A stretch of DNA of 64,000 nt. Origin: Kangiella geojedonensis (lineage in GTDB: Bacteria; Pseudomonadota; Gammaproteobacteria; Enterobacterales; Kangiellaceae). Location: positions 1,426,001 through 1,490,000 of the forward strand of contig NZ_CP010975.1 of assembly GCF_000981765.1 (NCBI RefSeq), written 5' to 3'. A program made the translations under genes and the position numbers. The notes beneath the pieces were generated by a model. That model was not told the DNA's origin, ran no database searches, and saw only the letters and a program-made list of their open reading frames with translations. Of the stretch, positions 1-64,000 are shown piece by piece (the first letter of the stretch is position 1; the number at the start of each line of letters is the position of its first letter).

Positions 1-1
1 T

Positions 2-1582
2 GCACCATCATCACACATTGGAAAATACGGCGGTGACGTAGATAACTGGATGTGGCCACGCCATACGGGTGACTTTGCGTTTTATCGCGCTTACGTGGGT
101 AAAGATGGGAAACCAGCAGACTTCTCTAAAGACAATGTCCCTTATGAGCCGGAGCATTTCTTAAAAGTTAACGCTAGCGGTGTAGAGAAAGGAGATTTTG
201 TGATGGTTACTGGCTATCCAGGTCGCACAAACCGCTACCGTACCAGCGCTGAAGTAGAGAACCAGTTTGAATGGAGCTACCCTACTTTCCGCACTATTCT
301 TCATAAATACATTGATATTATTAAAGAGAATGCCCCGGAAGGTAGTGACGCTCGTGTTAAGTATGCCAGCACACTAGCGGGCTTAAACAACGCTGAGAAA
401 AACTGGGGCAGCATGATCGAAAGCTATGGTAAGGGTGACTTGCTAGCGCGCAAACAGAAACTCGAAGCAGATTTAGAGGCATGGCTGCTCGACAATCCAG
501 CAATGAAAGAAAAGCATGGTGATGCACTGTCTCAACTTGACGCTCTGATCAAGGAAGACATTAAAGACCAAGCCGTAGAGCTCAAAAAATGGGGCATGAA
601 CAGAGATACCCTTTCAGGTACAGCTGCTCGCTTGTATCGTCTAGCCATTGAAAGCCAGAAGCCAGATGCAGAGCGTGAGCCGGGTTATCAAGAACGTGAC
701 TTGATTCGTATCAAAGAAGGTTTAAAGCGCATGAACCGTCGTTGGGACGCTGACGTTGAAAAAGCTCTATATAAGCACTTCGTTGCTGTATACGCTGAAT
801 TGCCTGAAGAAGACCGCGTTCAAAGCTATGATAAGTTCATGGGCATTGATGAAGAGTTCAACGCGGAAAAGTTCAATGGCAAAGTTGACAAGATGTTCGC
901 TGAAACAGGTCTTACGGATGAAGAAACTCGCTTAAGCTGGGTCGGAAAATCTGTAGATGAGTTCAAAGCCTCGGATGATCCTTTTATTCAGTTGGCGGTA
1001 GCAACTTTTGAAGAGAAGCATCAAAAAGAGCTTGAAGAGAAAGAGCAATCAGGCAAATTTAAAAAGCTCCGTCCACAGTACATGGCAGCTATTATTGATT
1101 ACTATGAGTCACAAGATAAAGCGGTGTATGCTGATGCAAACAGCACACTACGTGTGACTTACGGTAATGTTAAGGGCTACTCACCTAAAGACGGCATCTT
1201 CGCAACGCCTTTTACTACTCTTGAAGGCTTAGCCGCAAAACATACTGGTGAAGAGCCATTCAACTCTCCTGCAAAACAGCTAGAGCTTATCAAGGACAAG
1301 CAGTATGGAAAATATCAAGATGAGACGCTTAACAGTGTCCAAGTCAATTTCCTAAGTACTGTCGACACCACAGGCGGTAATTCAGGCTCTCCAACAATGA
1401 ATGGTGATGCTGAATTTGTAGGGCTATTGTTCGACGGCGTTTATGAGTCAATCATTGGCGACTGGGACTATAACCCTAACCTAAACCGCTCGATTCACGT
1501 TAGCAGTGCTTACATGCTATGGGTTATGGAGCATATTGATGGTGCTCAAAACCTTATTAAAGAGATGAAGATCGTCAGATAA
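2..1582 (+). CDS. S46 family dipeptidyl-peptidase, DPP7-like (5' end outside window)
   Basis: This is the C-terminal 526 residues of an S46 serine exopeptidase; the reading frame is open to the window edge, so the start lies upstream. S46 enzymes remove dipeptides from peptide N-termini in the periplasm or at the outer membrane. The in-frame segment DVDNWMWPRHTGDF near the edge is the family block carrying the catalytic Asp, and TGGNSGSP near the C-terminus carries the nucleophile Ser. Eighteen residues after that Ser the sequence reads LLFDGVYES: Gly stands where DPP11 has the Arg that selects acidic P1 residues, so DPP7-type hydrophobic P1 preference is inferred. The catalytic His is outside the window. 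A strong terminator follows. Family assignment is secure. Confidence 0.93.
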   Translation, partial: APSSHIGKYGGDVDNWMWPRHTGDFAFYRAYVGKDGKPADFSKDNVPYEPEHFLKVNASGVEKGDFVMVTGYPGRTNRYRTSAEVENQFEWSYPTFRTILHKYIDIIKENAPEGSDARVKYASTLAGLNNAEKNWGSMIESYGKGDLLARKQKLEADLEAWLLDNPAMKEKHGDALSQLDALIKEDIKDQAVELKKWGMNRDTLSGTAARLYRLAIESQKPDAEREPGYQERDLIRIKEGLKRMNRRWDADVEKALYKHFVAVYAELPEEDRVQSYDKFMGIDEEFNAEKFNGKVDKMFAETGLTDEETRLSWVGKSVDEFKASDDPFIQLAVATFEEKHQKELEEKEQSGKFKKLRPQYMAAIIDYYESQDKAVYADANSTLRVTYGNVKGYSPKDGIFATPFTTLEGLAAKHTGEEPFNSPAKQLELIKDKQYGKYQDETLNSVQVNFLSTVDTTGGNSGSPTMNGDAEFVGLLFDGVYESIIGDWDYNPNLNRSIHVSSAYMLWVMEHIDGAQNLIKEMKIVR

Positions 1583-1640
1583 TCTATTGATTTAACACAT
1601 TCTATCTTTTCAATATTGATTCGAGAATGTAAATAAGATT

Positions 1641-1667
1641 AAGAGCAGCCCTAGGGCTGCTCTTTTT
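1641..1667 (+). terminator. Rho-independent terminator of the S46 peptidase gene
   Basis: Stem AGAGCAGCC / GGCTGCTCT with loop CTAG, followed by TTTTT, 59 bases after the stop codon. Confidence 0.9.
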
Positions 1668-1756
1668 GTATACATTTTAAACAATATAACAAACCTCCGA
1701 CCAGTTGTTCTCTATAATAGCCTCGATTCGCCGTTATCCACAGAGAGGTTCTGCCA

Positions 1757-2215
1757 TTGGAGAAGCAACGTTTATCAGCACATCCTTACAACCCTAAGCA
1801 AAAGAAACTGCTGACTATAACTATAGAAGACATTAGCGATAACTTAATCCGTATAAGCTATCCCTATAATGTTGTTCTGAATACTGAGCTTTTAAAACAT
1901 CAAGATAGCATTTTGCTAGAGCAGTACCATCGCTTTCATAGCCGACTTCCACAACTCTTGATCCAACTGGATGGAATTGCAGAATTTGAACTAGACTGTA
2001 AAGATTACCTTCAATCGAACAAACACCAACGCTTATATAGCGCCGTAGCCTTTGTATTAGGAAAAGGCAATATGTCGGTATTAGAGCGACATTATTTAGA
2101 ACAACTATTGATCTACCGAACTCAAAAGTCACCGCAACTCGCACAATCACACTACCCAGTCGGTGTTTTTGCCACAGAGGTAGAAGCCAAGCACTGGTTA
2201 AACTCAAAGCCTTGA
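1757..2215 (+). CDS. Hypothetical protein (152 aa)
   Basis: A 152-residue protein with no family I can name firmly. A TTG start is chosen because AGAGAGG lies 8 bases upstream and no in-frame ATG occurs until far inside the gene. There is no signal peptide or membrane segment, so it is probably cytoplasmic. The C-terminal end (PVGVFATEVEAKHWL) resembles the last strand and helix of SpoIIAA/STAS-like proteins found near signalling genes; this is only a resemblance. It precedes the GGDEF-EAL gene by 76 bases in the same direction and may be co-transcribed with it. An opposite-strand open frame covers the same bases, but its residue composition is not protein-like. Confidence 0.6.
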   Translation: MEKQRLSAHPYNPKQKKLLTITIEDISDNLIRISYPYNVVLNTELLKHQDSILLEQYHRFHSRLPQLLIQLDGIAEFELDCKDYLQSNKHQRLYSAVAFVLGKGNMSVLERHYLEQLLIYRTQKSPQLAQSHYPVGVFATEVEAKHWLNSKP

Positions 2216-2291
2216 ACCCCATCCCCTCACTAATAACTTATTGCCAAGGATAGGAAAAAATAATAAGGTTAATAGCAGTGAGGGGTAAAAA

Positions 2292-4961
2292 TTGCAGAAA
2301 TTATTCTTTAAAACCCTTGCGTTAATAACGTTACTTTCTATAAGTAGCCTACTGACGCTCGACGCATTGGCTAGCGATTTGAATAAGGAGCCGAAACGCT
2401 CTTTAAGGGTTGCTATGTTTAACGCTCCGCCCATCATGGTTGTCGAGCAAGACGGAACTAACGCAGGCTTCATGGTTGAACTCTTAGAAACCATGGCGGA
2501 AAAAGAAGGCTGGAACATAGAGTGGGTCAACCTCAATTGGCCAGAAGTCATACCAAAGACACTCAACCACGAACTCGATCTTATTCCCTTTATTGCTTAC
2601 TCAGAAGACCGTGCACAATATTTAGACTACAACGAGGAAGGTATTCTCACTGGATGGGGCCAAGTTTATGTTCACAAAGACGCCTTAGTCCCACAAAATA
2701 TCATTGCTTTATCCGGCAAGAAAATTGCAGTCATAAAAAACGAAGTCTATGGTATCAAGTTAAAAAACTTGTGCGATTTGTTTATTATAGAGTGTGATTT
2801 TGTAGAGTTCCAAACTTACAAGCAAGCTCTAGGGGCCATAGAATCAAAAGAAGTAGCGGCAGCTGTGACTAGCAATCTAGTGAGCTACAGCCACGATAAT
2901 CCTTATATAAAACAAACACCAATTGTTTTTGAGCCACGAAAAGTCCTTTTTGCCACTGCTAAAAATACCAATGCGGATCTTCTAGCCACTATAGATCGTT
3001 ATACGAAACTATGGCGCTTTGATGGAAGCTCCCCTTATTATCAACTTAAAGACAAATACTTAAAGGGAATTATAGCAGAAGAATCAGCGTTTCCTGCCTG
3101 GCTTGTATATACTTTGTTGATAGTGATAGGACTATTGTTTGTTGCCGCCTTGGTGGCTCTCCTTCTAAAAAAACAGGTAAAAAAGCAAACCCAAGATCTC
3201 GAAGATCAAAGCGATAAGATTCGGCAAATTATCAACTTAGTTCCACACATGATCTTTGCGACTAACACGAATGGGAAATTGATACTCGCGAACCGCTATG
3301 CTGCAGATTTCTTCGGTATCCCAATGTCTGAAATAGAGGGCTGCTCCCAAAAAGACTTAATTGATCACCATCCTAATTCAAAAAATATTTTTGAAGATGA
3401 AAGCTTACTTTTACGTAGAGACGCTCACGCTATACAAAAAGAGATTGAAATATATAATGTTGATGGCAGTAAAGTAACACTAAACATTTCAAAAGTACCT
3501 TTCATCACACGCTTTAGCAGAACGCCATCAGTAGTGACTGTAGGAGTAGATATTACCGACTCGAAGGAGTACGAGCGTCAGATTCAACACATGGCTCAGC
3601 ATGATTCATTAACCGAGCTCCCCAACCGTTTACTGCTTAATGATCGCATTCATCAATCTCTTGCCTTAACTAAACGTTATGGACACAGCGGCGCGGTTCT
3701 GTTCATTGATCTAGACTACTTTAAAACCATCAATGATTCACTGGGGCATATGGCTGGAGACACTTTGCTTCAAAAAGTCGCAGAGCGATTGCAAACTATT
3801 GTAAGAGAAGGCGACACAGTGTCTCGATTAGGCGGTGATGAGTTTATTGTGCAACTCAACCAGTTATCTGGAGACCCTAAGAAAGCAGAGCGAGTCGCTT
3901 GTAAAATTGCCGAAAAAATAAATTTCACTTTAGCGCAAGAATACAACGTTAGTGGCAACAAATTATTTTCCACAGCAAGTATCGGCATCGTGATTTACCC
4001 TAGAGACGCAGAGAATGAAGAAGCTATTATTCAACGTGCAGATACCGCCATGTATTATGCCAAGTCTATGGGCCGTAATCGTTATGCAGTATTCAAAAAA
4101 GCCATGGAAAAGGCGGTCGTTAGAAAGCATGTACTTGAAAAAGAGCTACGCAAAGCTCTAGCTGAATCACGCTTTATTATTAGATATCAGCCCCAAATTA
4201 CACAAGACGGAAACAAGTTTATTGGCGCCGAAGCTTTGCTCCGCTGGAGTCACCCGACTGAAGGAATTATATCTCCTGCTGAGTTTATACCTATTGCGGA
4301 AGAGAATCATTTAATTATCCCAATTGGCGAGTGGGTCTTAAAGCAGGTTTGCTACCAAATTAAACACTGGCTAGAACAACATGGGTACTCTCCTTTTATC
4401 ACCGTCAATTTATCCGTTGTTCAGATTCGCAATTCGGACCTGGTCAGCTACATCAAAAAACTTCTTGATCAAACTAAAATTCCTCCACAGCTACTTGAGC
4501 TAGAAGTGACAGAAACGGTCTTATTACATGAAGCAAGAGTGTCCATCGATATTCTCAATGAACTGAAAAAGCTGGGTGTAAAACTATCCATCGATGATTT
4601 TGGTACGGGTTACTCGTCATTAACCTACTTAAAAAAACTACCTCTCGACAAACTTAAAATTGATCGCTCTTTTGTAAAAGACGTACCAGGCGATCCTGAT
4701 AGTGAAACCATTATCCGAACAGTAATTGGCATGAGTCTTGATATGGGCTTAGAAGTTATTGCAGAAGGTGTAGAAACCAAAGAGCAGTTAGATTACTTAA
4801 TTAAAGAACACTGCAGTCTCTTCCAAGGCTTTTACTTTGACCCACCAATTTCTCTAGAGCAGTTAGAGGAAAAGTATTTTGCTAACCTCCACAAGTCAGT
4901 AACCAGTAACCCTAAAGTGGTTCATCTTGAAAACTATTCAAAGCGCACCAACAAAAAGTAA
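2292..4961 (+). CDS. Periplasmic-sensing GGDEF-EAL cyclic-di-GMP protein
   Basis: An 889-residue inner-membrane signalling protein. In order: a signal peptide (about 1-27), a periplasmic SBP_bac_3 ligand-binding domain (about 35-255), one membrane helix (about 268-290), a PAS domain (about 305-425), GGDEF (about 435-600) and EAL (about 615-870). The diguanylate cyclase site RLGGDEF is intact, and an inhibitory I-site RxxD (REGD) sits five residues before GGDEF. The phosphodiesterase side also looks intact: EALLRW, the DDFGTGYSSL motif, KIDRSF and EGVET. Both activities are therefore possible. The periplasmic domain probably senses an amino acid or similar small solute. The start is TTG with GAGGGG upstream. 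A terminator follows. Confidence 0.92.
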   Translation: MQKLFFKTLALITLLSISSLLTLDALASDLNKEPKRSLRVAMFNAPPIMVVEQDGTNAGFMVELLETMAEKEGWNIEWVNLNWPEVIPKTLNHELDLIPFIAYSEDRAQYLDYNEEGILTGWGQVYVHKDALVPQNIIALSGKKIAVIKNEVYGIKLKNLCDLFIIECDFVEFQTYKQALGAIESKEVAAAVTSNLVSYSHDNPYIKQTPIVFEPRKVLFATAKNTNADLLATIDRYTKLWRFDGSSPYYQLKDKYLKGIIAEESAFPAWLVYTLLIVIGLLFVAALVALLLKKQVKKQTQDLEDQSDKIRQIINLVPHMIFATNTNGKLILANRYAADFFGIPMSEIEGCSQKDLIDHHPNSKNIFEDESLLLRRDAHAIQKEIEIYNVDGSKVTLNISKVPFITRFSRTPSVVTVGVDITDSKEYERQIQHMAQHDSLTELPNRLLLNDRIHQSLALTKRYGHSGAVLFIDLDYFKTINDSLGHMAGDTLLQKVAERLQTIVREGDTVSRLGGDEFIVQLNQLSGDPKKAERVACKIAEKINFTLAQEYNVSGNKLFSTASIGIVIYPRDAENEEAIIQRADTAMYYAKSMGRNRYAVFKKAMEKAVVRKHVLEKELRKALAESRFIIRYQPQITQDGNKFIGAEALLRWSHPTEGIISPAEFIPIAEENHLIIPIGEWVLKQVCYQIKHWLEQHGYSPFITVNLSVVQIRNSDLVSYIKKLLDQTKIPPQLLELEVTETVLLHEARVSIDILNELKKLGVKLSIDDFGTGYSSLTYLKKLPLDKLKIDRSFVKDVPGDPDSETIIRTVIGMSLDMGLEVIAEGVETKEQLDYLIKEHCSLFQGFYFDPPISLEQLEEKYFANLHKSVTSNPKVVHLENYSKRTNKK

Positions 4962-4985
4962 CTTCACTGTCTAGATAAAAAAAGA

Positions 4986-5018
4986 AAAAGCCCGCTAATT
5001 AAGCGGGCTTTTTTTTGT
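4986..5018. terminator. Bidirectional terminator between the GGDEF-EAL gene and acnB
   Basis: AAGCCCGC / GCGGGCTT stem with an A-run on the left and eight or more Ts on the right. It lies between convergent genes and can stop both. Confidence 0.9.
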
Positions 5019-5047
5019 TTGCATTTGAAACTTACAAACAGTAGTGA

Positions 5048-7660
5048 CTAAGCACCGACAGTAACTTGGTTACTTACCGGAATAGTTACTTTGTTTGCTT
5101 GCTTCTTATACTCATCCATCTGATGGAAATTCATATAAACATAGATGTCATCAGCCATAGAGTCAATCTTATTAGCATACTCCATGTACTCTTCTACCGT
5201 CGGTAGTTTGCCCATCACCGCTGCAACAGACGCCAACTCAGCAGAAGCTAAGTAAACGTTAGCGCCCTGCCCTAAACGATTCGGGAAGTTACGCGTTGAA
5301 GTTGAAACCACTGTAGACTTCGGAGCAACACGTGCTTGGTTACCCATACACAATGAACACCCTGGCATCTCTAAGCGCGCGCCTGAACGACCGAAAGTGT
5401 TGTAGTGCCCTTCTTCCATCAACTGATGCTCATCCATCTTAGTTGGTGGCGCGATCCACAAGCGGGTTTGCAAAGTACCGGCTTCAATATCTTCTAGCAA
5501 TTTAGCTGCAGCACGGAAGTGACCAATGTTAGTCATGCAAGAACCGATGAAGACTTCATCAATCTTGTCACCAGCAACTTCGCTTAATAAGCGAGCATCA
5601 TCTGGATCGTTTGGCGCACAAAGAACAGGTTCTTTTAAGTTGTCCATGTCGATTTCGATAACTTCGGTATACTCAGCATCAGCATCAGCCGATAACAAGC
5701 TCGGGTTATCCAACCACTCTTGCATCTTCTCGATACGACGAGAAAGCGTACGCTCGTCACCATAACCGTTAGAGATCATCCACTTCAATAAGACAATATT
5801 TGACTCAAGGTATTCAGCAACTGACTCTTCGCTTAGCTTAATCGTACAACCTGCTGCAGAACGCTCTGCAGATGCGTCTGAAAGCTCAAACGCTTGCTCA
5901 GCGGTTAAGTCTTCTAGGCCTTCGATTTCAAGAATGCGACCCGAGAAAATGTTCTTCTTACCGGCTTTTTCTACGGTTAAGTGGCCATCTTTTATCGCTT
6001 GATAAGGAATCGCATGCACTAAATCACGCAAAGTAATACCCGGTTGACGCTTACCTTTAAAGCGAACCAATACTGACTCAGGCATATCCAAAGGCATAAC
6101 ACCCGTCGCAGCAGCGAATGCCACAAGACCCGAGCCTGCTGGGAAAGAAATCCCCAATGGGAAACGTGTATGTGAATCACCACCAGTACCGACAGTATCA
6201 GGAAGCAACATACGGTTTAACCAGCTGTGGATAATACCATCACCCGGACGTAATGAAACACCACCACGATTCATGATGAAATCAGGAAGCGTATGCTGAG
6301 TACCGACGTCAACTGGCTTTGGGTATGCTGCTGTGTGGCAGAATGACTGCATAACCAAGTCAGCAGAGAAACCTAAACATGCTAAATCTTTTAGCTCGTC
6401 ACGTGTCATAGGGCCAGTAGTATCTTGCGAGCCGACCGTTGTCATCTTAGGTACGCAGTACTGACCTGGGCGAACACCGTCTAGGCCACAAGCACGACCA
6501 ACCATTTTTTGCGCTAACGTATAGCCTTTGCCTGAATCGCTTACCTCTTCTGCATTACGGAATAAATCAGTCGCTTCTAAACCTAAATATTCACGAGCGC
6601 GCTCTGTTAAACCACGTCCAATGATTAGTGGGATACGACCGCCCGCTTGAACTTCGTCAAAAATCACTTTGCTACCGTATTCAAACTCAGCAATCACTTC
6701 ACCATTCTTAGTGACTTTTCCTTCATACGGATAGAAATCGATAACATCGCCCATTTCCATTTTAGACACATCAAGCTCTACCGGCATAGCGCCAGCATCT
6801 TTCATGGTGTTATAGAAAATTGGAGCAATGTTACTGCCGAAACAGAAACCACCTGCTCGCTTGTTTGGAACGTGAGGAATATCGTTACCCATCAACCACA
6901 ACACAGAGTTTGTCGCAGATTTACGAGAAGAACCAGTACCCACAACATCACCAACGTAAACGATTGGGTTGCCTTTCTCTTCTAACTTTTCAATAGTGCT
7001 AATAGGACCAATTTCACCCTCTTTGTCAGGATTAATACCCTCACGAGAGTTTTTCAACATCGCTAATGAGTGCAATGGAATATCAGGACGAGACCATGCA
7101 TCTTGTGCTGGTGATAAGTCATCAGTGTTAGTCTCACCAGGGACCTTAAAGACGGTTAATGTGATTTTTTCATCGAGTTTTGGCTTTTTCGTGAACCATT
7201 CACCTTCAGCCCAAGACTTGATGACGTCTTTTGCCACTTCGTTGCCAGCATCTGCTTTTTCAGCCACATCGTGGAAAGCATCAAACATTAACAAAGTATC
7301 TTTAAGTTTTTCACCAGCCAGTAAGTTCAATTCTTTATCATCAAGCAACTCTACTAGTGTTGCGATGTTGTAACCACCAAGCATTGTGCCTAGAAGTTTC
7401 ACAGCGTGTTCTTTGTCTACTAAAGGAGATTGTGCCTCACCCTTTGCAATCGCCGCTAAAAAGCCAGCTTTAACATAAGCGGCTTCATCAACACCTGGAG
7501 GCACACGATCAGTTAATAGTTCTACTAAAAACTCTTCTTCACCTGCTGGTGGATTTTTCAAAAGTTCAACAAGCTCATTGACTTGCTCGGCGCTCAAAGG
7601 CAAAGGTGGAATACCTTGCTCAGCACGTTCTGCTACATGTTTTCTGTATGCTTCTAACAC
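5048..7660 (-). CDS. acnB: Bifunctional aconitate hydratase 2 / 2-methylisocitrate dehydratase
   Basis: AcnB interconverts citrate and isocitrate in the TCA cycle and can act on 2-methylisocitrate. It is cytoplasmic. At 870 residues it matches the family length (E. coli AcnB 865). The order is the AcnB order: N-terminal HEAT-like domain, swivel domain (about 160-370), then the three catalytic domains. The [4Fe-4S] ligands are visible as C708 in GSCMTN and C768/C771 in PGCSLCMGNQ. The start is GTG with GAGG about 10 bases upstream, giving MLEAYRKHVAERAEQG, which matches the known AcnB N-terminus. It is a single gene with divergent CigR-like gene upstream. Confidence 0.98.
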   Translation of the reverse strand: MLEAYRKHVAERAEQGIPPLPLSAEQVNELVELLKNPPAGEEEFLVELLTDRVPPGVDEAAYVKAGFLAAIAKGEAQSPLVDKEHAVKLLGTMLGGYNIATLVELLDDKELNLLAGEKLKDTLLMFDAFHDVAEKADAGNEVAKDVIKSWAEGEWFTKKPKLDEKITLTVFKVPGETNTDDLSPAQDAWSRPDIPLHSLAMLKNSREGINPDKEGEIGPISTIEKLEEKGNPIVYVGDVVGTGSSRKSATNSVLWLMGNDIPHVPNKRAGGFCFGSNIAPIFYNTMKDAGAMPVELDVSKMEMGDVIDFYPYEGKVTKNGEVIAEFEYGSKVIFDEVQAGGRIPLIIGRGLTERAREYLGLEATDLFRNAEEVSDSGKGYTLAQKMVGRACGLDGVRPGQYCVPKMTTVGSQDTTGPMTRDELKDLACLGFSADLVMQSFCHTAAYPKPVDVGTQHTLPDFIMNRGGVSLRPGDGIIHSWLNRMLLPDTVGTGGDSHTRFPLGISFPAGSGLVAFAAATGVMPLDMPESVLVRFKGKRQPGITLRDLVHAIPYQAIKDGHLTVEKAGKKNIFSGRILEIEGLEDLTAEQAFELSDASAERSAAGCTIKLSEESVAEYLESNIVLLKWMISNGYGDERTLSRRIEKMQEWLDNPSLLSADADAEYTEVIEIDMDNLKEPVLCAPNDPDDARLLSEVAGDKIDEVFIGSCMTNIGHFRAAAKLLEDIEAGTLQTRLWIAPPTKMDEHQLMEEGHYNTFGRSGARLEMPGCSLCMGNQARVAPKSTVVSTSTRNFPNRLGQGANVYLASAELASVAAVMGKLPTVEEYMEYANKIDSMADDIYVYMNFHQMDEYKKQANKVTIPVSNQVTVGA

Positions 7661-7763
7661 GCTATATTCCTCAATTTAAAGTAAATTCAGTCTCTTACGA
7701 AGAAATGCTAACAACCCACTTAACTACCTTTCGCTATCAGTTTAGGCAATTTGGCTACTTTTC

Positions 7764-7780
7764 GTACATGTTCGATGTAC
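7764..7780. promoter_or_regulatory. Inverted repeat in the acnB/CigR-like divergent region
   Basis: GTACAT-GTTCG-ATGTAC is a perfect 6-bp inverted repeat about 100 bases upstream of acnB and 140 bases upstream of the CigR-like gene. It could be an operator or a 5' leader hairpin. No known regulator motif is recognised. The rest of the 260-base gap shows no gene. Confidence 0.3.
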
Positions 7781-7920
7781 TTTGCGCTCATTCCTCCGAA
7801 AATCGGCGGCTGATTATAACACAGCCTATACAGAATGTGAGGCTTATCTTATTCAGTCGATATTCAGTACCTTTATAATAGAATGTGTTATAACGAGAAT
7901 GATCTATTAGGGGAAATATC

Positions 7921-8406
7921 ATGCAAAAACAATTAGTAACACTGATTAGTCTTGCTGTGGCAGTCAGCTTAAGCGGTCCATTGGCGGTCGCTAAAAGTGA
8001 CCCGCAGAAAGGTTATAAAGGCAAGCCTCAGCATGCTGAGCAAAAGCATTCCCAAGAGGACAAGAAGCCTGAGCGAGAGCGTCGTTTCTCAAACGATGAG
8101 CATGACTTGATACAAGATTATTATTACCGTCACCGTTATGACTCAGGGCGCACTACCTTGCCCAAGGGACTTCAGAAAAAGTACGAAAGGACTGGTGAGC
8201 TCCCTCCTGGCTGGCAAATGAAAGTTCAGCGCGGTGAAGTACTCCCCATTGATATTTATCGGCACGGCCGCGATATTCCGCTTGAGTTACGCGAGCGGTT
8301 ACCGGTTGGGCCTTTAGGTAGTAAAATCATTGAGCTAGAAGGCAAAATTATACGTGTCATGGAAGGTACACGCATGATCTTGGATGTGTTTGATATCGGG
8401 CGTTAA
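7921..8406 (+). CDS. CigR-like exported protein
   Basis: A 161-residue protein with a clear Sec signal peptide (about 1-25, cleavage after ALAVA). A Lys/Glu/His-rich linker follows, then a C-terminal region with LPKGLQKKYERTGELPPGW repeats and a final beta-rich segment (IIRVMEGTRMILDVFDIGR). The LPPG-type repeats and the ending resemble the CigR/RcnB-like family of small periplasmic or membrane-associated proteins. In Salmonella CigR is an anti-virulence factor; that role should not be carried over. AGGGGAAAT precedes the ATG. Function here is unknown. Confidence 0.75.
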   Translation: MQKQLVTLISLAVAVSLSGPLAVAKSDPQKGYKGKPQHAEQKHSQEDKKPERERRFSNDEHDLIQDYYYRHRYDSGRTTLPKGLQKKYERTGELPPGWQMKVQRGEVLPIDIYRHGRDIPLELRERLPVGPLGSKIIELEGKIIRVMEGTRMILDVFDIGR

Positions 8407-8432
8407 CCTATCAAGCAACAATAGCTTATTAA

Positions 8433-8459
8433 GAAAGCCAGTTTCGACTGGCTTTTTTT
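8433..8459 (+). terminator. Rho-independent terminator after the CigR-like gene
   Basis: AAAGCCAGT / ACTGGCTTT stem with TTCG tetraloop followed by a T-run. Confidence 0.9.
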
Positions 8460-8565
8460 ATGCGTCGGATGAGTACTTTTGTTGTGACAAAAGATGCTAA
8501 AAGTAAGCAGTTAAGGTATGATCAGCCCCTTCAAACAATTGATTAAATTTAGCTTTTACGGATAA

Positions 8566-9939
<1,374 letters not shown>

Positions 9940-9960
9940 ACTGCAGTAAATCAGAAGATT

Positions 9961-11124
9961 ATGGCGAAAATTCAATCAAGTATGTTAGGCGATATTAGTC
10001 CGGAGGAGTTTCTTTCGGACTACTGGCAAAAGAAGCCACTACTCATTCGAGGTGGTTTCTCAGCCGACCCTGCGTTGATTACTCCAGAGGAGTTAGCCGG
10101 CTACAGTTTAGATGATGATATTGAATCACGTCTCATCCAACACAACTCTCAGCAACAACGCTGGCAGTTATCACATGGGCCACTTGAAGAAACTGTTTTT
10201 GAAGAATTAGGAGAGAAGAACTGGACTCTGCTGGTACAATCTCTAGACTACTTCCACCCTCCTCTTCAAGAACTCACCAAAGCCTGTAACTTTTTACCTC
10301 GATGGCGCTTAGACGACATTATGGTCTCCTTCGCTACAGCCCATGGTGGCGTCGGTCCACATTTGGATAAATACGATGTCTTTCTAGTCCAAGGCCAAGG
10401 TCAAAGACGTTGGCGCGTTGGCTTTAAAGATCAAAAAGTCAGCACTCTCAATCCGCATCCACAAATCGCTCAGGTTGCACCATTTGAGGCAACTATGGAT
10501 GTTATTGTCAGTCCTGGTGATGTGCTTTATATCCCGCCTAACACGCCACACTGGGGCGTTTCTGTGGATAACAGCATTACCTATTCCATTGGCTTTAGAG
10601 CACCGAATATTGGCTCTATTCTTGATTCAGCCCTCAGCTCTGCATCTCTGGAGTTTGATAGCCTGTGGCAAGACAGTGGTAAGCTTAAGAAATACCATGC
10701 CTTTGGGGCGTTACATTCAGAAATGCCTGACTGGGCGCTTGGCGAGCTTCAACACTTACTCAACCGAAGAGAATTGCTTATTGCCGCAGGCAAAACAGTA
10801 ACCGAGCTTAAATACCCTGAGGCTCTCGAACCAGTAAACTTGCCTAAGTCACAGGAATTATCAGAGATTGCTCTAACTGAGGGCGTTGAGTTAAATTTAT
10901 TAGCTCGAATTGCTTACTTTGAACATGAGCAAGCCTTATTAACATTCATCAATGGCGTTTACTTCCAGTTCCCGAAAGGTCTCGAGCAAGCCATTCAAAC
11001 CTTGAATCAAAAACACAGACTGACACCCGAAGATTTGTCTGAACTTCCGCGTTTACCGTTAGGTGAATTTCTAACACACGGAATCGCGCTCGGTGCGCTG
11101 ACGTTAAGTAATTCCGATAGCTAA
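9961..11124 (+). CDS. roxA: JmjC-type ribosomal protein uL16 3-hydroxylase (RoxA/YcfD)
   Basis: A 387-residue Fe(II)/2-oxoglutarate oxygenase of the YcfD group, which hydroxylates an arginine of ribosomal protein L16. The cupin iron triad is visible as H134 and D136 (GPHLDKYD) and H197 (PPNTPHWG). The N-terminus (SPEEFLSDYWQKKPLLIRGG) is typical of the family. The C-terminal winged-helix part extends to the end. No strong ribosome site precedes the ATG at 9961; an alternative ATG lies 21 bases further in. It sits between purB and the MATE gene with short gaps (21 and 19 bases), suggesting one operon. Confidence 0.92.
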   Translation: MAKIQSSMLGDISPEEFLSDYWQKKPLLIRGGFSADPALITPEELAGYSLDDDIESRLIQHNSQQQRWQLSHGPLEETVFEELGEKNWTLLVQSLDYFHPPLQELTKACNFLPRWRLDDIMVSFATAHGGVGPHLDKYDVFLVQGQGQRRWRVGFKDQKVSTLNPHPQIAQVAPFEATMDVIVSPGDVLYIPPNTPHWGVSVDNSITYSIGFRAPNIGSILDSALSSASLEFDSLWQDSGKLKKYHAFGALHSEMPDWALGELQHLLNRRELLIAAGKTVTELKYPEALEPVNLPKSQELSEIALTEGVELNLLARIAYFEHEQALLTFINGVYFQFPKGLEQAIQTLNQKHRLTPEDLSELPRLPLGEFLTHGIALGALTLSNSDS

Positions 11125-11143
11125 CAGTACCAAGACTAAAGCC

Positions 11144-12505
11144 ATGGAAAAACATTCACTGCGCCAAATTGGTGAAGAAAGTAGCGCTCTTATCAAAGTT
11201 GCAATACCCGCGATCCTTGCTCAATTAGCGCAAATGACACTAGGCGTTGTCGATACTTTGATGGCAGGTAATTACAGTAAGCATGCATTGGCTGCCGTTG
11301 GTACAGGCGCTAACACCTTCATGATTATTTTCGCTCTATATCTAGGGTTAAGCTTTGCTCTGAACCCGATGGTATCCCACTTTAATGGTCAGGGTCAGTT
11401 CAAACAAATCGGCAAAACCTTCCAAATGGGTGCATTCATAGCCGTTGCTTTCGCCATAGTCGCCTTCTTTGTTTTGCGAAATATGGAGGCGCCGTTACTA
11501 CTAATGGACGTTACGCCGGATATCGCAGGACTAACCGCTGACTACCTTTCAGCGATGAGCTGGGGCACACTCCCAGCGTTTTTATTTCTAGCACTCAGAG
11601 CATCGAACGAAGGGCTTTTTTCCACCAAAGCCATCATGATTTGTTCCTTTTTAGTTATTCCCTTTAATATTCTGTTTAATACGTGGTTCATTTATGGTGG
11701 GCTTGGCTTGCCGGCAATGGGCGCCGTAGGCGTTGGTTATGCAACGAGCCTTGTTTGGACCTTACTCTTTCTCTTTTTGCTTATTTACACCTACAAAAAT
11801 CAGCGCTACGACCACCTTGGTATATTTAAGAACATTCACTGGCCCAAAGTCAGTTTAATCAAAGAATACTTCACTATTGGAACCCCGATAGCCGTCGGTA
11901 TGTTAATGGAAGTGGGGTTATTTGGCGTCATCGGCATTATGGTTGCCCGCTATGGCGTTGACCTGACCGGCGCTCACCAAATAGCCATGAACATTGCCAC
12001 AGTGGCTTTTATGGTACCACTCGGCTTATCAGTCGCTATTACGGCTCGCGTTGGGTTTTGGCGGGGGAAGCAAGATTTTCGTCAAATGCGTCTAGCAGGC
12101 TTTTGTGGAATTGGCCTTAGTGTCTTCTTCCAAGCCTTATCCGTCACATTAATGCTATTGTTTCGACACGACTTCGTCGGCTTTTATACCGACAACCCCG
12201 AACTGATCAATATCGCTGCAAGTTTGATCTTTTTAGCCGCGATATTCCAGTTTTCAGATGGGCTGCAAATCAATAGCGCAGGCGCCCTTCGCGGGATGAA
12301 AGATACGAAAGTTCCGATGATATACATGGCCGTTGCTTACTGGCTATTTGGTTTCCCCATAGGTTACTATCTAGCTGAATATCAAGGACTTAAAGTCCAA
12401 GGTTTTTGGATAGGTATTATTGTTGGTTTATCCATTGCGGCAGTCCTTTTGTTATCTCGATTCGTACGCCGCTCGAAATTTGCCATTAAATTTGCCCAAA
12501 GCTAG
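11144..12505 (+). CDS. MATE family multidrug/Na+ antiporter (NorM/MdtK type)
   Basis: A 453-residue inner-membrane protein with about 12 hydrophobic helices in two homologous halves, the MATE fold. The start of helix 1 (IPAILAQLAQMTLGVVDTLMAG) and the second half copy (GTPIAVGMLMEVGLFGVIGIMVA) are the usual MATE repeats. Such proteins export cationic drugs and metabolites using Na+ or H+ gradients. The true substrate cannot be read from sequence. A short basic C-terminus follows the last helix. It overlaps no neighbour and lies 19 bases after roxA. Confidence 0.93.
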   Translation: MEKHSLRQIGEESSALIKVAIPAILAQLAQMTLGVVDTLMAGNYSKHALAAVGTGANTFMIIFALYLGLSFALNPMVSHFNGQGQFKQIGKTFQMGAFIAVAFAIVAFFVLRNMEAPLLLMDVTPDIAGLTADYLSAMSWGTLPAFLFLALRASNEGLFSTKAIMICSFLVIPFNILFNTWFIYGGLGLPAMGAVGVGYATSLVWTLLFLFLLIYTYKNQRYDHLGIFKNIHWPKVSLIKEYFTIGTPIAVGMLMEVGLFGVIGIMVARYGVDLTGAHQIAMNIATVAFMVPLGLSVAITARVGFWRGKQDFRQMRLAGFCGIGLSVFFQALSVTLMLLFRHDFVGFYTDNPELINIAASLIFLAAIFQFSDGLQINSAGALRGMKDTKVPMIYMAVAYWLFGFPIGYYLAEYQGLKVQGFWIGIIVGLSIAAVLLLSRFVRRSKFAIKFAQS

Positions 12506-12600
12506 TAATGGATTGACTTGCGAGTTACCCCGCTTGAGTTTACCATTACGCCTAAATGATACATTTGCAAGATATGAGCTGAAAGCTCTCGGAGTTTAGT

Positions 12601-13275
12601 GTGAACCCTTATTCAGTCGATAACTATCAACGCCCACTACTTGAAACGCCCGACGGTGAAGATAAAGTATTGATGCATTCTTGTTGTGCACCTTGTGCAG
12701 CTGAAGTCATGGAAGCGGTTCATGCCTCAGGTATTAAGCAAACGGTGTTCTTCTACAACCCGAATATTCACCCGATTGAAGAGTATGAAATTCGAAAAAA
12801 CGAAAATAAGCGTTTTTGCGATAAGCTCGGGATAGAGTTTATCGATGCTGACTACGATAAGGATAATTGGTTTGAACGCATCAAAGGGCTTGAAGATGAG
12901 CCTGAACGCGGCGCGCGTTGCACTGTCTGTTTTGACATGCGATTTGAGCGTACTGCGCTCTATGCTGCGGAAAATAATTTCGATCTTATAACCAGTACTC
13001 TCGGCATTTCTCGCTGGAAAAACATGGAGCAAATCAACGATTGTGGCGTTAGAGCTGCCAATCGCTACGATGATGTTCGATACTGGACATTTAACTGGCG
13101 TAAAAAAGGCGGTGCCCAGAGAATGATTGAGATCTCAAAGCGCGAAGAGTTTTATCAGCAAGAATACTGCGGTTGCGTTTACTCTCTACGCGACACTAAC
13201 CGCTGGCGACAAGAAAATGGCCGTGATCGTATTAAGCGAAATATTAAGTTTTACGGACACGATAAGCCCGAATAA
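12601..13275 (+). CDS. queH: Epoxyqueuosine reductase QueH
   Basis: A 224-residue protein of the QueH (formerly DUF208) family, which performs the last step of queuosine synthesis in tRNA, reducing epoxyqueuosine without cobalamin. Cys motifs that bind [4Fe-4S] and a second metal are present: HSCCAPC (C28, C29, C32), CTVC (C107, C110) and YCGC (C190, C192). The block [15 protein letters not shown] is characteristic. The GTG start at 12601 has CGGAG 7 bases upstream. It is followed by a terminator. No other queuosine gene is in the window. Confidence 0.95.
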
Positions 13276-13294
13276 CCAATCTTAATGTAACAAT

Positions 13295-13321
13295 AAAAAG
13301 GAGCCGTACGGCTCCTTTTTA
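13295..13321. terminator. Terminator between queH and the Slp gene
   Basis: AAAAGGAGCC / GGCTCCTTTT with loop GTAC. A- and T-tracts on both sides suit these convergent genes. Confidence 0.9.
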
Positions 13322-13340
13322 TTGTTCACGAATTTATAAC

Positions 13341-14054
13341 TTACTGCTGCTTTAATATATCGGCTTTCCGACTCGATGCACTTTGAGCTTTTTTGCTTGG
13401 CTTTGGGGGAACTCTTCTTACTCGAGGTTCGACTGGAACGCCTCTATAGTTCTCAGTGTCTGGATTCTGCGCATCACGGTTTAAGTCTCGACGACGATCA
13501 TGCCTATAATCATGACGTATGATTCTATAGCGATAATGATAAGGCCAGTAGTAAGGGCGGTGATAGAACCAGTACGGATCCCACGCCGAATAAACTTCAA
13601 CATACTCGTAGTTTGGGCGCTCCTCCCATAATTGGTGTCCTCTTGTGTCCACCACAGGGAAGTTTATTTTATGCTCACCAACTTTGCCCGGCATTGGCTC
13701 CGACAACATACCAACGACCGTAATTTCTTTGCCTTGCTTATAAATCATAGGATCAAGGAAACCAGGAACTCGGGCAATAAAGCGTCCTCCAGTCTCTTGA
13801 CTTGCTACTGGACGAGCTTGTCTTCCTAACGGCAAGTTTACTACCTCGATCAAGGTATCTTTCTCTAAATTTTCCACACGAGCAACGATACCTCCCCATC
13901 GCACTTCTTGCTTATTAAATGCTTCTGGATTTTGAGCAACTTTTGTAAAGTTGAGGTTTGGCTTATCAAAGTCTATTTGTTTTGGTGTGCTAGCACATGC
14001 TGCTAACAAAGCTCCTCCCAACAAAACAAATGTAATTTTCAACAACTTGCCCAT
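13341..14054 (-). CDS. Slp family outer-membrane lipoprotein
   Basis: A 237-residue lipoprotein: signal peptide with lipobox LLAAC (Cys about residue 20) followed by the Slp domain to about residue 150 (IDFDKPNLNFTKVAQNPEAF, then VRWGGIVARVENL). E. coli Slp is a starvation-induced outer-membrane lipoprotein of about 190 residues. This protein is longer, with a Tyr/Trp/His-rich stretch (about 148-180) and a basic Arg/Lys-rich tail. A strong GGAG site lies before the ATG. It is a single gene. Confidence 0.88.
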   Translation of the reverse strand: MGKLLKITFVLLGGALLAACASTPKQIDFDKPNLNFTKVAQNPEAFNKQEVRWGGIVARVENLEKDTLIEVVNLPLGRQARPVASQETGGRFIARVPGFLDPMIYKQGKEITVVGMLSEPMPGKVGEHKINFPVVDTRGHQLWEERPNYEYVEVYSAWDPYWFYHRPYYWPYHYRYRIIRHDYRHDRRRDLNRDAQNPDTENYRGVPVEPRVRRVPPKPSKKAQSASSRKADILKQQ

Positions 14055-14164
14055 GATAAATCTCCTTCAAAATGCTTTAAAATCAGCTTAACCAGCTTAC
14101 AGCTATTGTAACTTTGGCTCTGTGAATTTAACCTGAATAAGCATCAAAACCATTAGTCTGGCTA

Positions 14165-14860
14165 TTACGGCTTCGCTTTTTTCGCCACATTGTCTCTTAG
14201 GTATACCGGCAATGCTTGTTCAGCGGAAATCGACTTCCCCTGGTTAAATCGAGCCCTGGCTATAGGAAGCATAGCCTCAGCAAAAGGATAAAGAGGCTCT
14301 TTCTCAACCACAATCGGTAAGTTTAAGGCTTCTGATAACTCTTTTGCATAAGTCTGCCAGCCTGTTCCGACCGCTCTGTATACGTTAGACGAGTCAGGCT
14401 CTGAAACTGTGACAAGATTAGGCGAGCAAACAACTTCCTGCCCTATTAGCTGCATAATTCCGTTTGAGTCTGCCTCATACTGCCCCCAGTACACTTCCCC
14501 CATTCTGGCATCAATCGCACTTAATACGCTATCCGCCCCCAAAGTATCATGGGCTGCCTGAGCCATTGCTTGCAGGCTAGATACGCCAATAACGGGTAAA
14601 CCAGCACCAAAAGCGAGCCCTTGAACGACACTAATACATATCCGTAAGCCCGTAAAGGCACCTGGACCTTGTCCATAAGCGATGGCATCAAGTTGCGCCA
14701 GCTTAATACCAGCGTCAGACAACACTTCATCAACCATCGGCAAAATCAGCTCACCATGCTCTCGGGGGGCCACTTTAGACCGAGTAAAAAGTTTATCTTG
14801 GTATTGCAACGCCACTGAGCAAGCTTCTGTGGCTGTGTCTATTACAAGTAAATTCGCCAT
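14165..14860 (-). CDS. tsaB: tRNA threonylcarbamoyladenosine biosynthesis protein TsaB
   Basis: TsaB (YeaZ) is the partner of TsaD in the complex that makes t6A37 in ANN-decoding tRNAs. At 231 residues it has family length. The ASKHA-fold N-terminus (LLVIDTATEACSVAL) and the GQGPGAFTGLRI block at about 63-74 identify it. The rest is more variable, as usual. It starts 7 bases after the yoaA stop, and the yoaA-tsaB order is common in gammaproteobacteria; translational coupling is likely. Confidence 0.96.
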   Translation of the reverse strand: MANLLVIDTATEACSVALQYQDKLFTRSKVAPREHGELILPMVDEVLSDAGIKLAQLDAIAYGQGPGAFTGLRICISVVQGLAFGAGLPVIGVSSLQAMAQAAHDTLGADSVLSAIDARMGEVYWGQYEADSNGIMQLIGQEVVCSPNLVTVSEPDSSNVYRAVGTGWQTYAKELSEALNLPIVVEKEPLYPFAEAMLPIARARFNQGKSISAEQALPVYLRDNVAKKAKP

Positions 14861-14867
14861 TGAGTCT

Positions 14868-16862
14868 CTAACCGTTACTGTCCACGAGTATGTTTTCTGA
14901 TAATTTCTTTAAAAATTCTATCACAACAGCTTGCTCGCGCGTACGCTTCATCGGTGGCAAGCTCTTTAAAAACTTCTGTCCATATTTATTCGCAATTAGC
15001 CTCGGATCACACAAGACTAAAACGCCTTTATCGTCATAATCACGGATCAAACGACCCGCTCCCTGCTTTAAAGCGATAATAGCCTCTGGAATTTGGATAT
15101 CAAAGAAAGGGTTCTTCCCAGACTTTCGAGCGGCTTGTATTTTTGCTTCAATTAACGGCTCGTCAGGCGCTGAAAATGGCAGCTTATCGATCACTACTAA
15201 GCTTAAAGCGTCACCCTTAACATCAACCCCCTCCCAAAAACTTGAGGTTGCCAATAACACTGCATTTCCCGCATCACGAAACTGTTCGATTAATTCATTT
15301 TTGGGCAGATCGCCTTGGGCAAATACGGTTTTATCGTCAAGCTTTTCCTGCCACAATTCTTTGACCTTGTTGAGCGCTGCATAGCTGGTAAACAGCACAA
15401 AAGTACCGCCTGGGTTTGCTTTAACCAGGGGCAGTACTTGCTTCTGCCAGCTATCAACATAAGTTCTATCTCGCGGGTCAGGCAAGCTTCTCGGAATATG
15501 AAGTATGGCTTGCGAATCGTAATCAAAAGGACTTGGCAACACTAAATCACGGGCTTCTGATAACCCCAGCTCATCTTTAAATAAACTAAAATCATCCGCC
15601 TGTGTTAATGTCGCTGAGGTAAATATCCAACTTCGAGCTGCATGCTCTTTGCGACTACGCGAAAATGATTCAGATACATTAAGTGGTGTTTCCAGCACCG
15701 CAAAGCCATTGCGATATGTTTCTACCCAGCGCACAGCTGCATACGCTTTATCGTCATTCGACTGATTAAAAGTACTGTTAAATAAAGCCAGAGCCTGCAA
15801 GGATTCTTCGCAGCGACGGTGACAGCTATCCAACCCTTTTGATCGACTGGCGTGTCGCTCTAAGCGTTCGCATAATGCCAGCACTTCTTTTTCGAGCTCT
15901 TTTAAGGCAGACTGAAGAGATGGTGTTGCAATCAGCTGCCAGTTGATCTTTTTAGCTGCTTCTCCAAGTTGTAACCTAACTTCATTAACAGCGCCCTCAA
16001 CACGACGCACAGCAACACTGAGTTGGCGATCATCTTTGGCCGTCGTTAAGGCTTCTAGCTCAGTGTCTCGACAAAGCTCCATCAGCTGGCGACTGGTTAA
16101 ACGCTGCCCATAAAACGCATGAGCAATATCGGTCAATTGATGCGCTTCATCGACAATAACCGTATCAGCATCTGGCAACAGCTCCCCAAAACCATCGTCT
16201 TTTAAGACCATATCAGCTAATAGCAGATGATGATTAACCACGACCACATCAGCAGCAGTCGCTTTCTGCCGAGCCTTCGCAACGTAACAGTCCGCAAAGT
16301 CAGGGCACTCAACCCCAAGGCAATTATCATTAGTTGATGTTACATAAGGCCATAAAGGGTCATTGTCAGCCAAATCTTTGCACTGAGTTAAGTCGCCACT
16401 TTTGGTTTGACCTGCCCATGCTTTTACCTTTGCTAAGGTATCAACCATTGATCGACTTTGGAATTGACCAGAATCAAGACTTTGATCCATCCTATAGCTG
16501 CATAAATAGTTGTTGCGACCTTTTAGCAAAGCTGTTTTTGGAGACATTCCTAAGGCATCCCTCATATTAGGGAGATCGCGATAAAACAGCTGGTCTTGAA
16601 GGTTTTTAGTACCCGTTGACACAATGACTTTTTTATCGTTGAGATACCAAGCTTTTAGTGCTGGCACCAGATAACCAAAAGTCTTACCTGTTCCAGTGCC
16701 CGCTTCGATACAAATTGACTCATCAGATTCTAAGACAGACTCTATAGCGTGAGCCATTTCAAGCTGCTCATCCCTTTGCTTGAAGTTAGAAAATATTTTG
16801 GAAAGAGGACCTTCTGAAGAAAACAGTTGGTCTAATTTTAAGGGTTCTGAAGTTTCAGCCAC
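14868..16862 (-). CDS. yoaA: ATP-dependent DNA helicase YoaA (DinG/XPD-like, Fe-S)
   Basis: A 664-residue superfamily 2 helicase. Walker A GTGTGKT is at 55-61 and the DEAH box at 238-241. Four cysteines between them (C121, C181, C186, C192) form the XPD-type [4Fe-4S] site. QGAGRLIRD near 615 is helicase motif VI. YoaA acts in replication-fork repair and binds the Pol III chi subunit in E. coli. E. coli YoaA is 636 residues, so length agrees; DinG itself is longer. The start is GTG, only 16 bases after hemH ends. Confidence 0.92.
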   Translation of the reverse strand: MAETSEPLKLDQLFSSEGPLSKIFSNFKQRDEQLEMAHAIESVLESDESICIEAGTGTGKTFGYLVPALKAWYLNDKKVIVSTGTKNLQDQLFYRDLPNMRDALGMSPKTALLKGRNNYLCSYRMDQSLDSGQFQSRSMVDTLAKVKAWAGQTKSGDLTQCKDLADNDPLWPYVTSTNDNCLGVECPDFADCYVAKARQKATAADVVVVNHHLLLADMVLKDDGFGELLPDADTVIVDEAHQLTDIAHAFYGQRLTSRQLMELCRDTELEALTTAKDDRQLSVAVRRVEGAVNEVRLQLGEAAKKINWQLIATPSLQSALKELEKEVLALCERLERHASRSKGLDSCHRRCEESLQALALFNSTFNQSNDDKAYAAVRWVETYRNGFAVLETPLNVSESFSRSRKEHAARSWIFTSATLTQADDFSLFKDELGLSEARDLVLPSPFDYDSQAILHIPRSLPDPRDRTYVDSWQKQVLPLVKANPGGTFVLFTSYAALNKVKELWQEKLDDKTVFAQGDLPKNELIEQFRDAGNAVLLATSSFWEGVDVKGDALSLVVIDKLPFSAPDEPLIEAKIQAARKSGKNPFFDIQIPEAIIALKQGAGRLIRDYDDKGVLVLCDPRLIANKYGQKFLKSLPPMKRTREQAVVIEFLKKLSENILVDSNG

Positions 16863-16878
16863 GACGTTAGCTACAGTG

Positions 16879-17871
16879 TTACTTGAGCAGGCGCTGCTCT
16901 ATGAGCTGTAGCATTAGCTCAATGTGCCCACGGTCATCATTTAACGCAGGAATATAGTGGTAGTCTTCACCACCATTGTCGATAAAAGTATCACGGTTTT
17001 CTATTGCCAGTTCTTCAAGAGTTTCTAAGCAGTCAGCGCTAAACGCTGGGCTGATAACCTGAACTGACTTAACACCTTCTTTCGCCCAGGTCGTTAATAA
17101 CTCGTCGGTATAAGGTTTAACCCACTCTTCTTTACCAAATCGTGACTGGAAAGCAACAGCGTACTCGTTATCCTTAAGCTCAAGTTCTTTCACCACGAGC
17201 TCCGCCGTTTTGCGACACTGAGCTTCGTAGGGATCACCTTTTTGTGAAAACCGTTCAGGTACTCCATGAAAAGAAAATAGCAATTTTTCAGAGGAGCCAT
17301 TCTGTTCTCTGAATCTCTGCACGGAGCGGACTAATGAGTGAATATAATGAGGGTGATCATGATAGTCGCCAACGTAGGTAATCTCTGGCACATAAAACTT
17401 ATCTTTATAATACTTTGCCACCCGATCAAATATTGATGCAGTGGTAGCTGAAGAGTATTGCGGGTATAGCGGTAACACAATAATCCGCTCGCACCCTTGA
17501 TTTTTTAAAGCTTGCAGGGCATCTGGAATCGATGGATTGCCATAAGCCATCGCAATTTCTACGGGAACATGTTTTCCGTAACGTTGATCAACAAAGCGCT
17601 CATTAATTTCGTTTTGCAATTTCTGACGCTGCTTTTGAGTAATCACTAGCAGCGGTGAGCCTTCTTTCAACCAGATTTTTTTATATGCTTTTGCTACTCG
17701 TGTGGGACGAACTCTTAAAATAATGCCGTGTAAAATTAAGCACCAGACCCAGCGAGAAATAGACACTACGCGCTTGTCGTGTAGGAACTCAGACAAATAC
17801 CGACGAACCGCTTGAGGCGTTGGCTCATCAGGTGTCCCTAAGTTACATAGTAAAACGCCCTGTTTTTTCAA
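16879..17871 (-). CDS. hemH: Ferrochelatase
   Basis: HemH inserts Fe2+ into protoporphyrin IX, the last step of protoheme synthesis. It is a 330-residue protein (E. coli 320) associated with the inner membrane. The catalytic His lies in LFSFHGVPERF (about residue 200), and EWVKPYTDELLTTWA and VISPAFSADCLETLEE carry the conserved acidic and C-terminal motifs. The frame begins with TTG at 17871; the next methionine would remove conserved sequence. It lies 29 bases after adk and appears to be in the adk-hemH-yoaA-tsaB run. Confidence 0.97.
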   Translation of the reverse strand: MKKQGVLLCNLGTPDEPTPQAVRRYLSEFLHDKRVVSISRWVWCLILHGIILRVRPTRVAKAYKKIWLKEGSPLLVITQKQRQKLQNEINERFVDQRYGKHVPVEIAMAYGNPSIPDALQALKNQGCERIIVLPLYPQYSSATTASIFDRVAKYYKDKFYVPEITYVGDYHDHPHYIHSLVRSVQRFREQNGSSEKLLFSFHGVPERFSQKGDPYEAQCRKTAELVVKELELKDNEYAVAFQSRFGKEEWVKPYTDELLTTWAKEGVKSVQVISPAFSADCLETLEELAIENRDTFIDNGGEDYHYIPALNDDRGHIELMLQLIEQRLLK

Positions 17872-17900
17872 TCTATTACTCGCTTATGGTCGTTTTCAAA

Positions 17901-18569
<669 letters not shown>

Positions 18570-18699
18570 CTAGCCTTATGTGTAAATATTGACTTTGTAG
18601 GCGCTAAAGATACTTGGTATAGCCCAGTATCTCAAGTAAAAAATACCGAAATACGGGCTTATTAGGCAGAGTTTGATAGAAATAATAGTGAGTTAGAAC

Positions 18700-19065
18700 T
18701 TATCTCTTCACTGGTTTAATTAATAGTTTTTTGCCCAAAACCCCGACTAAAACACCACAAATGACGCCTAAGCTGTTGGCAAGAAGATCTTGCCACTCAA
18801 AACCTCGGTTAGGGATAAACATTTGAGCAACCTCAATACCGAGGGAAAAAGCGATACAAGCAATGATTAATAACCAAGCTGGGCGTTTATCTGAGCCCAT
18901 GCGCGCCAGAAAGCCTAATCCAAAATAGCCCACGAAATGCAGCGCCTTGTCCCACGGCAAACCACTTGGTAGCTGCTTACCTGGCATCATTGAACCGACA
19001 GCAATAACCAGAACGCCAAGAACGAATAGGACTTTAAATAATTTGCTTGATAGAAATGCTTTCAT
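18700..19065 (-). CDS. VanZ-like family membrane protein
   Basis: A 121-residue protein with four predicted membrane helices (about 6-24, 36-55, 62-80, 93-113). The LPWDKALHFVGYFGLGFLA motif in helix 2 is characteristic of VanZ-like proteins (PF04892), a family without a defined biochemical role outside teicoplanin resistance; resistance should not be inferred here. The ATG lies directly after the T-run of the htpG terminator, so its ribosome site (GAGG) is inside that hairpin. Confidence 0.85.
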   Translation of the reverse strand: MKAFLSSKLFKVLFVLGVLVIAVGSMMPGKQLPSGLPWDKALHFVGYFGLGFLARMGSDKRPAWLLIIACIAFSLGIEVAQMFIPNRGFEWQDLLANSLGVICGVLVGVLGKKLLIKPVKR

Positions 19066-19089
19066 AAAAAAGCCGCCTCAAGGGCGGCT
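19066..19089 (-). terminator. htpG terminator, abutting the VanZ-like start codon
   Basis: On the minus strand AGCCGCC-CTTGA-GGCGGCT followed by TTTTT and then ATG of the next gene. It begins about 10 bases after the htpG stop. The GAGG of the hairpin is the only plausible ribosome site for the VanZ-like gene. Confidence 0.85.
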
Positions 19090-19099
19090 ATTCGCTGAC

Positions 19100-20998
19100 T
19101 TAATGCGCTAATTTTAACAAGAGCTTATTCAGCTTACTAGCGAAACTGGCAGGATCATCAAGTTGGCCTTGCTCTGCTAATAAAGCTTGGTCAAACAACA
19201 CATCCACCCACTCAGAGAACTGCTCATCGCTTTGCTCTTTTTCGATCAAGTCGATCAGAGCATGTTCAGGGTTAATTTCGAACACAGGCTTCACATCAGG
19301 TACATTTTGGCCCGCAGCTTGTAGCATTTTCACCATCTGTAGCGGCATTTCTCCTTCACCCGCGACGATACAAGCCGGTGTATCGGTTAAACGCATAGTC
19401 ACCTTAACATCCGCCACTTTATCGCCTAGAGCGGATTTTACTCGCTCAACAAAGTCTTTGTGCTCTTCCGATGCTTTCTCTTGCGCTTTTTTATCTTCAG
19501 CATCTTCAAGATTACCTAAATTTAAGTCGCCCTGAGTCACAGAGACAAATTGTTTACCTTCGTACTCGTTCAAGTGTGAGATAGTCCACTCATCAATACG
19601 ATCGTGCATCAACAAGACTTCAATCCCTTTTTTGCGGAAAATCTCTAAGTGTGGGCTGTTTTTGGCAGCAAGGAAGCTATCCGTTGCAATGTAATAGATT
19701 TTTTCCTGCTCAGGCTTCATACGCTCAATATAGTCATCAAGCGATACTGTCTGAGCCTTCTCATCGTTATGAGTTGAGCTAAAGCGGAATAACTTGGCGA
19801 TTTTTTCTTTATTCGCAAAGTCCTCGCCAGTCCCCTCTTTCAAGACTTGGCCGAACTCATCCCAGAACTGCTGGTACTTTTCTTTATCTTTTTTCGCCAA
19901 CTGCTCTAGCATTTTCAAGATTCGCGACACAGTAGCGTTTCGCAACGACTGAGTCACCTTAGAATCTTGTAAGATTTCTCTAGAAACATTTAGAGGCAAA
20001 TCATTGGAGTCGAGCAAACCACGGACAAATCGCAAGTAAACCGGCAAGAATTGCTCAGCATCATCCATAATAAAGACACGCTGAACATACAACTTCACAC
20101 CACGAACACGATCGCGGTTCCATAAGTCAAATGGGGCTTTTGAAGGGATATAGAGTAAGCTGGTGTACTCTTGAGTACCCTCAACTTGATTGTGACTCCA
20201 CGTCAGCGGCTCTTGGAAATCGTGTGAGATGTGCTTGTAAAACTCTTGGTATTCTTCATCACTGATATCAGCTTTAGCTCGAGTCCATAGCGCAGTCGCT
20301 TTATTAACGGCTTCAAATTCAGGTGTCTTATCAGCATCATCGTCAGAGACCATCTTATGCATTTCGACTGGCAATGAGATGTGATCTGAGTATTTACCAA
20401 TGATGTTTCTTAGGCGGAGTTCCTCAAGAAACTCTTCTTCACCTTCTTTTAGGTGAAGTGTGATATCCGTACCTCGCGTCTCTTTTTCTGTCTGCTCAAT
20501 AGTAAACTCACCATCGCCAGCAGACTCCCAGATAACCGCTTCATTAATGCCAGCGCCTGCACCTCGAGTAGTCACGGTTACTTTGTCAGCGACGATAAAG
20601 GCTGAATAAAAACCAACGCCAAACTGACCAATCAATTTAGAGTCTTTTTTCTGGTCGCCTGTAAGCTGTTGCAAGAAATCAGCAGTTCCCGATTTAGCAA
20701 TAGTACCAAGGTTATTGATAACTTCTTTCTCAGTCATGCCGATACCATTGTCTGAAATAGTAAGGGTCTTAGCATCTTTATCAGTCGTGACTCGTATTGC
20801 TAATTCGCTATCATCGCCATATAAACTGTTATCTTTCAATGCCTTGAAGCGTAACTTGTCTGCAGCATCAGCAGCATTAGAAATAAGCTCACGAAGAAAG
20901 ATTTCTTTGTTCGAATACAACGAATGCACCATCAAGTGCAACAGTTGCTTTACTTCAGTTTGAAAAGAATGTTTTTGTTTAGTAGCTGTTTCTGACAT
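19100..20998 (-). CDS. htpG: Chaperone HtpG (Hsp90)
   Basis: Bacterial Hsp90, an ATP-driven cytoplasmic chaperone dimer. It has 632 residues (E. coli 624). The GHKL ATPase motifs are visible: ELISNAADA near residue 39, DNGIGM near 87, and [11 protein letters not shown] near 125. The middle domain Arg (LNVSREILQ) is around 345. The C-terminal dimerisation domain is full length. A sigma-32 type promoter lies upstream, which fits heat-shock control. Confidence 0.98.
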
Positions 20999-21034
20999 AG
21001 TTTTTTCTTCACACTAGTTACCACGATGTGAAAA

Positions 21035-21063
21035 AAATGGGGGCTTTAAATCGTTTTTCAATA
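21035..21063 (-). promoter_or_regulatory. Sigma-32 (heat-shock) promoter of htpG
   Basis: Minus strand reads TATTGAA, 14 bases, then CCCCATTT (plus one extra C in front). The consensus is CTTGAA-N13-17-CCCCATNT. The -10 lies 37 bases upstream of the htpG ATG. Confidence 0.82.
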
Positions 21064-21083
21064 CTAAACAATGAATCTTGCAT

Positions 21084-21118
21084 AAAAAAGCCAGCTATCG
21101 GATAAAGACAAGCTGGCT
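21084..21118 (-). terminator. Terminator of the S41 protease/lipoprotein operon
   Basis: On the minus strand AGCCAGCT / AGCTGGCT with a 14-base loop, then a run of six Ts, 29 bases after the lipoprotein stop codon. Confidence 0.85.
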
Positions 21119-21146
21119 GATAAGTTAATACTCTGGTTAGATTCTA

Positions 21147-21524
21147 CTACTTTGGTTTACATTGAACCTCTGCTAACAAGTAGATGTCTTCAGTTTTAGC
21201 ATCATACAAAAAACATGAGTCTTCTAAGTGGTAAAGCTCAAACTTACGTGGCATTTCGGTGATTCTACCTTGGGCCGGATTACCATCTACCATAGTTGGC
21301 TCACGCTGAATAAATAGCCTGTGATCATTATTAAAAATATCATCGGCTAACTTTACGTTAGCACCCGGCATGGCATCATCAATAATTCCGGCAATTTCAG
21401 CTTTAGCCTCTGAGTCAAAACCGAACGCTACAGCTGGCACAGCATGCTCTTTATTCCACTCGGTTGACTTGCAACCAACCAACCCTAACGCCAAAGCCGA
21501 AATAAGTAGGCTAGTCAGTTTCAT
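21147..21524 (-). CDS. Small lipoprotein of unknown function (125 aa)
   Basis: A 125-residue protein with signal peptide and lipobox LGLVGC (Cys 18). The mature part is about 108 residues with no domain I recognise; two further Cys (SCFLYD and VQCKPK) lie near the C-terminus and could pair. Its ATG overlaps the stop of the S41 protease gene (ATGA), so the two are translationally coupled, and the product may work with or on the protease. No function is assigned. Confidence 0.75.
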   Translation of the reverse strand: MKLTSLLISALALGLVGCKSTEWNKEHAVPAVAFGFDSEAKAEIAGIIDDAMPGANVKLADDIFNNDHRLFIQREPTMVDGNPAQGRITEMPRKFELYHLEDSCFLYDAKTEDIYLLAEVQCKPK

Positions 21525-23137
21525 TGCTGCAACTCCTTAGGCGTATTCATAATACGGTTTTGCTCTAAGAATAGACGCTCTTGAACGCGCTGAGACTTAA
21601 GAAGCGAGTTATCAGGCATCTGGCCTTTATAAGAATGACGTTGAGCCGTTTTTTCCACTGTTGCAGGACAAGTTCCTGAACTTTGGTACTCCAGAGCGGC
21701 CGCTAACATAGCTTCATCAGGATCACCTAGTAAGTGATTAAAATCATCGGCTACGACACACCCCTTAACAAAGTCTTGGCCGTTATCAGTAGAAGATGGA
21801 ACAAAACCATCAGCATACTGACCGAAACCTTTTTGGTTTTCACCACGGAACTGGATAGTGAAGTAAGTCGTACCGCAGTTGTCGGTAGCATAAAAACCAT
21901 AAGGCTTGCCACAAGTTGTATCGCCAATAAGTATCACTTCAACATCAATACCACGTAGGCCATTAATAAATGCTTCACTTGCTGAACAAGTGCCACTCGT
22001 AGAGAGAACAAAAACACGGTTCAGATTAACCGATGGCAAGACGCCACCTGGAGCTGTCGCTTCATCGGACGTGGTGTTGTAAAAAGGAATAGGGTTAAGA
22101 TCTTCGCCAGTGACAGGGTTTACGTTAGGGTGCTTATCGTTCCAGACGCTTTCTTCATAAATTTGACCTTGCGTTTGAGCCTGACCAGCTACCATATAAG
22201 CAAGCTGGCTAGAGATAAATAAGAAACCGCCTCCGTTATAGCGAAGATCGACCACTAGGTCTTGAACGCCCTCGTTAGAGAAGTCGACAAATGCATCAAT
22301 AATTTCTTGCTCTGCAATACGAGTACCGAAAGTATTAAACTGCATATAGCCTACTTTACCACTCGCTGTGTCAAAAACTTGCTCATTTTGAACTGGATCA
22401 GCAGTGACTGTAGCCGATGTCATCGTAACCGTTCGAGTCGTGGAAGCGCCTAAGTCACGAACCACAAACTCGTGAGTTTCTCCATCACTTGCTGGGAATA
22501 ACCCCGCATTCAAGGTATCTGTGTCACTACCGTTAATGACATCAACGCCATCAATCTCTAAAATTTCAGTTCCACGAGTCAAGCCCGCACCGGTAGCCGG
22601 TGAGCTAGGCTCTGTATAAGCAATCACAATTTTGCGCGGTGGAGCAGCTTGTATTAAAAAGAAGCGTGCACCATAACCTGAGCTTGCACCAGAAGATACA
22701 CGCTGCTGATAGTCGTTAGTGTCCTGAAAAAAGTGGAAGTTGTCTTTTTGAGCGCCTGAGCTTGTTAACTCTTCCGTTTTAAGCTCAGCAAAATACTCCG
22801 TTGGCAAACCAAAATTAGCAGGGTTTTGGTCTTGGATTTCGTCATACCACAAATAAGTATTGTTACTCCATGAACGTAACCAATGCTTTTCATGTAAATG
22901 ACTGCCCGCCTGATCAGGCCAAGGGTCACCATAAATATCGGTACCAGAACGTGGGTTTTCACAACGCGCTACAAAGTTTGACTCGTCTGCAAAAACTCCT
23001 GCCGTCCAAGTTGGTCCCTCACTCGTTGGAGGTTGAGGGGATGGTGAGTCTGAATCACTGCTACCACCACATGCTGTTAATACTAAAGCTGTTGCTGCAA
23101 GCGACAATAATTTTGTTTTTAGCCTTTCTGTATTCAT
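21521..23137 (-). CDS. S41 family C-terminal processing-type protease, lipoprotein
   Basis: A 538-residue predicted lipoprotein (signal peptide, lipobox VLTAC, Cys about 23, then a Ser/Asp/Pro linker). A PDZ-like domain (about 165-240; KIVIAYTEPSSPATGAGLT) precedes the S41 catalytic domain (about 270-460). The catalytic Ser is in STSGTCSASE and the Lys likely in CGKPYGF. S41 peptidases cleave substrates recognised at their C-termini; the anchor suggests an envelope location. AAAGGTG precedes the ATG. It is co-transcribed with the small lipoprotein. Confidence 0.9.
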   Translation of the reverse strand: MNTERLKTKLLSLAATALVLTACGGSSDSDSPSPQPPTSEGPTWTAGVFADESNFVARCENPRSGTDIYGDPWPDQAGSHLHEKHWLRSWSNNTYLWYDEIQDQNPANFGLPTEYFAELKTEELTSSGAQKDNFHFFQDTNDYQQRVSSGASSGYGARFFLIQAAPPRKIVIAYTEPSSPATGAGLTRGTEILEIDGVDVINGSDTDTLNAGLFPASDGETHEFVVRDLGASTTRTVTMTSATVTADPVQNEQVFDTASGKVGYMQFNTFGTRIAEQEIIDAFVDFSNEGVQDLVVDLRYNGGGFLFISSQLAYMVAGQAQTQGQIYEESVWNDKHPNVNPVTGEDLNPIPFYNTTSDEATAPGGVLPSVNLNRVFVLSTSGTCSASEAFINGLRGIDVEVILIGDTTCGKPYGFYATDNCGTTYFTIQFRGENQKGFGQYADGFVPSSTDNGQDFVKGCVVADDFNHLLGDPDEAMLAAALEYQSSGTCPATVEKTAQRHSYKGQMPDNSLLKSQRVQERLFLEQNRIMNTPKELQQ

Positions 23138-23234
23138 GGAGACACCTTTGTAAAGTATTTAGACATCGAATCTAATATACAACAAAAATGAAGACCAAGT
23201 AAAAAGTATCAAATTGTATCTAAGTGACTTAAAA

Positions 23235-23834
23235 CTATGAAAGGTAGGGCTTTCTTCCAGAAAAGGAATGCATGAGAGTACCACCATCGATATATTCAAG
23301 CTCACCGCCAAGGGGCACCCCAGAAGCAATACGAGACAGTTCTGTGCCGGTTCCTTTCAGCATTTCGGCAATAAAGTGAGCCGTTGCCTCACCTTCAACA
23401 GTAGAATTAGTGGCTAAAATAACTTCAGCAGGTTTTTCTTGTTGAATCAATGTCTTAAGCTGATCCAGCCCAATATCTTCAGGGCCTATTCCATCCAGAG
23501 GCGATAAGTGCCCCATCAACACAAAGTAAGTTCCTTGAAAGCCCCCTGTCGCTTCAATTGCTAGAACATCAGCTGGGCTTTCAACGATACATAATAAGCT
23601 CTTATCACGTCGCTCTGATTGACAAATACCACACAACTCAGACTCCGTAAAATCACGACAACGGTCGCAGTGATGCACGCCCTCCATCGCCGATGCTAAC
23701 GACACCGATAGATGCTCACCACCATCACGATTACGCTCCAACAAGTAATACGCCATACGCTGGGCAGATTTAGGCCCCACGCCCGGTAAACAGGTAAACG
23801 CATCAACTAATTTTTTTATCAATGGAGACTGCAT
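23235..23834 (-). CDS. recR: Recombination mediator RecR
   Basis: RecR acts with RecF and RecO in loading RecA at gaps. It has 199 residues, near the family length. The helix-hairpin-helix part ([17 protein letters not shown]) is at 16-32, the four-Cys zinc site is C56, C59, C68, C71, and the Toprim domain follows ([13 protein letters not shown]). It lies downstream of ybaB as is typical, but 150 bases away rather than close. Confidence 0.98.
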
Positions 23835-23886
23835 TTTAACCTTATGTCATTATCTTTAACGTTAGCTTTAACACTGAATATTTGAG

Positions 23887-23974
23887 TCTTCTTCTAGCCG
23901 GTTTTGCGCACAGAGACTGAACGTATTAACAATACGTGATGGCTCGAGCACAAAACCAAGACCGAAGAAACCGA
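23887..23974 (-). repeat. Long imperfect hairpin between ybaB and recR
   Basis: The 150-base gap contains nested inverted repeats: an inner perfect ACGTATT-3 nt-AATACGT (23931-centred), a middle GGTTTTGCGC pairing with GCACAAAACC (9 of 10), and outer TTCTTC/GAAGAA. Together they span about 88 bases. There is no T-run, so it is not a simple terminator. Confidence 0.5.
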
Positions 23975-23984
23975 AATAGGCAAA

Positions 23985-24314
23985 TTAAAATGGTAGGTTC
24001 ATTCCTGGTGGAAGGTTGATTCCATCTGTCGCGCCAGCCATTTTCTCTTTAGTGGTCTCTTCAACTTTGCGTACCGCAGCATTTATAGCGGCTGCCACTA
24101 AGTCTTCTAGCAATTCTTTATCATCGTCCATCAAGCTTGGATCAATCTCAACACGCTTGACGTCATGGCGACCCGTCATTGTAACTTTGACCATACCAGC
24201 ACCCGCTTCGCCCGTAACTTCTAGCTTAGCGATCTCTTCTTGTGCCTTCTGCATCTTTTCTTGCATTTGTTGGGCTTGCTTCATCATATTGCCCAAACCA
24301 CCTTTACCGAACAT
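23985..24314 (-). CDS. ybaB: Nucleoid-associated protein YbaB/EbfC family
   Basis: A 109-residue small DNA-binding protein of the YbaB/EbfC family, a dimer that binds DNA and affects nucleoid structure. The Met/Gln-rich N-terminal helix ([19 protein letters not shown]) and the [10 protein letters not shown]-terminus are diagnostic. GAGG lies before the ATG. It sits 49 bases after dnaX in the conserved dnaX-ybaB-recR order. Confidence 0.97.
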
Positions 24315-24363
24315 GGCTGTACCTCAATAATGTATTAACTGTTACTGATTAAAGCGCTTTGCC

Positions 24364-26688
24364 CTAATCATCTAAATAAGTGACCGATTCTCGATCTATT
24401 TTAGCACCAAACTGCCGCTGTAACTGTTGACTGAACGGGTGTTGATTCAAATCTTCACACGCTTTTTGCAGTCTGAGCTTAGCCTGATGCTGCCAAATTT
24501 GGGCTGGAGTCTCGATACGGGGTTGTTTTAACTGCCACTCGACCGTAATACTCTTGCCTAAAAAAGACTCCAGAGCGTTTTTCACGCTAGATTTTGCGCT
24601 ATCGGTTAATAAGATCTCTTGGTCTGGCGACAGTTCCAACACCACGCTTTGATCCGAACTCCAAATAGCGCAACTTGATTGTGCTATTTGGTGGTAAGTC
24701 CCGTCTAATTCAAGTTTTTGGACTAAATTAGCCCACTCTATTGCTTCTTCAGGCACATTTAGTTCAGGAACTAACTCAGGTTCTTCGGGCTCGTCGTCAG
24801 CGATCTCACGTTGGTTCATCGCCACGCGGCCTGAATTATCGACCGCATTATGCAAATCAGGCTTGCGATCAGTCTCGTTGCTTGCCTGCATCATACGGGC
24901 TATATCGCTGTCGTAGCTTTCTGCTGGCTCGCTCTGCTCGGGTGTAGATTCTTTGGCGACTGCTTCTCGCTGTGGCCTTTGCCCGGCATGCTCTTCCACC
25001 CGCTGCTGATTCGAAGTCGGCTGTGACTGCTCAGCCACTGAGCTTACTTCTTTAGCAGCGTTATTTGTTGGCGCTTCTTTCGCTAGAGCGACCTTGGAAT
25101 TGGAGTCTTCTGCGCTTGCTTCAGGCTCATGATCAAAACTAAGACCAAGAGCCGAATGAAGGCTGGCTAGCGCATCATCGTTTTCATTTTCCTCAACAGT
25201 GTTGTTTTTCTCTGCCGAGGCATTATCAGTTGCTTTAGAATTATCAGCAAAAGGTTCCGTCTTTACAGCTGTTTTTTCAGGTTCGACAGAATCGGCAAAA
25301 GCAAACGATGACACATCCTCTTCATCCTGCTCTTCCTGTTGCATATACTGCTCATAGCCTGAAAACTCATTATCAGTACTCTGTTCAGGAGGAATGCTTT
25401 GGTTGGATGACGGTTCTGTAACGTCTTGTTTTTGTGTGTTTTTATCAGCAGAATGCTCAACCTGAGCTTTTTCAGGCTTAGGGCTTACCGGCTCTGAGCT
25501 TCCAGCCATAGCGGCTTTAGGTTTATCAGCAACAGAGGCTTCAATTGTTTTTTTTGACGGGGTTAAATTAACTTTTTTTTTTGATGCTTGTTGGTCCTGT
25601 TCAGACCCAGTGTCAATTTGGAAGGCTAGCATGCGTAACAAGGCCATTTCTAACCCTTGCTTCGCTGTTGGAGCCCACTCAAGATCACGACGCGCATGAA
25701 GTCCAAGCTGATAAAACATCTGTAAGTCCGCAGCTTCAAAAATGTCAGCAAACTCAGGGACATAGGAAGCAGCCGTATCGAGCATCACTTGCGTTGCTTG
25801 ATACACAGCAATCTGATGAATTCGACTTAATAACTCTTTTAAGGCATCAGCAAAGTCAACTGGATAATGACTCATGTCATCGACAGCTTTAATCGCCATC
25901 ACTGTATCTTTACTCGCTAATGCTTCAAGCAAACGCACCATAAACTTGTGGTCAATCGTGCCCAGCATGGTACGAATGTCTTCTTCTAAAACTTTGCCTT
26001 GCCCATATGCAATGGCCTGGTCGAGCAAACTTAAAGCATCACGCATACTGCCTTCTGCCGATTGAGCAATTAGCTGTAATGCCGCGGCTTCAAAGTCGAG
26101 TGACTCTTGCTCAAGAATAAACTTCAAATGATTAGCAATAGTTGCTTCGTCCATATGCTTAAGATGAAACTGTAAGCAGCGGGACAAAACCGTCACAGGA
26201 AGCTTTTGAGGATCGGTGGTCGCAAGCAGGAAAATTACGTGCTCAGGGGGTTCTTCAAGCGTCTTTAACAGTGCATTAAACGAACTGTTAGACAACATGT
26301 GAACCTCATCGATGAGATAAACCTTGTAACGTCCACGAGTTGGGCGGTACTGAACATTTTCTAATAATTCACGAGTATCATCGACTTTAGTTCTTGAAGC
26401 TGCATCCACTTCAATCAGATCAACAAATCGACCTTCATCAATTTCAGAACAACTCCCGCATTGACCGCACGGCGTCGCCGTAATGCCTTCAGCTTCGCAG
26501 TTGAGACACTTGGATAAGATTCGAGCAATGGTTGTTTTACCAACACCTCGAGTGCCGGTAAAAAGATAAGCATGATGCAGACGTCCACTTTCAATGGCAT
26601 TAACCAAAGCACGGCTAACATGTTCTTGGCCACGGAGTTCTTGAAAGTTTTTGGGGCGCCATTTTCGGGCGAGCACTTGATAGCTCAT
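24364..26688 (-). CDS. dnaX: DNA polymerase III subunits tau and gamma
   Basis: The clamp-loader ATPase and replisome organiser. The 774-residue frame is the tau form. Walker A GTRGVGKT is at 45-52, zinc Cys C64, C74, C77, C80, and the DEVHMLS motif near 126. Domains I-III end near residue 370. A long acidic, Ser/Gln-rich linker (about 375-640) follows, then the tau C-terminal domain. At codons 369-372 (TCA AAA AAA AAA) there is a run of ten As, followed by a stop right after it in the -1 and +1 frames. This would give a gamma form of about 373 residues (see findings). The linker is longer than in E. coli (tau 643). Confidence 0.97.
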   Translation of the reverse strand: MSYQVLARKWRPKNFQELRGQEHVSRALVNAIESGRLHHAYLFTGTRGVGKTTIARILSKCLNCEAEGITATPCGQCGSCSEIDEGRFVDLIEVDAASRTKVDDTRELLENVQYRPTRGRYKVYLIDEVHMLSNSSFNALLKTLEEPPEHVIFLLATTDPQKLPVTVLSRCLQFHLKHMDEATIANHLKFILEQESLDFEAAALQLIAQSAEGSMRDALSLLDQAIAYGQGKVLEEDIRTMLGTIDHKFMVRLLEALASKDTVMAIKAVDDMSHYPVDFADALKELLSRIHQIAVYQATQVMLDTAASYVPEFADIFEAADLQMFYQLGLHARRDLEWAPTAKQGLEMALLRMLAFQIDTGSEQDQQASKKKVNLTPSKKTIEASVADKPKAAMAGSSEPVSPKPEKAQVEHSADKNTQKQDVTEPSSNQSIPPEQSTDNEFSGYEQYMQQEEQDEEDVSSFAFADSVEPEKTAVKTEPFADNSKATDNASAEKNNTVEENENDDALASLHSALGLSFDHEPEASAEDSNSKVALAKEAPTNNAAKEVSSVAEQSQPTSNQQRVEEHAGQRPQREAVAKESTPEQSEPAESYDSDIARMMQASNETDRKPDLHNAVDNSGRVAMNQREIADDEPEEPELVPELNVPEEAIEWANLVQKLELDGTYHQIAQSSCAIWSSDQSVVLELSPDQEILLTDSAKSSVKNALESFLGKSITVEWQLKQPRIETPAQIWQHQAKLRLQKACEDLNQHPFSQQLQRQFGAKIDRESVTYLDD
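25573..25582 (-). promoter_or_regulatory. A10 slippery run in dnaX
   Basis: Ten consecutive As on the coding strand at codons 369-372. In the -1 frame the next codons are AGT TAA; in the +1 frame TTA ATT TAA. A Shine-Dalgarno-like AGGA lies 12 bases upstream of the run. A likely site for programmed frameshifting or transcript slippage. Confidence 0.6.
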
Positions 26689-26925
26689 AAATTAATCAGT
26701 ATAGAAATGCTTATCGTTTTAGTGCAGAAACCATAGCACACTTTGCACGATTGGAAAATCTATTTGTCATCACAGAGAAAGTTAGCAAAAGACTTTTAAT
26801 GATACAAATCAATCAGATAGCGCATCATCTAAGATTTTAGAACCTAGTCGCTTAGATCCTTCAAATTAATGATTGTATGACAGCGCTTAGTCAAGAGTCG
26901 CTTAAACAGATACGTTGATAGAACG
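26689..26925. other. Gene-free stretch upstream of dnaX
   Basis: About 240 bases between the dnaX start and the SRP RNA terminator. It is A+T-rich and must contain the dnaX promoter, but I see no motif good enough to name, and no credible small gene. Confidence 0.5.
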
Positions 26926-26960
26926 AAAAAGCCGCTCAGTGTTTCCACTAGCGGCTTTTT
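26926..26960 (-). terminator. Terminator of the SRP RNA gene
   Basis: AAAAAGCCGCT / AGCGGCTTTTT with an inner AGTG-TTTC-CACT extension. T-runs exist on both strands; it lies about 50 bases after the RNA's 3' end. Confidence 0.88.
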
Positions 26961-27010
26961 CCAATTCTTGCAATACTTTATCAAAGAGCAATATCTTATC
27001 AAAGATATAA

Positions 27011-27105
<95 letters not shown>

Positions 27106-27120
27106 AGCTGAGTTGCGCGC

Positions 27121-27126
27121 ATTATC
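27121..27126 (-). promoter_or_regulatory. Likely -10 element of ffs
   Basis: GATAAT on the minus strand followed by a GC-rich discriminator (GCGCGC), typical of stable RNA promoters. The start would be about 8 bases before the mature RNA 5' end. No good -35 is visible. Confidence 0.45.
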
Positions 27127-27202
27127 CCTCAAACGATTTGAATAATAAAGCCCTGCATCACAAAAAATCATGAAACCTTTGTGATTACAGTTGGTACGCT
27201 GG

Positions 27203-27733
27203 TTACAACACTTCCACAAAGCCTTGTTGGATTAACTGACCTAACACTGGATCAGCTTCATTATCACCAATATCTGCATAATCAAAGGTTTTGTAGTCAC
27301 TCCACTCCGCCATGGTTTGCTTCACCACTTGACCACTTTCAAGCGAAGATAGTTCAAACTGCTTACCATTAATAGTTACCCGTTCAACGAACTCATGACC
27401 ATTAACGAGCTGCTTTAATTCGTCCAAAGTGGTTTCCATCTCTTGGCTAGTTAGCCGATCAAACTCAATACAGTACTGCTTTTCTGGATAGGCTTGAAAG
27501 AAGCTAGGGTGCTCCGTTTGCCATAAGCGCCACAAGGCAATTTGCTCAGTTCCTTGAGGCGAAAACCCCATAACCTCTTTATTGAGCCACACGGTAACAA
27601 TCCTAGACTCACCTCCTTTAGTGACGACAAAGTCGGCCTTCTTAGCCATGGTTCCTGGTTGTGCCAAGGCTAAACTGGATAAGGAAAGTGCGAGAAAACT
27701 TATGATAGCTATAAGACTTAAAATTTTATTCAT
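27203..27733 (-). CDS. Exported hypothetical protein
   Basis: A protein of about 176 residues with a hydrophobic signal peptide (MNKILSLIAIISFLALSLSS to about residue 25, cleavage after ALA). The rest is soluble with no family I recognise; the segment VVTKGGESRIVTVWLNKEV could begin a beta domain. An upstream ATG at 27742 is possible, but the MNKIL start gives a better signal peptide. It lies 98 bases after the second alkaline phosphatase gene in the same direction and may belong to the same phosphate-responsive transcript. An 8-bp inverted repeat (ATCACAAA/TTTGTGAT, 27157-27185) lies after the stop. Confidence 0.7.
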   Translation of the reverse strand: MNKILSLIAIISFLALSLSSLALAQPGTMAKKADFVVTKGGESRIVTVWLNKEVMGFSPQGTEQIALWRLWQTEHPSFFQAYPEKQYCIEFDRLTSQEMETTLDELKQLVNGHEFVERVTINGKQFELSSLESGQVVKQTMAEWSDYKTFDYADIGDNEADPVLGQLIQQGFVEVL

Positions 27734-27830
27734 TTGCAACATAACCTGTCCACTTCATATAATTATTTAAACAACACTTTTGTCAGCAAAGACACGCGCT
27801 CTTCCTTCGAAGAGCACAGCCCTATGCTTT

Positions 27831-29480
27831 CTACTGTTGCGCCGCTTCTGCTTTACCAACTAAATCAACAGCGTGATTCATGGCATGAAAAATATTACTT
27901 TGCTCATGGGTACCACGTAATAACTGAGCACCAGGGCCAGTCGCATAAATACCCACATCTTCTCCAGAGTGCGTTTCCGAACCTAGAGGGATTAACGCCT
28001 CTTGATGATAACCTGATGATTGTGTATCAACGCCGCCTACATCATGACGTCCTGTAGCTCCGGCATCCCCATAACGCTGGTCACCACCATTTCCCTGGCC
28101 ATAATCCGCAAAGCCTAAGCCATTAGAATAACCAACTGTGGTGTACGGCATATCATCACTAGCCAGCACAGCTTCATCTTCAGCATGTCCCGCATGGTCA
28201 TTACCCTTCACCACACCTAAAATTGGATTACCACGAGTCGGATAACCCGCAAGAGTAAAGACATGACTGTGGTCAGCGGTGACAATAATCAAGGTTTCAT
28301 TCAAATCGACTTTATCAACCGCAGCTTGTACAGCTTCAGCGAACTCTACCGCGTCTTCTAGCGCACGATAGGCATTACCCGCATGATGGCCATGGTCAAT
28401 ACGACCTGACTCAACGGTTAAAAAGAAGCCTTTGTCATTGTTACTCAGGATATCAATGGTCTTAGTTGTCATTTCACTCAAGGACGGTTCGCCAGCAATA
28501 TCATTCACTCTATCTGCTTCGTACTCCATGTGTGATGAATTAAACAAGCCTAGAACTTTTGTTGTCGAGTCAGCACTTAATGCATCAAAACCTGCTTGAT
28601 CATACACATAGCTTCCAACTGCATACTTTGCTTTCCAAGAGTCGATTAAATTCATTCCATCCGTACGCTTCCCTGTTTTGCCCTCTTCATCGGTAAAGGT
28701 GTTCGGGATAAAGTGACGACGGCCACCGCCCATCACAACATCAATACCATCACCATAAGAAAACTCTACAAGTTGTGTTGCAATATCCTTGCAGCCGTTA
28801 TTTTTAGCTTCATCTGTTAACTTGTCATCACTTTCCCAGTTACGCTCAGGAGACTTAGCGTAGGTTGCTGCAGGTGTTGCGTGTGTAATACGAGCCGTAG
28901 AAATAATGCCTGTCGACATACCAGCCATTTCAGCAAGTTCGACTGCTGTAACTAACTCATTACCTTTTGCAGAACTACAATCTGCACGAAGCACGTTTTC
29001 AGGGTAGCCAATAACTCCTGCTTTAGTTTTAACACCGCTAACCATCGCCGTCATTGTTCCTGCCGAGTCGGGTGTCTGTTGATTAGTGTTGTAAGTTTTA
29101 GCGAACCCAGCAACTGGAAACTTCTCAAAACTAAGCTGGTACTCTTCGCCTGTTGCGCCGCTTTTCTGCCCCGCAAATATACGCGCCGCAGTCACCGTCG
29201 AAACGCCCATACCATCACCCACAAACAGAATCACGTTTTTAGCGGCCCCCTTGGTCAAGACTTCTTCGGTTTCTAAAGCCTTGTCTACACGCAACTTACC
29301 TTGGTTAAACCATTGATTGGTTTTAGTCCAGTCAACGCTAGAAACTGGTAGCTCAGGATTCTGCTCTTTATCGTCTTCATTTCCAAAGCAAGCCGTCAGT
29401 AACGTTGCAGAGACTAAGACGCTTAATAGTTTGCCAACATACTTTTTGTTGATGTTCTGCTTTTTTGCAAAAATAATCAT
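27831..29480 (-). CDS. Alkaline phosphatase (PhoA family), lipoprotein copy
   Basis: A 549-residue alkaline phosphatase that hydrolyses phosphate monoesters outside the cytoplasm. The Ser nucleophile lies in TPDSAGTMTAM; metal ligands appear in FVGDGMGVST, ESGRIDHGHHAGNA and VTADHSHVFT. A lipobox LLTAC (Cys about 31) predicts a lipid anchor, unlike the neighbouring copy. I start at the ATG at 29480 (GAGG 9 bases upstream) rather than the TTG 15 bases before. It is a tandem paralogue of the next gene, separated by 38 bases, and presumably under the same Pho boxes. Confidence 0.95.
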   Translation of the reverse strand: MIIFAKKQNINKKYVGKLLSVLVSATLLTACFGNEDDKEQNPELPVSSVDWTKTNQWFNQGKLRVDKALETEEVLTKGAAKNVILFVGDGMGVSTVTAARIFAGQKSGATGEEYQLSFEKFPVAGFAKTYNTNQQTPDSAGTMTAMVSGVKTKAGVIGYPENVLRADCSSAKGNELVTAVELAEMAGMSTGIISTARITHATPAATYAKSPERNWESDDKLTDEAKNNGCKDIATQLVEFSYGDGIDVVMGGGRRHFIPNTFTDEEGKTGKRTDGMNLIDSWKAKYAVGSYVYDQAGFDALSADSTTKVLGLFNSSHMEYEADRVNDIAGEPSLSEMTTKTIDILSNNDKGFFLTVESGRIDHGHHAGNAYRALEDAVEFAEAVQAAVDKVDLNETLIIVTADHSHVFTLAGYPTRGNPILGVVKGNDHAGHAEDEAVLASDDMPYTTVGYSNGLGFADYGQGNGGDQRYGDAGATGRHDVGGVDTQSSGYHQEALIPLGSETHSGEDVGIYATGPGAQLLRGTHEQSNIFHAMNHAVDLVGKAEAAQQ

Positions 29481-29518
29481 TGTTTTAATCCTCAAGTTCT
29501 ACTCTTATGACCTATAGC

Positions 29519-31090
29519 TTACTGATAAGCTTCGCCGCCAAGTTCAGCCGCATGGTTGATGACATGGAAAATAACGTTCTGCTCAATAACCCCTTGCAAT
29601 AAATGCGCGGCAGGCCCTATTGCATGAACGCTAATGTCTTCACCGGCATGAGTTTCAGAACCTAGAGGAACCAATGCTTCTTGATGGAAACCAGATTGAG
29701 TTGTATCGATACTAGAGAGGTCGACACGCCCCGTATGAGCATCGTCACCATAGCGCTGGTCACCACCATTACCGTCACCATAATCAGCAAAACCTAAACC
29801 GTTAGCGTAACCGACTGTAGTGTACGGCATGCCATCAGAAGCTAAAGATGGCTGAGATTTAGGCTGGCCACTACCGTCTGTTGATTTCACCAAACCTAAT
29901 ATAGGATTACCGCGCTGTGGATATCCGGCAATCGTGAATACGTGACTGTGATCCGCTGTGACCATAATCAAAGTGTCTTCTGGGTTGGTGTTATCCATGG
30001 CGTATTGGATAGCATTAGCAAACTCTATAGTGTCATCTAAAGCACGGTATGCATTGCCAGCGTGATGTCCATGGTCGATGCGCCCCGACTCCACCATTAA
30101 GAAGTAACCATTATCGTTTTGCTTTAAAACTTCTAATGCCCCTTCGGTCATTTCTGTCACCGTCGGTTCGCCACCAACATCACTTAAACGATCAGCGTTA
30201 TATTGCATGTGAGATGAGTTAAACAAAGCTAATAGCTTGTCAGTTGAAGCTAAATCCAGCCCTGCAAAACCGGCTTGATCTTCAACATAAAAAGCCGCTT
30301 GATCGCTGTAACGAGCCAGCCACTCGTTAGTTAAATCACGTCCATCCGTTCGCTTTCCCGACTTGCCTTCTGAGTCCGTAATTGTTTCAGGGATAAAATG
30401 ACGACGACCTCCCCCCATAACAACATCAATACCGTCACCCGCCTCTAGTTCAACGAGTTGAACCGCTATATCTTTACACCCAGCGGCTTTCGCCTCTTCC
30501 GGCAACTTATCATCACTTTCCCAGTTTCGCTCAGGGACTTTGGCGTAAGTCGCTGCTGGAGTGGCATGAGTAACACGAGCTGTTGAAATAATGCCCGTTG
30601 ATAAGCCTTTTTCTTCCGCCATTTCTATTACAGTTTTCAACTCGTAGCCACTTGCTGTATCACAGCTTGCTCGGTCTGTATCTGGCGCAATATTAATAAC
30701 GCCAGCTTTAGTTTTAACGCCCGTCATCATCGCGGTCATGGTCCCAGCTGAGTCAGGAGTTTGTTGGTTTGTATTATAAGTTTTTACCTGTGCACTGTAT
30801 GGCATCTTTTCGAAAGAAAGCACATTCTCCTCGCCAGTATTACCTTCACGTTGACCTGCCAAAATACGTGCAGCAGTAATGGTGGATATACCCATACCAT
30901 CACCCACAAACAAAATAATGTTCTTAGCCTTAGACTTAGGAGCTTGAGCTAGCTGTTTATCAATAGCTGCTTTACCATCAGTGAACCAGGGGCTGCTAGA
31001 CTGAACATCAGGAAGAACGGCTGAATGCGCAACTGAAGCAAGTCCGCAGGTCACCGCCGTAGCTATTATAGTTTTACTAAGACGACGCAT
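29519..31090 (-). CDS. Alkaline phosphatase (PhoA family), secreted copy
   Basis: A 523-residue alkaline phosphatase with a Sec signal peptide (cleavage after VAHSA, about residue 23) and no lipobox. Catalytic Ser in TPDSAGTMTAM and zinc/magnesium ligands in FVGDGMGIST, ESGRIDHGHHAGNA, VTADHSHVFT and GSETHAGED. It is closely similar to the downstream copy over its whole length, showing a tandem duplication, with the anchored and the free form kept. A Pho box array lies upstream, ending 55 bases before the ATG. Confidence 0.96.
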   Translation of the reverse strand: MRRLSKTIIATAVTCGLASVAHSAVLPDVQSSSPWFTDGKAAIDKQLAQAPKSKAKNIILFVGDGMGISTITAARILAGQREGNTGEENVLSFEKMPYSAQVKTYNTNQQTPDSAGTMTAMMTGVKTKAGVINIAPDTDRASCDTASGYELKTVIEMAEEKGLSTGIISTARVTHATPAATYAKVPERNWESDDKLPEEAKAAGCKDIAVQLVELEAGDGIDVVMGGGRRHFIPETITDSEGKSGKRTDGRDLTNEWLARYSDQAAFYVEDQAGFAGLDLASTDKLLALFNSSHMQYNADRLSDVGGEPTVTEMTEGALEVLKQNDNGYFLMVESGRIDHGHHAGNAYRALDDTIEFANAIQYAMDNTNPEDTLIMVTADHSHVFTIAGYPQRGNPILGLVKSTDGSGQPKSQPSLASDGMPYTTVGYANGLGFADYGDGNGGDQRYGDDAHTGRVDLSSIDTTQSGFHQEALVPLGSETHAGEDISVHAIGPAAHLLQGVIEQNVIFHVINHAAELGGEAYQ

Positions 31091-31145
31091 ATATTTATCC
31101 TCAATAGGGTTTGTTTATTTAGCGCCTATAGGCTATTGGTGGAAA

Positions 31146-31196
31146 GTGACGGTATCGTGACAGCTAGGGGACAGTTCGATTGCAGCTTGGTGACAA
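31146..31196 (-). promoter_or_regulatory. Pho box array (PhoB operator) for the alkaline phosphatase operon
   Basis: Minus strand, five 11-base units in register: TTGTCAC-CAAG, CTGCAAT-CGAA, CTGTCCC-CTAG, CTGTCAC-GATA, CCGTCAC-TTTC. The PhoB half-site consensus is CTGTCAT with 4-base spacers. A possible -10 (TAGCCT or TATAGG) follows 10-15 bases downstream. Confidence 0.8.
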
Positions 31197-31333
31197 CATC
31201 ATGGTCTGGGTTGAAGCTGTGACGTCCATCTCTTTTTTGAAAGTGACGATTATTTGCTATAGGGTTTAAATAGGCGTGTGCTATATTATCCGCATAAAAA
31301 TCATGACATTCATAAAGCAAACCAAGGTATCCC

Positions 31334-32248
31334 ATGAAAATCGGTATTCTCTCTCGTAACTCAAAACTTTATTCGACCAGCAGGTTGGTAGAAGCGGCTA
31401 AAGAACGTGGCCATGAACCGCAGGTAATAGATGTTTTAAAATGCTTTATGAACATTACCGCGAACCGTCCAACCGTTCATAGCAAAGTCAAAGGTGAGGT
31501 CACTCAGCTTAGTTTTGATGCCGTGATTCCGAGAATTGGTGCGTCAATTACTGCTTACGGTACAGCAGTGCTTCGTCAGTTTGAAGTTGGTGGGGTTTAC
31601 TCGGTTAATGAATCTATAGCAATCACTCGTTCACGCGACAAACTACGAGCTCATCAGCTCTTAGCACGCAAAGGTGTTGGCATGCCGATCACCAGTTATG
31701 CCCATTCAGTTGATGCTACCGACGAAATCATTCAGTCGGTTGGTGGCGCGCCATTGATCGTTAAAATTATTGAAAGCACTCATGGTAATGGAGTGGTTTT
31801 AGCAGAAACCAATAAAGCTGCAGAAAGCTTAATCAATGCATTTAGAAGCCTTAATGCTGACTTCTTAGTCCAAGAATTCATTAAAGAATCTGGCGGCTCC
31901 GACGTTCGTTGTTTCGTTGTCGGTGACAAAGTCATCGCAGCCATGCAGCGTAGCGCCAAAGAAGGAGAGTTCCGCTCAAACTTACATCGTGGTGGCAGCG
32001 CTGAAGTAACTAAGCTAAAACCAGAAGAGAGAGCTTTAGCGGTCAGAGCAGCAAAAGTCATGGGGTTAGACGTTGCTGGCGTCGATTTGCTTCGTTCAGC
32101 TCATGGCCCGCTGGTTATCGAGGTTAACTCATCGCCTGGCCTTGAAGGTATTGAGAAAGCGACAGGAAAAGATGTAGCTGGCGCGATTATTAAGCATATT
32201 GAAAAAGACTCGCTTAAAGGCCCTAATAAGCCAAAAGGCAAAGGTTAA
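31334..32248 (+). CDS. rimK: Ribosomal protein S6--L-glutamate ligase RimK
   Basis: An ATP-grasp ligase that adds glutamates to the C-terminus of ribosomal protein S6. 304 residues (E. coli 300). The N-terminus [20 protein letters not shown], the LVQEFIKE and [11 protein letters not shown] strands, the RSNLHRGG loop and the metal-binding [13 protein letters not shown] block are family landmarks. It is followed 30 bases later by a RimB-type protease gene; this pairing supports the RimK identity over LysX-like ligases. Confidence 0.95.
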
Positions 32249-32278
32249 AACTATAGGCTTACAGGAGAATCAAACACC

Positions 32279-32701
32279 GTGACTAAAATGACCGTTGGTT
32301 GGAAAGAAGAAGCGAAACTCCCTGAGCTCAGCATCGATCCCATAAAAGTTAAAGTTGATACTGGCGCAAAAACTTCCAGCTTACATGCTTTTGATATAGA
32401 GTCATTCGACAAAAATGGCATAAATTTCGTTAGGTTTAAAACTTGTCCTTACAAGCGCCATCCCAAAAAAGAGGTTACTTGTGAATCTCAGGTCGTTGAC
32501 TATCGAAAGATCACAAGCTCAAATGGCCAGACGCAACTGAGGTATGTCATCAGGACCCCCATTACCATTGGCGATAAAACCTGGGATATAGACATTAGCC
32601 TAGCTAACCGCAAAAAAATGCGGTACAAGATGCTACTAGGGCGAGAAGCCATGGATGATATTCTTGTATCCCCCCATAAGTCATACTTACAATCCGATTA
32701 A
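32279..32701 (+). CDS. rimB: RimB-like retropepsin-type protease (PF05618)
   Basis: A 140-residue protein of the ATP-dependent zinc protease / RimB (PF05618) family. The aspartic-protease active-site loop is KVDTGAKTSSLHAF (Asp about residue 25). In organisms with rimK, such proteins can trim glutamates or help RimK. The GTG at 32279 has AGGAG 10 bases upstream; an ATG 9 bases in is possible. It forms an operon with rimK. The pairing with RimK is known biology; its activity here is inference. Confidence 0.85.
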   Translation: MTKMTVGWKEEAKLPELSIDPIKVKVDTGAKTSSLHAFDIESFDKNGINFVRFKTCPYKRHPKKEVTCESQVVDYRKITSSNGQTQLRYVIRTPITIGDKTWDIDISLANRKKMRYKMLLGREAMDDILVSPHKSYLQSD

Positions 32702-32708
32702 GCGAGAC

Positions 32709-32737
32709 TTGCTATAAACACAAGTTTCCGCTATCTT
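32709..32737 (+). promoter_or_regulatory. tRNA-type promoter upstream of the tRNA-Ser locus
   Basis: TTGCTA, 17 bases, TATCTT, then a GC-rich discriminator ACGCGCCC. The start is predicted near 32744, about 45 bases before the truncated tRNA copy and 214 bases before the intact tRNA. Confidence 0.6.
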
Positions 32738-32787
32738 ACGCGCCCTAAGAGCTGCTGCTTGAAATCAGTTTAAAGCTCAGAGTACAC

Positions 32788-32814
32788 ATTACGGTGAAGT
32801 GGCCGAGTGGCTGA
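32788..32814 (+). repeat. Truncated duplicate of the tRNA-Ser 5' end
   Basis: A 27-bp exact copy of 32953-32979: five bases before the tRNA plus its first 22 bases (GGTGAAGTGGCCGAGTGGCT and two more). The tRNA sequence stops here and is not continued. The copies are 165 bases apart, start to start. Confidence 0.9.
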
Positions 32815-32952
32815 CAAACCAAAGGTTTGAACGCTGGGGCTATGCACCAGCGGCCCGAAGGGCGAGAAAGCGACAGCTTTCGAGTAACGCGCACGCAGAA
32901 GTGCGCCGATAAGACAAAGTAGCAGATGCCACAAAGCATCTCGAAATAACAA
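32815..32952 (+). repeat. Chain of six small hairpins between the tRNA-Ser copies
   Basis: 138 bases of consecutive near-perfect hairpins: CAAACC/GGTTTG (32815-32829), CGCTGG/CCAGCG (32832-32852), GCCC/GGGC (32853-32863), GAAAGC/GCTTTC (32866-32881), GCGCAC/GTGCGC (32889-32906), AGATGC/GCATCT (32924-32941). Loops are 3-9 bases. No open frame of interest and no known RNA family is recognised. Confidence 0.75.
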
Positions 32953-32957
32953 ATTAC

Positions 32958-33048
32958 GGTGAAGTGGCCGAGTGGCTGAAGGCGCACGCCTGGAAAGTGT
33001 GTATACGTTTGTAGCGTATCGAGGGTTCGAATCCCTCCTTCACCGCCA
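32958..33048 (+). tRNA. tRNA-Ser (anticodon GGA)
   Basis: A 91-base tRNA with encoded CCA. The acceptor stem GGTGAAG pairs with CTTCACC; the D-loop is GCCGAGTGGCTGAAGGC; the anticodon loop CTGGAAA gives GGA; the long variable arm is of the class II serine type; T-loop GGTTCGAATC. It reads UCC/UCU codons. It lies downstream of the duplicated 5' end and hairpin chain, and is followed by a terminator. Confidence 0.97.
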
Positions 33049-33056
33049 TACAATAA

Positions 33057-33083
33057 ATACCCGCCTTGTGCGGGTATTTTTTT
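33057..33083 (+). terminator. Terminator of tRNA-Ser
   Basis: ATACCCGC / GCGGGTAT stem followed by seven Ts, 9 bases after the CCA. Confidence 0.9.
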
Positions 33084-33183
33084 ATCCGTGATAGCATTGT
33101 TAGAAATTTGCCTTTGATCTCAGTTTTGATTAACCTACCCAGTAAATGAGAATACTTCTCAATAATGGGCAAAGGAAGACACT

Positions 33184-33639
33184 ATGAAAAAACTCTTTAT
33201 CACTATTACTCTTATATTATGCTTCTCTACCACTATATCAGCTAGGGAGTTAACGCTAGGAGAGCCAGTTAAAATGGGCTTAGTAGAGTCTATGGAAACC
33301 CTATTAGCTCAGCCAGAAACTTACATCGGAAAAGAAATCACGGTTAAGGGCAAAATAGGAAAAGTCTGTAAAAAGCGTGGATGTTGGGCAGACTTTGTTG
33401 TTGGAGATAAAAAACTAAGAGTTAAAGTAGAAGATGGCGAAATAGAAATTCCATTATCTGCTATTGGCTCCGATGCATACGCCACTGGAGTGTTAAGCTC
33501 GATAGAGTTTACGAAAGAGCAAACGATAGCTTACCTAGAGCATATGGCTGAAGATGCCGGCGAAAAGTTTGATCCTAACACCGTGGAACAAGGGATGACT
33601 TTATACCAACTCCAGTCAGGTTCAGTAAAAATACTATAA
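33184..33639 (+). CDS. DUF4920 family exported protein
   Basis: A 151-residue protein with a Sec signal peptide (cleavage after TISA, about residue 20). The mature part is an OB-fold-like DUF4920 domain with the motif KVCKKRGCWADF (two Cys and a Trp) at about 58-69. Members are found in periplasmic or surface proteins of marine bacteria, and the CxxxxCW motif suggests metal or heme binding, but function is not established. AAAGGAAGAC precedes the ATG. Single gene between two terminators. Confidence 0.8.
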   Translation: MKKLFITITLILCFSTTISARELTLGEPVKMGLVESMETLLAQPETYIGKEITVKGKIGKVCKKRGCWADFVVGDKKLRVKVEDGEIEIPLSAIGSDAYATGVLSSIEFTKEQTIAYLEHMAEDAGEKFDPNTVEQGMTLYQLQSGSVKIL

Positions 33640-33646
33640 TCTATGT

Positions 33647-33676
33647 AAAAGCCCGTGAGTCGCGGGCTTTTTTTTT
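33647..33676. terminator. Terminator between the DUF4920 gene and egtD
   Basis: AAAGCCCG / CGGGCTTT with a 7-base loop and a long T-run. It serves convergent genes. Confidence 0.85.
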
Positions 33677-34612
33677 CTATTGAGCCTGTAAATAATTGAC
33701 GCTAAATAAATCCTTATTATCAGTCCAGCTATGCTTTAACAAGAAACCTGAGTCCTGGGCTAGTGCGGCGATTCCTTCGATGCTGTACTTGTAAGAGTGC
33801 TCGGTATGAACCAACTCTCCTTTTTCGAAAGTAACGGTTTCACCCAATACATCATAAGTACTATTTTTTAAACTCTTAAGGTACATTTCAATGCGTTGCT
33901 GTTGAGAGTTATACAAAGCAACATGCTCAAACTCACTAATATTGAATGTCGCATCTAAAATTTCGTTAATGTGCGCTAAGGTATTCAAATTAAACTCTGC
34001 TGTAATACCTTTTTTGTCATTATATGCCGCATGCAGAATATCGTCGTCTTTGTGCAAATCCACGCCTAAAATCATTCCTCCAGTATTACCCACCAGCTGT
34101 CGCATCTGCTTTAGGAATGTTAATGCCTCTTCTGGTTCGAAGTTACCGATGGTAGAGCCCGGGTAAAAAGCGTATTTCCTCAAATCTTGTAAACGCTCAG
34201 GAATTTCAATGGGATCCGAAAAATCGCTAGCAACAGGAACCACATCAAGCCAGGGGTATTCGCTAGATAGCCTTTGTGCCGACTGTTTTAAAAACTCGGC
34301 CGATACATCTTGTGGCACGTAAACGCTAGGGTGAAGCGCTTCGAGCAAATATTCAATTTTTTTACAACTACCCGCTCCTGGCTCAACAATCAAAGAGTTC
34401 GGCTCAATTAATTGTGCAATATCATTGGCGCGAGACTGCAAAATCTTACGCTCAGTGCGAGTGGGGTAATACTCATCTAACTCTGTGATTTGCTCAAACA
34501 GCTTTGAGCCATGATGGTTGTAGAAGTATTTTGGGTTAATGAATTTTTGTTCAGATTTAAGTCCTTGAAGAATCGCAGCTTGTTCTTCGTCTAACGTAAA
34601 TGGTTTTGTCAC
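33677..34612 (-). CDS. egtD: L-histidine N-alpha-methyltransferase EgtD
   Basis: EgtD trimethylates histidine to hercynine, the first step of ergothioneine synthesis, using SAM. 311 residues (mycobacterial EgtD 321). The N-terminal block FINPKYFYNHHGSKLFEQITELDEYY and the SAM loop VEPGAGSCKK are family-typical. The frame begins with GTG, with AAGGAGAC upstream. It follows egtB after only 9 bases. The same fold is used in related methyltransferases, but the egtB neighbour fixes the assignment. Confidence 0.94.
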   Translation of the reverse strand: MTKPFTLDEEQAAILQGLKSEQKFINPKYFYNHHGSKLFEQITELDEYYPTRTERKILQSRANDIAQLIEPNSLIVEPGAGSCKKIEYLLEALHPSVYVPQDVSAEFLKQSAQRLSSEYPWLDVVPVASDFSDPIEIPERLQDLRKYAFYPGSTIGNFEPEEALTFLKQMRQLVGNTGGMILGVDLHKDDDILHAAYNDKKGITAEFNLNTLAHINEILDATFNISEFEHVALYNSQQQRIEMYLKSLKNSTYDVLGETVTFEKGELVHTEHSYKYSIEGIAALAQDSGFLLKHSWTDNKDLFSVNYLQAQ

Positions 34613-34621
34613 ACTGTCTCC

Positions 34622-35920
34622 TTAGAGGTCTTTCGCTAGGCGAATACCTGAAAACTGCCAACGAGCATCAGGGTAAAAAAAGTTGCGGTAGCTGGCTCTG
34701 ATATGCTCTTGTGAGCTAACGCAAGAGCCACCACGAAGTACATATTGATTTGCCATAAATTTCCCATTGTATTCACCGACATCACCAGCCAGAGGCTGGT
34801 AACCGGGGTAAGGACTGTAGCTACTGGAAGTCCACTGCCATACCTGCCCGTATAACTGCATCACCTCATCACTTGATTGGGTTTGCGCTGACGGATTTAA
34901 GTTACCCGACTGCAAGAATGGCCCCTTGAGACTTTGTGATGAAGCCACCCTCTCCCACTCCTGCTCGGTCGGCAAGCGCGCGCCTTTCCATGTGGCAAAA
35001 GCATCAGCTTCATAATAACTGACATGTGTTACAGGTTCATTTAAAGCTAAGGGCTGAGGTCCGTGCAAAGTGTAATAATGCCATGCACCATCTCTTTTAA
35101 ACCAATACAAGGGAGCATTCCACTTTTCTTGGCACTTAACTGCCCAGCCATCGCTTAACCAAAGTTCTGCTTGTTCATAGCCTCCTTGCTCAATAAACTC
35201 AAGGTACTCAGCGTTGGTTACTAAACGGTTACTGACTGCAAAACCCTGCAAGTAATGCTGGTGCTGTGGTGATTCATTGTCAAAACAAAACTCATCCTTT
35301 ACACCATCTCCTAGCTTTTTCCCAATAACACAAAGCTCAGGTTGATACTCTAGCCACTTATGCGCTACAACTTTTGAGTGACTACTTTTATTTTGAACAT
35401 GCTTGTGTGAATAACTAGGCAGTAGCGGATTCTGGTAGAAGTTGTACTTTAAGTCAGTCAACAATAATTCTTGATGTTGCTGTTCATGGTGAACTCCCAA
35501 GACAACTAATGGCAACATTTCTAGTAGTCGCCCGCTCGCCTTAGACTCTAACAATGCCATCATTCTGTTGGTGACATTTTCTCGGTATTTAAAGACTTCT
35601 GTTACGGTCGGTCGTGATAAAAGATGTCGGTTTGGGCGAAGAAACTGCTCGCCTACAGAGTTATAGTAAGAATTAAACAAGTATTCAAACTCAGGATGGT
35701 AAGGCACAAAATCAGGTTCAAAGCACTTTAATATGAAGGTTTCAAAAAACCAACTGGTATGAGCCAAGTGCCACTTAATAGGACTGGTCTCAGCCATCGC
35801 CTGCAAATTGTAATCTTCAATTTCCAACTCCTGGCATAAACGTTCCGTTAACTTACGGACGGAGTTAAATTGCTTAGTAATTTCCTCAATACGAGTCTCG
35901 GATTTAACCTTATCCAGCAT
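34622..35920 (-). CDS. egtB: Ergothioneine biosynthesis sulfoxide synthase EgtB
   Basis: EgtB is a non-heme iron enzyme that joins hercynine to a cysteine or gamma-glutamylcysteine sulfur with O2. 432 residues. The N-terminal DinB-like domain carries the probable iron ligands: H51 in KWHLAHTSWFFET and H145/H149 in HHEQQHQELL (HxxxH). The C-terminal FGE-sulfatase-like domain ends with YVLRGGSCVSS and RASYRNFFYP. Thiol substrate class cannot be decided here. AAGG precedes the ATG. It lies upstream of egtD. Confidence 0.94.
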   Translation of the reverse strand: MLDKVKSETRIEEITKQFNSVRKLTERLCQELEIEDYNLQAMAETSPIKWHLAHTSWFFETFILKCFEPDFVPYHPEFEYLFNSYYNSVGEQFLRPNRHLLSRPTVTEVFKYRENVTNRMMALLESKASGRLLEMLPLVVLGVHHEQQHQELLLTDLKYNFYQNPLLPSYSHKHVQNKSSHSKVVAHKWLEYQPELCVIGKKLGDGVKDEFCFDNESPQHQHYLQGFAVSNRLVTNAEYLEFIEQGGYEQAELWLSDGWAVKCQEKWNAPLYWFKRDGAWHYYTLHGPQPLALNEPVTHVSYYEADAFATWKGARLPTEQEWERVASSQSLKGPFLQSGNLNPSAQTQSSDEVMQLYGQVWQWTSSSYSPYPGYQPLAGDVGEYNGKFMANQYVLRGGSCVSSQEHIRASYRNFFYPDARWQFSGIRLAKDL

Positions 35921-35962
35921 TCAGCAACCTTAATGTGTTGTTAGTCCACTCTCTAAACCATC

Positions 35963-36754
35963 TTAACGCTCGATCTCAACATTACCAGATATCCAGACGT
36001 CTTCTCCTTCAATACGCCCAATCAGCTCAGCGCCTTCAATAGAGTATTGTCGAGCCTTAAAGTTACATTTATTTAAATGTTGATGCCAGTAACTGACTAA
36101 CACTCTATGCGCTGAACCAGTTGCCTTGTCTTCAAGAACACCGTGTTGCGGCGCAAAGTATCGAAAATTATAATCATAATCAGAGTTACTGCTTTGCTGG
36201 GTTGCTATTACAGCTCTTTGGGTTTTCTCCATCAAAATATCCGGCTCTACCACTAAATCGCTTAATGCCATATCTCGCGGCCACTCCATGACCCAATACC
36301 CATCCTCGGGGCCTGCTTTAGAAACCTTGCTGGGCTTCACGTTAAAGCAGTCACTGAGCCAAGTTGGCGCGCTAACCTCTGTTGCTTTTAATTCCCTAAA
36401 AGCAATTTCCAGATTATTTTGATGAGGGTTATATTGACAAGAGACTAGGCTATCACGCGTTAATAAGTTAAAGGATTCGTATTGACTGTCTTGAGCAATA
36501 ACTTTTGCGCTGGCTAATAACCCATGACCACAGAGTTGAATTTCATGAGTTGTGTTATAGAAGCGAATCTCAAATTGCCGTTCGTTTAGCTGATAAATAA
36601 AGCAAGTCGCAGGAGCAGCTTCCTCCTTAGCAATACGTTGCATATCATGACCACTCAGCCTTTCTATAACTTTATAGACGACGGCGCTTGTGCCTCGTAA
36701 AACTTCCGTAGCAAATACTCGCACTTGAAACCGTCGAGGTATCGATTGTTGCAT
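35963..36754 (-). CDS. PhzF family isomerase-like protein
   Basis: A 263-residue PhzF/DapF-fold protein. The typical two-lobe family motifs are visible: LCGHGLLASAKVI (about 80-92) and DKATGSAHRVLVSYW near 225. Members include isomerases and lyases of several pathways, so no substrate is named. The ATG at 36754 (AGGA 9 bases upstream) is preferred to the GTG 30 bases before it. It lies between egtB and cysK but in its own transcription unit, behind the cysK terminator. Confidence 0.87.
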   Translation of the reverse strand: MQQSIPRRFQVRVFATEVLRGTSAVVYKVIERLSGHDMQRIAKEEAAPATCFIYQLNERQFEIRFYNTTHEIQLCGHGLLASAKVIAQDSQYESFNLLTRDSLVSCQYNPHQNNLEIAFRELKATEVSAPTWLSDCFNVKPSKVSKAGPEDGYWVMEWPRDMALSDLVVEPDILMEKTQRAVIATQQSSNSDYDYNFRYFAPQHGVLEDKATGSAHRVLVSYWHQHLNKCNFKARQYSIEGAELIGRIEGEDVWISGNVEIER

Positions 36755-36821
36755 CACTCGTATTCCTAAAACTGAATTAATCACATTATGCGTCGTTCAC
36801 AATCCAACATCAAACGGATAC

Positions 36822-36845
36822 AAAAAAGCCCGCATAACGCGGGCT
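36822..36845 (-). terminator. cysK terminator
   Basis: Minus strand AGCCCGC / GCGGGCT with loop GTTAT, then six Ts, about 45 bases after the cysK stop. Confidence 0.88.
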
Positions 36846-36887
36846 AGAGAGTCCCATTAGACAGGCGTCTAAAGGTTTGCAAAAAAA

Positions 36888-37853
36888 TTATGACTCCAAG
36901 GTTGCAAGAATCTCTTCATCAGATCCTTCATCAATATCGTCAAACAAGAAAGTACTTAAATAACGCTCTCCAGTGTCCGGTAGCATGGCTAGAATGTTTG
37001 AACCTTCTGGAGCATCTTGGGCGGTTTCTAGGGCTGCTGCAAAAGTTGCACCAGAAGAGATACCACAGAAAATACCTTCATTACGTGCCAAAGCCAATGA
37101 TGTATCACGAGCGACCTCATCAGAAATAGGAATGACTTGGTCATATATTTCTTGGTTCATAACATCAGCCACAAAGTCTGGTGTCCAGCCTTGAATTTTG
37201 TGCGGTTGCCACTCTTTACCCTGTAAAAGTGAAGCCACTTCAGGCTCAGTCGCAATGATTTTAATATCAGGACGCGCTACTTTTAACACTTCGCCTACAC
37301 CAGTTATCGTGCCGCCAGTACCATAACCACTGACAAAATAGTCTAACTTTTCATTAGCGAAAGCTCGTAAAATTTCTGGAGCCGTAGTGTTTCTATGATA
37401 CTCAGGATTAGCTTGATTTTCGAACTGACGAGCCAAGAACCAATTGTTTTTCTCAGCCAACTGCTCAGCCACTTTAACCATACCAGTACCGCGTTCTGCA
37501 GCTGGTGTTAACACCACCTTTGCACCCAATGCACGCATGATCTTACGACGCTCAACTGAGAAGGTTTCAGTCATCACAGCAACAAAAGGGTAGCCTTTTG
37601 CTGCGCATACCATTGCCAAAGCAATACCTGTATTACCAGATGTTGCTTCAACCACAGTTTGACCTGGCTTAAGCAAACCTTTCTGCTCTGCATCATTGAT
37701 AATGGCAAAAGCTAAACGATCTTTAACTGATGCCAACGGATTAAAATATTCCGCTTTAACGTATAAATTAACGTGCTTAGGTCCTAAGCGGTTGACTTTT
37801 ACGATTGGAGTATTACCAATCGTATCCAAAATCGAATCGTAAATTCTAGTCAT
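36888..37853 (-). CDS. cysK: Cysteine synthase (O-acetylserine sulfhydrylase)
   Basis: A PLP enzyme making cysteine from O-acetylserine and sulfide. 321 residues (E. coli CysK 323). The PLP Lys is in ASVKDRLAF (about residue 43), with TSGNTG (about 70), the phosphate loop GTGGTITG (about 175) and GISSGA (about 263). C-terminal ending EEILATLES. It lies 3 bases after cysG and is co-transcribed with it. Among CysK/CysM paralogues I judge it CysK-type from length and the GTGGTITG segment; CysM activity is not excluded. Confidence 0.94.
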   Translation of the reverse strand: MTRIYDSILDTIGNTPIVKVNRLGPKHVNLYVKAEYFNPLASVKDRLAFAIINDAEQKGLLKPGQTVVEATSGNTGIALAMVCAAKGYPFVAVMTETFSVERRKIMRALGAKVVLTPAAERGTGMVKVAEQLAEKNNWFLARQFENQANPEYHRNTTAPEILRAFANEKLDYFVSGYGTGGTITGVGEVLKVARPDIKIIATEPEVASLLQGKEWQPHKIQGWTPDFVADVMNQEIYDQVIPISDEVARDTSLALARNEGIFCGISSGATFAAALETAQDAPEGSNILAMLPDTGERYLSTFLFDDIDEGSDEEILATLES

Positions 37854-37856
37854 TGT

Positions 37857-39326
37857 CTATACAGCCTCTTTGATCTTTTCTTGATAACTTTTCTGAACGA
37901 CTTTCTCGTTATATTCTGCAAGAATACTATCACTGACACGTTCAGCTTCTAATAATTCACTGTGTGGATACCAACCAAGTTTATTAGCCAGTGCAGCCAC
38001 TTCGCCAATCACGATTAATGATGGCGATTTGATGTCGTGCTTGAGCACCAGCTCAGGAAGTTGTTTGAGACTCCCCGTGATCACTCTTTGTTGCGGCAAG
38101 GTTCCATTTTCGATAACTGCGATAGGGGTTGATCCATCGCGACCATGCCTCATTAATTGCTCAACAAGGACTTCATTACGCAACAGTCCCATGTAAACCG
38201 CCACGGTTTGACGCTCACGCGCCAGACTCTTCCAATTTAGTGTATCTTCAGACTGCTTACAATGTGCCGTAATAAACATCACTGTTTGGGAGTGATCACG
38301 ATGAGTTAACGGTATACCAGCATAACTTGAACAGCCTGAAGCTGCTGTGATGCCAGGCACGACTTCATAGTCTATTCCGGCAGCTACAAGCTTCTCTAAC
38401 TCTTCGCCACCACGACCAAAGATAAAGGGATCACCACCTTTTAACCTTACTACTGACAAGCCTTGCTGCGCATATTTAACCAATAATTGGTTGGTTTCTT
38501 CTTGCACCACACTATGTTTTTTTGCGCGCTTCCCAACATTTACCAATGTGGCATCTCGTCGAACTAAATCAAGAATGCCGTCTGATACAAGAGCATCATG
38601 CAAAACAATGTCCGCTTTCTGCAAAATCTTTAATGCTTTAATGGTCAGTAAGTCTGGATCACCAGGGCCTGCGCCAATTAAGAACACTTTACCCGAGCGC
38701 ACAACACTTCCTTCATACAAAGCAACAGTGCTTTCAAATTCCTGAGTCAGTGCATCAGGTTCCTCAATAGCACGTTCTATATACCACTCAGAAAAATCGC
38801 GCTTACTTTTTAAATCCTGAAACTTTTTTTTTACACTGGGCCGAAACTCTTTCAACCGCTTTAACAGGCCACCCAAATTAGTTGGTAATATCCATTCTAA
38901 TTTTTCACGTATTTTACGCGCTAGAACTGGAGAAACACCTCCAGTTGATACGGCCACCAACAATGGTGATCGATCAACAATAGCTGGCATAATAAAAGTA
39001 CTGAGCTCTAAATCATCGACCACATTAATCCAAATATTATGCTCTCTAGCTATATCGCTGACTTCTTGATTCAGTTCTTGATTGTCAGTAGCGGCTACAA
39101 TTAGGTAGTTACCCGCGACTAAACTTTCGTCGAAAGCCTGCTCAAATAACGTTAATTGATACTCTTCAGCGAGTTTCCTGATTTCATCATTAAAATCTAG
39201 CGCAACCAAGGAAACTTTAGCGTCAGCTTTAAGTAAGCTCTTTAATTTACGGCAAGCAATTTCTCCCCCACCAACAATGAGGCATTGCTGCTCTTGCAGT
39301 CGAACTGTTATTGGGAAATATTCCAT
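37857..39326 (-). CDS. cysG: Siroheme synthase CysG (multifunctional)
   Basis: CysG converts uroporphyrinogen III to siroheme, the cofactor of the sulfite reductase encoded by cysI in this window. 489 residues (E. coli 457). The N-terminal NAD-binding dehydrogenase/chelatase half (CLIVGGGEIACRKLKSLL) and the C-terminal methyltransferase half (VFLIGAGPGDPDLLTIKAL; PGITAASGC) are both intact. The frame is open to 39368; I use the ATG at 39326, whose MEYFPITVRLQEQQCLIVGG aligns with E. coli. It precedes cysK by 3 bases. Confidence 0.94.
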   Translation of the reverse strand: MEYFPITVRLQEQQCLIVGGGEIACRKLKSLLKADAKVSLVALDFNDEIRKLAEEYQLTLFEQAFDESLVAGNYLIVAATDNQELNQEVSDIAREHNIWINVVDDLELSTFIMPAIVDRSPLLVAVSTGGVSPVLARKIREKLEWILPTNLGGLLKRLKEFRPSVKKKFQDLKSKRDFSEWYIERAIEEPDALTQEFESTVALYEGSVVRSGKVFLIGAGPGDPDLLTIKALKILQKADIVLHDALVSDGILDLVRRDATLVNVGKRAKKHSVVQEETNQLLVKYAQQGLSVVRLKGGDPFIFGRGGEELEKLVAAGIDYEVVPGITAASGCSSYAGIPLTHRDHSQTVMFITAHCKQSEDTLNWKSLARERQTVAVYMGLLRNEVLVEQLMRHGRDGSTPIAVIENGTLPQQRVITGSLKQLPELVLKHDIKSPSLIVIGEVAALANKLGWYPHSELLEAERVSDSILAEYNEKVVQKSYQEKIKEAV

Positions 39327-39344
39327 AGGATTGACACGCTGACC

Positions 39345-39366
39345 GTTTAGATGGCTATATCTAAAC
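39345..39366. promoter_or_regulatory. 8-bp inverted repeat at the cysG/cysB intergenic boundary
   Basis: GTTTAGAT-6 nt-ATCTAAAC is perfect. It lies just upstream of the chosen cysG start, within the possible N-terminal extension. Likely an operator or leader hairpin. Confidence 0.4.
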
Positions 39367-39431
39367 ATTTATAAGCACTAGACAATAAATAATCTTTTGG
39401 CGCTTCTTTATAACCAAAAAGCATATACGGG

Positions 39432-39460
39432 TTGCCTTTGGCCATCTATACGTATACTAT
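39432..39460 (+). promoter_or_regulatory. Predicted sigma-70 promoter of the cysB-type gene
   Basis: TTGCCT, 17 bases, TACTAT. The start would be near 39467, about 29 bases before the ATG. Confidence 0.45.
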
Positions 39461-39495
39461 CACTGTTTTTAAGGGGTTTTAAAGAAGTAATCGTT

Positions 39496-40506
39496 ATGAA
39501 GCTACAGCAACTTAACTATCTCATTGCTATTGCTGACAACAATTTAAGCATTACAAAGGCAGCTGAAAAGCTTTACACCTCTCAGCCAGGCATTAGTAAG
39601 CAGTTAAGATTGTTGGAAAGTGAGTTAGAGACAAAGATTTTCGAGCGAAACGGCAAGCAGCTCGTCGGCATTACAGAACTGGGTGAAGAAGTTATCAATC
39701 GCTCACGTAAAGTACTGCATGAAATTAATCATATAAAGAATATTACTAGTCTGGCGAATCAAAGCGACTCTGGTAACTTTTCGATAGCCACAACACAGAC
39801 GCAAGCTCAATATGTGTTGCCAAAAGTATTTTCTAACTTTCATAAGCGCTATCCAAACTTAACCATTGATTTACAACAAGGGACCTCCGACCAAATATTA
39901 TCCCAACTGCAAAAGCAAGAGGTTGACTTTGCTATCGCTTCAGGAAATATCGACCTAGGGACAAATATTGTTAAGATTCCATGCTTTCAGTGGGACAGAA
40001 CAATACTGTTCCCTCACGATCACCCTCTCGGTGACTTAAGAAAGATTGAGTTGTATGATCTGGCTAAGTACCCTATCGTCACTTACCCATTTATGAGTAG
40101 TGCGAAAAATTCAAGCTTAACTAGTGCCTTCAAGAAACAACAGCTTGAACCCAATATTGTCTTTACCGCAAGGGATGCTGATGTCATTAAAACTTATGTA
40201 CGTAATGGTTTTGGTATTGGCATAATAGCCAGCATGGCATTTTCACCTAAGCAGGATCGTGACCTGCTTGGCTATTCCACAAAAGATATTCTGCCTCGTT
40301 GCACAACTTGGTTAGCGTTTAATAAAAATATTTTCTTGAAGAAATATATGAAAGACTTCATTAATTATTTCGCGCCACACATTACCAGCGAACAGTTGAG
40401 TCAGTATATCCACCAAGACTATACCTCTTCTTTGCAACTAGCGAATACGGTTGAGGAAGAAAAGGATGAGAAGCCATTACCAATGCACCAAATGTGGCAT
40501 ATCTAA
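39496..40506 (+). CDS. cysB: CysB/Cbl-type LysR transcription regulator
   Basis: A 336-residue LysR protein. The N-terminal helix-turn-helix (NNLSITKAAEKLYTSQPGIS) starts MKLQQLNYLIAIADNN, the usual CysB start. The inducer domain has ATTQTQAQYVLP, matching CysB's T-x-T-Q-A region that binds N-acetylserine or sulfate. CysB activates sulfate assimilation genes when sulfur is limiting. It is divergent from cysG and convergent with cysH. The open frame extends 99 bases upstream, but only the ATG at 39496 gives the family N-terminus. CysB versus Cbl cannot be settled here. Confidence 0.93.
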   Translation: MKLQQLNYLIAIADNNLSITKAAEKLYTSQPGISKQLRLLESELETKIFERNGKQLVGITELGEEVINRSRKVLHEINHIKNITSLANQSDSGNFSIATTQTQAQYVLPKVFSNFHKRYPNLTIDLQQGTSDQILSQLQKQEVDFAIASGNIDLGTNIVKIPCFQWDRTILFPHDHPLGDLRKIELYDLAKYPIVTYPFMSSAKNSSLTSAFKKQQLEPNIVFTARDADVIKTYVRNGFGIGIIASMAFSPKQDRDLLGYSTKDILPRCTTWLAFNKNIFLKKYMKDFINYFAPHITSEQLSQYIHQDYTSSLQLANTVEEEKDEKPLPMHQMWHI

Positions 40507-40532
40507 AAAATCATCTCATTCTTGGATCTCAT

Positions 40533-40563
40533 AAAAAGAGGCAGCTCCTAGCTGCCTTTTTAC
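40533..40563. terminator. Terminator between cysB and cysH
   Basis: GGCAGCT-CCT-AGCTGCC with A-run and T-run on either side, suited to both convergent genes. Confidence 0.88.
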
Positions 40564-40586
40564 GCAGAATACAACAGTAAAGAATT

Positions 40587-41300
40587 TTATAAACCAGACA
40601 AAGTGTCCACATGCAGTCCGCATTCGCGAACAATGCCGCCAAATCGGGTATCCTCTTCGTCCATATCCGCGCTTAAGGGAATGGTACTGTGAGTATCCCC
40701 AATAGAGACATAGCCTTTCTCCCACAGAGGATGGTATGGTAGCTCATATTTTTTTAGGTACTCATGAATCATTTTATTGTCCCAATCAATGATTGGATGG
40801 ACCTTAATCCGTCCCTTAAAGGACTGAATCACAGGCAACCCTTTGCGAGAACTTGATTGTTGTCGCCTCAATCCTGAAAACCAAGTGGTAACATTTAATT
40901 CATCGAGCGCTCTATCCATAGGTTCAACTTTATTGCGTTGATTATAGTCCTTAATCCCTTGCTCGCCTTTTTCCCAAAGCTTGCCGTAACGCGCTTCTTG
41001 CCAAGCGGCACTGATGTCACTTTGGTATACCTTTAGGTTCAAACCAAGTCGCTCAGTTAATTCATCGATAAACTGATAGGTTTCAGTAAAGAGATACCCC
41101 GTATCAACCAAGATGATCGGAATATCAGGTTTTACTTGAGTTAAAAGATGCAAGCTCACTGCCGACTGAGCGCCAAAGCTTGAAGCCAAAGCATAGTTCT
41201 CAGGTAAGTGTTCTAAAGCATACTCTACCCGCTGTTGCGCGGTTGCCAACTCCAGTTTACTGTTAACCTGTTCAAACCATGACTTATTAAGCAAAGACAT
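40587..41300 (-). CDS. cysH: Phosphoadenylyl-sulfate (PAPS) reductase
   Basis: CysH reduces PAPS to sulfite using thioredoxin. 237 residues (E. coli 244). The PP-loop region is [13 protein letters not shown], and the catalytic Cys lies in the C-terminal VRECGLHV motif. The [4Fe-4S] CC-x-CxxC cysteines of the APS-reductase type are absent, so PAPS is the expected substrate. I use the ATG at 41300, with AAGGAG 5 bases upstream, rather than the GTG 3 bases before it. It follows cysI by 18 bases. Confidence 0.96.
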
Positions 41301-41318
41301 CACGTCTCCTTAACTAGG

Positions 41319-43028
41319 CTACTGTCCATGGAAATCTGTACCACTGTGTACAGCCTTCACGTAACCCTGACGAATCACATAATCCCCAAAAAACTCCCCA
41401 TCTTTCCTACCCATGGCATAGCTTTCAAAAATCGGATCAAGCTCACTCAATATTTGTTCTTCGTTAATATTCTCACGATAGAGTTTATTGACACGGTCAC
41501 CTTGATGGCTAGCACCTAAATACAAGTTATATTTTCCCGGTGCTTTTCCGACGAAGCCAATCTCACCTAGGTATGGGCGAGAACAGCCATTAGGGCAGCC
41601 TGTCATACGTATATTGATTGGCGTTTCAGAAATACCATATTTCTGGAGTTTTTCTTCGATCTTATCCATTAATGTCGGCAAATAACGTTCAGCTTCTGCC
41701 ATCGCTAAAGCACACGTTGGGAAAGCAACACAAGCTAAAGAGTTTAAGCGCGTTGGAGTTTCAGACTGCCCAATGCTAATGTTATGTTCATCAACCAACT
41801 TTTGGATCGCTTCTTTATTGCTTTCAGAAACATTACTAATGATCATATTTTGATTCGGCGAACAGCGAAACTCACCATCGTGAATGTCTGCGATTGCTCT
41901 TAAACCTTTAAATACTTGAGACTCGTCCGTGTCCTTAATACGTCCGCTATGAATGTATAAGGTTAGATGCCAATGACCATCATCGGTTTTAATCCAACCA
42001 AAACGGTCGCCATTATGGTCAAACTTAAAGGGTCTGGCTTGCTCTAAGCTAAAGCCTAAATACTCACAGAGCGTCTCTTTAAAGCCCTCAACCGTTAAAC
42101 GATCAACCGTATACTTTAAACGTGCTAACTTCCTCACTTCACGATTACCATAGTCTCGCTGAACTTTGAGAATGTTTTCAACGACATTTAGGGTATCCTC
42201 AGGCTTGCTAAATCCAATTACTGTTGCAGCACGAGGGTAAGTCTCTGGATCGTTGTGAGAACTCCCCATACCGCCACCTACCAGTATGTTAAAACCCAGC
42301 AACTTTTCGCCTTCAGCAATGGCAACCAAACCAATATCGTTAGCGTAAATATCAACATCATTATAAGGTGGAACAGCGATGGCAATTTTAAACTTACGAG
42401 GCAAATAAGTACTGCCGTAAATGGGTTCTTCTGTGGTTTCTACTTTCTCACCATCCAGCCAAATTTCGTGGTAAGCATTAGTATTTGGCAATAAGTGCTC
42501 GCTAATTTTTTTAGACCACTCATAAACCTCAGTTTGTAGCTTTGACGTTTCATACAAAGGATTAGCCATCACATTACGATTAACATCACCGCATGCTGCG
42601 ATCGAATCAACCAATGCAGTATTAATCCCAGCTATGGTCTTTTTTAAATCACGCTTAAAAATGCCATGCCACTGAAATGTTTGACGCGTGGTTAGACGTA
42701 AACTGCTATGACCATATTTCTCAGCGATATCAGACAAGACCTTATACTGTTCTGAGGTTGCGATGCCACCTGGAAGACGCGCACGAATCATGAAAGAGTA
42801 CAAAGGCTCTAGCTTTTGTTTGCGACGTTCTGCACGCAAGTCCCGGTCATCCTGCATATAGGAACCATGAAACTTAATCAGCATTTGATCGTCATCGGCA
42901 ATCGCACCTGTGACTTCTGCTTTTAAACTTTCCTCTAAAGTGCCGCGTAAATAATTACTATTAACTTTTATCGTTTCAACTTCAGAGTGACGTTTTGGAT
43001 CATATTCTGTGGGTTTTACTTTGCTCAT
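41319..43028 (-). CDS. cysI: Sulfite reductase hemoprotein (beta) subunit
   Basis: CysI is the siroheme/[4Fe-4S] subunit of NADPH-sulfite reductase, reducing sulfite to sulfide. 569 residues (E. coli 570). The Fe-S/siroheme cysteines are visible in NIRMTGCPNGCSRPYL (about 475-490) and an earlier pair in ACVAFPTCALAMAEAERY. The ATG overlaps the cysJ stop by one base (TAATG), showing translational coupling. It is the middle gene of cysJ-cysI-cysH. Confidence 0.98.
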   Translation of the reverse strand: MSKVKPTEYDPKRHSEVETIKVNSNYLRGTLEESLKAEVTGAIADDDQMLIKFHGSYMQDDRDLRAERRKQKLEPLYSFMIRARLPGGIATSEQYKVLSDIAEKYGHSSLRLTTRQTFQWHGIFKRDLKKTIAGINTALVDSIAACGDVNRNVMANPLYETSKLQTEVYEWSKKISEHLLPNTNAYHEIWLDGEKVETTEEPIYGSTYLPRKFKIAIAVPPYNDVDIYANDIGLVAIAEGEKLLGFNILVGGGMGSSHNDPETYPRAATVIGFSKPEDTLNVVENILKVQRDYGNREVRKLARLKYTVDRLTVEGFKETLCEYLGFSLEQARPFKFDHNGDRFGWIKTDDGHWHLTLYIHSGRIKDTDESQVFKGLRAIADIHDGEFRCSPNQNMIISNVSESNKEAIQKLVDEHNISIGQSETPTRLNSLACVAFPTCALAMAEAERYLPTLMDKIEEKLQKYGISETPINIRMTGCPNGCSRPYLGEIGFVGKAPGKYNLYLGASHQGDRVNKLYRENINEEQILSELDPIFESYAMGRKDGEFFGDYVIRQGYVKAVHSGTDFHGQ

Positions 43029-44881
43029 TAGTAAATATCTCTCTGGTAACGATTGTCGAGTTTCAGTTGCTTTAAATACTGCTTAGCTTGCTCTTCGTCT
43101 TTGCCACCTTGACGTTGAATGATCGACAACAGAGCTAGCTCTACATCTTTTGCCATGCGATGCATATCACCACAGACATAAAAGTAAGCACCCTGCTCTA
43201 ACCATTGCCACACTTCGGCTGCATTTTCTAAAAGCTTTTGTTGTACATAAACTTTCTCACCATTCTCCGAGTCTCTAGAAAAAGCTAAATCCACTTTAGT
43301 TAGGGTTCCGCTTTTTAAGTAGTTTTGGATCTCAACCTGATAAAGAAAGTCTGTATTAAAGTAAGGGTTGCCAAAGAACAACCAATTTTTACCGGTGTTC
43401 TCAAGCGCCTCTCGGTGTTGCAAAAAAGCTCTAAACGGTGCTACACCAGTTCCTGGCCCCACCATAATTACTGGCTCTTCCGCTAGCGGTAATTTAAATT
43501 TAGGGTTCTTTTCAACAAAGACATTAACCTCATCCCCTTCATCTATATCCTGGGTCAAAAAGTGACTAGCAAGCCCATAACGTTGACCAAACTGATTCGT
43601 GGTCGCGACATGGTTTAAAGTAAGGTGAACTTCATCAGGCGTCTCTTCCAAGCTTGAGGAGATAGAGTACAAACGCGGCTTGATGGGCTTTAAAAGATCA
43701 ACGAGTTGCTGTGCGCTGATGGTCGGTTTAGCAATATGCAGCACATCCACGAACTGGTGATGGTCGATAAAATCACCAAACTCATTATCAACAATATTCT
43801 GCAGTTCTTCGCTTGGCGACAGCTCCAGCAGTGCTTTTACAGACGGCTTGTTAACTAAAGTCAATTCTACTTTTTCTGTTAAGCATTTCTCTAAAGTACT
43901 GCTTTGACCTTTGTAATCGACTGTAGAGCCTGCATCGAGACTCAGTAATTTAATCACTTCACTGACCAACTCAGCTTTGTTGTGAGCAATAATACCCAAT
44001 GCATCACCTGGCTCATAAACTAGATTTGAGTCTGTTAAATCAATCTCGATATGATAGGTTTCTTTTGGAGAGCCCTGCCCTGTAATGCGCTGAATTGTCT
44101 CTACTGTTGCAGCAAAAGGATTATTTTTATCGTAAATGTTGGCTGCTGGCGCCACATCAGTTTCAGTGGAGATAACGTCGACTACTGAGTTGGCAGAGTC
44201 TCCGCCAAGCGATGTCACATAATCTTTCAAAGATGCTGTTACTTGACTCACCCAATCTTGCGCCGAATCTTCATAATCGACGTCACACAGAACAGGCGCT
44301 TGCAATGAAACTGAGCCGCCGTCAGATAATGCTTTGTCAAAATCTTTTGCCGTTTGGCAGAAGAATTCATAACTAGAATCCCCCAACCCCAATACTGCAT
44401 GCTTAATTCCCTCTAACGACGGACGTTTTTTAGCGCCTTTCTTGCTGAGCAAAGCTTCGTGAAGCTCAATCGCATCATCTGGTGGCTCACCCTCTCCATG
44501 AGTTGATGCGGTGACCAATATCGCTGAGTAGTTCGCTAACTCCTTAAGCTTGATATCTAAAGTTGACTTCAGTACAGCTTCAACACCATTGCTGGATAAG
44601 CTCTGATGTAGCGCTTCGGCCACTGCCTGTGCATTGCCAGTTTGCGAAGCATACATAACCAGAGCAGGCTTAAGCCTACTCTCAGTCGACACCGGGGTAC
44701 CTAGCGAAGGTTGCGTTGGTTTAATTGCAACAGCGGAGTTATCGACACCTTCCAATAACCCAGCACAGTAGCCACTTAACCAACTAAGCTCTTGTGCATT
44801 GAGGCTCTTAATTTTGCTTATCAGTTCGTCGCCAATAAGTTTACTTGCTAACCAATTTGGTTGTTGTTCTTTCGCAGTCAC
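43028..44881 (-). CDS. cysJ: Sulfite reductase flavoprotein (alpha) subunit
   Basis: CysJ carries electrons from NADPH through FAD and FMN to CysI. 617 residues (E. coli 599). An N-terminal flavodoxin domain (VMYASQTGNAQAVAEAL; STHGEGEPPDDA), a connecting/FAD domain (RLYSISSS, about 385) and an NADPH-binding C-terminal domain (GPGTGVAPFRAF, about 470; final RYQRDIY) are present. The start is GTG. A 12-bp palindrome containing a perfect met box (44925-44936) lies 45 bases upstream. Confidence 0.97.
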   Translation of the reverse strand: MTAKEQQPNWLASKLIGDELISKIKSLNAQELSWLSGYCAGLLEGVDNSAVAIKPTQPSLGTPVSTESRLKPALVMYASQTGNAQAVAEALHQSLSSNGVEAVLKSTLDIKLKELANYSAILVTASTHGEGEPPDDAIELHEALLSKKGAKKRPSLEGIKHAVLGLGDSSYEFFCQTAKDFDKALSDGGSVSLQAPVLCDVDYEDSAQDWVSQVTASLKDYVTSLGGDSANSVVDVISTETDVAPAANIYDKNNPFAATVETIQRITGQGSPKETYHIEIDLTDSNLVYEPGDALGIIAHNKAELVSEVIKLLSLDAGSTVDYKGQSSTLEKCLTEKVELTLVNKPSVKALLELSPSEELQNIVDNEFGDFIDHHQFVDVLHIAKPTISAQQLVDLLKPIKPRLYSISSSLEETPDEVHLTLNHVATTNQFGQRYGLASHFLTQDIDEGDEVNVFVEKNPKFKLPLAEEPVIMVGPGTGVAPFRAFLQHREALENTGKNWLFFGNPYFNTDFLYQVEIQNYLKSGTLTKVDLAFSRDSENGEKVYVQQKLLENAAEVWQWLEQGAYFYVCGDMHRMAKDVELALLSIIQRQGGKDEEQAKQYLKQLKLDNRYQRDIY

Positions 44882-44924
44882 AGTCTTTAGGTCTTTTATT
44901 CACAATGACTGCTATTATTGGTGT

Positions 44925-44936
44925 ATAGACGTCTAT
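44925..44936 (-). promoter_or_regulatory. Single perfect met box in the cysJ upstream region
   Basis: ATAGACGTCTAT, which contains the exact MetJ 8-mer AGACGTCT. Neighbouring 8-mers in register match poorly (4 of 8 and 2 of 8), so it is a lone box. Confidence 0.35.
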
Positions 44937-45030
44937 TCTCTACAAATTAACCACTATAAATGTATGCCATCTGGTTATATGGACTCAATAAAATCTTAGT
45001 CAATAATGTAGGTATGCCGAGTGCAGGTAC

Positions 45031-45053
45031 AAAAAAGCCCCGAAAACGGGGCT
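45031..45053 (-). terminator. fpr terminator
   Basis: Minus strand AGCCCCG / CGGGGCT with loop TTTT, followed by six Ts; about 47 bases after the fpr stop. Confidence 0.88.
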
Positions 45054-45100
45054 CTTTAGAAAGTAAATGTTATAACTTTTAGCAATTTAAGAACCGAGCT

Positions 45101-45877
45101 TTACTCCACAAATGCTCGCTCAATGACATAATCACCTTGAACACCCATTTTTGGGCTGATTTCAAAGCCTTTGTCATTTAGCATCTGCGAAAGATCTTCA
45201 AGCATCGCTGGGCTACCACAAATCATCGCTCTATCGTGCTTAGGATCAAGTTTGTCCAATCCTAAGGTTTCTTCTACTTGCCCATTCTCTAGTGCATGAG
45301 TCAATCGGCCCTGATTCTGATAAGGCTCACGAGTAACGGTAGGATAATAGAGTAGCTTTTCAGAGATAATATCCCCCAAGTATTCGTGGTTTGGCAAGTC
45401 CTGCATTATCATTTCTTGATAGCACAGCTCGCTGACAAAACGGACACCATGACACAGAATAACTTTATCAAACTTCTCATAAGTTTCTGGGCACTGAACG
45501 ATGCTCAAGAAAGGCGCTAAACCAGTTCCAGTAGCTAGTAAATACAAGTTACGACCCTGCTTAAGATCATCAACCACCAAAGTACCAGTGGGCTTTTTAC
45601 TCACCATAACTTCATCGCCAGGTTTCAGGTGCTGCAGACGCGAGGTCAACTTTCCGTCAGGAACTTTAATACTAAAAAACTCAAGGTTTTCTTCGTAGTT
45701 AGGGCTAGCAATACTATACGCACGCATAACCTTCTTACCGTCTTCTAGTGGCAAACCAATCATAATGAACTCGCCATTACGGAAGCGTAAACTTTGATCT
45801 CGTGTGGTTTGGAAGGTAAATAAGGTGTCGTTCCAGTGTTTTACGGACAATACTTTTTCAATATTTAAGTTACTCAT
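45101..45877 (-). CDS. fpr: Ferredoxin/flavodoxin-NADP+ reductase
   Basis: Fpr moves electrons between NADPH and ferredoxin or flavodoxin. 258 residues (E. coli 248). FAD site RAYSIASP (about 51), and the nucleotide-binding LLATGTGLAPFLSIV (about 108) and MICGSPAMLEDL near 225. The C-terminal aromatic region ends AFVE. The ATG at 45877 with GGTGGA upstream is preferred to the ATG 12 bases before, which has no ribosome site. Single gene behind a promoter with an overlapping Fur-like site. Confidence 0.93.
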   Translation of the reverse strand: MSNLNIEKVLSVKHWNDTLFTFQTTRDQSLRFRNGEFIMIGLPLEDGKKVMRAYSIASPNYEENLEFFSIKVPDGKLTSRLQHLKPGDEVMVSKKPTGTLVVDDLKQGRNLYLLATGTGLAPFLSIVQCPETYEKFDKVILCHGVRFVSELCYQEMIMQDLPNHEYLGDIISEKLLYYPTVTREPYQNQGRLTHALENGQVEETLGLDKLDPKHDRAMICGSPAMLEDLSQMLNDKGFEISPKMGVQGDYVIERAFVE

Positions 45878-45906
45878 GAGTTCCACCATTCGGAGGATTT
45901 AGCCGA

Positions 45907-45944
45907 ATTATATAAGAATACATTCTATTTGCAAACGATTCTCA
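45907..45944 (-). promoter_or_regulatory. fpr promoter with overlapping Fur-like box
   Basis: Minus strand TTGCAA, 16 bases, TATAAT. The -35 overlaps TGAGAATCGTTTGCA (45930-45944), which agrees with the Fur 7-1-7 consensus TGATAATnATTATCA at 10 of 14 fixed positions. Repression by Fur under iron-replete conditions is the inference. Confidence 0.6.
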
Positions 45945-46060
45945 ATAAGGGGATTAACACCTTTGGATAAGTATTTTTAATCCGAGCACTAGAGTCGTCT
46001 GCTACCCAATATATGAGCAACAGACTTTATAGCTTTTATATTGCCTTTGCAACAATATTA

Positions 46061-46999
46061 TCAAGCTGCGGGTGTTAAGCACCTTTTGCCTAGGCTATGA
46101 CAAATTGCATAAGTTAAATCAGCACGGTTTAAGGTATAAAAGTGAAAATCGCTAACGCCCTCTTTAACCAGTAGCTTGACCTGTTCAATGGCAATGTGTG
46201 AGGCAATTAAACGACTGGTCTCAGGATCGTTTTGTAAGCCGTCATAAACTTTATACATCCAATCAGGAATATCTACTTGTGTAAACTTAGCGAACTTTTG
46301 TAGCTGCGTGAAGTTAGTCACGGGCAGGATTCCAGGTGTTAAATCAATCTGTAAATCATGGTTCTGACATTGGTCACGAAACCTTAAGAACTTTTCTGCG
46401 CTAAAGAAAAATTGACTAATGGCACGACTGGCACCAGCGTCCACTTTCCGCTTCAGGTTATCTAAGTCAGCTTTAGCGGTTTCTGCCTCAGGATGAACCT
46501 CTGGATATGCGGCGACACTAATTTCAAAATCATGGAGTTGCTTTAGTTTATATACTAAGTCAGTAGCATACTTAAAATCTCCCTGCTCAGCTTCCTGCCC
46601 AAGATCGCCGCGTAACGCCACAATATGACGAACACCTTTTGACCAATAATCTTCTGCAATGGATTCGATTTCTGCTTCTGTTGAACCAATACAGGTTAGA
46701 TGCGGCACAGCCGTCAGCTCGGTCTCTCGAATGATTTTAGTGATCACATCGTGAGTTCTAGACCGTGTACTTGCTGCCGCACCATAGGTTACCGACACAA
46801 AGTCGGGACTTAACGGCTCAAGCTTTTTAATGCTCGACCACAAAGTCTTTTGCATCTCAGGCGTATTGGGAGGGAAGAATTCAAAAGAAACGTTAACTTT
46901 CCCATCCAAATCCGCTATTTGTTGATTAAGAAATTCAGCGATTCGCGCTTCTTCATAAGACGGTTTTGCTTTGTTTGATGTAATCACTGGATTGGACAT
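46061..46999 (-). CDS. metF: 5,10-methylenetetrahydrofolate reductase
   Basis: MetF makes 5-methyl-THF, the methyl donor for methionine. 312 residues (E. coli 296). The TIM barrel strand VNVSFEFFPP carries the catalytic Glu, RGDLGQE binds FAD, and FHFYTLNRADLTYAIC lies near the end. Its ATG overlaps the metL stop (TAATG), so it is last in the metX-metB-metL-metF operon. A short N-terminal extension (about 35 residues) precedes the fold. Confidence 0.97.
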   Translation of the reverse strand: MSNPVITSNKAKPSYEEARIAEFLNQQIADLDGKVNVSFEFFPPNTPEMQKTLWSSIKKLEPLSPDFVSVTYGAAASTRSRTHDVITKIIRETELTAVPHLTCIGSTEAEIESIAEDYWSKGVRHIVALRGDLGQEAEQGDFKYATDLVYKLKQLHDFEISVAAYPEVHPEAETAKADLDNLKRKVDAGASRAISQFFFSAEKFLRFRDQCQNHDLQIDLTPGILPVTNFTQLQKFAKFTQVDIPDWMYKVYDGLQNDPETSRLIASHIAIEQVKLLVKEGVSDFHFYTLNRADLTYAICHSLGKRCLTPAA

Positions 47000-49389
47000 T
47001 AATGCCCCCTCAGTAAATCACATAAGTCGTTCAGCACCCCGCCCGCAGTGACTTCTCGTCCGGCTCCAGGTCCCTGAATAATCAAAGGATTATCTTTGTA
47101 CCAGGCACTAATCACCTGGAAAACGTTATCGCACGGGTTTAACGATGCAAACGGATGAGACTTGTCGATAAACTCCAACTTCAATGACAGCTTTTGTGGC
47201 GTTAACGTGGCGATATAACGAAGCAACCCATCTTTTGCTTTAGCTTGATCAAGTAACCCTTGATAATAGGTATTAATGGCCTCACTTTTTTGCCAAAACT
47301 CCACAAGCTCCCCTTCGAGCAACTCATCAGAAATCGCCGCTTCAAAATCCTCAGGAGCATCTTCAAAGCCTAGTTGTTGTGCCAAAATCCTAATTTTCCT
47401 AATAACATCGTTGCCCGACAAGTCCTCTCTCGGATCCGGCTCGGTGTAGGCATTATCTTGTGCAACCTCCAATAAATTTGTAAACGACTTAGTACCATCG
47501 AATTCGCTAAATAACCAAGACAAGGATCCTGAGAAAATACCGCTCACTTCTTCAATTTGGTCACCCGCTTCATGCAAGTTCTTGATCGATGCTTGTATCG
47601 GTAAGCCAGCACCAGCCGTGGTGTTCTTTTTCCAAATTCGACGATTGTCTTCTAATACTGATTCAACTTGTCGCGCATAGTCTTTATCCGAAGCGGCTAT
47701 TTTATTGGCAGAGATAATGTGCCATTTATTTTCAGCAAACCCTTTATAACGGTCTGAGATACTTTTACTCGCCGTAACATCAACAATAATCAACTCACGT
47801 CCTGCATAACGCTCTAGCCAACTGAATATTTGGTCATCAGTATTATCGTTACCGTTACTTAACAAGCCATCAATATTATCAAGCGCTAAGCCATTCGATT
47901 CACAGACAAAGCGCTTGCTATTGGCTACCGCTAGAATTTGAATCGAACGGTTAAGGCTTTGGCCTAAACGTTCAGCCCCTTTATCTACTAACTCGATAAC
48001 CTTTTTCCCAATATTGCCGTAACCAAGTACAACGATAGGTACTGTCGGCTCTTGGTAGAAGAAACTGGTATGCAGATCTCTTAATAACCCCTCGGCATGC
48101 TCATCATCAATAACAACTGACAGACTATGGCTGTTATTCGGGTAATGGATTTCTTGAGTATCAAATGAACTCAGGCGACGAATGAAACGCTCTATGATAC
48201 GTTTATCTTGACGGATATTTTGACCAACTAATGAAATTAGCGTCATGTTTGATAGCAGTACCGATGGATAATGCTGCATCGCTTTAATGGTTGAAGTTAC
48301 ACTAAAGACATCACTCTTCTCAATATAAAACGTCAACTTATGTTGAGTAATATCATAGCCGTTAACGTAGCTAGCGATGCTCTTTTCTGCAATTTTCTTT
48401 TGAATACGGCGAGCTTGCAGCTCATCAATCGAGTGGACACAGACTTTGTTTAGCTTTGACTTAAAGGTAATGGTCTTCACTCGGTTGGTTGGTGTGATTT
48501 CTTGAGACACTACCGTCCCTGGCTCATTCGGTTTATCGAAACTTTTGATATGGACACTTCCTTTATAAGACAGTAAAGGAAGCACCGTTTTTTCATGTAA
48601 CACGTTAGCACCTAGCTCTGACAAGGCCTGAGCTTCGCACAAGGTCAAACTTTCAACCAACAAAGGCTTACTAATGATTTTTGGATCCGCTGTATAAATA
48701 CCGCTCACATCTGTCCATATAGTAATACTTGGTGCATTTATTAGATTGCCTAGCGCTGTTGCGGAGAAGTCACTGCCGTTTCTACCCAGCGTTGTTTTGT
48801 TCAGCTCCTGATCTAGAGCAATATATCCAGTCACCACAAAAACGGAGTCCGGCTCAGAGGAATACAATTGACCTAGAGCCTTATCTGCAAAGCTTTGATC
48901 AAACGGATACTGGTAGGTGTCGGTATTTAATTTTAAACATCGACAACTGTCGATAGCTTGAGCTTTACACCCCTTTAGGCTCAGCACATTTGACAAAATT
49001 AACGATGACCAAGCTTCGCCATAAGCCAAAACATCACTTTGCGAGTAATGACTCTGTTCAATAAGCGTTTCGATAGCTTTAACATCAAGCTGGATCTGTT
49101 TTAGTATTTCTTGACTAAAACCAACGCTGGCCTGAAGACCAGTAAAGTATTCCAGTAAAATACTGCCACTTGGGATGCCTCCTTCAATAAGCGCCAATAA
49201 CCAGTTGGTTACATTGCCGTTCGCAGACACCACCACAACATCTCCCGGAGATGCTTGCGATTTGACAATCTCTGACACAGCTTCAATAGATTCAGCAGTG
49301 GCTAAACAAGTGCCACCAAACTTATGAACTTTATAGCCGCCTGCTTTATAATTCTTTACTGCACCAACAGCATAATTTTCATCAGCCAT
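46999..49389 (-). CDS. metL: Bifunctional aspartokinase/homoserine dehydrogenase II
   Basis: A 796-residue fusion: aspartokinase (KFGGTCLATAESIEAV, about 23-38) at the N-terminus, an interdomain region, and homoserine dehydrogenase (VVLGYGNIGKKVIELV about 450; GIFSGSLSWLFSEFDGT about 605) at the C-terminus. It feeds aspartate carbon to homoserine. The MetL form (E. coli 810) is preferred to ThrA because it lies in the met operon and next to MetJ boxes. It overlaps metB by 8 bases. Confidence 0.93.
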   Translation of the reverse strand: MADENYAVGAVKNYKAGGYKVHKFGGTCLATAESIEAVSEIVKSQASPGDVVVVSANGNVTNWLLALIEGGIPSGSILLEYFTGLQASVGFSQEILKQIQLDVKAIETLIEQSHYSQSDVLAYGEAWSSLILSNVLSLKGCKAQAIDSCRCLKLNTDTYQYPFDQSFADKALGQLYSSEPDSVFVVTGYIALDQELNKTTLGRNGSDFSATALGNLINAPSITIWTDVSGIYTADPKIISKPLLVESLTLCEAQALSELGANVLHEKTVLPLLSYKGSVHIKSFDKPNEPGTVVSQEITPTNRVKTITFKSKLNKVCVHSIDELQARRIQKKIAEKSIASYVNGYDITQHKLTFYIEKSDVFSVTSTIKAMQHYPSVLLSNMTLISLVGQNIRQDKRIIERFIRRLSSFDTQEIHYPNNSHSLSVVIDDEHAEGLLRDLHTSFFYQEPTVPIVVLGYGNIGKKVIELVDKGAERLGQSLNRSIQILAVANSKRFVCESNGLALDNIDGLLSNGNDNTDDQIFSWLERYAGRELIIVDVTASKSISDRYKGFAENKWHIISANKIAASDKDYARQVESVLEDNRRIWKKNTTAGAGLPIQASIKNLHEAGDQIEEVSGIFSGSLSWLFSEFDGTKSFTNLLEVAQDNAYTEPDPREDLSGNDVIRKIRILAQQLGFEDAPEDFEAAISDELLEGELVEFWQKSEAINTYYQGLLDQAKAKDGLLRYIATLTPQKLSLKLEFIDKSHPFASLNPCDNVFQVISAWYKDNPLIIQGPGAGREVTAGGVLNDLCDLLRGH

Positions 49390-50569
49390 TGCTCACCTCT
49401 TTGTTTACTGCCGTTGTATTCAAGGATACTTTTTCAAAAGCCTGGGTAAGGTCGCTGAGTAGATCATCAAGCTCTTCAATACCCACTGAGACACGCAAAA
49501 GTCTTGGCGTGATACCTGCTTCAACTTGAGCAGCTTCATCCATGGCAGCATGCGTCATGGTTGAGGGATGACAAATCAAACTTTCTACACCACCTAATGA
49601 CTCAGCTAACGGGAACAGTTTTAGTTCTTTAATAAACTGCGCTAAAGTTTCTTGATCAAAACTTGTCGTAAAGGACAGCATTGCACCAAAGCCTTTCTGT
49701 TGCTTACGTGCAATCAGGTGACCTGGGTGATGTTCCAAGCCTGGGTAATAGACGTTATCGACCAGTGAGTGTTTATCTAAAAACTCAGCGATTGCCTGAG
49801 CATTTTCTTCATGTTTCTTAATACGAATACCTAAGGTACGAATTCCCCGAGTCGTGATAAAACTATCGAAAGGCGATGCAGTAATACCGATACAATTAGC
49901 CCACCATGCAACTTGTTCAAACAAGTCTTCAGTTTTAGCGACAACTGCACCGCCAACCACATCGCTGTGTCCATTAATGTATTTAGTAGTTGAATGGATC
50001 ACTAAATCAGCCCCTAGCTCTAAGGGTTTTTGCTGAATAGGAGACAAGAAAGTGTTATCCACCACTTTAATCACTGTGTCGCCTGCTTGCGTACAAAGTT
50101 TCTCAACATCCACGATTCGCAACAGAGGATTACTCGGAGTTTCGATCCAGACAATTTTTGGCTTTTCAGCTAACGCTTTTTGGTACGCTTCATCATTGCC
50201 CTGATCAACAAACGTTACTCGACACCCTCCTTTTTTAGCTAGCGACGTAAACAAACGATAAGTTCCGCCATAGCAATCATGCGGCACTACCACTAAATCA
50301 CCTGGCTCTAGCAATTGTGTGACAAGGTGAACTGCCGACATGCCACTTGATGTAACTACCGCTCCGGCACCACCTTCTAACTCTGCTAGGCAGTCGGCCA
50401 GCACATCGCGAGTTGGATTACCGGAACGACTATAATCATACTTTCTAGGACTACCTAACCCTTCAAACGTGTAGTTGCTCGATAAATATAAAGCTGGAGT
50501 TACTGCACCATACTGTTCATCAGTTTCGATCCCTGCCCTAACAGCTTGCGTAGCTTGTTGATGACTCAT
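49382..50569 (-). CDS. metB: Cystathionine gamma-synthase
   Basis: A PLP enzyme joining cysteine to O-succinyl or O-acetylhomoserine to make cystathionine. 395 residues (E. coli 386). The Lys is in HSTTKYINGHSDVVGG (about residue 199), with SGMSAVHLVTQLL at about 80. The family also holds MetC and MetZ; MetB is chosen on operon context and N-terminus. GGGAG lies before the ATG at 50569; a GTG 3 bases earlier is also possible. It overlaps metX by 32 bases and metL by 8. Confidence 0.93.
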   Translation of the reverse strand: MSHQQATQAVRAGIETDEQYGAVTPALYLSSNYTFEGLGSPRKYDYSRSGNPTRDVLADCLAELEGGAGAVVTSSGMSAVHLVTQLLEPGDLVVVPHDCYGGTYRLFTSLAKKGGCRVTFVDQGNDEAYQKALAEKPKIVWIETPSNPLLRIVDVEKLCTQAGDTVIKVVDNTFLSPIQQKPLELGADLVIHSTTKYINGHSDVVGGAVVAKTEDLFEQVAWWANCIGITASPFDSFITTRGIRTLGIRIKKHEENAQAIAEFLDKHSLVDNVYYPGLEHHPGHLIARKQQKGFGAMLSFTTSFDQETLAQFIKELKLFPLAESLGGVESLICHPSTMTHAAMDEAAQVEAGITPRLLRVSVGIEELDDLLSDLTQAFEKVSLNTTAVNKEVSNG

Positions 50570-51638
50570 CACTTTCTCCCAATATCTTTTTCAATAATTT
50601 ATTTAACTGATCAAATTCTTTTAAAAACGCGTCGTGACCATAAATTGATTCAAGACGATAAAATTCTGATTTTCCTTTAATATTCTGCGCAAGCCTGCGC
50701 ATAGACTCGTAACTGACTAAACGATCATTTGGGACGGCAATGAAACTACAGTCACATAAGATTTCTTTAGGACTCACGTTATGAGCATCGATTGAATCCA
50801 ATAATGCTTCGTAGTTACCAATACTGGTTTTATTCGCAAACTTCTGACCTTGGTGATTTAAGTAACTGTAAATGGTTTGGTCATAGTTAATCACTTTGCC
50901 CAAAGGTGTTTGAGTTGCTGGGTCAATAAACTGTGTGTCAAAAACTTCATCCGTACGATAAAACAAAATCGACAGCTGCCGTGCTAAAGACAAAGCTTGA
51001 TGCTTTTGTATCGAGTTATCAGCTAACTCAAAGATGCCTTTCTGGATTGATCTTATTGCGCGCGCTGTATGAGTACTTCGATCACTCGCAGAAATACAGG
51101 TAAACTGTTCAATATTGGCTTTAAATTGCTCCGCAAAGCTAAGGCCAACCATACCGCCATAAGAACTGCCGATAATTTTGATGGGCTTATGTATGCCCAA
51201 CACATCGAGCAAATGCTTCAATACAACCGCTTGATCTGAAGGTGTTAAGTTATACCCAAGCTTGTTTCCAGCCGATGATTTAATCGCCACGCGACTGATA
51301 TAATTAAAAGACACAATGCAATGCTCATCAGTGTCCAAAGCCCTGTTAGCTCCTTCTAACTGACTCCACCAACCTAGTTGCTCGCTGCTTTTATCCTTAA
51401 CCGTAGCCTTGTTAGTATTATTTTCCTTAGTTCCCAGCACATACCTATCAGCCGTGATTCCACCCAACACCACAATTACAGGGCAAGCTAAATTGCCATA
51501 AATCGAATACTCAATATCAAGGGGGCTGGCCACAGGCCCAACCGCTAAGGCTAGTTTCCCCCTTACAGCAATAGAGTCATGTACCACTTCAGCTGGTAAC
51601 TGTGAGTCACTCATTGTCTTATTTGTTGCTACCGCCAT
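50538..51638 (-). CDS. metX: Homoserine O-acyltransferase (MetX-type alpha/beta hydrolase)
   Basis: Activates homoserine by acyl transfer, the first committed step of methionine synthesis. 366 residues, alpha/beta hydrolase fold of MetX, not the MetA family of E. coli. Nucleophile Ser in IIGSSYGGMVGLS, catalytic Asp near AVPNDRLVSYE, and His in YGHDAFLKE. Whether acetyl- or succinyl-CoA is used cannot be read reliably; MetX proteins with this short N-terminus and GGITADRY loop include succinyltransferases. It heads the met operon. Confidence 0.88.
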   Translation of the reverse strand: MAVATNKTMSDSQLPAEVVHDSIAVRGKLALAVGPVASPLDIEYSIYGNLACPVIVVLGGITADRYVLGTKENNTNKATVKDKSSEQLGWWSQLEGANRALDTDEHCIVSFNYISRVAIKSSAGNKLGYNLTPSDQAVVLKHLLDVLGIHKPIKIIGSSYGGMVGLSFAEQFKANIEQFTCISASDRSTHTARAIRSIQKGIFELADNSIQKHQALSLARQLSILFYRTDEVFDTQFIDPATQTPLGKVINYDQTIYSYLNHQGQKFANKTSIGNYEALLDSIDAHNVSPKEILCDCSFIAVPNDRLVSYESMRRLAQNIKGKSEFYRLESIYGHDAFLKEFDQLNKLLKKILGESDESSTSYASC

Positions 51639-51732
51639 GATATTCGTCCGCTATAAACATATAACCTTATGGAATATAAGTACTTTTTGGATTATGATAT
51701 GCGCTGCTATAAAAACACATCGCCAAACACTT

Positions 51733-51756
51733 AAGCGTTTAGACGTCCAAACGTCT
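51733..51756. promoter_or_regulatory. MetJ operator 1 (tandem met boxes)
   Basis: Three 8-mers in register: AAGCGTTT (5/8), AGACGTCC (7/8), AAACGTCT (7/8), compared with consensus AGACGTCT. They lie in the metX/metJ divergent region about 95 bases from the metX start. Confidence 0.85.
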
Positions 51757-51787
51757 AGCCATAATAGTGTCACAACTTTAAAAGTCA

Positions 51788-51803
51788 AGATGTTTAGGCG
51801 TCT
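51788..51803. promoter_or_regulatory. MetJ operator 2 (tandem met boxes)
   Basis: AGATGTTT (6/8) and AGGCGTCT (7/8) in register, 31 bases after operator 1. They overlap the region just upstream of the metJ -10 TATAAT at 51813-51818. Confidence 0.8.
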
Positions 51804-51812
51804 TAATGTGTG

Positions 51813-51818
51813 TATAAT
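51813..51818 (+). promoter_or_regulatory. -10 element of metJ
   Basis: TATAAT 30 bases before the metJ ATG. The place of a -35 is occupied by met boxes, consistent with autorepression. Confidence 0.55.
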
Positions 51819-51847
51819 TTCGATGACTAACTAATTTCGAGGTGAAC

Positions 51848-52150
51848 ATGAGTAAGAAATGGAATGGGGAATTTATTAACCCTTACGTAGAGCACGGTGA
51901 GAAAAAAGATAAAGTAAAGAAAATTACTGTTTCTATTCCCTTTTCTGTATTGAAAGTATTAACTGATGAGAGAACGAGACGTCAGATCAATAACTTAAGA
52001 CACGCCACAAATAGTGAACTGTTGTGCGAAGCATTTTTACATGCTTACACTGGACAACCTCTTCCAACAGACGAAGATTTACAGAAAGACAAAGATGATT
52101 ATGTCAAAGAGATGATAGCGTTAAGCAAAAAAGTATCTGAAGCAGAATAA
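51848..52150 (+). CDS. metJ: Methionine repressor MetJ
   Basis: A 100-residue ribbon-helix-helix dimer that binds met boxes with SAM as corepressor. It matches E. coli MetJ (105) closely: [19 protein letters not shown] (ribbon and helix A), [18 protein letters not shown]. The DNA-contact beta strand residues K-x-T-x-S are present. I choose the ATG at 51848 (GAGG 5 bases upstream) over a GTG six bases earlier. The C-terminus is shorter than in E. coli. It is divergent from metXBLF. Confidence 0.97.
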
Positions 52151-52247
52151 ATATTTAGATAGGTTGCTGGGGTTGCAAGTATATTAAGAGACATGCTCGC
52201 TCTAAATAGACTTTTTATTTAGCTTTATAGCTATTTTGACTCTCAAT

Positions 52248-52277
52248 AAAAAAGGCTCCAGAAGGAGCCTTTTTTTT
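52248..52277. terminator. Terminator between metJ and the methyltransferase-like gene
   Basis: AAAAAAGGCTCC / GGAGCCTTTTTT with loop AGAA; serves both convergent genes. Confidence 0.9.
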
Positions 52278-52285
52278 GATACTTC

Positions 52286-53206
52286 TTATTTCTTAGCGGG
52301 TTTTACAAACTTTAGAGTCATGCGATCACTCTCACCAATCTCAAGGTATTTGTCTTGGTCTTCTTCACCTAACCTTAAGCTTGGTGGTAACGTCCAAACA
52401 CCTTTGGGGTGATTAGCTGTATCTTTAGGATTCGCGTTAATCTCTGAGCTCGCAACTAACTTGAAACCTGCATCCTGGGCAACATCAATCACAAACTGTT
52501 GATGCATATAGCCACTGGACGCTTTCTCATCCTGCTCCTGTGACGCAGGCAAGCGATGCTCTACAACGCCAAGCACACCACCTGGCTTTAATGCTTTGTA
52601 CATCGCTTTGAAGCTATCAACGGTGGCTTCACGACCACCTCGCAACCAGTTATGTACATTCCGGAAAGTTACCACAGCATCCGCTGAACCCTCCGGTGCA
52701 ATATCAAACATCTCCGGCGGCTGGAATGTCGTAATTTCAACATTACCGTAAACATCGGACTCAACGTCCATTTTGCGTTCAAACTTAGCACGACCGTTGC
52801 GATAGTATTCAACCTCGCTATCGGGATCAAAATGAGCAGCGTAAAGCTTGCCCTGAGGGCCCAATAATGGCGATAAAATCTCAGTGTACCAACCGCCACC
52901 AGGTGCTATTTCGACCACAGTCATTCCTGGTTTTATACCAAAAAACTCTAAAGTCTCTTGTGGGTGACGGTATTGATCGCGTTGCTTATTTTTATCTGAC
53001 CGATGGCCTGCGGTGAGCAATTCTTCCCATAGGCTGATCCCATCAGACTTTTCTACCACAGCGTCGACGTTTGCCTCAACTTTTTGCTCAACACTCGCTT
53101 TAGCTTTTACTTCGCCGCTGGCTTGGGCTTTCGCTTCCGTATTCGCTGCATCAGAACAACCTGCCGCTAGCACTAATGCTAAAGCGCTGAATGTCAGTTT
53201 TTGCAT
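52286..53206 (-). CDS. Predicted exported SAM-methyltransferase-like lipoprotein
   Basis: A 306-residue protein with a lipobox signal peptide (LVLAAGC, Cys 17) and then an Ala/Lys/Glu-rich spacer. The rest is a class I methyltransferase-like domain: VVEIAPGGGWYTEIL (SAM loop about 95-109), DAVVTFRNVHNWL, and GGVLGVVEHRL. COG4798-type proteins have this fold and often carry signal peptides. SAM is not normally present outside the cytoplasm, so the activity is unclear. AGGAG lies before the ATG. Confidence 0.85.
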   Translation of the reverse strand: MQKLTFSALALVLAAGCSDAANTEAKAQASGEVKAKASVEQKVEANVDAVVEKSDGISLWEELLTAGHRSDKNKQRDQYRHPQETLEFFGIKPGMTVVEIAPGGGWYTEILSPLLGPQGKLYAAHFDPDSEVEYYRNGRAKFERKMDVESDVYGNVEITTFQPPEMFDIAPEGSADAVVTFRNVHNWLRGGREATVDSFKAMYKALKPGGVLGVVEHRLPASQEQDEKASSGYMHQQFVIDVAQDAGFKLVASSEINANPKDTANHPKGVWTLPPSLRLGEEDQDKYLEIGESDRMTLKFVKPAKK

Positions 53207-53243
53207 GGTTTGACTCCTAGTGACTTCTTATAAGATGTATTTA

Positions 53244-54299
53244 CTAGATGTTACTTTTAACTTCTGACTGTATAGTCTTAGCGAAGTTGACCATCTTTTC
53301 AAGGGGAATCAATGCTTTTTCTGCCAACGCTTCGTCAACAAAGATTTCTTTATCATTACCTTCGAAAACCTCAGACAAAACATGCAAAGCATTCATCTTC
53401 ATCCAAGGACAGTGCGCACAGCTACGACATGTAGCGCCCTCGCCTGCCGTTGGAGCAATGATAAGTTCCTTACCAGGCGCCTGCTGTTGCATTTTATAGA
53501 AAATCCCTTTATCTGTAGCGACAATCATTTTCTTTTGAGGCAACTCGTTGGCCGCTTTAATGATTTGAGAGGTAGAGCCTACAAAATCGGCTAAATCGAC
53601 AATCTCTTGCGGCGACTCAGGGTGCACAAGCACCGCAGCATCTGGATGCAATGCCATAGTCTGCTTCAAAGCATTCGTTTTAAACTCATCATGCACAATA
53701 CAGGCTCCTTGCCATAACAGCATGTCAGCACCGGTTTTCTGCTGAATATAACGTCCAAGGTGTTTATCTGGCCCCCAAATAATTTTCTTTCCTTCCTCAG
53801 CCAAGTGCTCCAATACATCGACGGCAATACTCGAGGTTACCACCCAGTCTGCACGTGCCTTAACGGCTGCTGAAGTATTGGCATAAACAACCACCTCTCT
53901 GTCTGGATGCTGGTCACAGAACTCACTGAACTCTTTAATCGGGCAACCTAAATCCAAAGAACAGGTCGCCTCAAGTGTTGGCATTAAGATTCGCTTTTCT
54001 GGGCTTAAGATTTTAGCTGTTTCTCCCATGAACTTAACACCAGCAATAATCAATGTATCAGCTGCATGCCTAGCACCGAATTTTGCCATTTCTAGGGAAT
54101 CACCAACAAAACCACCGGTTTCTTCGGCTAAAGCCTGAATATCGGGATCCGTATAATAATGGGCAATTAACACCGCATTATTGTGCTCCAGCAAAGCTTT
54201 TACTTTTGCTATATGGCTATCTTTTTGTTCAGGGCTTAATTCAAGCGGAGGTTTCGGGAATGGAACGTCAATATCCACTGAGGTAATTACGTTGGTCAT
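53244..54299 (-). CDS. nadA: Quinolinate synthase A
   Basis: NadA condenses iminoaspartate with DHAP to give quinolinate in NAD synthesis, using a [4Fe-4S] cluster. 351 residues (E. coli 347). Candidate Cys ligands are in [23 protein letters not shown], and [13 protein letters not shown]. The frame begins with TTG 9 bases upstream; I use the ATG. The 9-base Shine-Dalgarno region is weak. A perfect met box (54411-54418) lies 112 bases upstream. Confidence 0.97.
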
Positions 54300-54431
54300 C
54301 GCTACCAAAAAAGTCTTAGATCATTAGAGTATTATATAACACTAAGTGGATAACTGATAAATAATTCTTAGATCGTTGATTTATAAAGGCTTGTAAGAGG
54401 TTATTAAGGGAGACGTCTACAACTGATAAAC

Positions 54432-54454
54432 AAAAAAGCGCCCGAAGGCGCTTT
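54432..54454 (-). terminator. Terminator of the M14 carboxypeptidase gene
   Basis: Minus strand AAAGCGCC-TTCG-GGCGCTTT followed by a T-run, 22 bases after the stop. Confidence 0.88.
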
Positions 54455-54475
54455 ATAAGTCTAACAACTGGAGCC

Positions 54476-55603
54476 CTATCGTAACTTATCAATCAGCTGA
54501 TAAATCGGGTTCAATAATGTTTGACCTAACACATAACTACGCTCACCTGACCACCCGGTTTCTGAGTTTGGTAAGTTAGCGTTATCTTTAAAAGGCATTT
54601 CTAGTGTATATGATAAGCAATTAAATTCTTCACCAACCCACGCATTTGCAACGGTTAAGTTGGCTTTACCAGGCTCATCTTTGTCGTAGCCAAACTTATC
54701 CTGAAAGTCTGGATTTACTGACATTAAGATTGATTTAAACTCGTCTTCAAGCTCTTTGACTTTAGAAGAGTAGCTCGGTACACCTTCTGTACCAGCGACG
54801 AATACGTAGGGTAGCGCTTCATCGCCATGCAAGTCCAAATAAGCATCAACGCCAGTCTGTTGCATTGCTTGACGAACGTGATAAACCTCAGGACTCTTTT
54901 CTAAAGAAGGGTTTTGCCATTCACGGTTTAAGTTAGCACCGGCGGCGTTCGAACGTAGATTACCACGATAACTACCGTCGACATTCATGTTTGGTACCAC
55001 ATAAAAAACGGCTTTTTCAAGCAAACTACGAGAAAGCGCATCAGTAGGATCCAATAAACGTTCAATCAAACCTTCTGCACACCACTCTGCCATCGTTTCT
55101 CCAGGGTGTTGGCGTGCTGTAATCCAGATCTTACGTTCTTTAGACTCGTTGCCGATAACTAACAAGTCCATATCCCTTCCGTCTACAGTTTCACCAATAA
55201 TACGGTGCTCACAATCCTCAGATAATTGTGCTACTTGAATCAGGTTTTGGTGGCGCTCGTACGAATAAGGCTCGAAGTAAGAGAAATAGACAGTGGCTTG
55301 CTCGAACTGATGCTTAAACTTCAATGTCTTATCAGCAGTAAATTCAGTTTCAACCCGAAACCAATATTGTCTATCGTACGAAGCAACTGCTTGGTAGTTT
55401 TCCCAGCCATCGACGTATGAACAATCTTTAGCATTGAGTATTTCAAAGCCGTATTCTTTACCAACTTCACCATGAGCCTTGAAGTGGAACCATTGCTTGA
55501 ACTCACTATTAGAGTCAGCTGGAATATTAAGTGTGATGTTTGATGTGTCATCCGTTGATACAACTTCGATATTACCGCTATCAAATAAACTATTTATTTT
55601 CAT
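54476..55603 (-). CDS. M14 family carboxypeptidase (cytosolic CCP-like)
   Basis: A 375-residue zinc metallocarboxypeptidase resembling cytosolic carboxypeptidases. It lacks a signal peptide, unlike secreted M14 enzymes. The N-terminal beta domain (about 1-125) precedes the catalytic domain. Zinc ligands are H166 and E169 (TARQHPGETMAEW) and a later His in DLHGDEALP (about 258); the catalytic Glu is probably in TLEMPFKDN. Such proteins remove C-terminal residues; bacterial substrates are not established. GAGGG lies before the ATG. Confidence 0.88.
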   Translation of the reverse strand: MKINSLFDSGNIEVVSTDDTSNITLNIPADSNSEFKQWFHFKAHGEVGKEYGFEILNAKDCSYVDGWENYQAVASYDRQYWFRVETEFTADKTLKFKHQFEQATVYFSYFEPYSYERHQNLIQVAQLSEDCEHRIIGETVDGRDMDLLVIGNESKERKIWITARQHPGETMAEWCAEGLIERLLDPTDALSRSLLEKAVFYVVPNMNVDGSYRGNLRSNAAGANLNREWQNPSLEKSPEVYHVRQAMQQTGVDAYLDLHGDEALPYVFVAGTEGVPSYSSKVKELEDEFKSILMSVNPDFQDKFGYDKDEPGKANLTVANAWVGEEFNCLSYTLEMPFKDNANLPNSETGWSGERSYVLGQTLLNPIYQLIDKLR

Positions 55604-55654
55604 AGGCCCTCAATATGCTTGTGCAAACCTTGAACATTAATGGAATATACTAAC

Positions 55655-55679
55655 AAAAAAGGGGCCAGCAGGCCCCTTT
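55655..55679 (-). terminator. Terminator of the CHI-TonB fusion gene
   Basis: Minus strand GGGGCC / GGCCCC with a 4-base loop and six Ts. Confidence 0.88.
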
Positions 55680-55697
55680 GAGACTTAATCAATTATT

Positions 55698-56963
55698 CTA
55701 CATTTGTGGTGCAGGAATTGAAATACTCACCGTTGTCTTAAATGTTTCACCTGGTAAATTTTCTGGCATCGCTGGGAATGGTACTGAATCAAATAATGCA
55801 TTCATAACAGCATCATCCAAAATCTTCTCACCAGAACTACTCACTAAGCTACCACCGACTAATTCGCCGTCTCTATCAACTTCAATACTGATAGAAACAT
55901 TACCGTGAGTCTTTCCTTCGCGAGGTCTCATCAAAGCTGACTTACCATGACGACGTAGAATATCACGCTGTGGGTATTCGAAATATGGAACATAATGAGC
56001 TCCAAGCTCACCTGAATACTGCTCTCTCATGCTAGCAAGCTCTGCAGCAGTTGGGCCTTGTGCTTTTTGCGCCTCTTCAGCAGCTTTCTGTTGCTCAGCA
56101 AGTTGTCTCTTTGCTTCTTCCAACTCAAGACGCAAACGTTCTGCTTCAGCGTTTTCTTCGGCTTGCTGTTCAGCTTCGGCTTGTTTTTTCTGTTCTTCTA
56201 ACTGCTTTTCTTGCTCAGCAATCTTTGCCTGCTCTTCTAGTAGCTGCTGTTGCTCTAATTCTCTTTGTTTACGCTCTTCCTCTTCACGCTGTTTACGCTC
56301 CTCTTCTTCACGCGCAGCAATGGCAGCTTGGTCGAATTTAGCGATACGAGATGACGATGGCTGGATCTCTGCAAAACGGGCTACTAAGTCGGCACGCTGT
56401 GCACCAGATATATCACCCAAGATAGCATCCTTAAACTCGGAACTTGGTGGGCGCTCTCCAATCCATGTCCTTAGAATTAAAGCGAATGCTTCAGGATCCG
56501 TACGACCAACTTCAGAACCATTAATACTGATCACTGTCGCGACTGATGGTAATAAATCAATCGTAACCACATCTCCGCTGACTAAATCTTGATCCATCAC
56601 TGTAGCAAAGTCTCGGACTGATTTAGCGTTGGCTAACACATTACTCGCTTCATTATTGTTTTTGATACGCTCGATCCAGAAACGCTTTAAGCGTCTGCCA
56701 GATAAGTTGTCAGCAAGAACCTTGATCTCCATCCTCTTGGCGCCGGATGAAGTGATTGCTTCATCTGCGTCATCCGTTTTATTGACTAAATACAATCCGT
56801 TAAGAAACCACTCGTTTCTTAATTCGCTATGCACTCCTAGTCCATTCAATTCTAAAGTCGTTCCTGAAACTGTTGTTTGCTCAGCGGCAACTGACAGTTG
56901 AGCCGCTAAAGTAAGCACCAAAGCAGCAAAGGAGTAAGAAATAATTTGAGTAAGTTTTTTCAT
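55698..56963 (-). CDS. Exported chalcone isomerase-like / TonB C-terminal domain fusion protein
   Basis: A 421-residue protein. A signal peptide (about 1-27, cleavage after SVAA) leads to a bacterial chalcone isomerase-like domain (about 30-200; LNGLGVHSELRNEWFLNGLY, then SGDVVTIDLLPSVATVISIN). An Arg/Glu/Gln-rich coiled coil (about 215-320) follows, and then a TonB C-terminal domain (about 335-421; KTHGNVSISIEVDRDGELVG, LPGETFKTTVSISIP). There is no N-terminal membrane anchor beyond the signal peptide, so it is likely periplasmic rather than a TonB protein proper. No exbB/exbD neighbour. The join is inside one intact frame. Confidence 0.82.
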   Translation of the reverse strand: MKKLTQIISYSFAALVLTLAAQLSVAAEQTTVSGTTLELNGLGVHSELRNEWFLNGLYLVNKTDDADEAITSSGAKRMEIKVLADNLSGRRLKRFWIERIKNNNEASNVLANAKSVRDFATVMDQDLVSGDVVTIDLLPSVATVISINGSEVGRTDPEAFALILRTWIGERPPSSEFKDAILGDISGAQRADLVARFAEIQPSSSRIAKFDQAAIAAREEEERKQREEEERKQRELEQQQLLEEQAKIAEQEKQLEEQKKQAEAEQQAEENAEAERLRLELEEAKRQLAEQQKAAEEAQKAQGPTAAELASMREQYSGELGAHYVPYFEYPQRDILRRHGKSALMRPREGKTHGNVSISIEVDRDGELVGGSLVSSSGEKILDDAVMNALFDSVPFPAMPENLPGETFKTTVSISIPAPQM

Positions 56964-57238
56964 CTAAATGCAGCCATTATTAGTCGAGAAACATCATTAT
57001 TGTCAAAAATTATGACACAGTTCATATTGTAAGAGTTTAGTATTTAATTGCAAGTTTGAATTTCGCTGATAAACCTTTGATTTATAATGACTTTAATTTC
57101 GGGCGACAAATAGCTCTTTTAATTGATTTGTAAAATTATTATCTCTATTACAGCTTTAGTTAACTTAAAACATTGACCTTCGCTCAGAAATAAGGCAGTT
57201 TATCTCACCTCCGAGGTATATTCAGATAAGTTTAATTT
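56964..57238. other. Divergent promoter region without a gene
   Basis: 275 bases between the CHI-TonB gene and the response regulator. A+T-rich, with TTATAATG at about 57083 and scattered AT tracts. No gene or recognised operator. Confidence 0.4.
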
Positions 57239-57928
57239 ATGAACGACATAATTCTTCTGGTTGAAGATGATGAAAAGCTGTCAGGCATGATCGCTGACTT
57301 TCTTCGCTCACATAATTTTAATGTAGTGGTTGAAGGTCATGGTAACCGTGCTATCGAGTTCATAGAGCAAAACCAGCCTCGCGCGGTCATACTGGACGTC
57401 ATGCTTCCAGGTACTGATGGCTTTACTATTTGCCGCACAGTTCGTCCTAAGTACCAAGGACCTATTTTGATGCTAACCTCTCTTAGCGATGAAATTGACG
57501 AAATCGCTGGGCTAGAAAACGGTGCTGATGATTATCTCTCAAAGCCGGTAAAATCTCATGTCCTTTTGGCTCACTTACGCGCCTTACTAAGACGAGTCGA
57601 GTCCGATGAGCCGGTACAAAACCAAGATAAAATCATCAATGCCGGAAACATTGCCATCAATGCCCAAAATCGAAGTGTCATGTGTGATTCTAAGGAAGTT
57701 CATCTTACTACCGCAGAGTACAACCTATTGTGGTTATTGGCCGAGCGTTCCGGAGAAGTCGTTAGCCGTGAAGAGCTGCATCGCAAAACATTCAAATTAG
57801 AATATGATGGGACAGATAGAAGCATTGACTTAAGAATTTCAAGACTTAGACGAAAGCTTGGAGATGACCCTAAATTGCCTTATATTATTAAGACAATTCG
57901 TGGTGAAGGATATCTTCTCGCCATATAA
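57239..57928 (+). CDS. OmpR/PhoB family response regulator (RstA-like)
   Basis: A 229-residue two-component regulator. The receiver domain has the acidic pair EDD (8-10), phospho-acceptor Asp in VILDVMLPG (about 52), Thr in LMLTSL and Lys in LSKPV. The C-terminal winged helix has TAEYNLLWLLAER and IKTIRGEGYLL. It resembles RstA of enterobacteria more than PhoB or CpxR, and the TICRTVR segment supports this. Its TAA overlaps the kinase ATG (TAATG). Target genes are not known. Confidence 0.9.
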   Translation: MNDIILLVEDDEKLSGMIADFLRSHNFNVVVEGHGNRAIEFIEQNQPRAVILDVMLPGTDGFTICRTVRPKYQGPILMLTSLSDEIDEIAGLENGADDYLSKPVKSHVLLAHLRALLRRVESDEPVQNQDKIINAGNIAINAQNRSVMCDSKEVHLTTAEYNLLWLLAERSGEVVSREELHRKTFKLEYDGTDRSIDLRISRLRRKLGDDPKLPYIIKTIRGEGYLLAI

Positions 57929-59355
57929 TGAAACGAAGTTTAGCCCTACTGGTCATTCTAATAGCAGTAAACCTTTGTGGTTTTATCGCTATGTACTATG
58001 TCTATTTTCCGTGGATGGAAAAAATTGACAACCAGGAAAAACAAGAGTCTATTTTATCAGATATTAGATTTCTCAACTTTCGTTTATCACTCTTAGACTA
58101 CAGCTACTCACCACAAACCATTGCCAAAGCCGAGCACGAGCTCAATGCTAAAATCACCGCTACCACGCGGGAACAACTTGGAATGGAGCCAGCAAACTTC
58201 CAAGCCTTAAAAGACAATCGCTACGGTATCAATATGGCTCGGCCAGAAGGCCCGCTAGCTTACTTGCTGCTAAATGACGACCAAACTATCTTGGCCGTGG
58301 GTCCCTACCCCAAAAATGATGATTCTATCAATCTTAGAGATTGGTTATTTTATTTGATCATTCTTCTGATATTCAATGCAATTGCCGTCTTGATCGTTTA
58401 TCGCCATGTGAATGAATACCTTAATGTCGCAATCAGAGCTATTCGCGAATTAGATTTAACGGGATTACGTCTCAAGCCAATTAAATCTCCCTTAACAAAC
58501 ATTGCCGTCAACACCCCTAGAGTTGTTAATCATATCAATGGGTTAAGTAAGCAACATCAACAAAGTCTTTACAATCAAAGAGACCTAATGCACGCTGTCG
58601 CACATGAGTTTAGAGGTCCTATGGCAAGGCTGAGTTTTGCGTTGGACTTATTTGCTCAAACGGATTCAGAAAGCCGCCAAAAGGAACTCACTAATGATAT
58701 GGATGAAGCGCTTCAAGAGCTTGATGACTTGGTCAAAGAAGTGCTTGGGTATTCACGGTTAAAGGATGGTCGTTTTCCTTTAAGTTTGGAACATTTTGAC
58801 CTGAAGAAAGTCTGCGCTCAAACCATTGAGAAGGTCAAAACCATTTATCCTGAAAAACAGTTTGTTCTTTATTCAGATCCGCCAAAATCCATCCCGCTTT
58901 ATGCTGATTGCAACCTCATCGAGCGTGTGATGATTAATTTGATCCGCAACGCAGCTCGCTTCTCAAATAAGCGCGTTAAAATCGCACTAGTACCCTTCAA
59001 AAATAGTATCGAAATACGGGTGGAAGACGATGGGCCAGGCATACCTCCCGGTAAAAGGACTCGTATTTTCGAGCCATTCACCCGTCTTGACTTTAGTCGT
59101 AACCGTGACTCCGGCGGTGCAGGACTTGGTCTTGCGATTGCCAAAGGTATCGTCAATCGCCACCAAGGAACCATTTGGGCTGAAGACAGTAGAGAATTAG
59201 GCGGCGCTGTATTTACAATACACATGCCGCTGAAGCAAAAGTCGCCCATTATTGAGGCTGAAGACGCACTAAAAGGCTCTTCTAAAAAGAAAAAGAAGCT
59301 AAAGAAAAGCTCCGCATTTGATAAGTTTAGAAAAAAACGACGAAGCCAAGATTAA
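57928..59355 (+). CDS. Sensor histidine kinase (RstB-like)
   Basis: A 475-residue inner-membrane sensor kinase. Membrane helices are at about 5-27 and 137-157, with a periplasmic sensor of about 110 residues between them. The HisKA box AVAHEFRGPMARLSF carries the phospho-His (about 229), and the ATPase has NLIRNAARFSN (N box), DDGPGIP (G1) and GGAGLGLAIA (G2). HAMP is short or absent. A Lys-rich cytoplasmic tail (KKKKKLKKSSAFDKFRKK) ends the protein. It is the partner of the overlapping regulator. Confidence 0.92.
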   Translation: MKRSLALLVILIAVNLCGFIAMYYVYFPWMEKIDNQEKQESILSDIRFLNFRLSLLDYSYSPQTIAKAEHELNAKITATTREQLGMEPANFQALKDNRYGINMARPEGPLAYLLLNDDQTILAVGPYPKNDDSINLRDWLFYLIILLIFNAIAVLIVYRHVNEYLNVAIRAIRELDLTGLRLKPIKSPLTNIAVNTPRVVNHINGLSKQHQQSLYNQRDLMHAVAHEFRGPMARLSFALDLFAQTDSESRQKELTNDMDEALQELDDLVKEVLGYSRLKDGRFPLSLEHFDLKKVCAQTIEKVKTIYPEKQFVLYSDPPKSIPLYADCNLIERVMINLIRNAARFSNKRVKIALVPFKNSIEIRVEDDGPGIPPGKRTRIFEPFTRLDFSRNRDSGGAGLGLAIAKGIVNRHQGTIWAEDSRELGGAVFTIHMPLKQKSPIIEAEDALKGSSKKKKKLKKSSAFDKFRKKRRSQD

Positions 59356-59370
59356 TCCGACAATAGGCGA

Positions 59371-60135
59371 CTAACGGATCGAGTACCAACCAAAACCTTC
59401 ATCTTGACCAGCTATAATCACGTTATCCTGGGGCCAGTTTATCGCTTCTGCAACAGATTTTTGAACCAAGTCTTGACAGTTGTTCTGTTCACTAATGTGA
59501 CTAGCAATAAGCAGCTCCAAATCATCGCTGATAATACTTTGCAGTAACTGTATGGCCTGTTTGTTACTCATATGCCCCAAAGGCCCACCTACTCGTTGCT
59601 TTAATGAATACGGATAAGGCCCATTCCACAGCATGTCTTCATCATGATTACACTCCAACAAAATGCCATGGCACGATTTTAAGGTATCAATAATTTCAGG
59701 CGTATAAGACCCCAAATCAGTCAAAATCGCTAAGTGCTTTTGAGAGGCCGTAAATAAATACTGACAAGGCTCACGAGCATCATGAGGCACAGAAATTGGT
59801 AAGATATCCAGATCACCTATCTGGAATGCTTCAAAGCCTTCAATTATAGAATATTGGGTTAACTTTCCACACTTCCCCGAGAGTAAGGAGCCGCGTGTAG
59901 ACCAGACGGGTATGTCAAACTTTCTGCTTAAAGGCCCAACGCCACTAATATGGTCTTGGTGTTCGTGAGTCACTAAAACTGCATCAATGTCGTGAGCTGA
60001 TACCTCTAAGCGCTCAAGGCGTTTTAACGTCTCTTTAAGCGTAAAGCCACAATCAACCATGACTGTGGCTTTATCAGTTGCAATAAGTGTTGCGTTACCT
60101 TTGCTCCCAGAACCCAGCGAAGCTACTTTTAGCAC
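59371..60135 (-). CDS. MBL-fold metallo-hydrolase (YycJ/VicX-like)
   Basis: A 254-residue metallo-beta-lactamase-fold protein. The HxHxDH metal motif is seen as THEHQDHI (about 57-63), with a later acidic ligand region ECNHDEDML and C-terminal HISEQN. The N-terminus VASLGSGSKGNATLI resembles YycJ/WalJ exonuclease-like members. The frame begins with GTG, directly after the bamC stop with no gap. Substrate is not known. It shares a transcript with dapA and bamC. Confidence 0.85.
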   Translation of the reverse strand: MLKVASLGSGSKGNATLIATDKATVMVDCGFTLKETLKRLERLEVSAHDIDAVLVTHEHQDHISGVGPLSRKFDIPVWSTRGSLLSGKCGKLTQYSIIEGFEAFQIGDLDILPISVPHDAREPCQYLFTASQKHLAILTDLGSYTPEIIDTLKSCHGILLECNHDEDMLWNGPYPYSLKQRVGGPLGHMSNKQAIQLLQSIISDDLELLIASHISEQNNCQDLVQKSVAEAINWPQDNVIIAGQDEGFGWYSIR

Positions 60136-61227
60136 TTAATTGTCGCCTCGCTCACCTTTGCTACGCTTAAACTCGGCAGAAAACTCAGGGTAAATACGGG
60201 TAACTGTGCTTGAATCTAAAAGCTCACCTTCAGCCCCATAAAAACTCAAACTAACACCTCCTGCGTTAAGCTCAGACAGTTTAATTTGATAATCGCCAGG
60301 CTCAAGATCTATTTTAGCTTCATTGTCATCGCTACCAAACCACGACCAGAAGCCATTATCAGGTTCGTTGACTCTAAAGTAATACGTTTTCTCCGAGCGG
60401 TCGCGATCAGTAACTTCTAGGTTCAATGCCGCTAAAACGCGTGGCATCTGATCCCAAACAGCTAAAAACTCACGCTCTGACACTAGCGCTAAAGCTCCTT
60501 GATCGTTATACCCGAGCTCAACGTTAATTTTAGCTTGCTGTAAGATACGCTCACGTGCTTCACGTGTGCGCTCTGAATCGTAATAACCTATAAAGTAATT
60601 CAAGAACTGCTTTGCCATACGACTTGACGTTTCTACATCAACCCAGCGGTCCTCTTTATTTTGTTGATAAGCGACATGATCAGCTTGTAGCGCCACTTCA
60701 TTTGGTTTGGTATCAACAATATTCAAACTAAATTTATGACGCTCACCTTCTAATGAGTAAGCTCCTAAATGCTCAGAAACTTGACTCTCATCCGTATCGC
60801 TTATCCAGTCAGTGGTAACTGAATCTGCGCTAGCCTCTTGATAGCTTATTTTTTGAGACACCATAAAGCGCTCAATATACTGAACTAGCTCCTCGCTGTT
60901 GCCACGAACCCACACTGTTGGTTGTTGGCGTTCAGTGTCTTCCCAGATGCCGTCACCGGCTACTAACAACAACTGAGGAGGCTCAAGGGCCAGTTGCTTA
61001 CCTTTAGCTTCACGACTAGTGATTACTGTACCTTCAGGAATTCTATAGCTGTCGGTTATATTGACTTCCGTGGTCCCTGGAGGCAGTTGTAACTCAGGGC
61101 CTTTATCGCTACTCATGTAACGGTCATCAATATCTTCAGTGCCGTCTGTGGTCGCGCAAGCAGACAACACAACAGCCGCGCTTACTGCCAAAGTAATAGT
61201 TTTAATTGTTTTATGGTAATTCAACAT
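60136..61227 (-). CDS. bamC: Outer membrane assembly lipoprotein BamC
   Basis: BamC (NlpB) is an accessory lipoprotein of the BAM complex that inserts beta-barrel proteins. 363 residues (E. coli 344). A lipobox VLSAC (Cys about 23) is followed by the unstructured BamD-binding N-terminal part (DRYMSSDKGPELQLPPG) and two helix-grip domains. GGACAAGCAA lies ahead of the ATG inside the dapA end, which it overlaps by 17 bases. The dapA-bamC order matches E. coli. Confidence 0.93.
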   Translation of the reverse strand: MLNYHKTIKTITLAVSAAVVLSACATTDGTEDIDDRYMSSDKGPELQLPPGTTEVNITDSYRIPEGTVITSREAKGKQLALEPPQLLLVAGDGIWEDTERQQPTVWVRGNSEELVQYIERFMVSQKISYQEASADSVTTDWISDTDESQVSEHLGAYSLEGERHKFSLNIVDTKPNEVALQADHVAYQQNKEDRWVDVETSSRMAKQFLNYFIGYYDSERTREARERILQQAKINVELGYNDQGALALVSEREFLAVWDQMPRVLAALNLEVTDRDRSEKTYYFRVNEPDNGFWSWFGSDDNEAKIDLEPGDYQIKLSELNAGGVSLSFYGAEGELLDSSTVTRIYPEFSAEFKRSKGERGDN

Positions 61228-62092
61228 TTGCTTGTTCCAATGCTTGGGTAACTTGTGCGTGAAAGCGCGACTCTAACTCGGTCAATGGCAAACGAATACC
61301 ACGGCCCATTTTATTCATTCGATAAAGCGCCCATTTCACAGGGATGGGGTTAGCTTCAAGAAAAAGCTTTTCATTTAACCCCATAAGTTTGTCATTTATC
61401 AGTGCTGCCTGTTTCCAGTTTTGAGCATCTGCTAACTCACACATCTTACTCATTAATCCCGGTGCAGCATTTGCCGTTACAGATATCACACCATGACCTC
61501 CGAGCTTCATGAAATCGTACGCAGTTGCGTCATCACCACTCAATATGGTGATTGGAGTTTCAAGTAAGCGATTTAGTTCCGTAACTCGAGTGACATCGCC
61601 TGTCGCCTCTTTAATTCCCACAATATTGTCAAGTTTAGCCAGCTCTGCCACGGTTTGTGGCAATAAGTCGACAGCTGTTCTGCCTGGCACATTATACAAG
61701 ATAATCGGTAAGTCACAGTTTTCAGCGACTGCTTTAAAGTGTGCTAAAAGACCTTGTTGCGATGGTTTACAGTAATAAGGCGTCACAACCAAAGCACCGT
61801 CGACACCAAGCTTCTTAACCTCGTTGGTTAAGCTAATGGTTTTATCCGTGCTCATAGCACCGCTACCGGCAATAATCCGTATCTTGCCTGCGGCTTGCTC
61901 AACAACCGTTTTAATTGCCAAGAAGTACTCTTGCTCGGTCACGGTTCCCGACTCACCAGTCGTGCCCATCACCACAATACCGGAAGTTCCTTGCTCAATA
62001 TGCCAATCAACCAGCTCGCGTAGAGCCTCTAGATCAAGCTGACCTTCATCGGTCATTGGTGTCACAATTGCTACAATACTGCCTGAAAACAT
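61211..62092 (-). CDS. dapA: 4-hydroxy-tetrahydrodipicolinate synthase
   Basis: DapA condenses aspartate semialdehyde and pyruvate in lysine/diaminopimelate synthesis. 293 residues (E. coli 292). Schiff-base Lys in VGIKEATGDV (about 161), Tyr in LPIILYNVPGRTAVDL (about 133), and the phosphate-like loop GTTGESGT (about 43). GAGGAATTAGAG precedes the ATG. It heads dapA-bamC-MBL. Confidence 0.98.
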   Translation of the reverse strand: MFSGSIVAIVTPMTDEGQLDLEALRELVDWHIEQGTSGIVVMGTTGESGTVTEQEYFLAIKTVVEQAAGKIRIIAGSGAMSTDKTISLTNEVKKLGVDGALVVTPYYCKPSQQGLLAHFKAVAENCDLPIILYNVPGRTAVDLLPQTVAELAKLDNIVGIKEATGDVTRVTELNRLLETPITILSGDDATAYDFMKLGGHGVISVTANAAPGLMSKMCELADAQNWKQAALINDKLMGLNEKLFLEANPIPVKWALYRMNKMGRGIRLPLTELESRFHAQVTQALEQANVELP

Positions 62093-62345
62093 CTCTAATT
62101 CCTCTCATTACGCGTCGCTATGTTAGCCAGCAACAGCGTTAAAAACAACCTAAAAAGGAAAAATCACTGGGATAACTTGCGACAATAAAAATTCTAACGT
62201 AAAGTGATATTAAACGATGTTAACGTTCATATTAGCTCAATAAAAGAACGTTACTCTAGTTTCATATAACCAATTGATGTAGTTTGCATTTTGCAAGCGC
62301 TCAATAAACAGACAGATAGTATAAAAAGCATACAGGAGGCTGAGC

Positions 62346-62813
62346 TTGAGCCAACCGCAGCTGAATAAGAAAGCACCACATTTTGATCTACCCGCGACAG
62401 GGGAACAAAACCTCTCTCTTAAAGACTTCAAAGATAAAAACCTCGTTATCTACTTTTACCCAAAAGACAACACTCCTGGCTGTACCACTGAAGGCCAAAA
62501 CTTTCGTGATCTTTTCGATGAATTTCAAAAGCATGACACAGAAATACTGGGCGTATCTCGCGATAGTGTTCGTGTACATGAAAATTTCAAGAAAAAGCAT
62601 GAATTTCCTTTTGACTTACTAAGCGACAAAGAAGAAGACATGTGTAATGCCTACGATGTCATCAAACTCAAGAAGTTGTACGGTAAAGAGTATATGGGCA
62701 TTGAGCGTAGCACTTTCTTAATTGATAAAAGTGGCAAGTTACGTCAAGAGTGGCGCAAGGTAAAAGTTAAAGGTCATGCCGACGAAGTACTAGAAGCAGT
62801 AAAAGCACTATAA
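62346..62813 (+). CDS. bcp: Thiol peroxidase BCP (peroxiredoxin Q)
   Basis: A 155-residue thiol peroxidase that reduces hydroperoxides with thioredoxin. The peroxidatic Cys is in NTPGCTTEGQNF (about 46). The usual resolving Cys five residues later (as in E. coli PGCTVQACG) is absent; the only other Cys is in EDMCNAYD (about 100), so disulfide chemistry differs or the enzyme is 1-Cys type. The start is TTG with AGGAGG 6 bases upstream. It precedes phoH by 39 bases. Confidence 0.94.
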   Translation: MSQPQLNKKAPHFDLPATGEQNLSLKDFKDKNLVIYFYPKDNTPGCTTEGQNFRDLFDEFQKHDTEILGVSRDSVRVHENFKKKHEFPFDLLSDKEEDMCNAYDVIKLKKLYGKEYMGIERSTFLIDKSGKLRQEWRKVKVKGHADEVLEAVKAL

Positions 62814-62852
62814 CTTCTGTCTTTTCCAAAGGAGCCTATAGAAGGAGCCCAA

Positions 62853-64000
62853 ATGGTAAAACCGAAAATTGCTGGTAAACGTCTTTTTGTATTAGACACA
62901 AACGTGCTGATGCACGATCCTACCGCCCTATTTCGCTTCGAGGAACACGACATATTAATACCCATGGTGGTCCTCGAAGAATTAGATGCCGGGAAAAAGG
63001 GGCTCTCGGAGGTGGCCCGAAATGTTCGGCAAGTAAGCAGATACCTTGATGACCTTCTCTCTATCGCCGAAGATGATAAAGATCCTATGAAAGAAGGTAT
63101 TCCAATTGGAATGCTCCAACAAATACAAGACCCATCGAAACACGGAAAAATCTATTTCCAGACTAAAGATCATATCGACCGACTTCCCGACTCACTCCCC
63201 AGTAGCAAAGCTGACAATACCATTTTAAACGTCGCCCTAGCCTTACAGACTAAAAACGACGATAAAACCGTAACCTTAGTGTCTAAAGACATCAACCTTC
63301 GCATTAAAGCGAATATTGTCGGCGTTCACTCAGAGGACTATTACAACGATAAGGTACTTGATGACGTTGAACAGCTCCATACCGGTTTCTATGAACTGCC
63401 GGAAGATTTCTGGGACACCCACAGTCGTGACATCGACTCATGGCAGGAAGAAGGCCATACCTTCTATAAGATCAAAGGTCCTTTGGTAAAAGAGTGGTTT
63501 ATCAATCAATGCCTTTACCAACCTCAAGACAAGTTTGAAGCTATTGTCCGTGACATTGATGATGCCGATAGTGATAGCCCTACCGCGCTTATTGAGTTGC
63601 TAGTGGATTATCGCAATGACAGCCATAACATCTGGGGCATTACCGCGCGCAATCGCGAACAAAGTTTTGCCCTCAACCAATTGATGGATCCCAATATCGA
63701 CTTTGTCACCTTACAAGGCCCTGCAGGTACCGGTAAGACATTGCTTGCGTTAGCTGCAGCGCTCGAACAAGCCATTGAGATGAAGCGCTATAAAGAAATC
63801 ATTGTCACTCGTGTCACGGTTTCAGTAGGTGAAGATATTGGTTTTTTACCGGGTACTGAAGAGGAAAAAATGACCCCGTGGATGGGAGCCTTAATGGATA
63901 ACCTAGAAGTCCTCTCGCCCACCGATAATGATGAATGGGGTGTAGCCGCCACCCATGATCTGTTACGTAAGTGGATCAAGGTGCGCTCACTAAACTTTAT
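62853..64000 (+). CDS. phoH: PhoH family ATPase with N-terminal PIN domain (3' end outside window)
   Basis: The first 382 residues of a PIN-PhoH protein (PhoH2 type). The N-terminal PIN domain (RLFVLDTNVLMHDPTAL, about 10-26; VVLEELDAGKKG; later VTLVSKDINLRIKA) has the acidic pattern of an RNase. The PhoH ATPase follows from about 265 with Walker A GPAGTGKT (about 290) and VTRVTVSVGED. Such fused proteins have RNA helicase/RNase activity. AAGGAG lies before the ATG. It runs off the window, so the end is not seen. Confidence 0.93.
   Translation, partial: MVKPKIAGKRLFVLDTNVLMHDPTALFRFEEHDILIPMVVLEELDAGKKGLSEVARNVRQVSRYLDDLLSIAEDDKDPMKEGIPIGMLQQIQDPSKHGKIYFQTKDHIDRLPDSLPSSKADNTILNVALALQTKNDDKTVTLVSKDINLRIKANIVGVHSEDYYNDKVLDDVEQLHTGFYELPEDFWDTHSRDIDSWQEEGHTFYKIKGPLVKEWFINQCLYQPQDKFEAIVRDIDDADSDSPTALIELLVDYRNDSHNIWGITARNREQSFALNQLMDPNIDFVTLQGPAGTGKTLLALAAALEQAIEMKRYKEIIVTRVTVSVGEDIGFLPGTEEEKMTPWMGALMDNLEVLSPTDNDEWGVAATHDLLRKWIKVRSLNF

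Follow-up and report, generated by a model that had tools for sequence, protein, structure and literature searches.

In Kangiella geojedonensis, the leader between the promoter and the gene for tRNA-Ser(GGA) holds a truncated duplicate of that tRNA, with an RtT-type chain of hairpins seated in its D-loop. By sequence comparison, the four-hairpin core of this unit belongs to a gammaproteobacterial family that includes the tyrT/RtT repeats of Escherichia coli, and the unit itself is a D-loop, upstream variant of that family, a layout that occurs outside Kangiella as well. In the window, by which we mean the whole stretch of 64,000 nucleotides analysed, ARAGORN found tRNA-Ser(GGA) (32958-33048) as the sole tRNA, and one 165-bp unit lies between it and its promoter (32709-32737), marked by a 27-bp exact direct repeat (32788-32814 and 32953-32979) with a spacing of 165 bp (31 bp at 97%). 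The features of the locus are as follows.

32709-32737, + strand: promoter TTGCTA-17-TATCTT of the tRNA-Ser(GGA) gene, read from the sequence
32788-32814, + strand: repeat copy 1, 5 nt of leader plus nt 1-22 of tRNA-Ser, ending in the D-loop (...GGCTGA)
32815-32829, + strand: hairpin 1, CAAACC/GGTTTG
32832-32852, + strand: hairpin 2, CGCTGG/CCAGCG
32853-32863, + strand: hairpin 3, GCCC/GGGC
32866-32881, + strand: hairpin 4, GAAAGC/GCTTTC, followed by GAGTAA, the end of the four-hairpin core
32886-32906, + strand: the following tRNA stretch in copy (AACGCGCACGC; its counterpart at 32979-32989 reads AAGGCGCACGC), together with an inverted copy
32889-32906, + strand: hairpin 5, formed by the copy of the next tRNA stretch and its inverted copy
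32907-32952, + strand: species-variable spacer, containing hairpin 6 (32924-32941)
32953-32979, + strand: repeat copy 2, within the intact gene
32958-33048, + strand: intact tRNA-Ser(GGA)
33055-33079, + strand: intrinsic terminator

An earlier, sequence-only reading of this DNA had described an exact 27-bp repeat around a chain of six hairpins, five of them with 6-bp stems, placed between the tRNA and its promoter and followed by a terminator. The repeat, its spacing and the terminator were all recovered, and the position of an element between promoter and tRNA is supported. The centroid fold of the 165-nt unit agrees with the described hairpins: besides the D-arm hairpin that belongs to the tRNA piece it shows six more, one with a 4-bp stem and the other five with stems of 6 bp, and its energy of -57.9 kcal/mol was lower than that of all 200 shuffles (-42.5 +/- 3.4 kcal/mol; z -4.57; 0/200 as low). 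The promoter proposed upstream of the first copy also holds, although a generic promoter scan found no + strand promoter: TTGCTA-17-TATCTT recurs 5' of the orthologous tRNA in congeners, whether or not they have the insert, with TTGC in 17 of the 18 congeners examined (G007 lacks it) and TATCTTAC, the very string used as the query, in 18 of 18. Where a long target duplication had been suggested, the duplication stands, and what was duplicated is better described as the 5' end of the tRNA, whose D-loop holds the chain, since the chain is followed by a copy of the adjoining tRNA stretch, reading CGCGCACGC for GGCGCACGC. Sub-threshold matches to Rfam sX4 (RF02223) were seen over ordinary tRNA-Ser genes (L106 36-200, L183 1641-1788 and window 32940-33078).

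The same reading knew of no described element with this make-up; this is contradicted by the match of the chain to the E. coli tyrT/RtT repeats. Homology with RtT is indicated by two models. R1, built from seven T-loop copies only, recovered the window copy (E 0.0015, and 7.5e-4 in another search); a further R1 match at window 2375-2472 (E 0.051) was dropped as chance. R2, built from 30 copies with the window copy among them and giving rough E-values, matched both the four units of the E. coli K-12 tyrT/tyrV 178-bp repeats (39.0-44.7 bits) and the window copy (48.8 bits, E 2.8e-10), the latter score not being independent, as this copy is in the training set. A homologue search in related genomes, for which the reading had called, found a chain family: at E up to 0.001, R2 matched 161/369 class genomes, 18/20 genus genomes and 78/299 phylum genomes. 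Rfam RtT (RttR; RF00391) gave no match at E up to 1 over 32500-33300; on seven sources it scored the K-12 units at 133-138 bits, remained below its cut-off of 45 for L218 (44.2), L106 (35.1) and L095 (34.7), and left L104, L183 and L140 unmatched at E up to 0.01. Within the E. coli collection, a tyrT unit was found in 4655 of 5426 genomes, at 1-9 places (median 2); 771 genomes were without a match, and 18 places were on plasmids.

The window unit and tyrT/RtT share the four-hairpin chain, tandem units of like period and a tRNA end in every unit. They differ in that E. coli copies the tRNA 3' end, seats the chain in the T-loop and places its units after the tRNA, whereas the window unit copies the 5' end, carries the chain in the D-loop and precedes the tRNA. 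The same order of chain is found in AaHKsRNA22 of Aggregatibacter (RF02902), although the window copy scores only 31.7 bits with this model (E 6.4e-4), below the gathering score of 39.8. Over 274 class genomes, RF02902 had matches in 9 (E up to 0.001). Among them, G043 has 13 copies, which are dispersed, with a tRNA within the locus in 1/13, and all start at GTGCGGT, yet the Rfam model itself opens with such a word; the matches outside G043 lie mostly beside tRNA-Ser, tRNA-Arg or tmRNA.

Two layouts were distinguished. The usual one, here called T-type, lies downstream of tRNAs or tmRNA: an intact tRNA and usually a terminator are followed by GGTTCGA, the chain and ATCC...CCA, that is, by a copy of the tRNA 3' end whose T-loop holds the chain; by eye, this is often preceded by an inverted stretch of that 3' end. 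The copied last 18 nt of 41 T-types scored a mean of 0.88 against the adjacent tRNA and 0.56 against tRNAs for other amino acids, and a terminator-like hairpin separates tRNA and chain in 27 of the 35 T-type loci scanned. Of the 93 R2 matches from L100-L159 (24 further matches in other loci are not counted), 71 lie no more than 400 bp from a tRNA or tmRNA and share its strand in every case; the other 22 have no such neighbour, seven of them being on short pieces. Five of the 93 are T-loop copies upstream of the intact gene. Dispersed chain copies away from tRNAs exist. In G010 and G016 (L137 and L138), a T-type chain follows tRNA-Tyr, the same tRNA as at the E. coli tyrT repeats, within a Thr-Tyr-Gly-Thr tRNA cluster.

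The D-type, the layout of the window, runs from a tRNA 5' end to GGCTGA, the chain and ACGCGC, upstream of an intact tRNA. Its strict pattern gave 11 matches in 10/369 class genomes, with a real chain in seven genomes (G000, G075, G186, G192, G322, G348 and G404) and four matches that look like chance. In the named genomes, a set overlapping in part with the class genomes, 15 of 19 pattern matches have the chain, all in Gammaproteobacteria, with Kangiella, Sedimenticola, a Xanthomonadales MAG and an Ectothiorhodospiraceae MAG among the hosts; the other four, labelled Planctomycetota, Actibacterium, Ruegeria and Actinoplanes, have no chain. The seat of the chain in tRNA loops is seen most directly at L218, whose contig is also that of the G322 match: a copy of tRNA-Ser(GCT) has a chain in each of its D- and T-loops and is followed by the intact gene. 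In the light of this double-loop copy, the window unit is a shortened tRNA copy. The open-access literature gave us no recognisable description of the D-loop, upstream version, a weak negative, and the pattern of the tyrT/RtT family is broader than what we found described there.

The orthologous tRNA-Ser(GGA) is present in all 20 genus genomes, and its upstream site is either empty or filled with one to three units. The distance from the -10 box to the tRNA was measured in 18 congeners: it is 17-64 bp, with no unit, in 10 and 160-547 bp in 8, of which G007 has a remnant only; the units of G005 and G008, two genomes outside this measurement, were seen separately. Three tandem units occur in G018 and G011, two contigs of G008 end within a unit array, and the window genome has one unit. 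The alternative suggestion that the segment is a remnant of a 165-bp tandem unit is supported by these triple and empty sites. The tRNA pieces of the units follow the host tRNA, with GCGCAC in the window's set and GAGCAC in G011, G016 and G019, and the copied 5' piece has diverged from the tRNA in G008, G011 and G016 and is therefore not kept as a tRNA. R2 found two further chain copies in the window genome, in tandem downstream of tRNA-Val(GAC). As the MAFFT alignment of the D-types misaligned hairpins 1 and 4, and 6 of its 19 sources gave no unit, nine Kangiella units were read stem by stem instead; their hairpin 1 comes in three sequence versions of 6 bp each, with one G-U (G016). The single unit at the site in the window genome would fit a one-off local rearrangement of no wider meaning, which the sequence-only reading had kept in view, but a family with covarying stems extends across the class and the same layout recurs in other genera, and we give this explanation practically no credence.

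The covariation analysis, which the same reading had proposed, was made on a family alignment of 98 distinct rows, in which 23 of 24 stem pairs change on both sides, pairing stands at 95.7% and double-change cells number 612 against 181 in shuffles, the alignment used for pair counts being fitted to the model, which favours pairing, and the rows being related. The stems covary almost wholly through Watson-Crick double changes. In helices 1, 2 and 4, only 14 of 1735 standard pairs are G-U (0.8%), and G-U makes up 5-6% in the tRNA stems (60/995) and the terminators (22/462) of the same loci; helix 3 has 37 in 375, with 36 concentrated at a single outer pair. Because the rows are related, the p-value of the G-U comparison is not a true probability. 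Such scarcity of G-U in covarying stems hints at palindromes of DNA rather than RNA. Taken together, the scarcity of G-U, the terminator-like hairpins before 27/35 T-types and the dispersed copies favour DNA palindromes.

Two of the four loops strongly keep GGA while the stems vary freely. The motif is present in the hairpin 1 loop in 82/98 rows and in the hairpin 4 loop in 80/98, with loop shuffles giving 18.8 and 25.6, and it occurs in the loops of hairpins 2 and 3 in 2/98 and 3/98. By eye, 9 of 12 D-types outside Kangiella have GGA in hairpin 1. This constraint on the loops suggests that a protein binds the DNA or the RNA, and it tells against the DNA reading in that an RNA-binding protein would suit it too. 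Hairpin 4 often reads CAnGGATG, which we take to resemble the CsrA/RsmA motif. Hairpins 1 and 4 of the window unit are without GGA and, by eye, so are those of the E. coli tyrT units. A CsrA/RsmA decoy as the general function was rejected, GGA being strong across the family and absent from both of these.

These results bear on the view that the unit encodes a functional RtT-like small RNA, produced along with the tRNA. Enzymes of tRNA processing would set it free, and it would work in trans, for instance in the stringent response or, by way of GGA hairpin loops, as a CsrA/RsmA decoy. PMC4986893 describes RtT as an RNA that is released from tRNA transcripts and linked to the stringent response, and reports relatives on Northern blots in Actinobacillus pleuropneumoniae; in PMC8092127, RtT is raised at 10 degrees in Thioalkalivibrio. 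This reported expression, the position of the window unit between promoter and tRNA, the strong covariation of the stems and the GGA enrichment of loops 1 and 4, and not 2 and 3, would all suit such an RNA. Against them stand the near absence of G-U, the lack of GGA in the window and E. coli units, the 27 of 35 T-type units behind a terminator and the 10 of 18 congeners that have no unit at tRNA-Ser(GGA), and we regard a trans-acting RNA as rather unlikely, though a serious contender.

We lean, by a small measure, towards a palindromic DNA cassette that was inserted in a tRNA loop, with a duplication keeping the tRNA intact and arrays changing in length by recombination. The account builds on the relatedness of the chains, their position in D- and T-loops of tRNA copies, the filled, empty and tandem states of the site within the genus and the covarying palindromes. 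A palindromic cassette of about 75 bp would have entered the D-loop of one tRNA copy, and either a tandem duplication or an insertion bringing its own copy of the tRNA end would have left an intact tRNA next to it. Copies may then be gained or lost as 165-bp units recombine. Copying or selection would act on hairpins of single-stranded DNA, and the cassette presumably is or was mobile. The unit would be transcribed, and RNase P might trim the insert off, so that it is tolerated. Neither a target duplication nor a fresh insertion was caught in the compared genomes.

The REP/BIME palindromes moved by RAYT (Y1) transposases are likewise extragenic DNA palindromes in many copies; PMC2965389 notes that attenuator candidates belonging to BIMEs resemble rtT-like elements. 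They differ from the window family, which is a fixed four-hairpin chain seated in tRNA loops and whose window genome has no Y1 gene. A search for Y1 transposases gave 0 matches in that genome (G000) but did find such genes in 7/20 congeners, and in these seven the family has more copies (p 0.025 by a Mann-Whitney test over 20 related genomes). A Y1/RAYT enzyme was nevertheless rejected as the mobiliser, because none of the four Y1 loci checked is flanked by a chain and as many as 9 family copies occur in genomes that lack Y1.

Integrases recombine at tRNA genes and restore the gene. By analogy, circular DNAs made of chain, spacer and tRNA end could recombine with the 5' end (D-type) or 3' end (T-type) of a tRNA by site-specific recombination. 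The structure of the units fits integration at GGCTGA/AGGC or GGTTCGA/ATCC with the tRNA restored, and there are tandem copies as well as, in G175, two like units 5.1 kb apart. The units are, however, very small (about 140-180 bp), one exact T-type subtype pattern found no match in viral contigs, and no integrase is among the six neighbouring proteins that were scanned (RimK, a Zn protease, DUF4920, a histidine methyltransferase, an FGE-sulfatase-like protein and alkaline phosphatase), so that mini-elements of this kind seem quite improbable. A genomic-island att site was rejected on the same scan.

Extending the preferred reading, that of an inserted DNA cassette, to the whole class, we put forward tentatively, and with the balance against it, that small palindromic cassettes insert, as single-stranded DNA, into loops of genes able to form hairpins at the DNA level: tRNA D- and T-loops, tmRNA and terminator palindromes. 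If so, RtT RNA, which in E. coli has been investigated for a regulatory role, would be the transcribed trace of a mobile element. The tyrT repeats, an old oddity, can in any case be seen as one branch of a family detected in 161/369 sampled gammaproteobacterial species and placed in D- or T-loops to either side of tRNA genes. Their origin thereby becomes testable, through what places a palindrome in a tRNA loop and whether it is the DNA or the RNA that is maintained. In the 5' variant, moreover, a tRNA gene works behind a palindromic leader of up to about half a kilobase.

Two loci are unusual in their arrangement. At L085 of G175, the two units 5.1 kb apart (5008-5098 and 10120-10210) have equal R2 scores of 99.8 bits; the first follows tRNA-Ser(GGA), two more units and several genes lie between the outer pair, and the region is perhaps a former island. 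G011 has twelve similar dispersed repeats (L161, L163-L169 and L172-L175), in which two chains stand head to head, inverted; they have one sharp edge and resemble a miniature transposable element.
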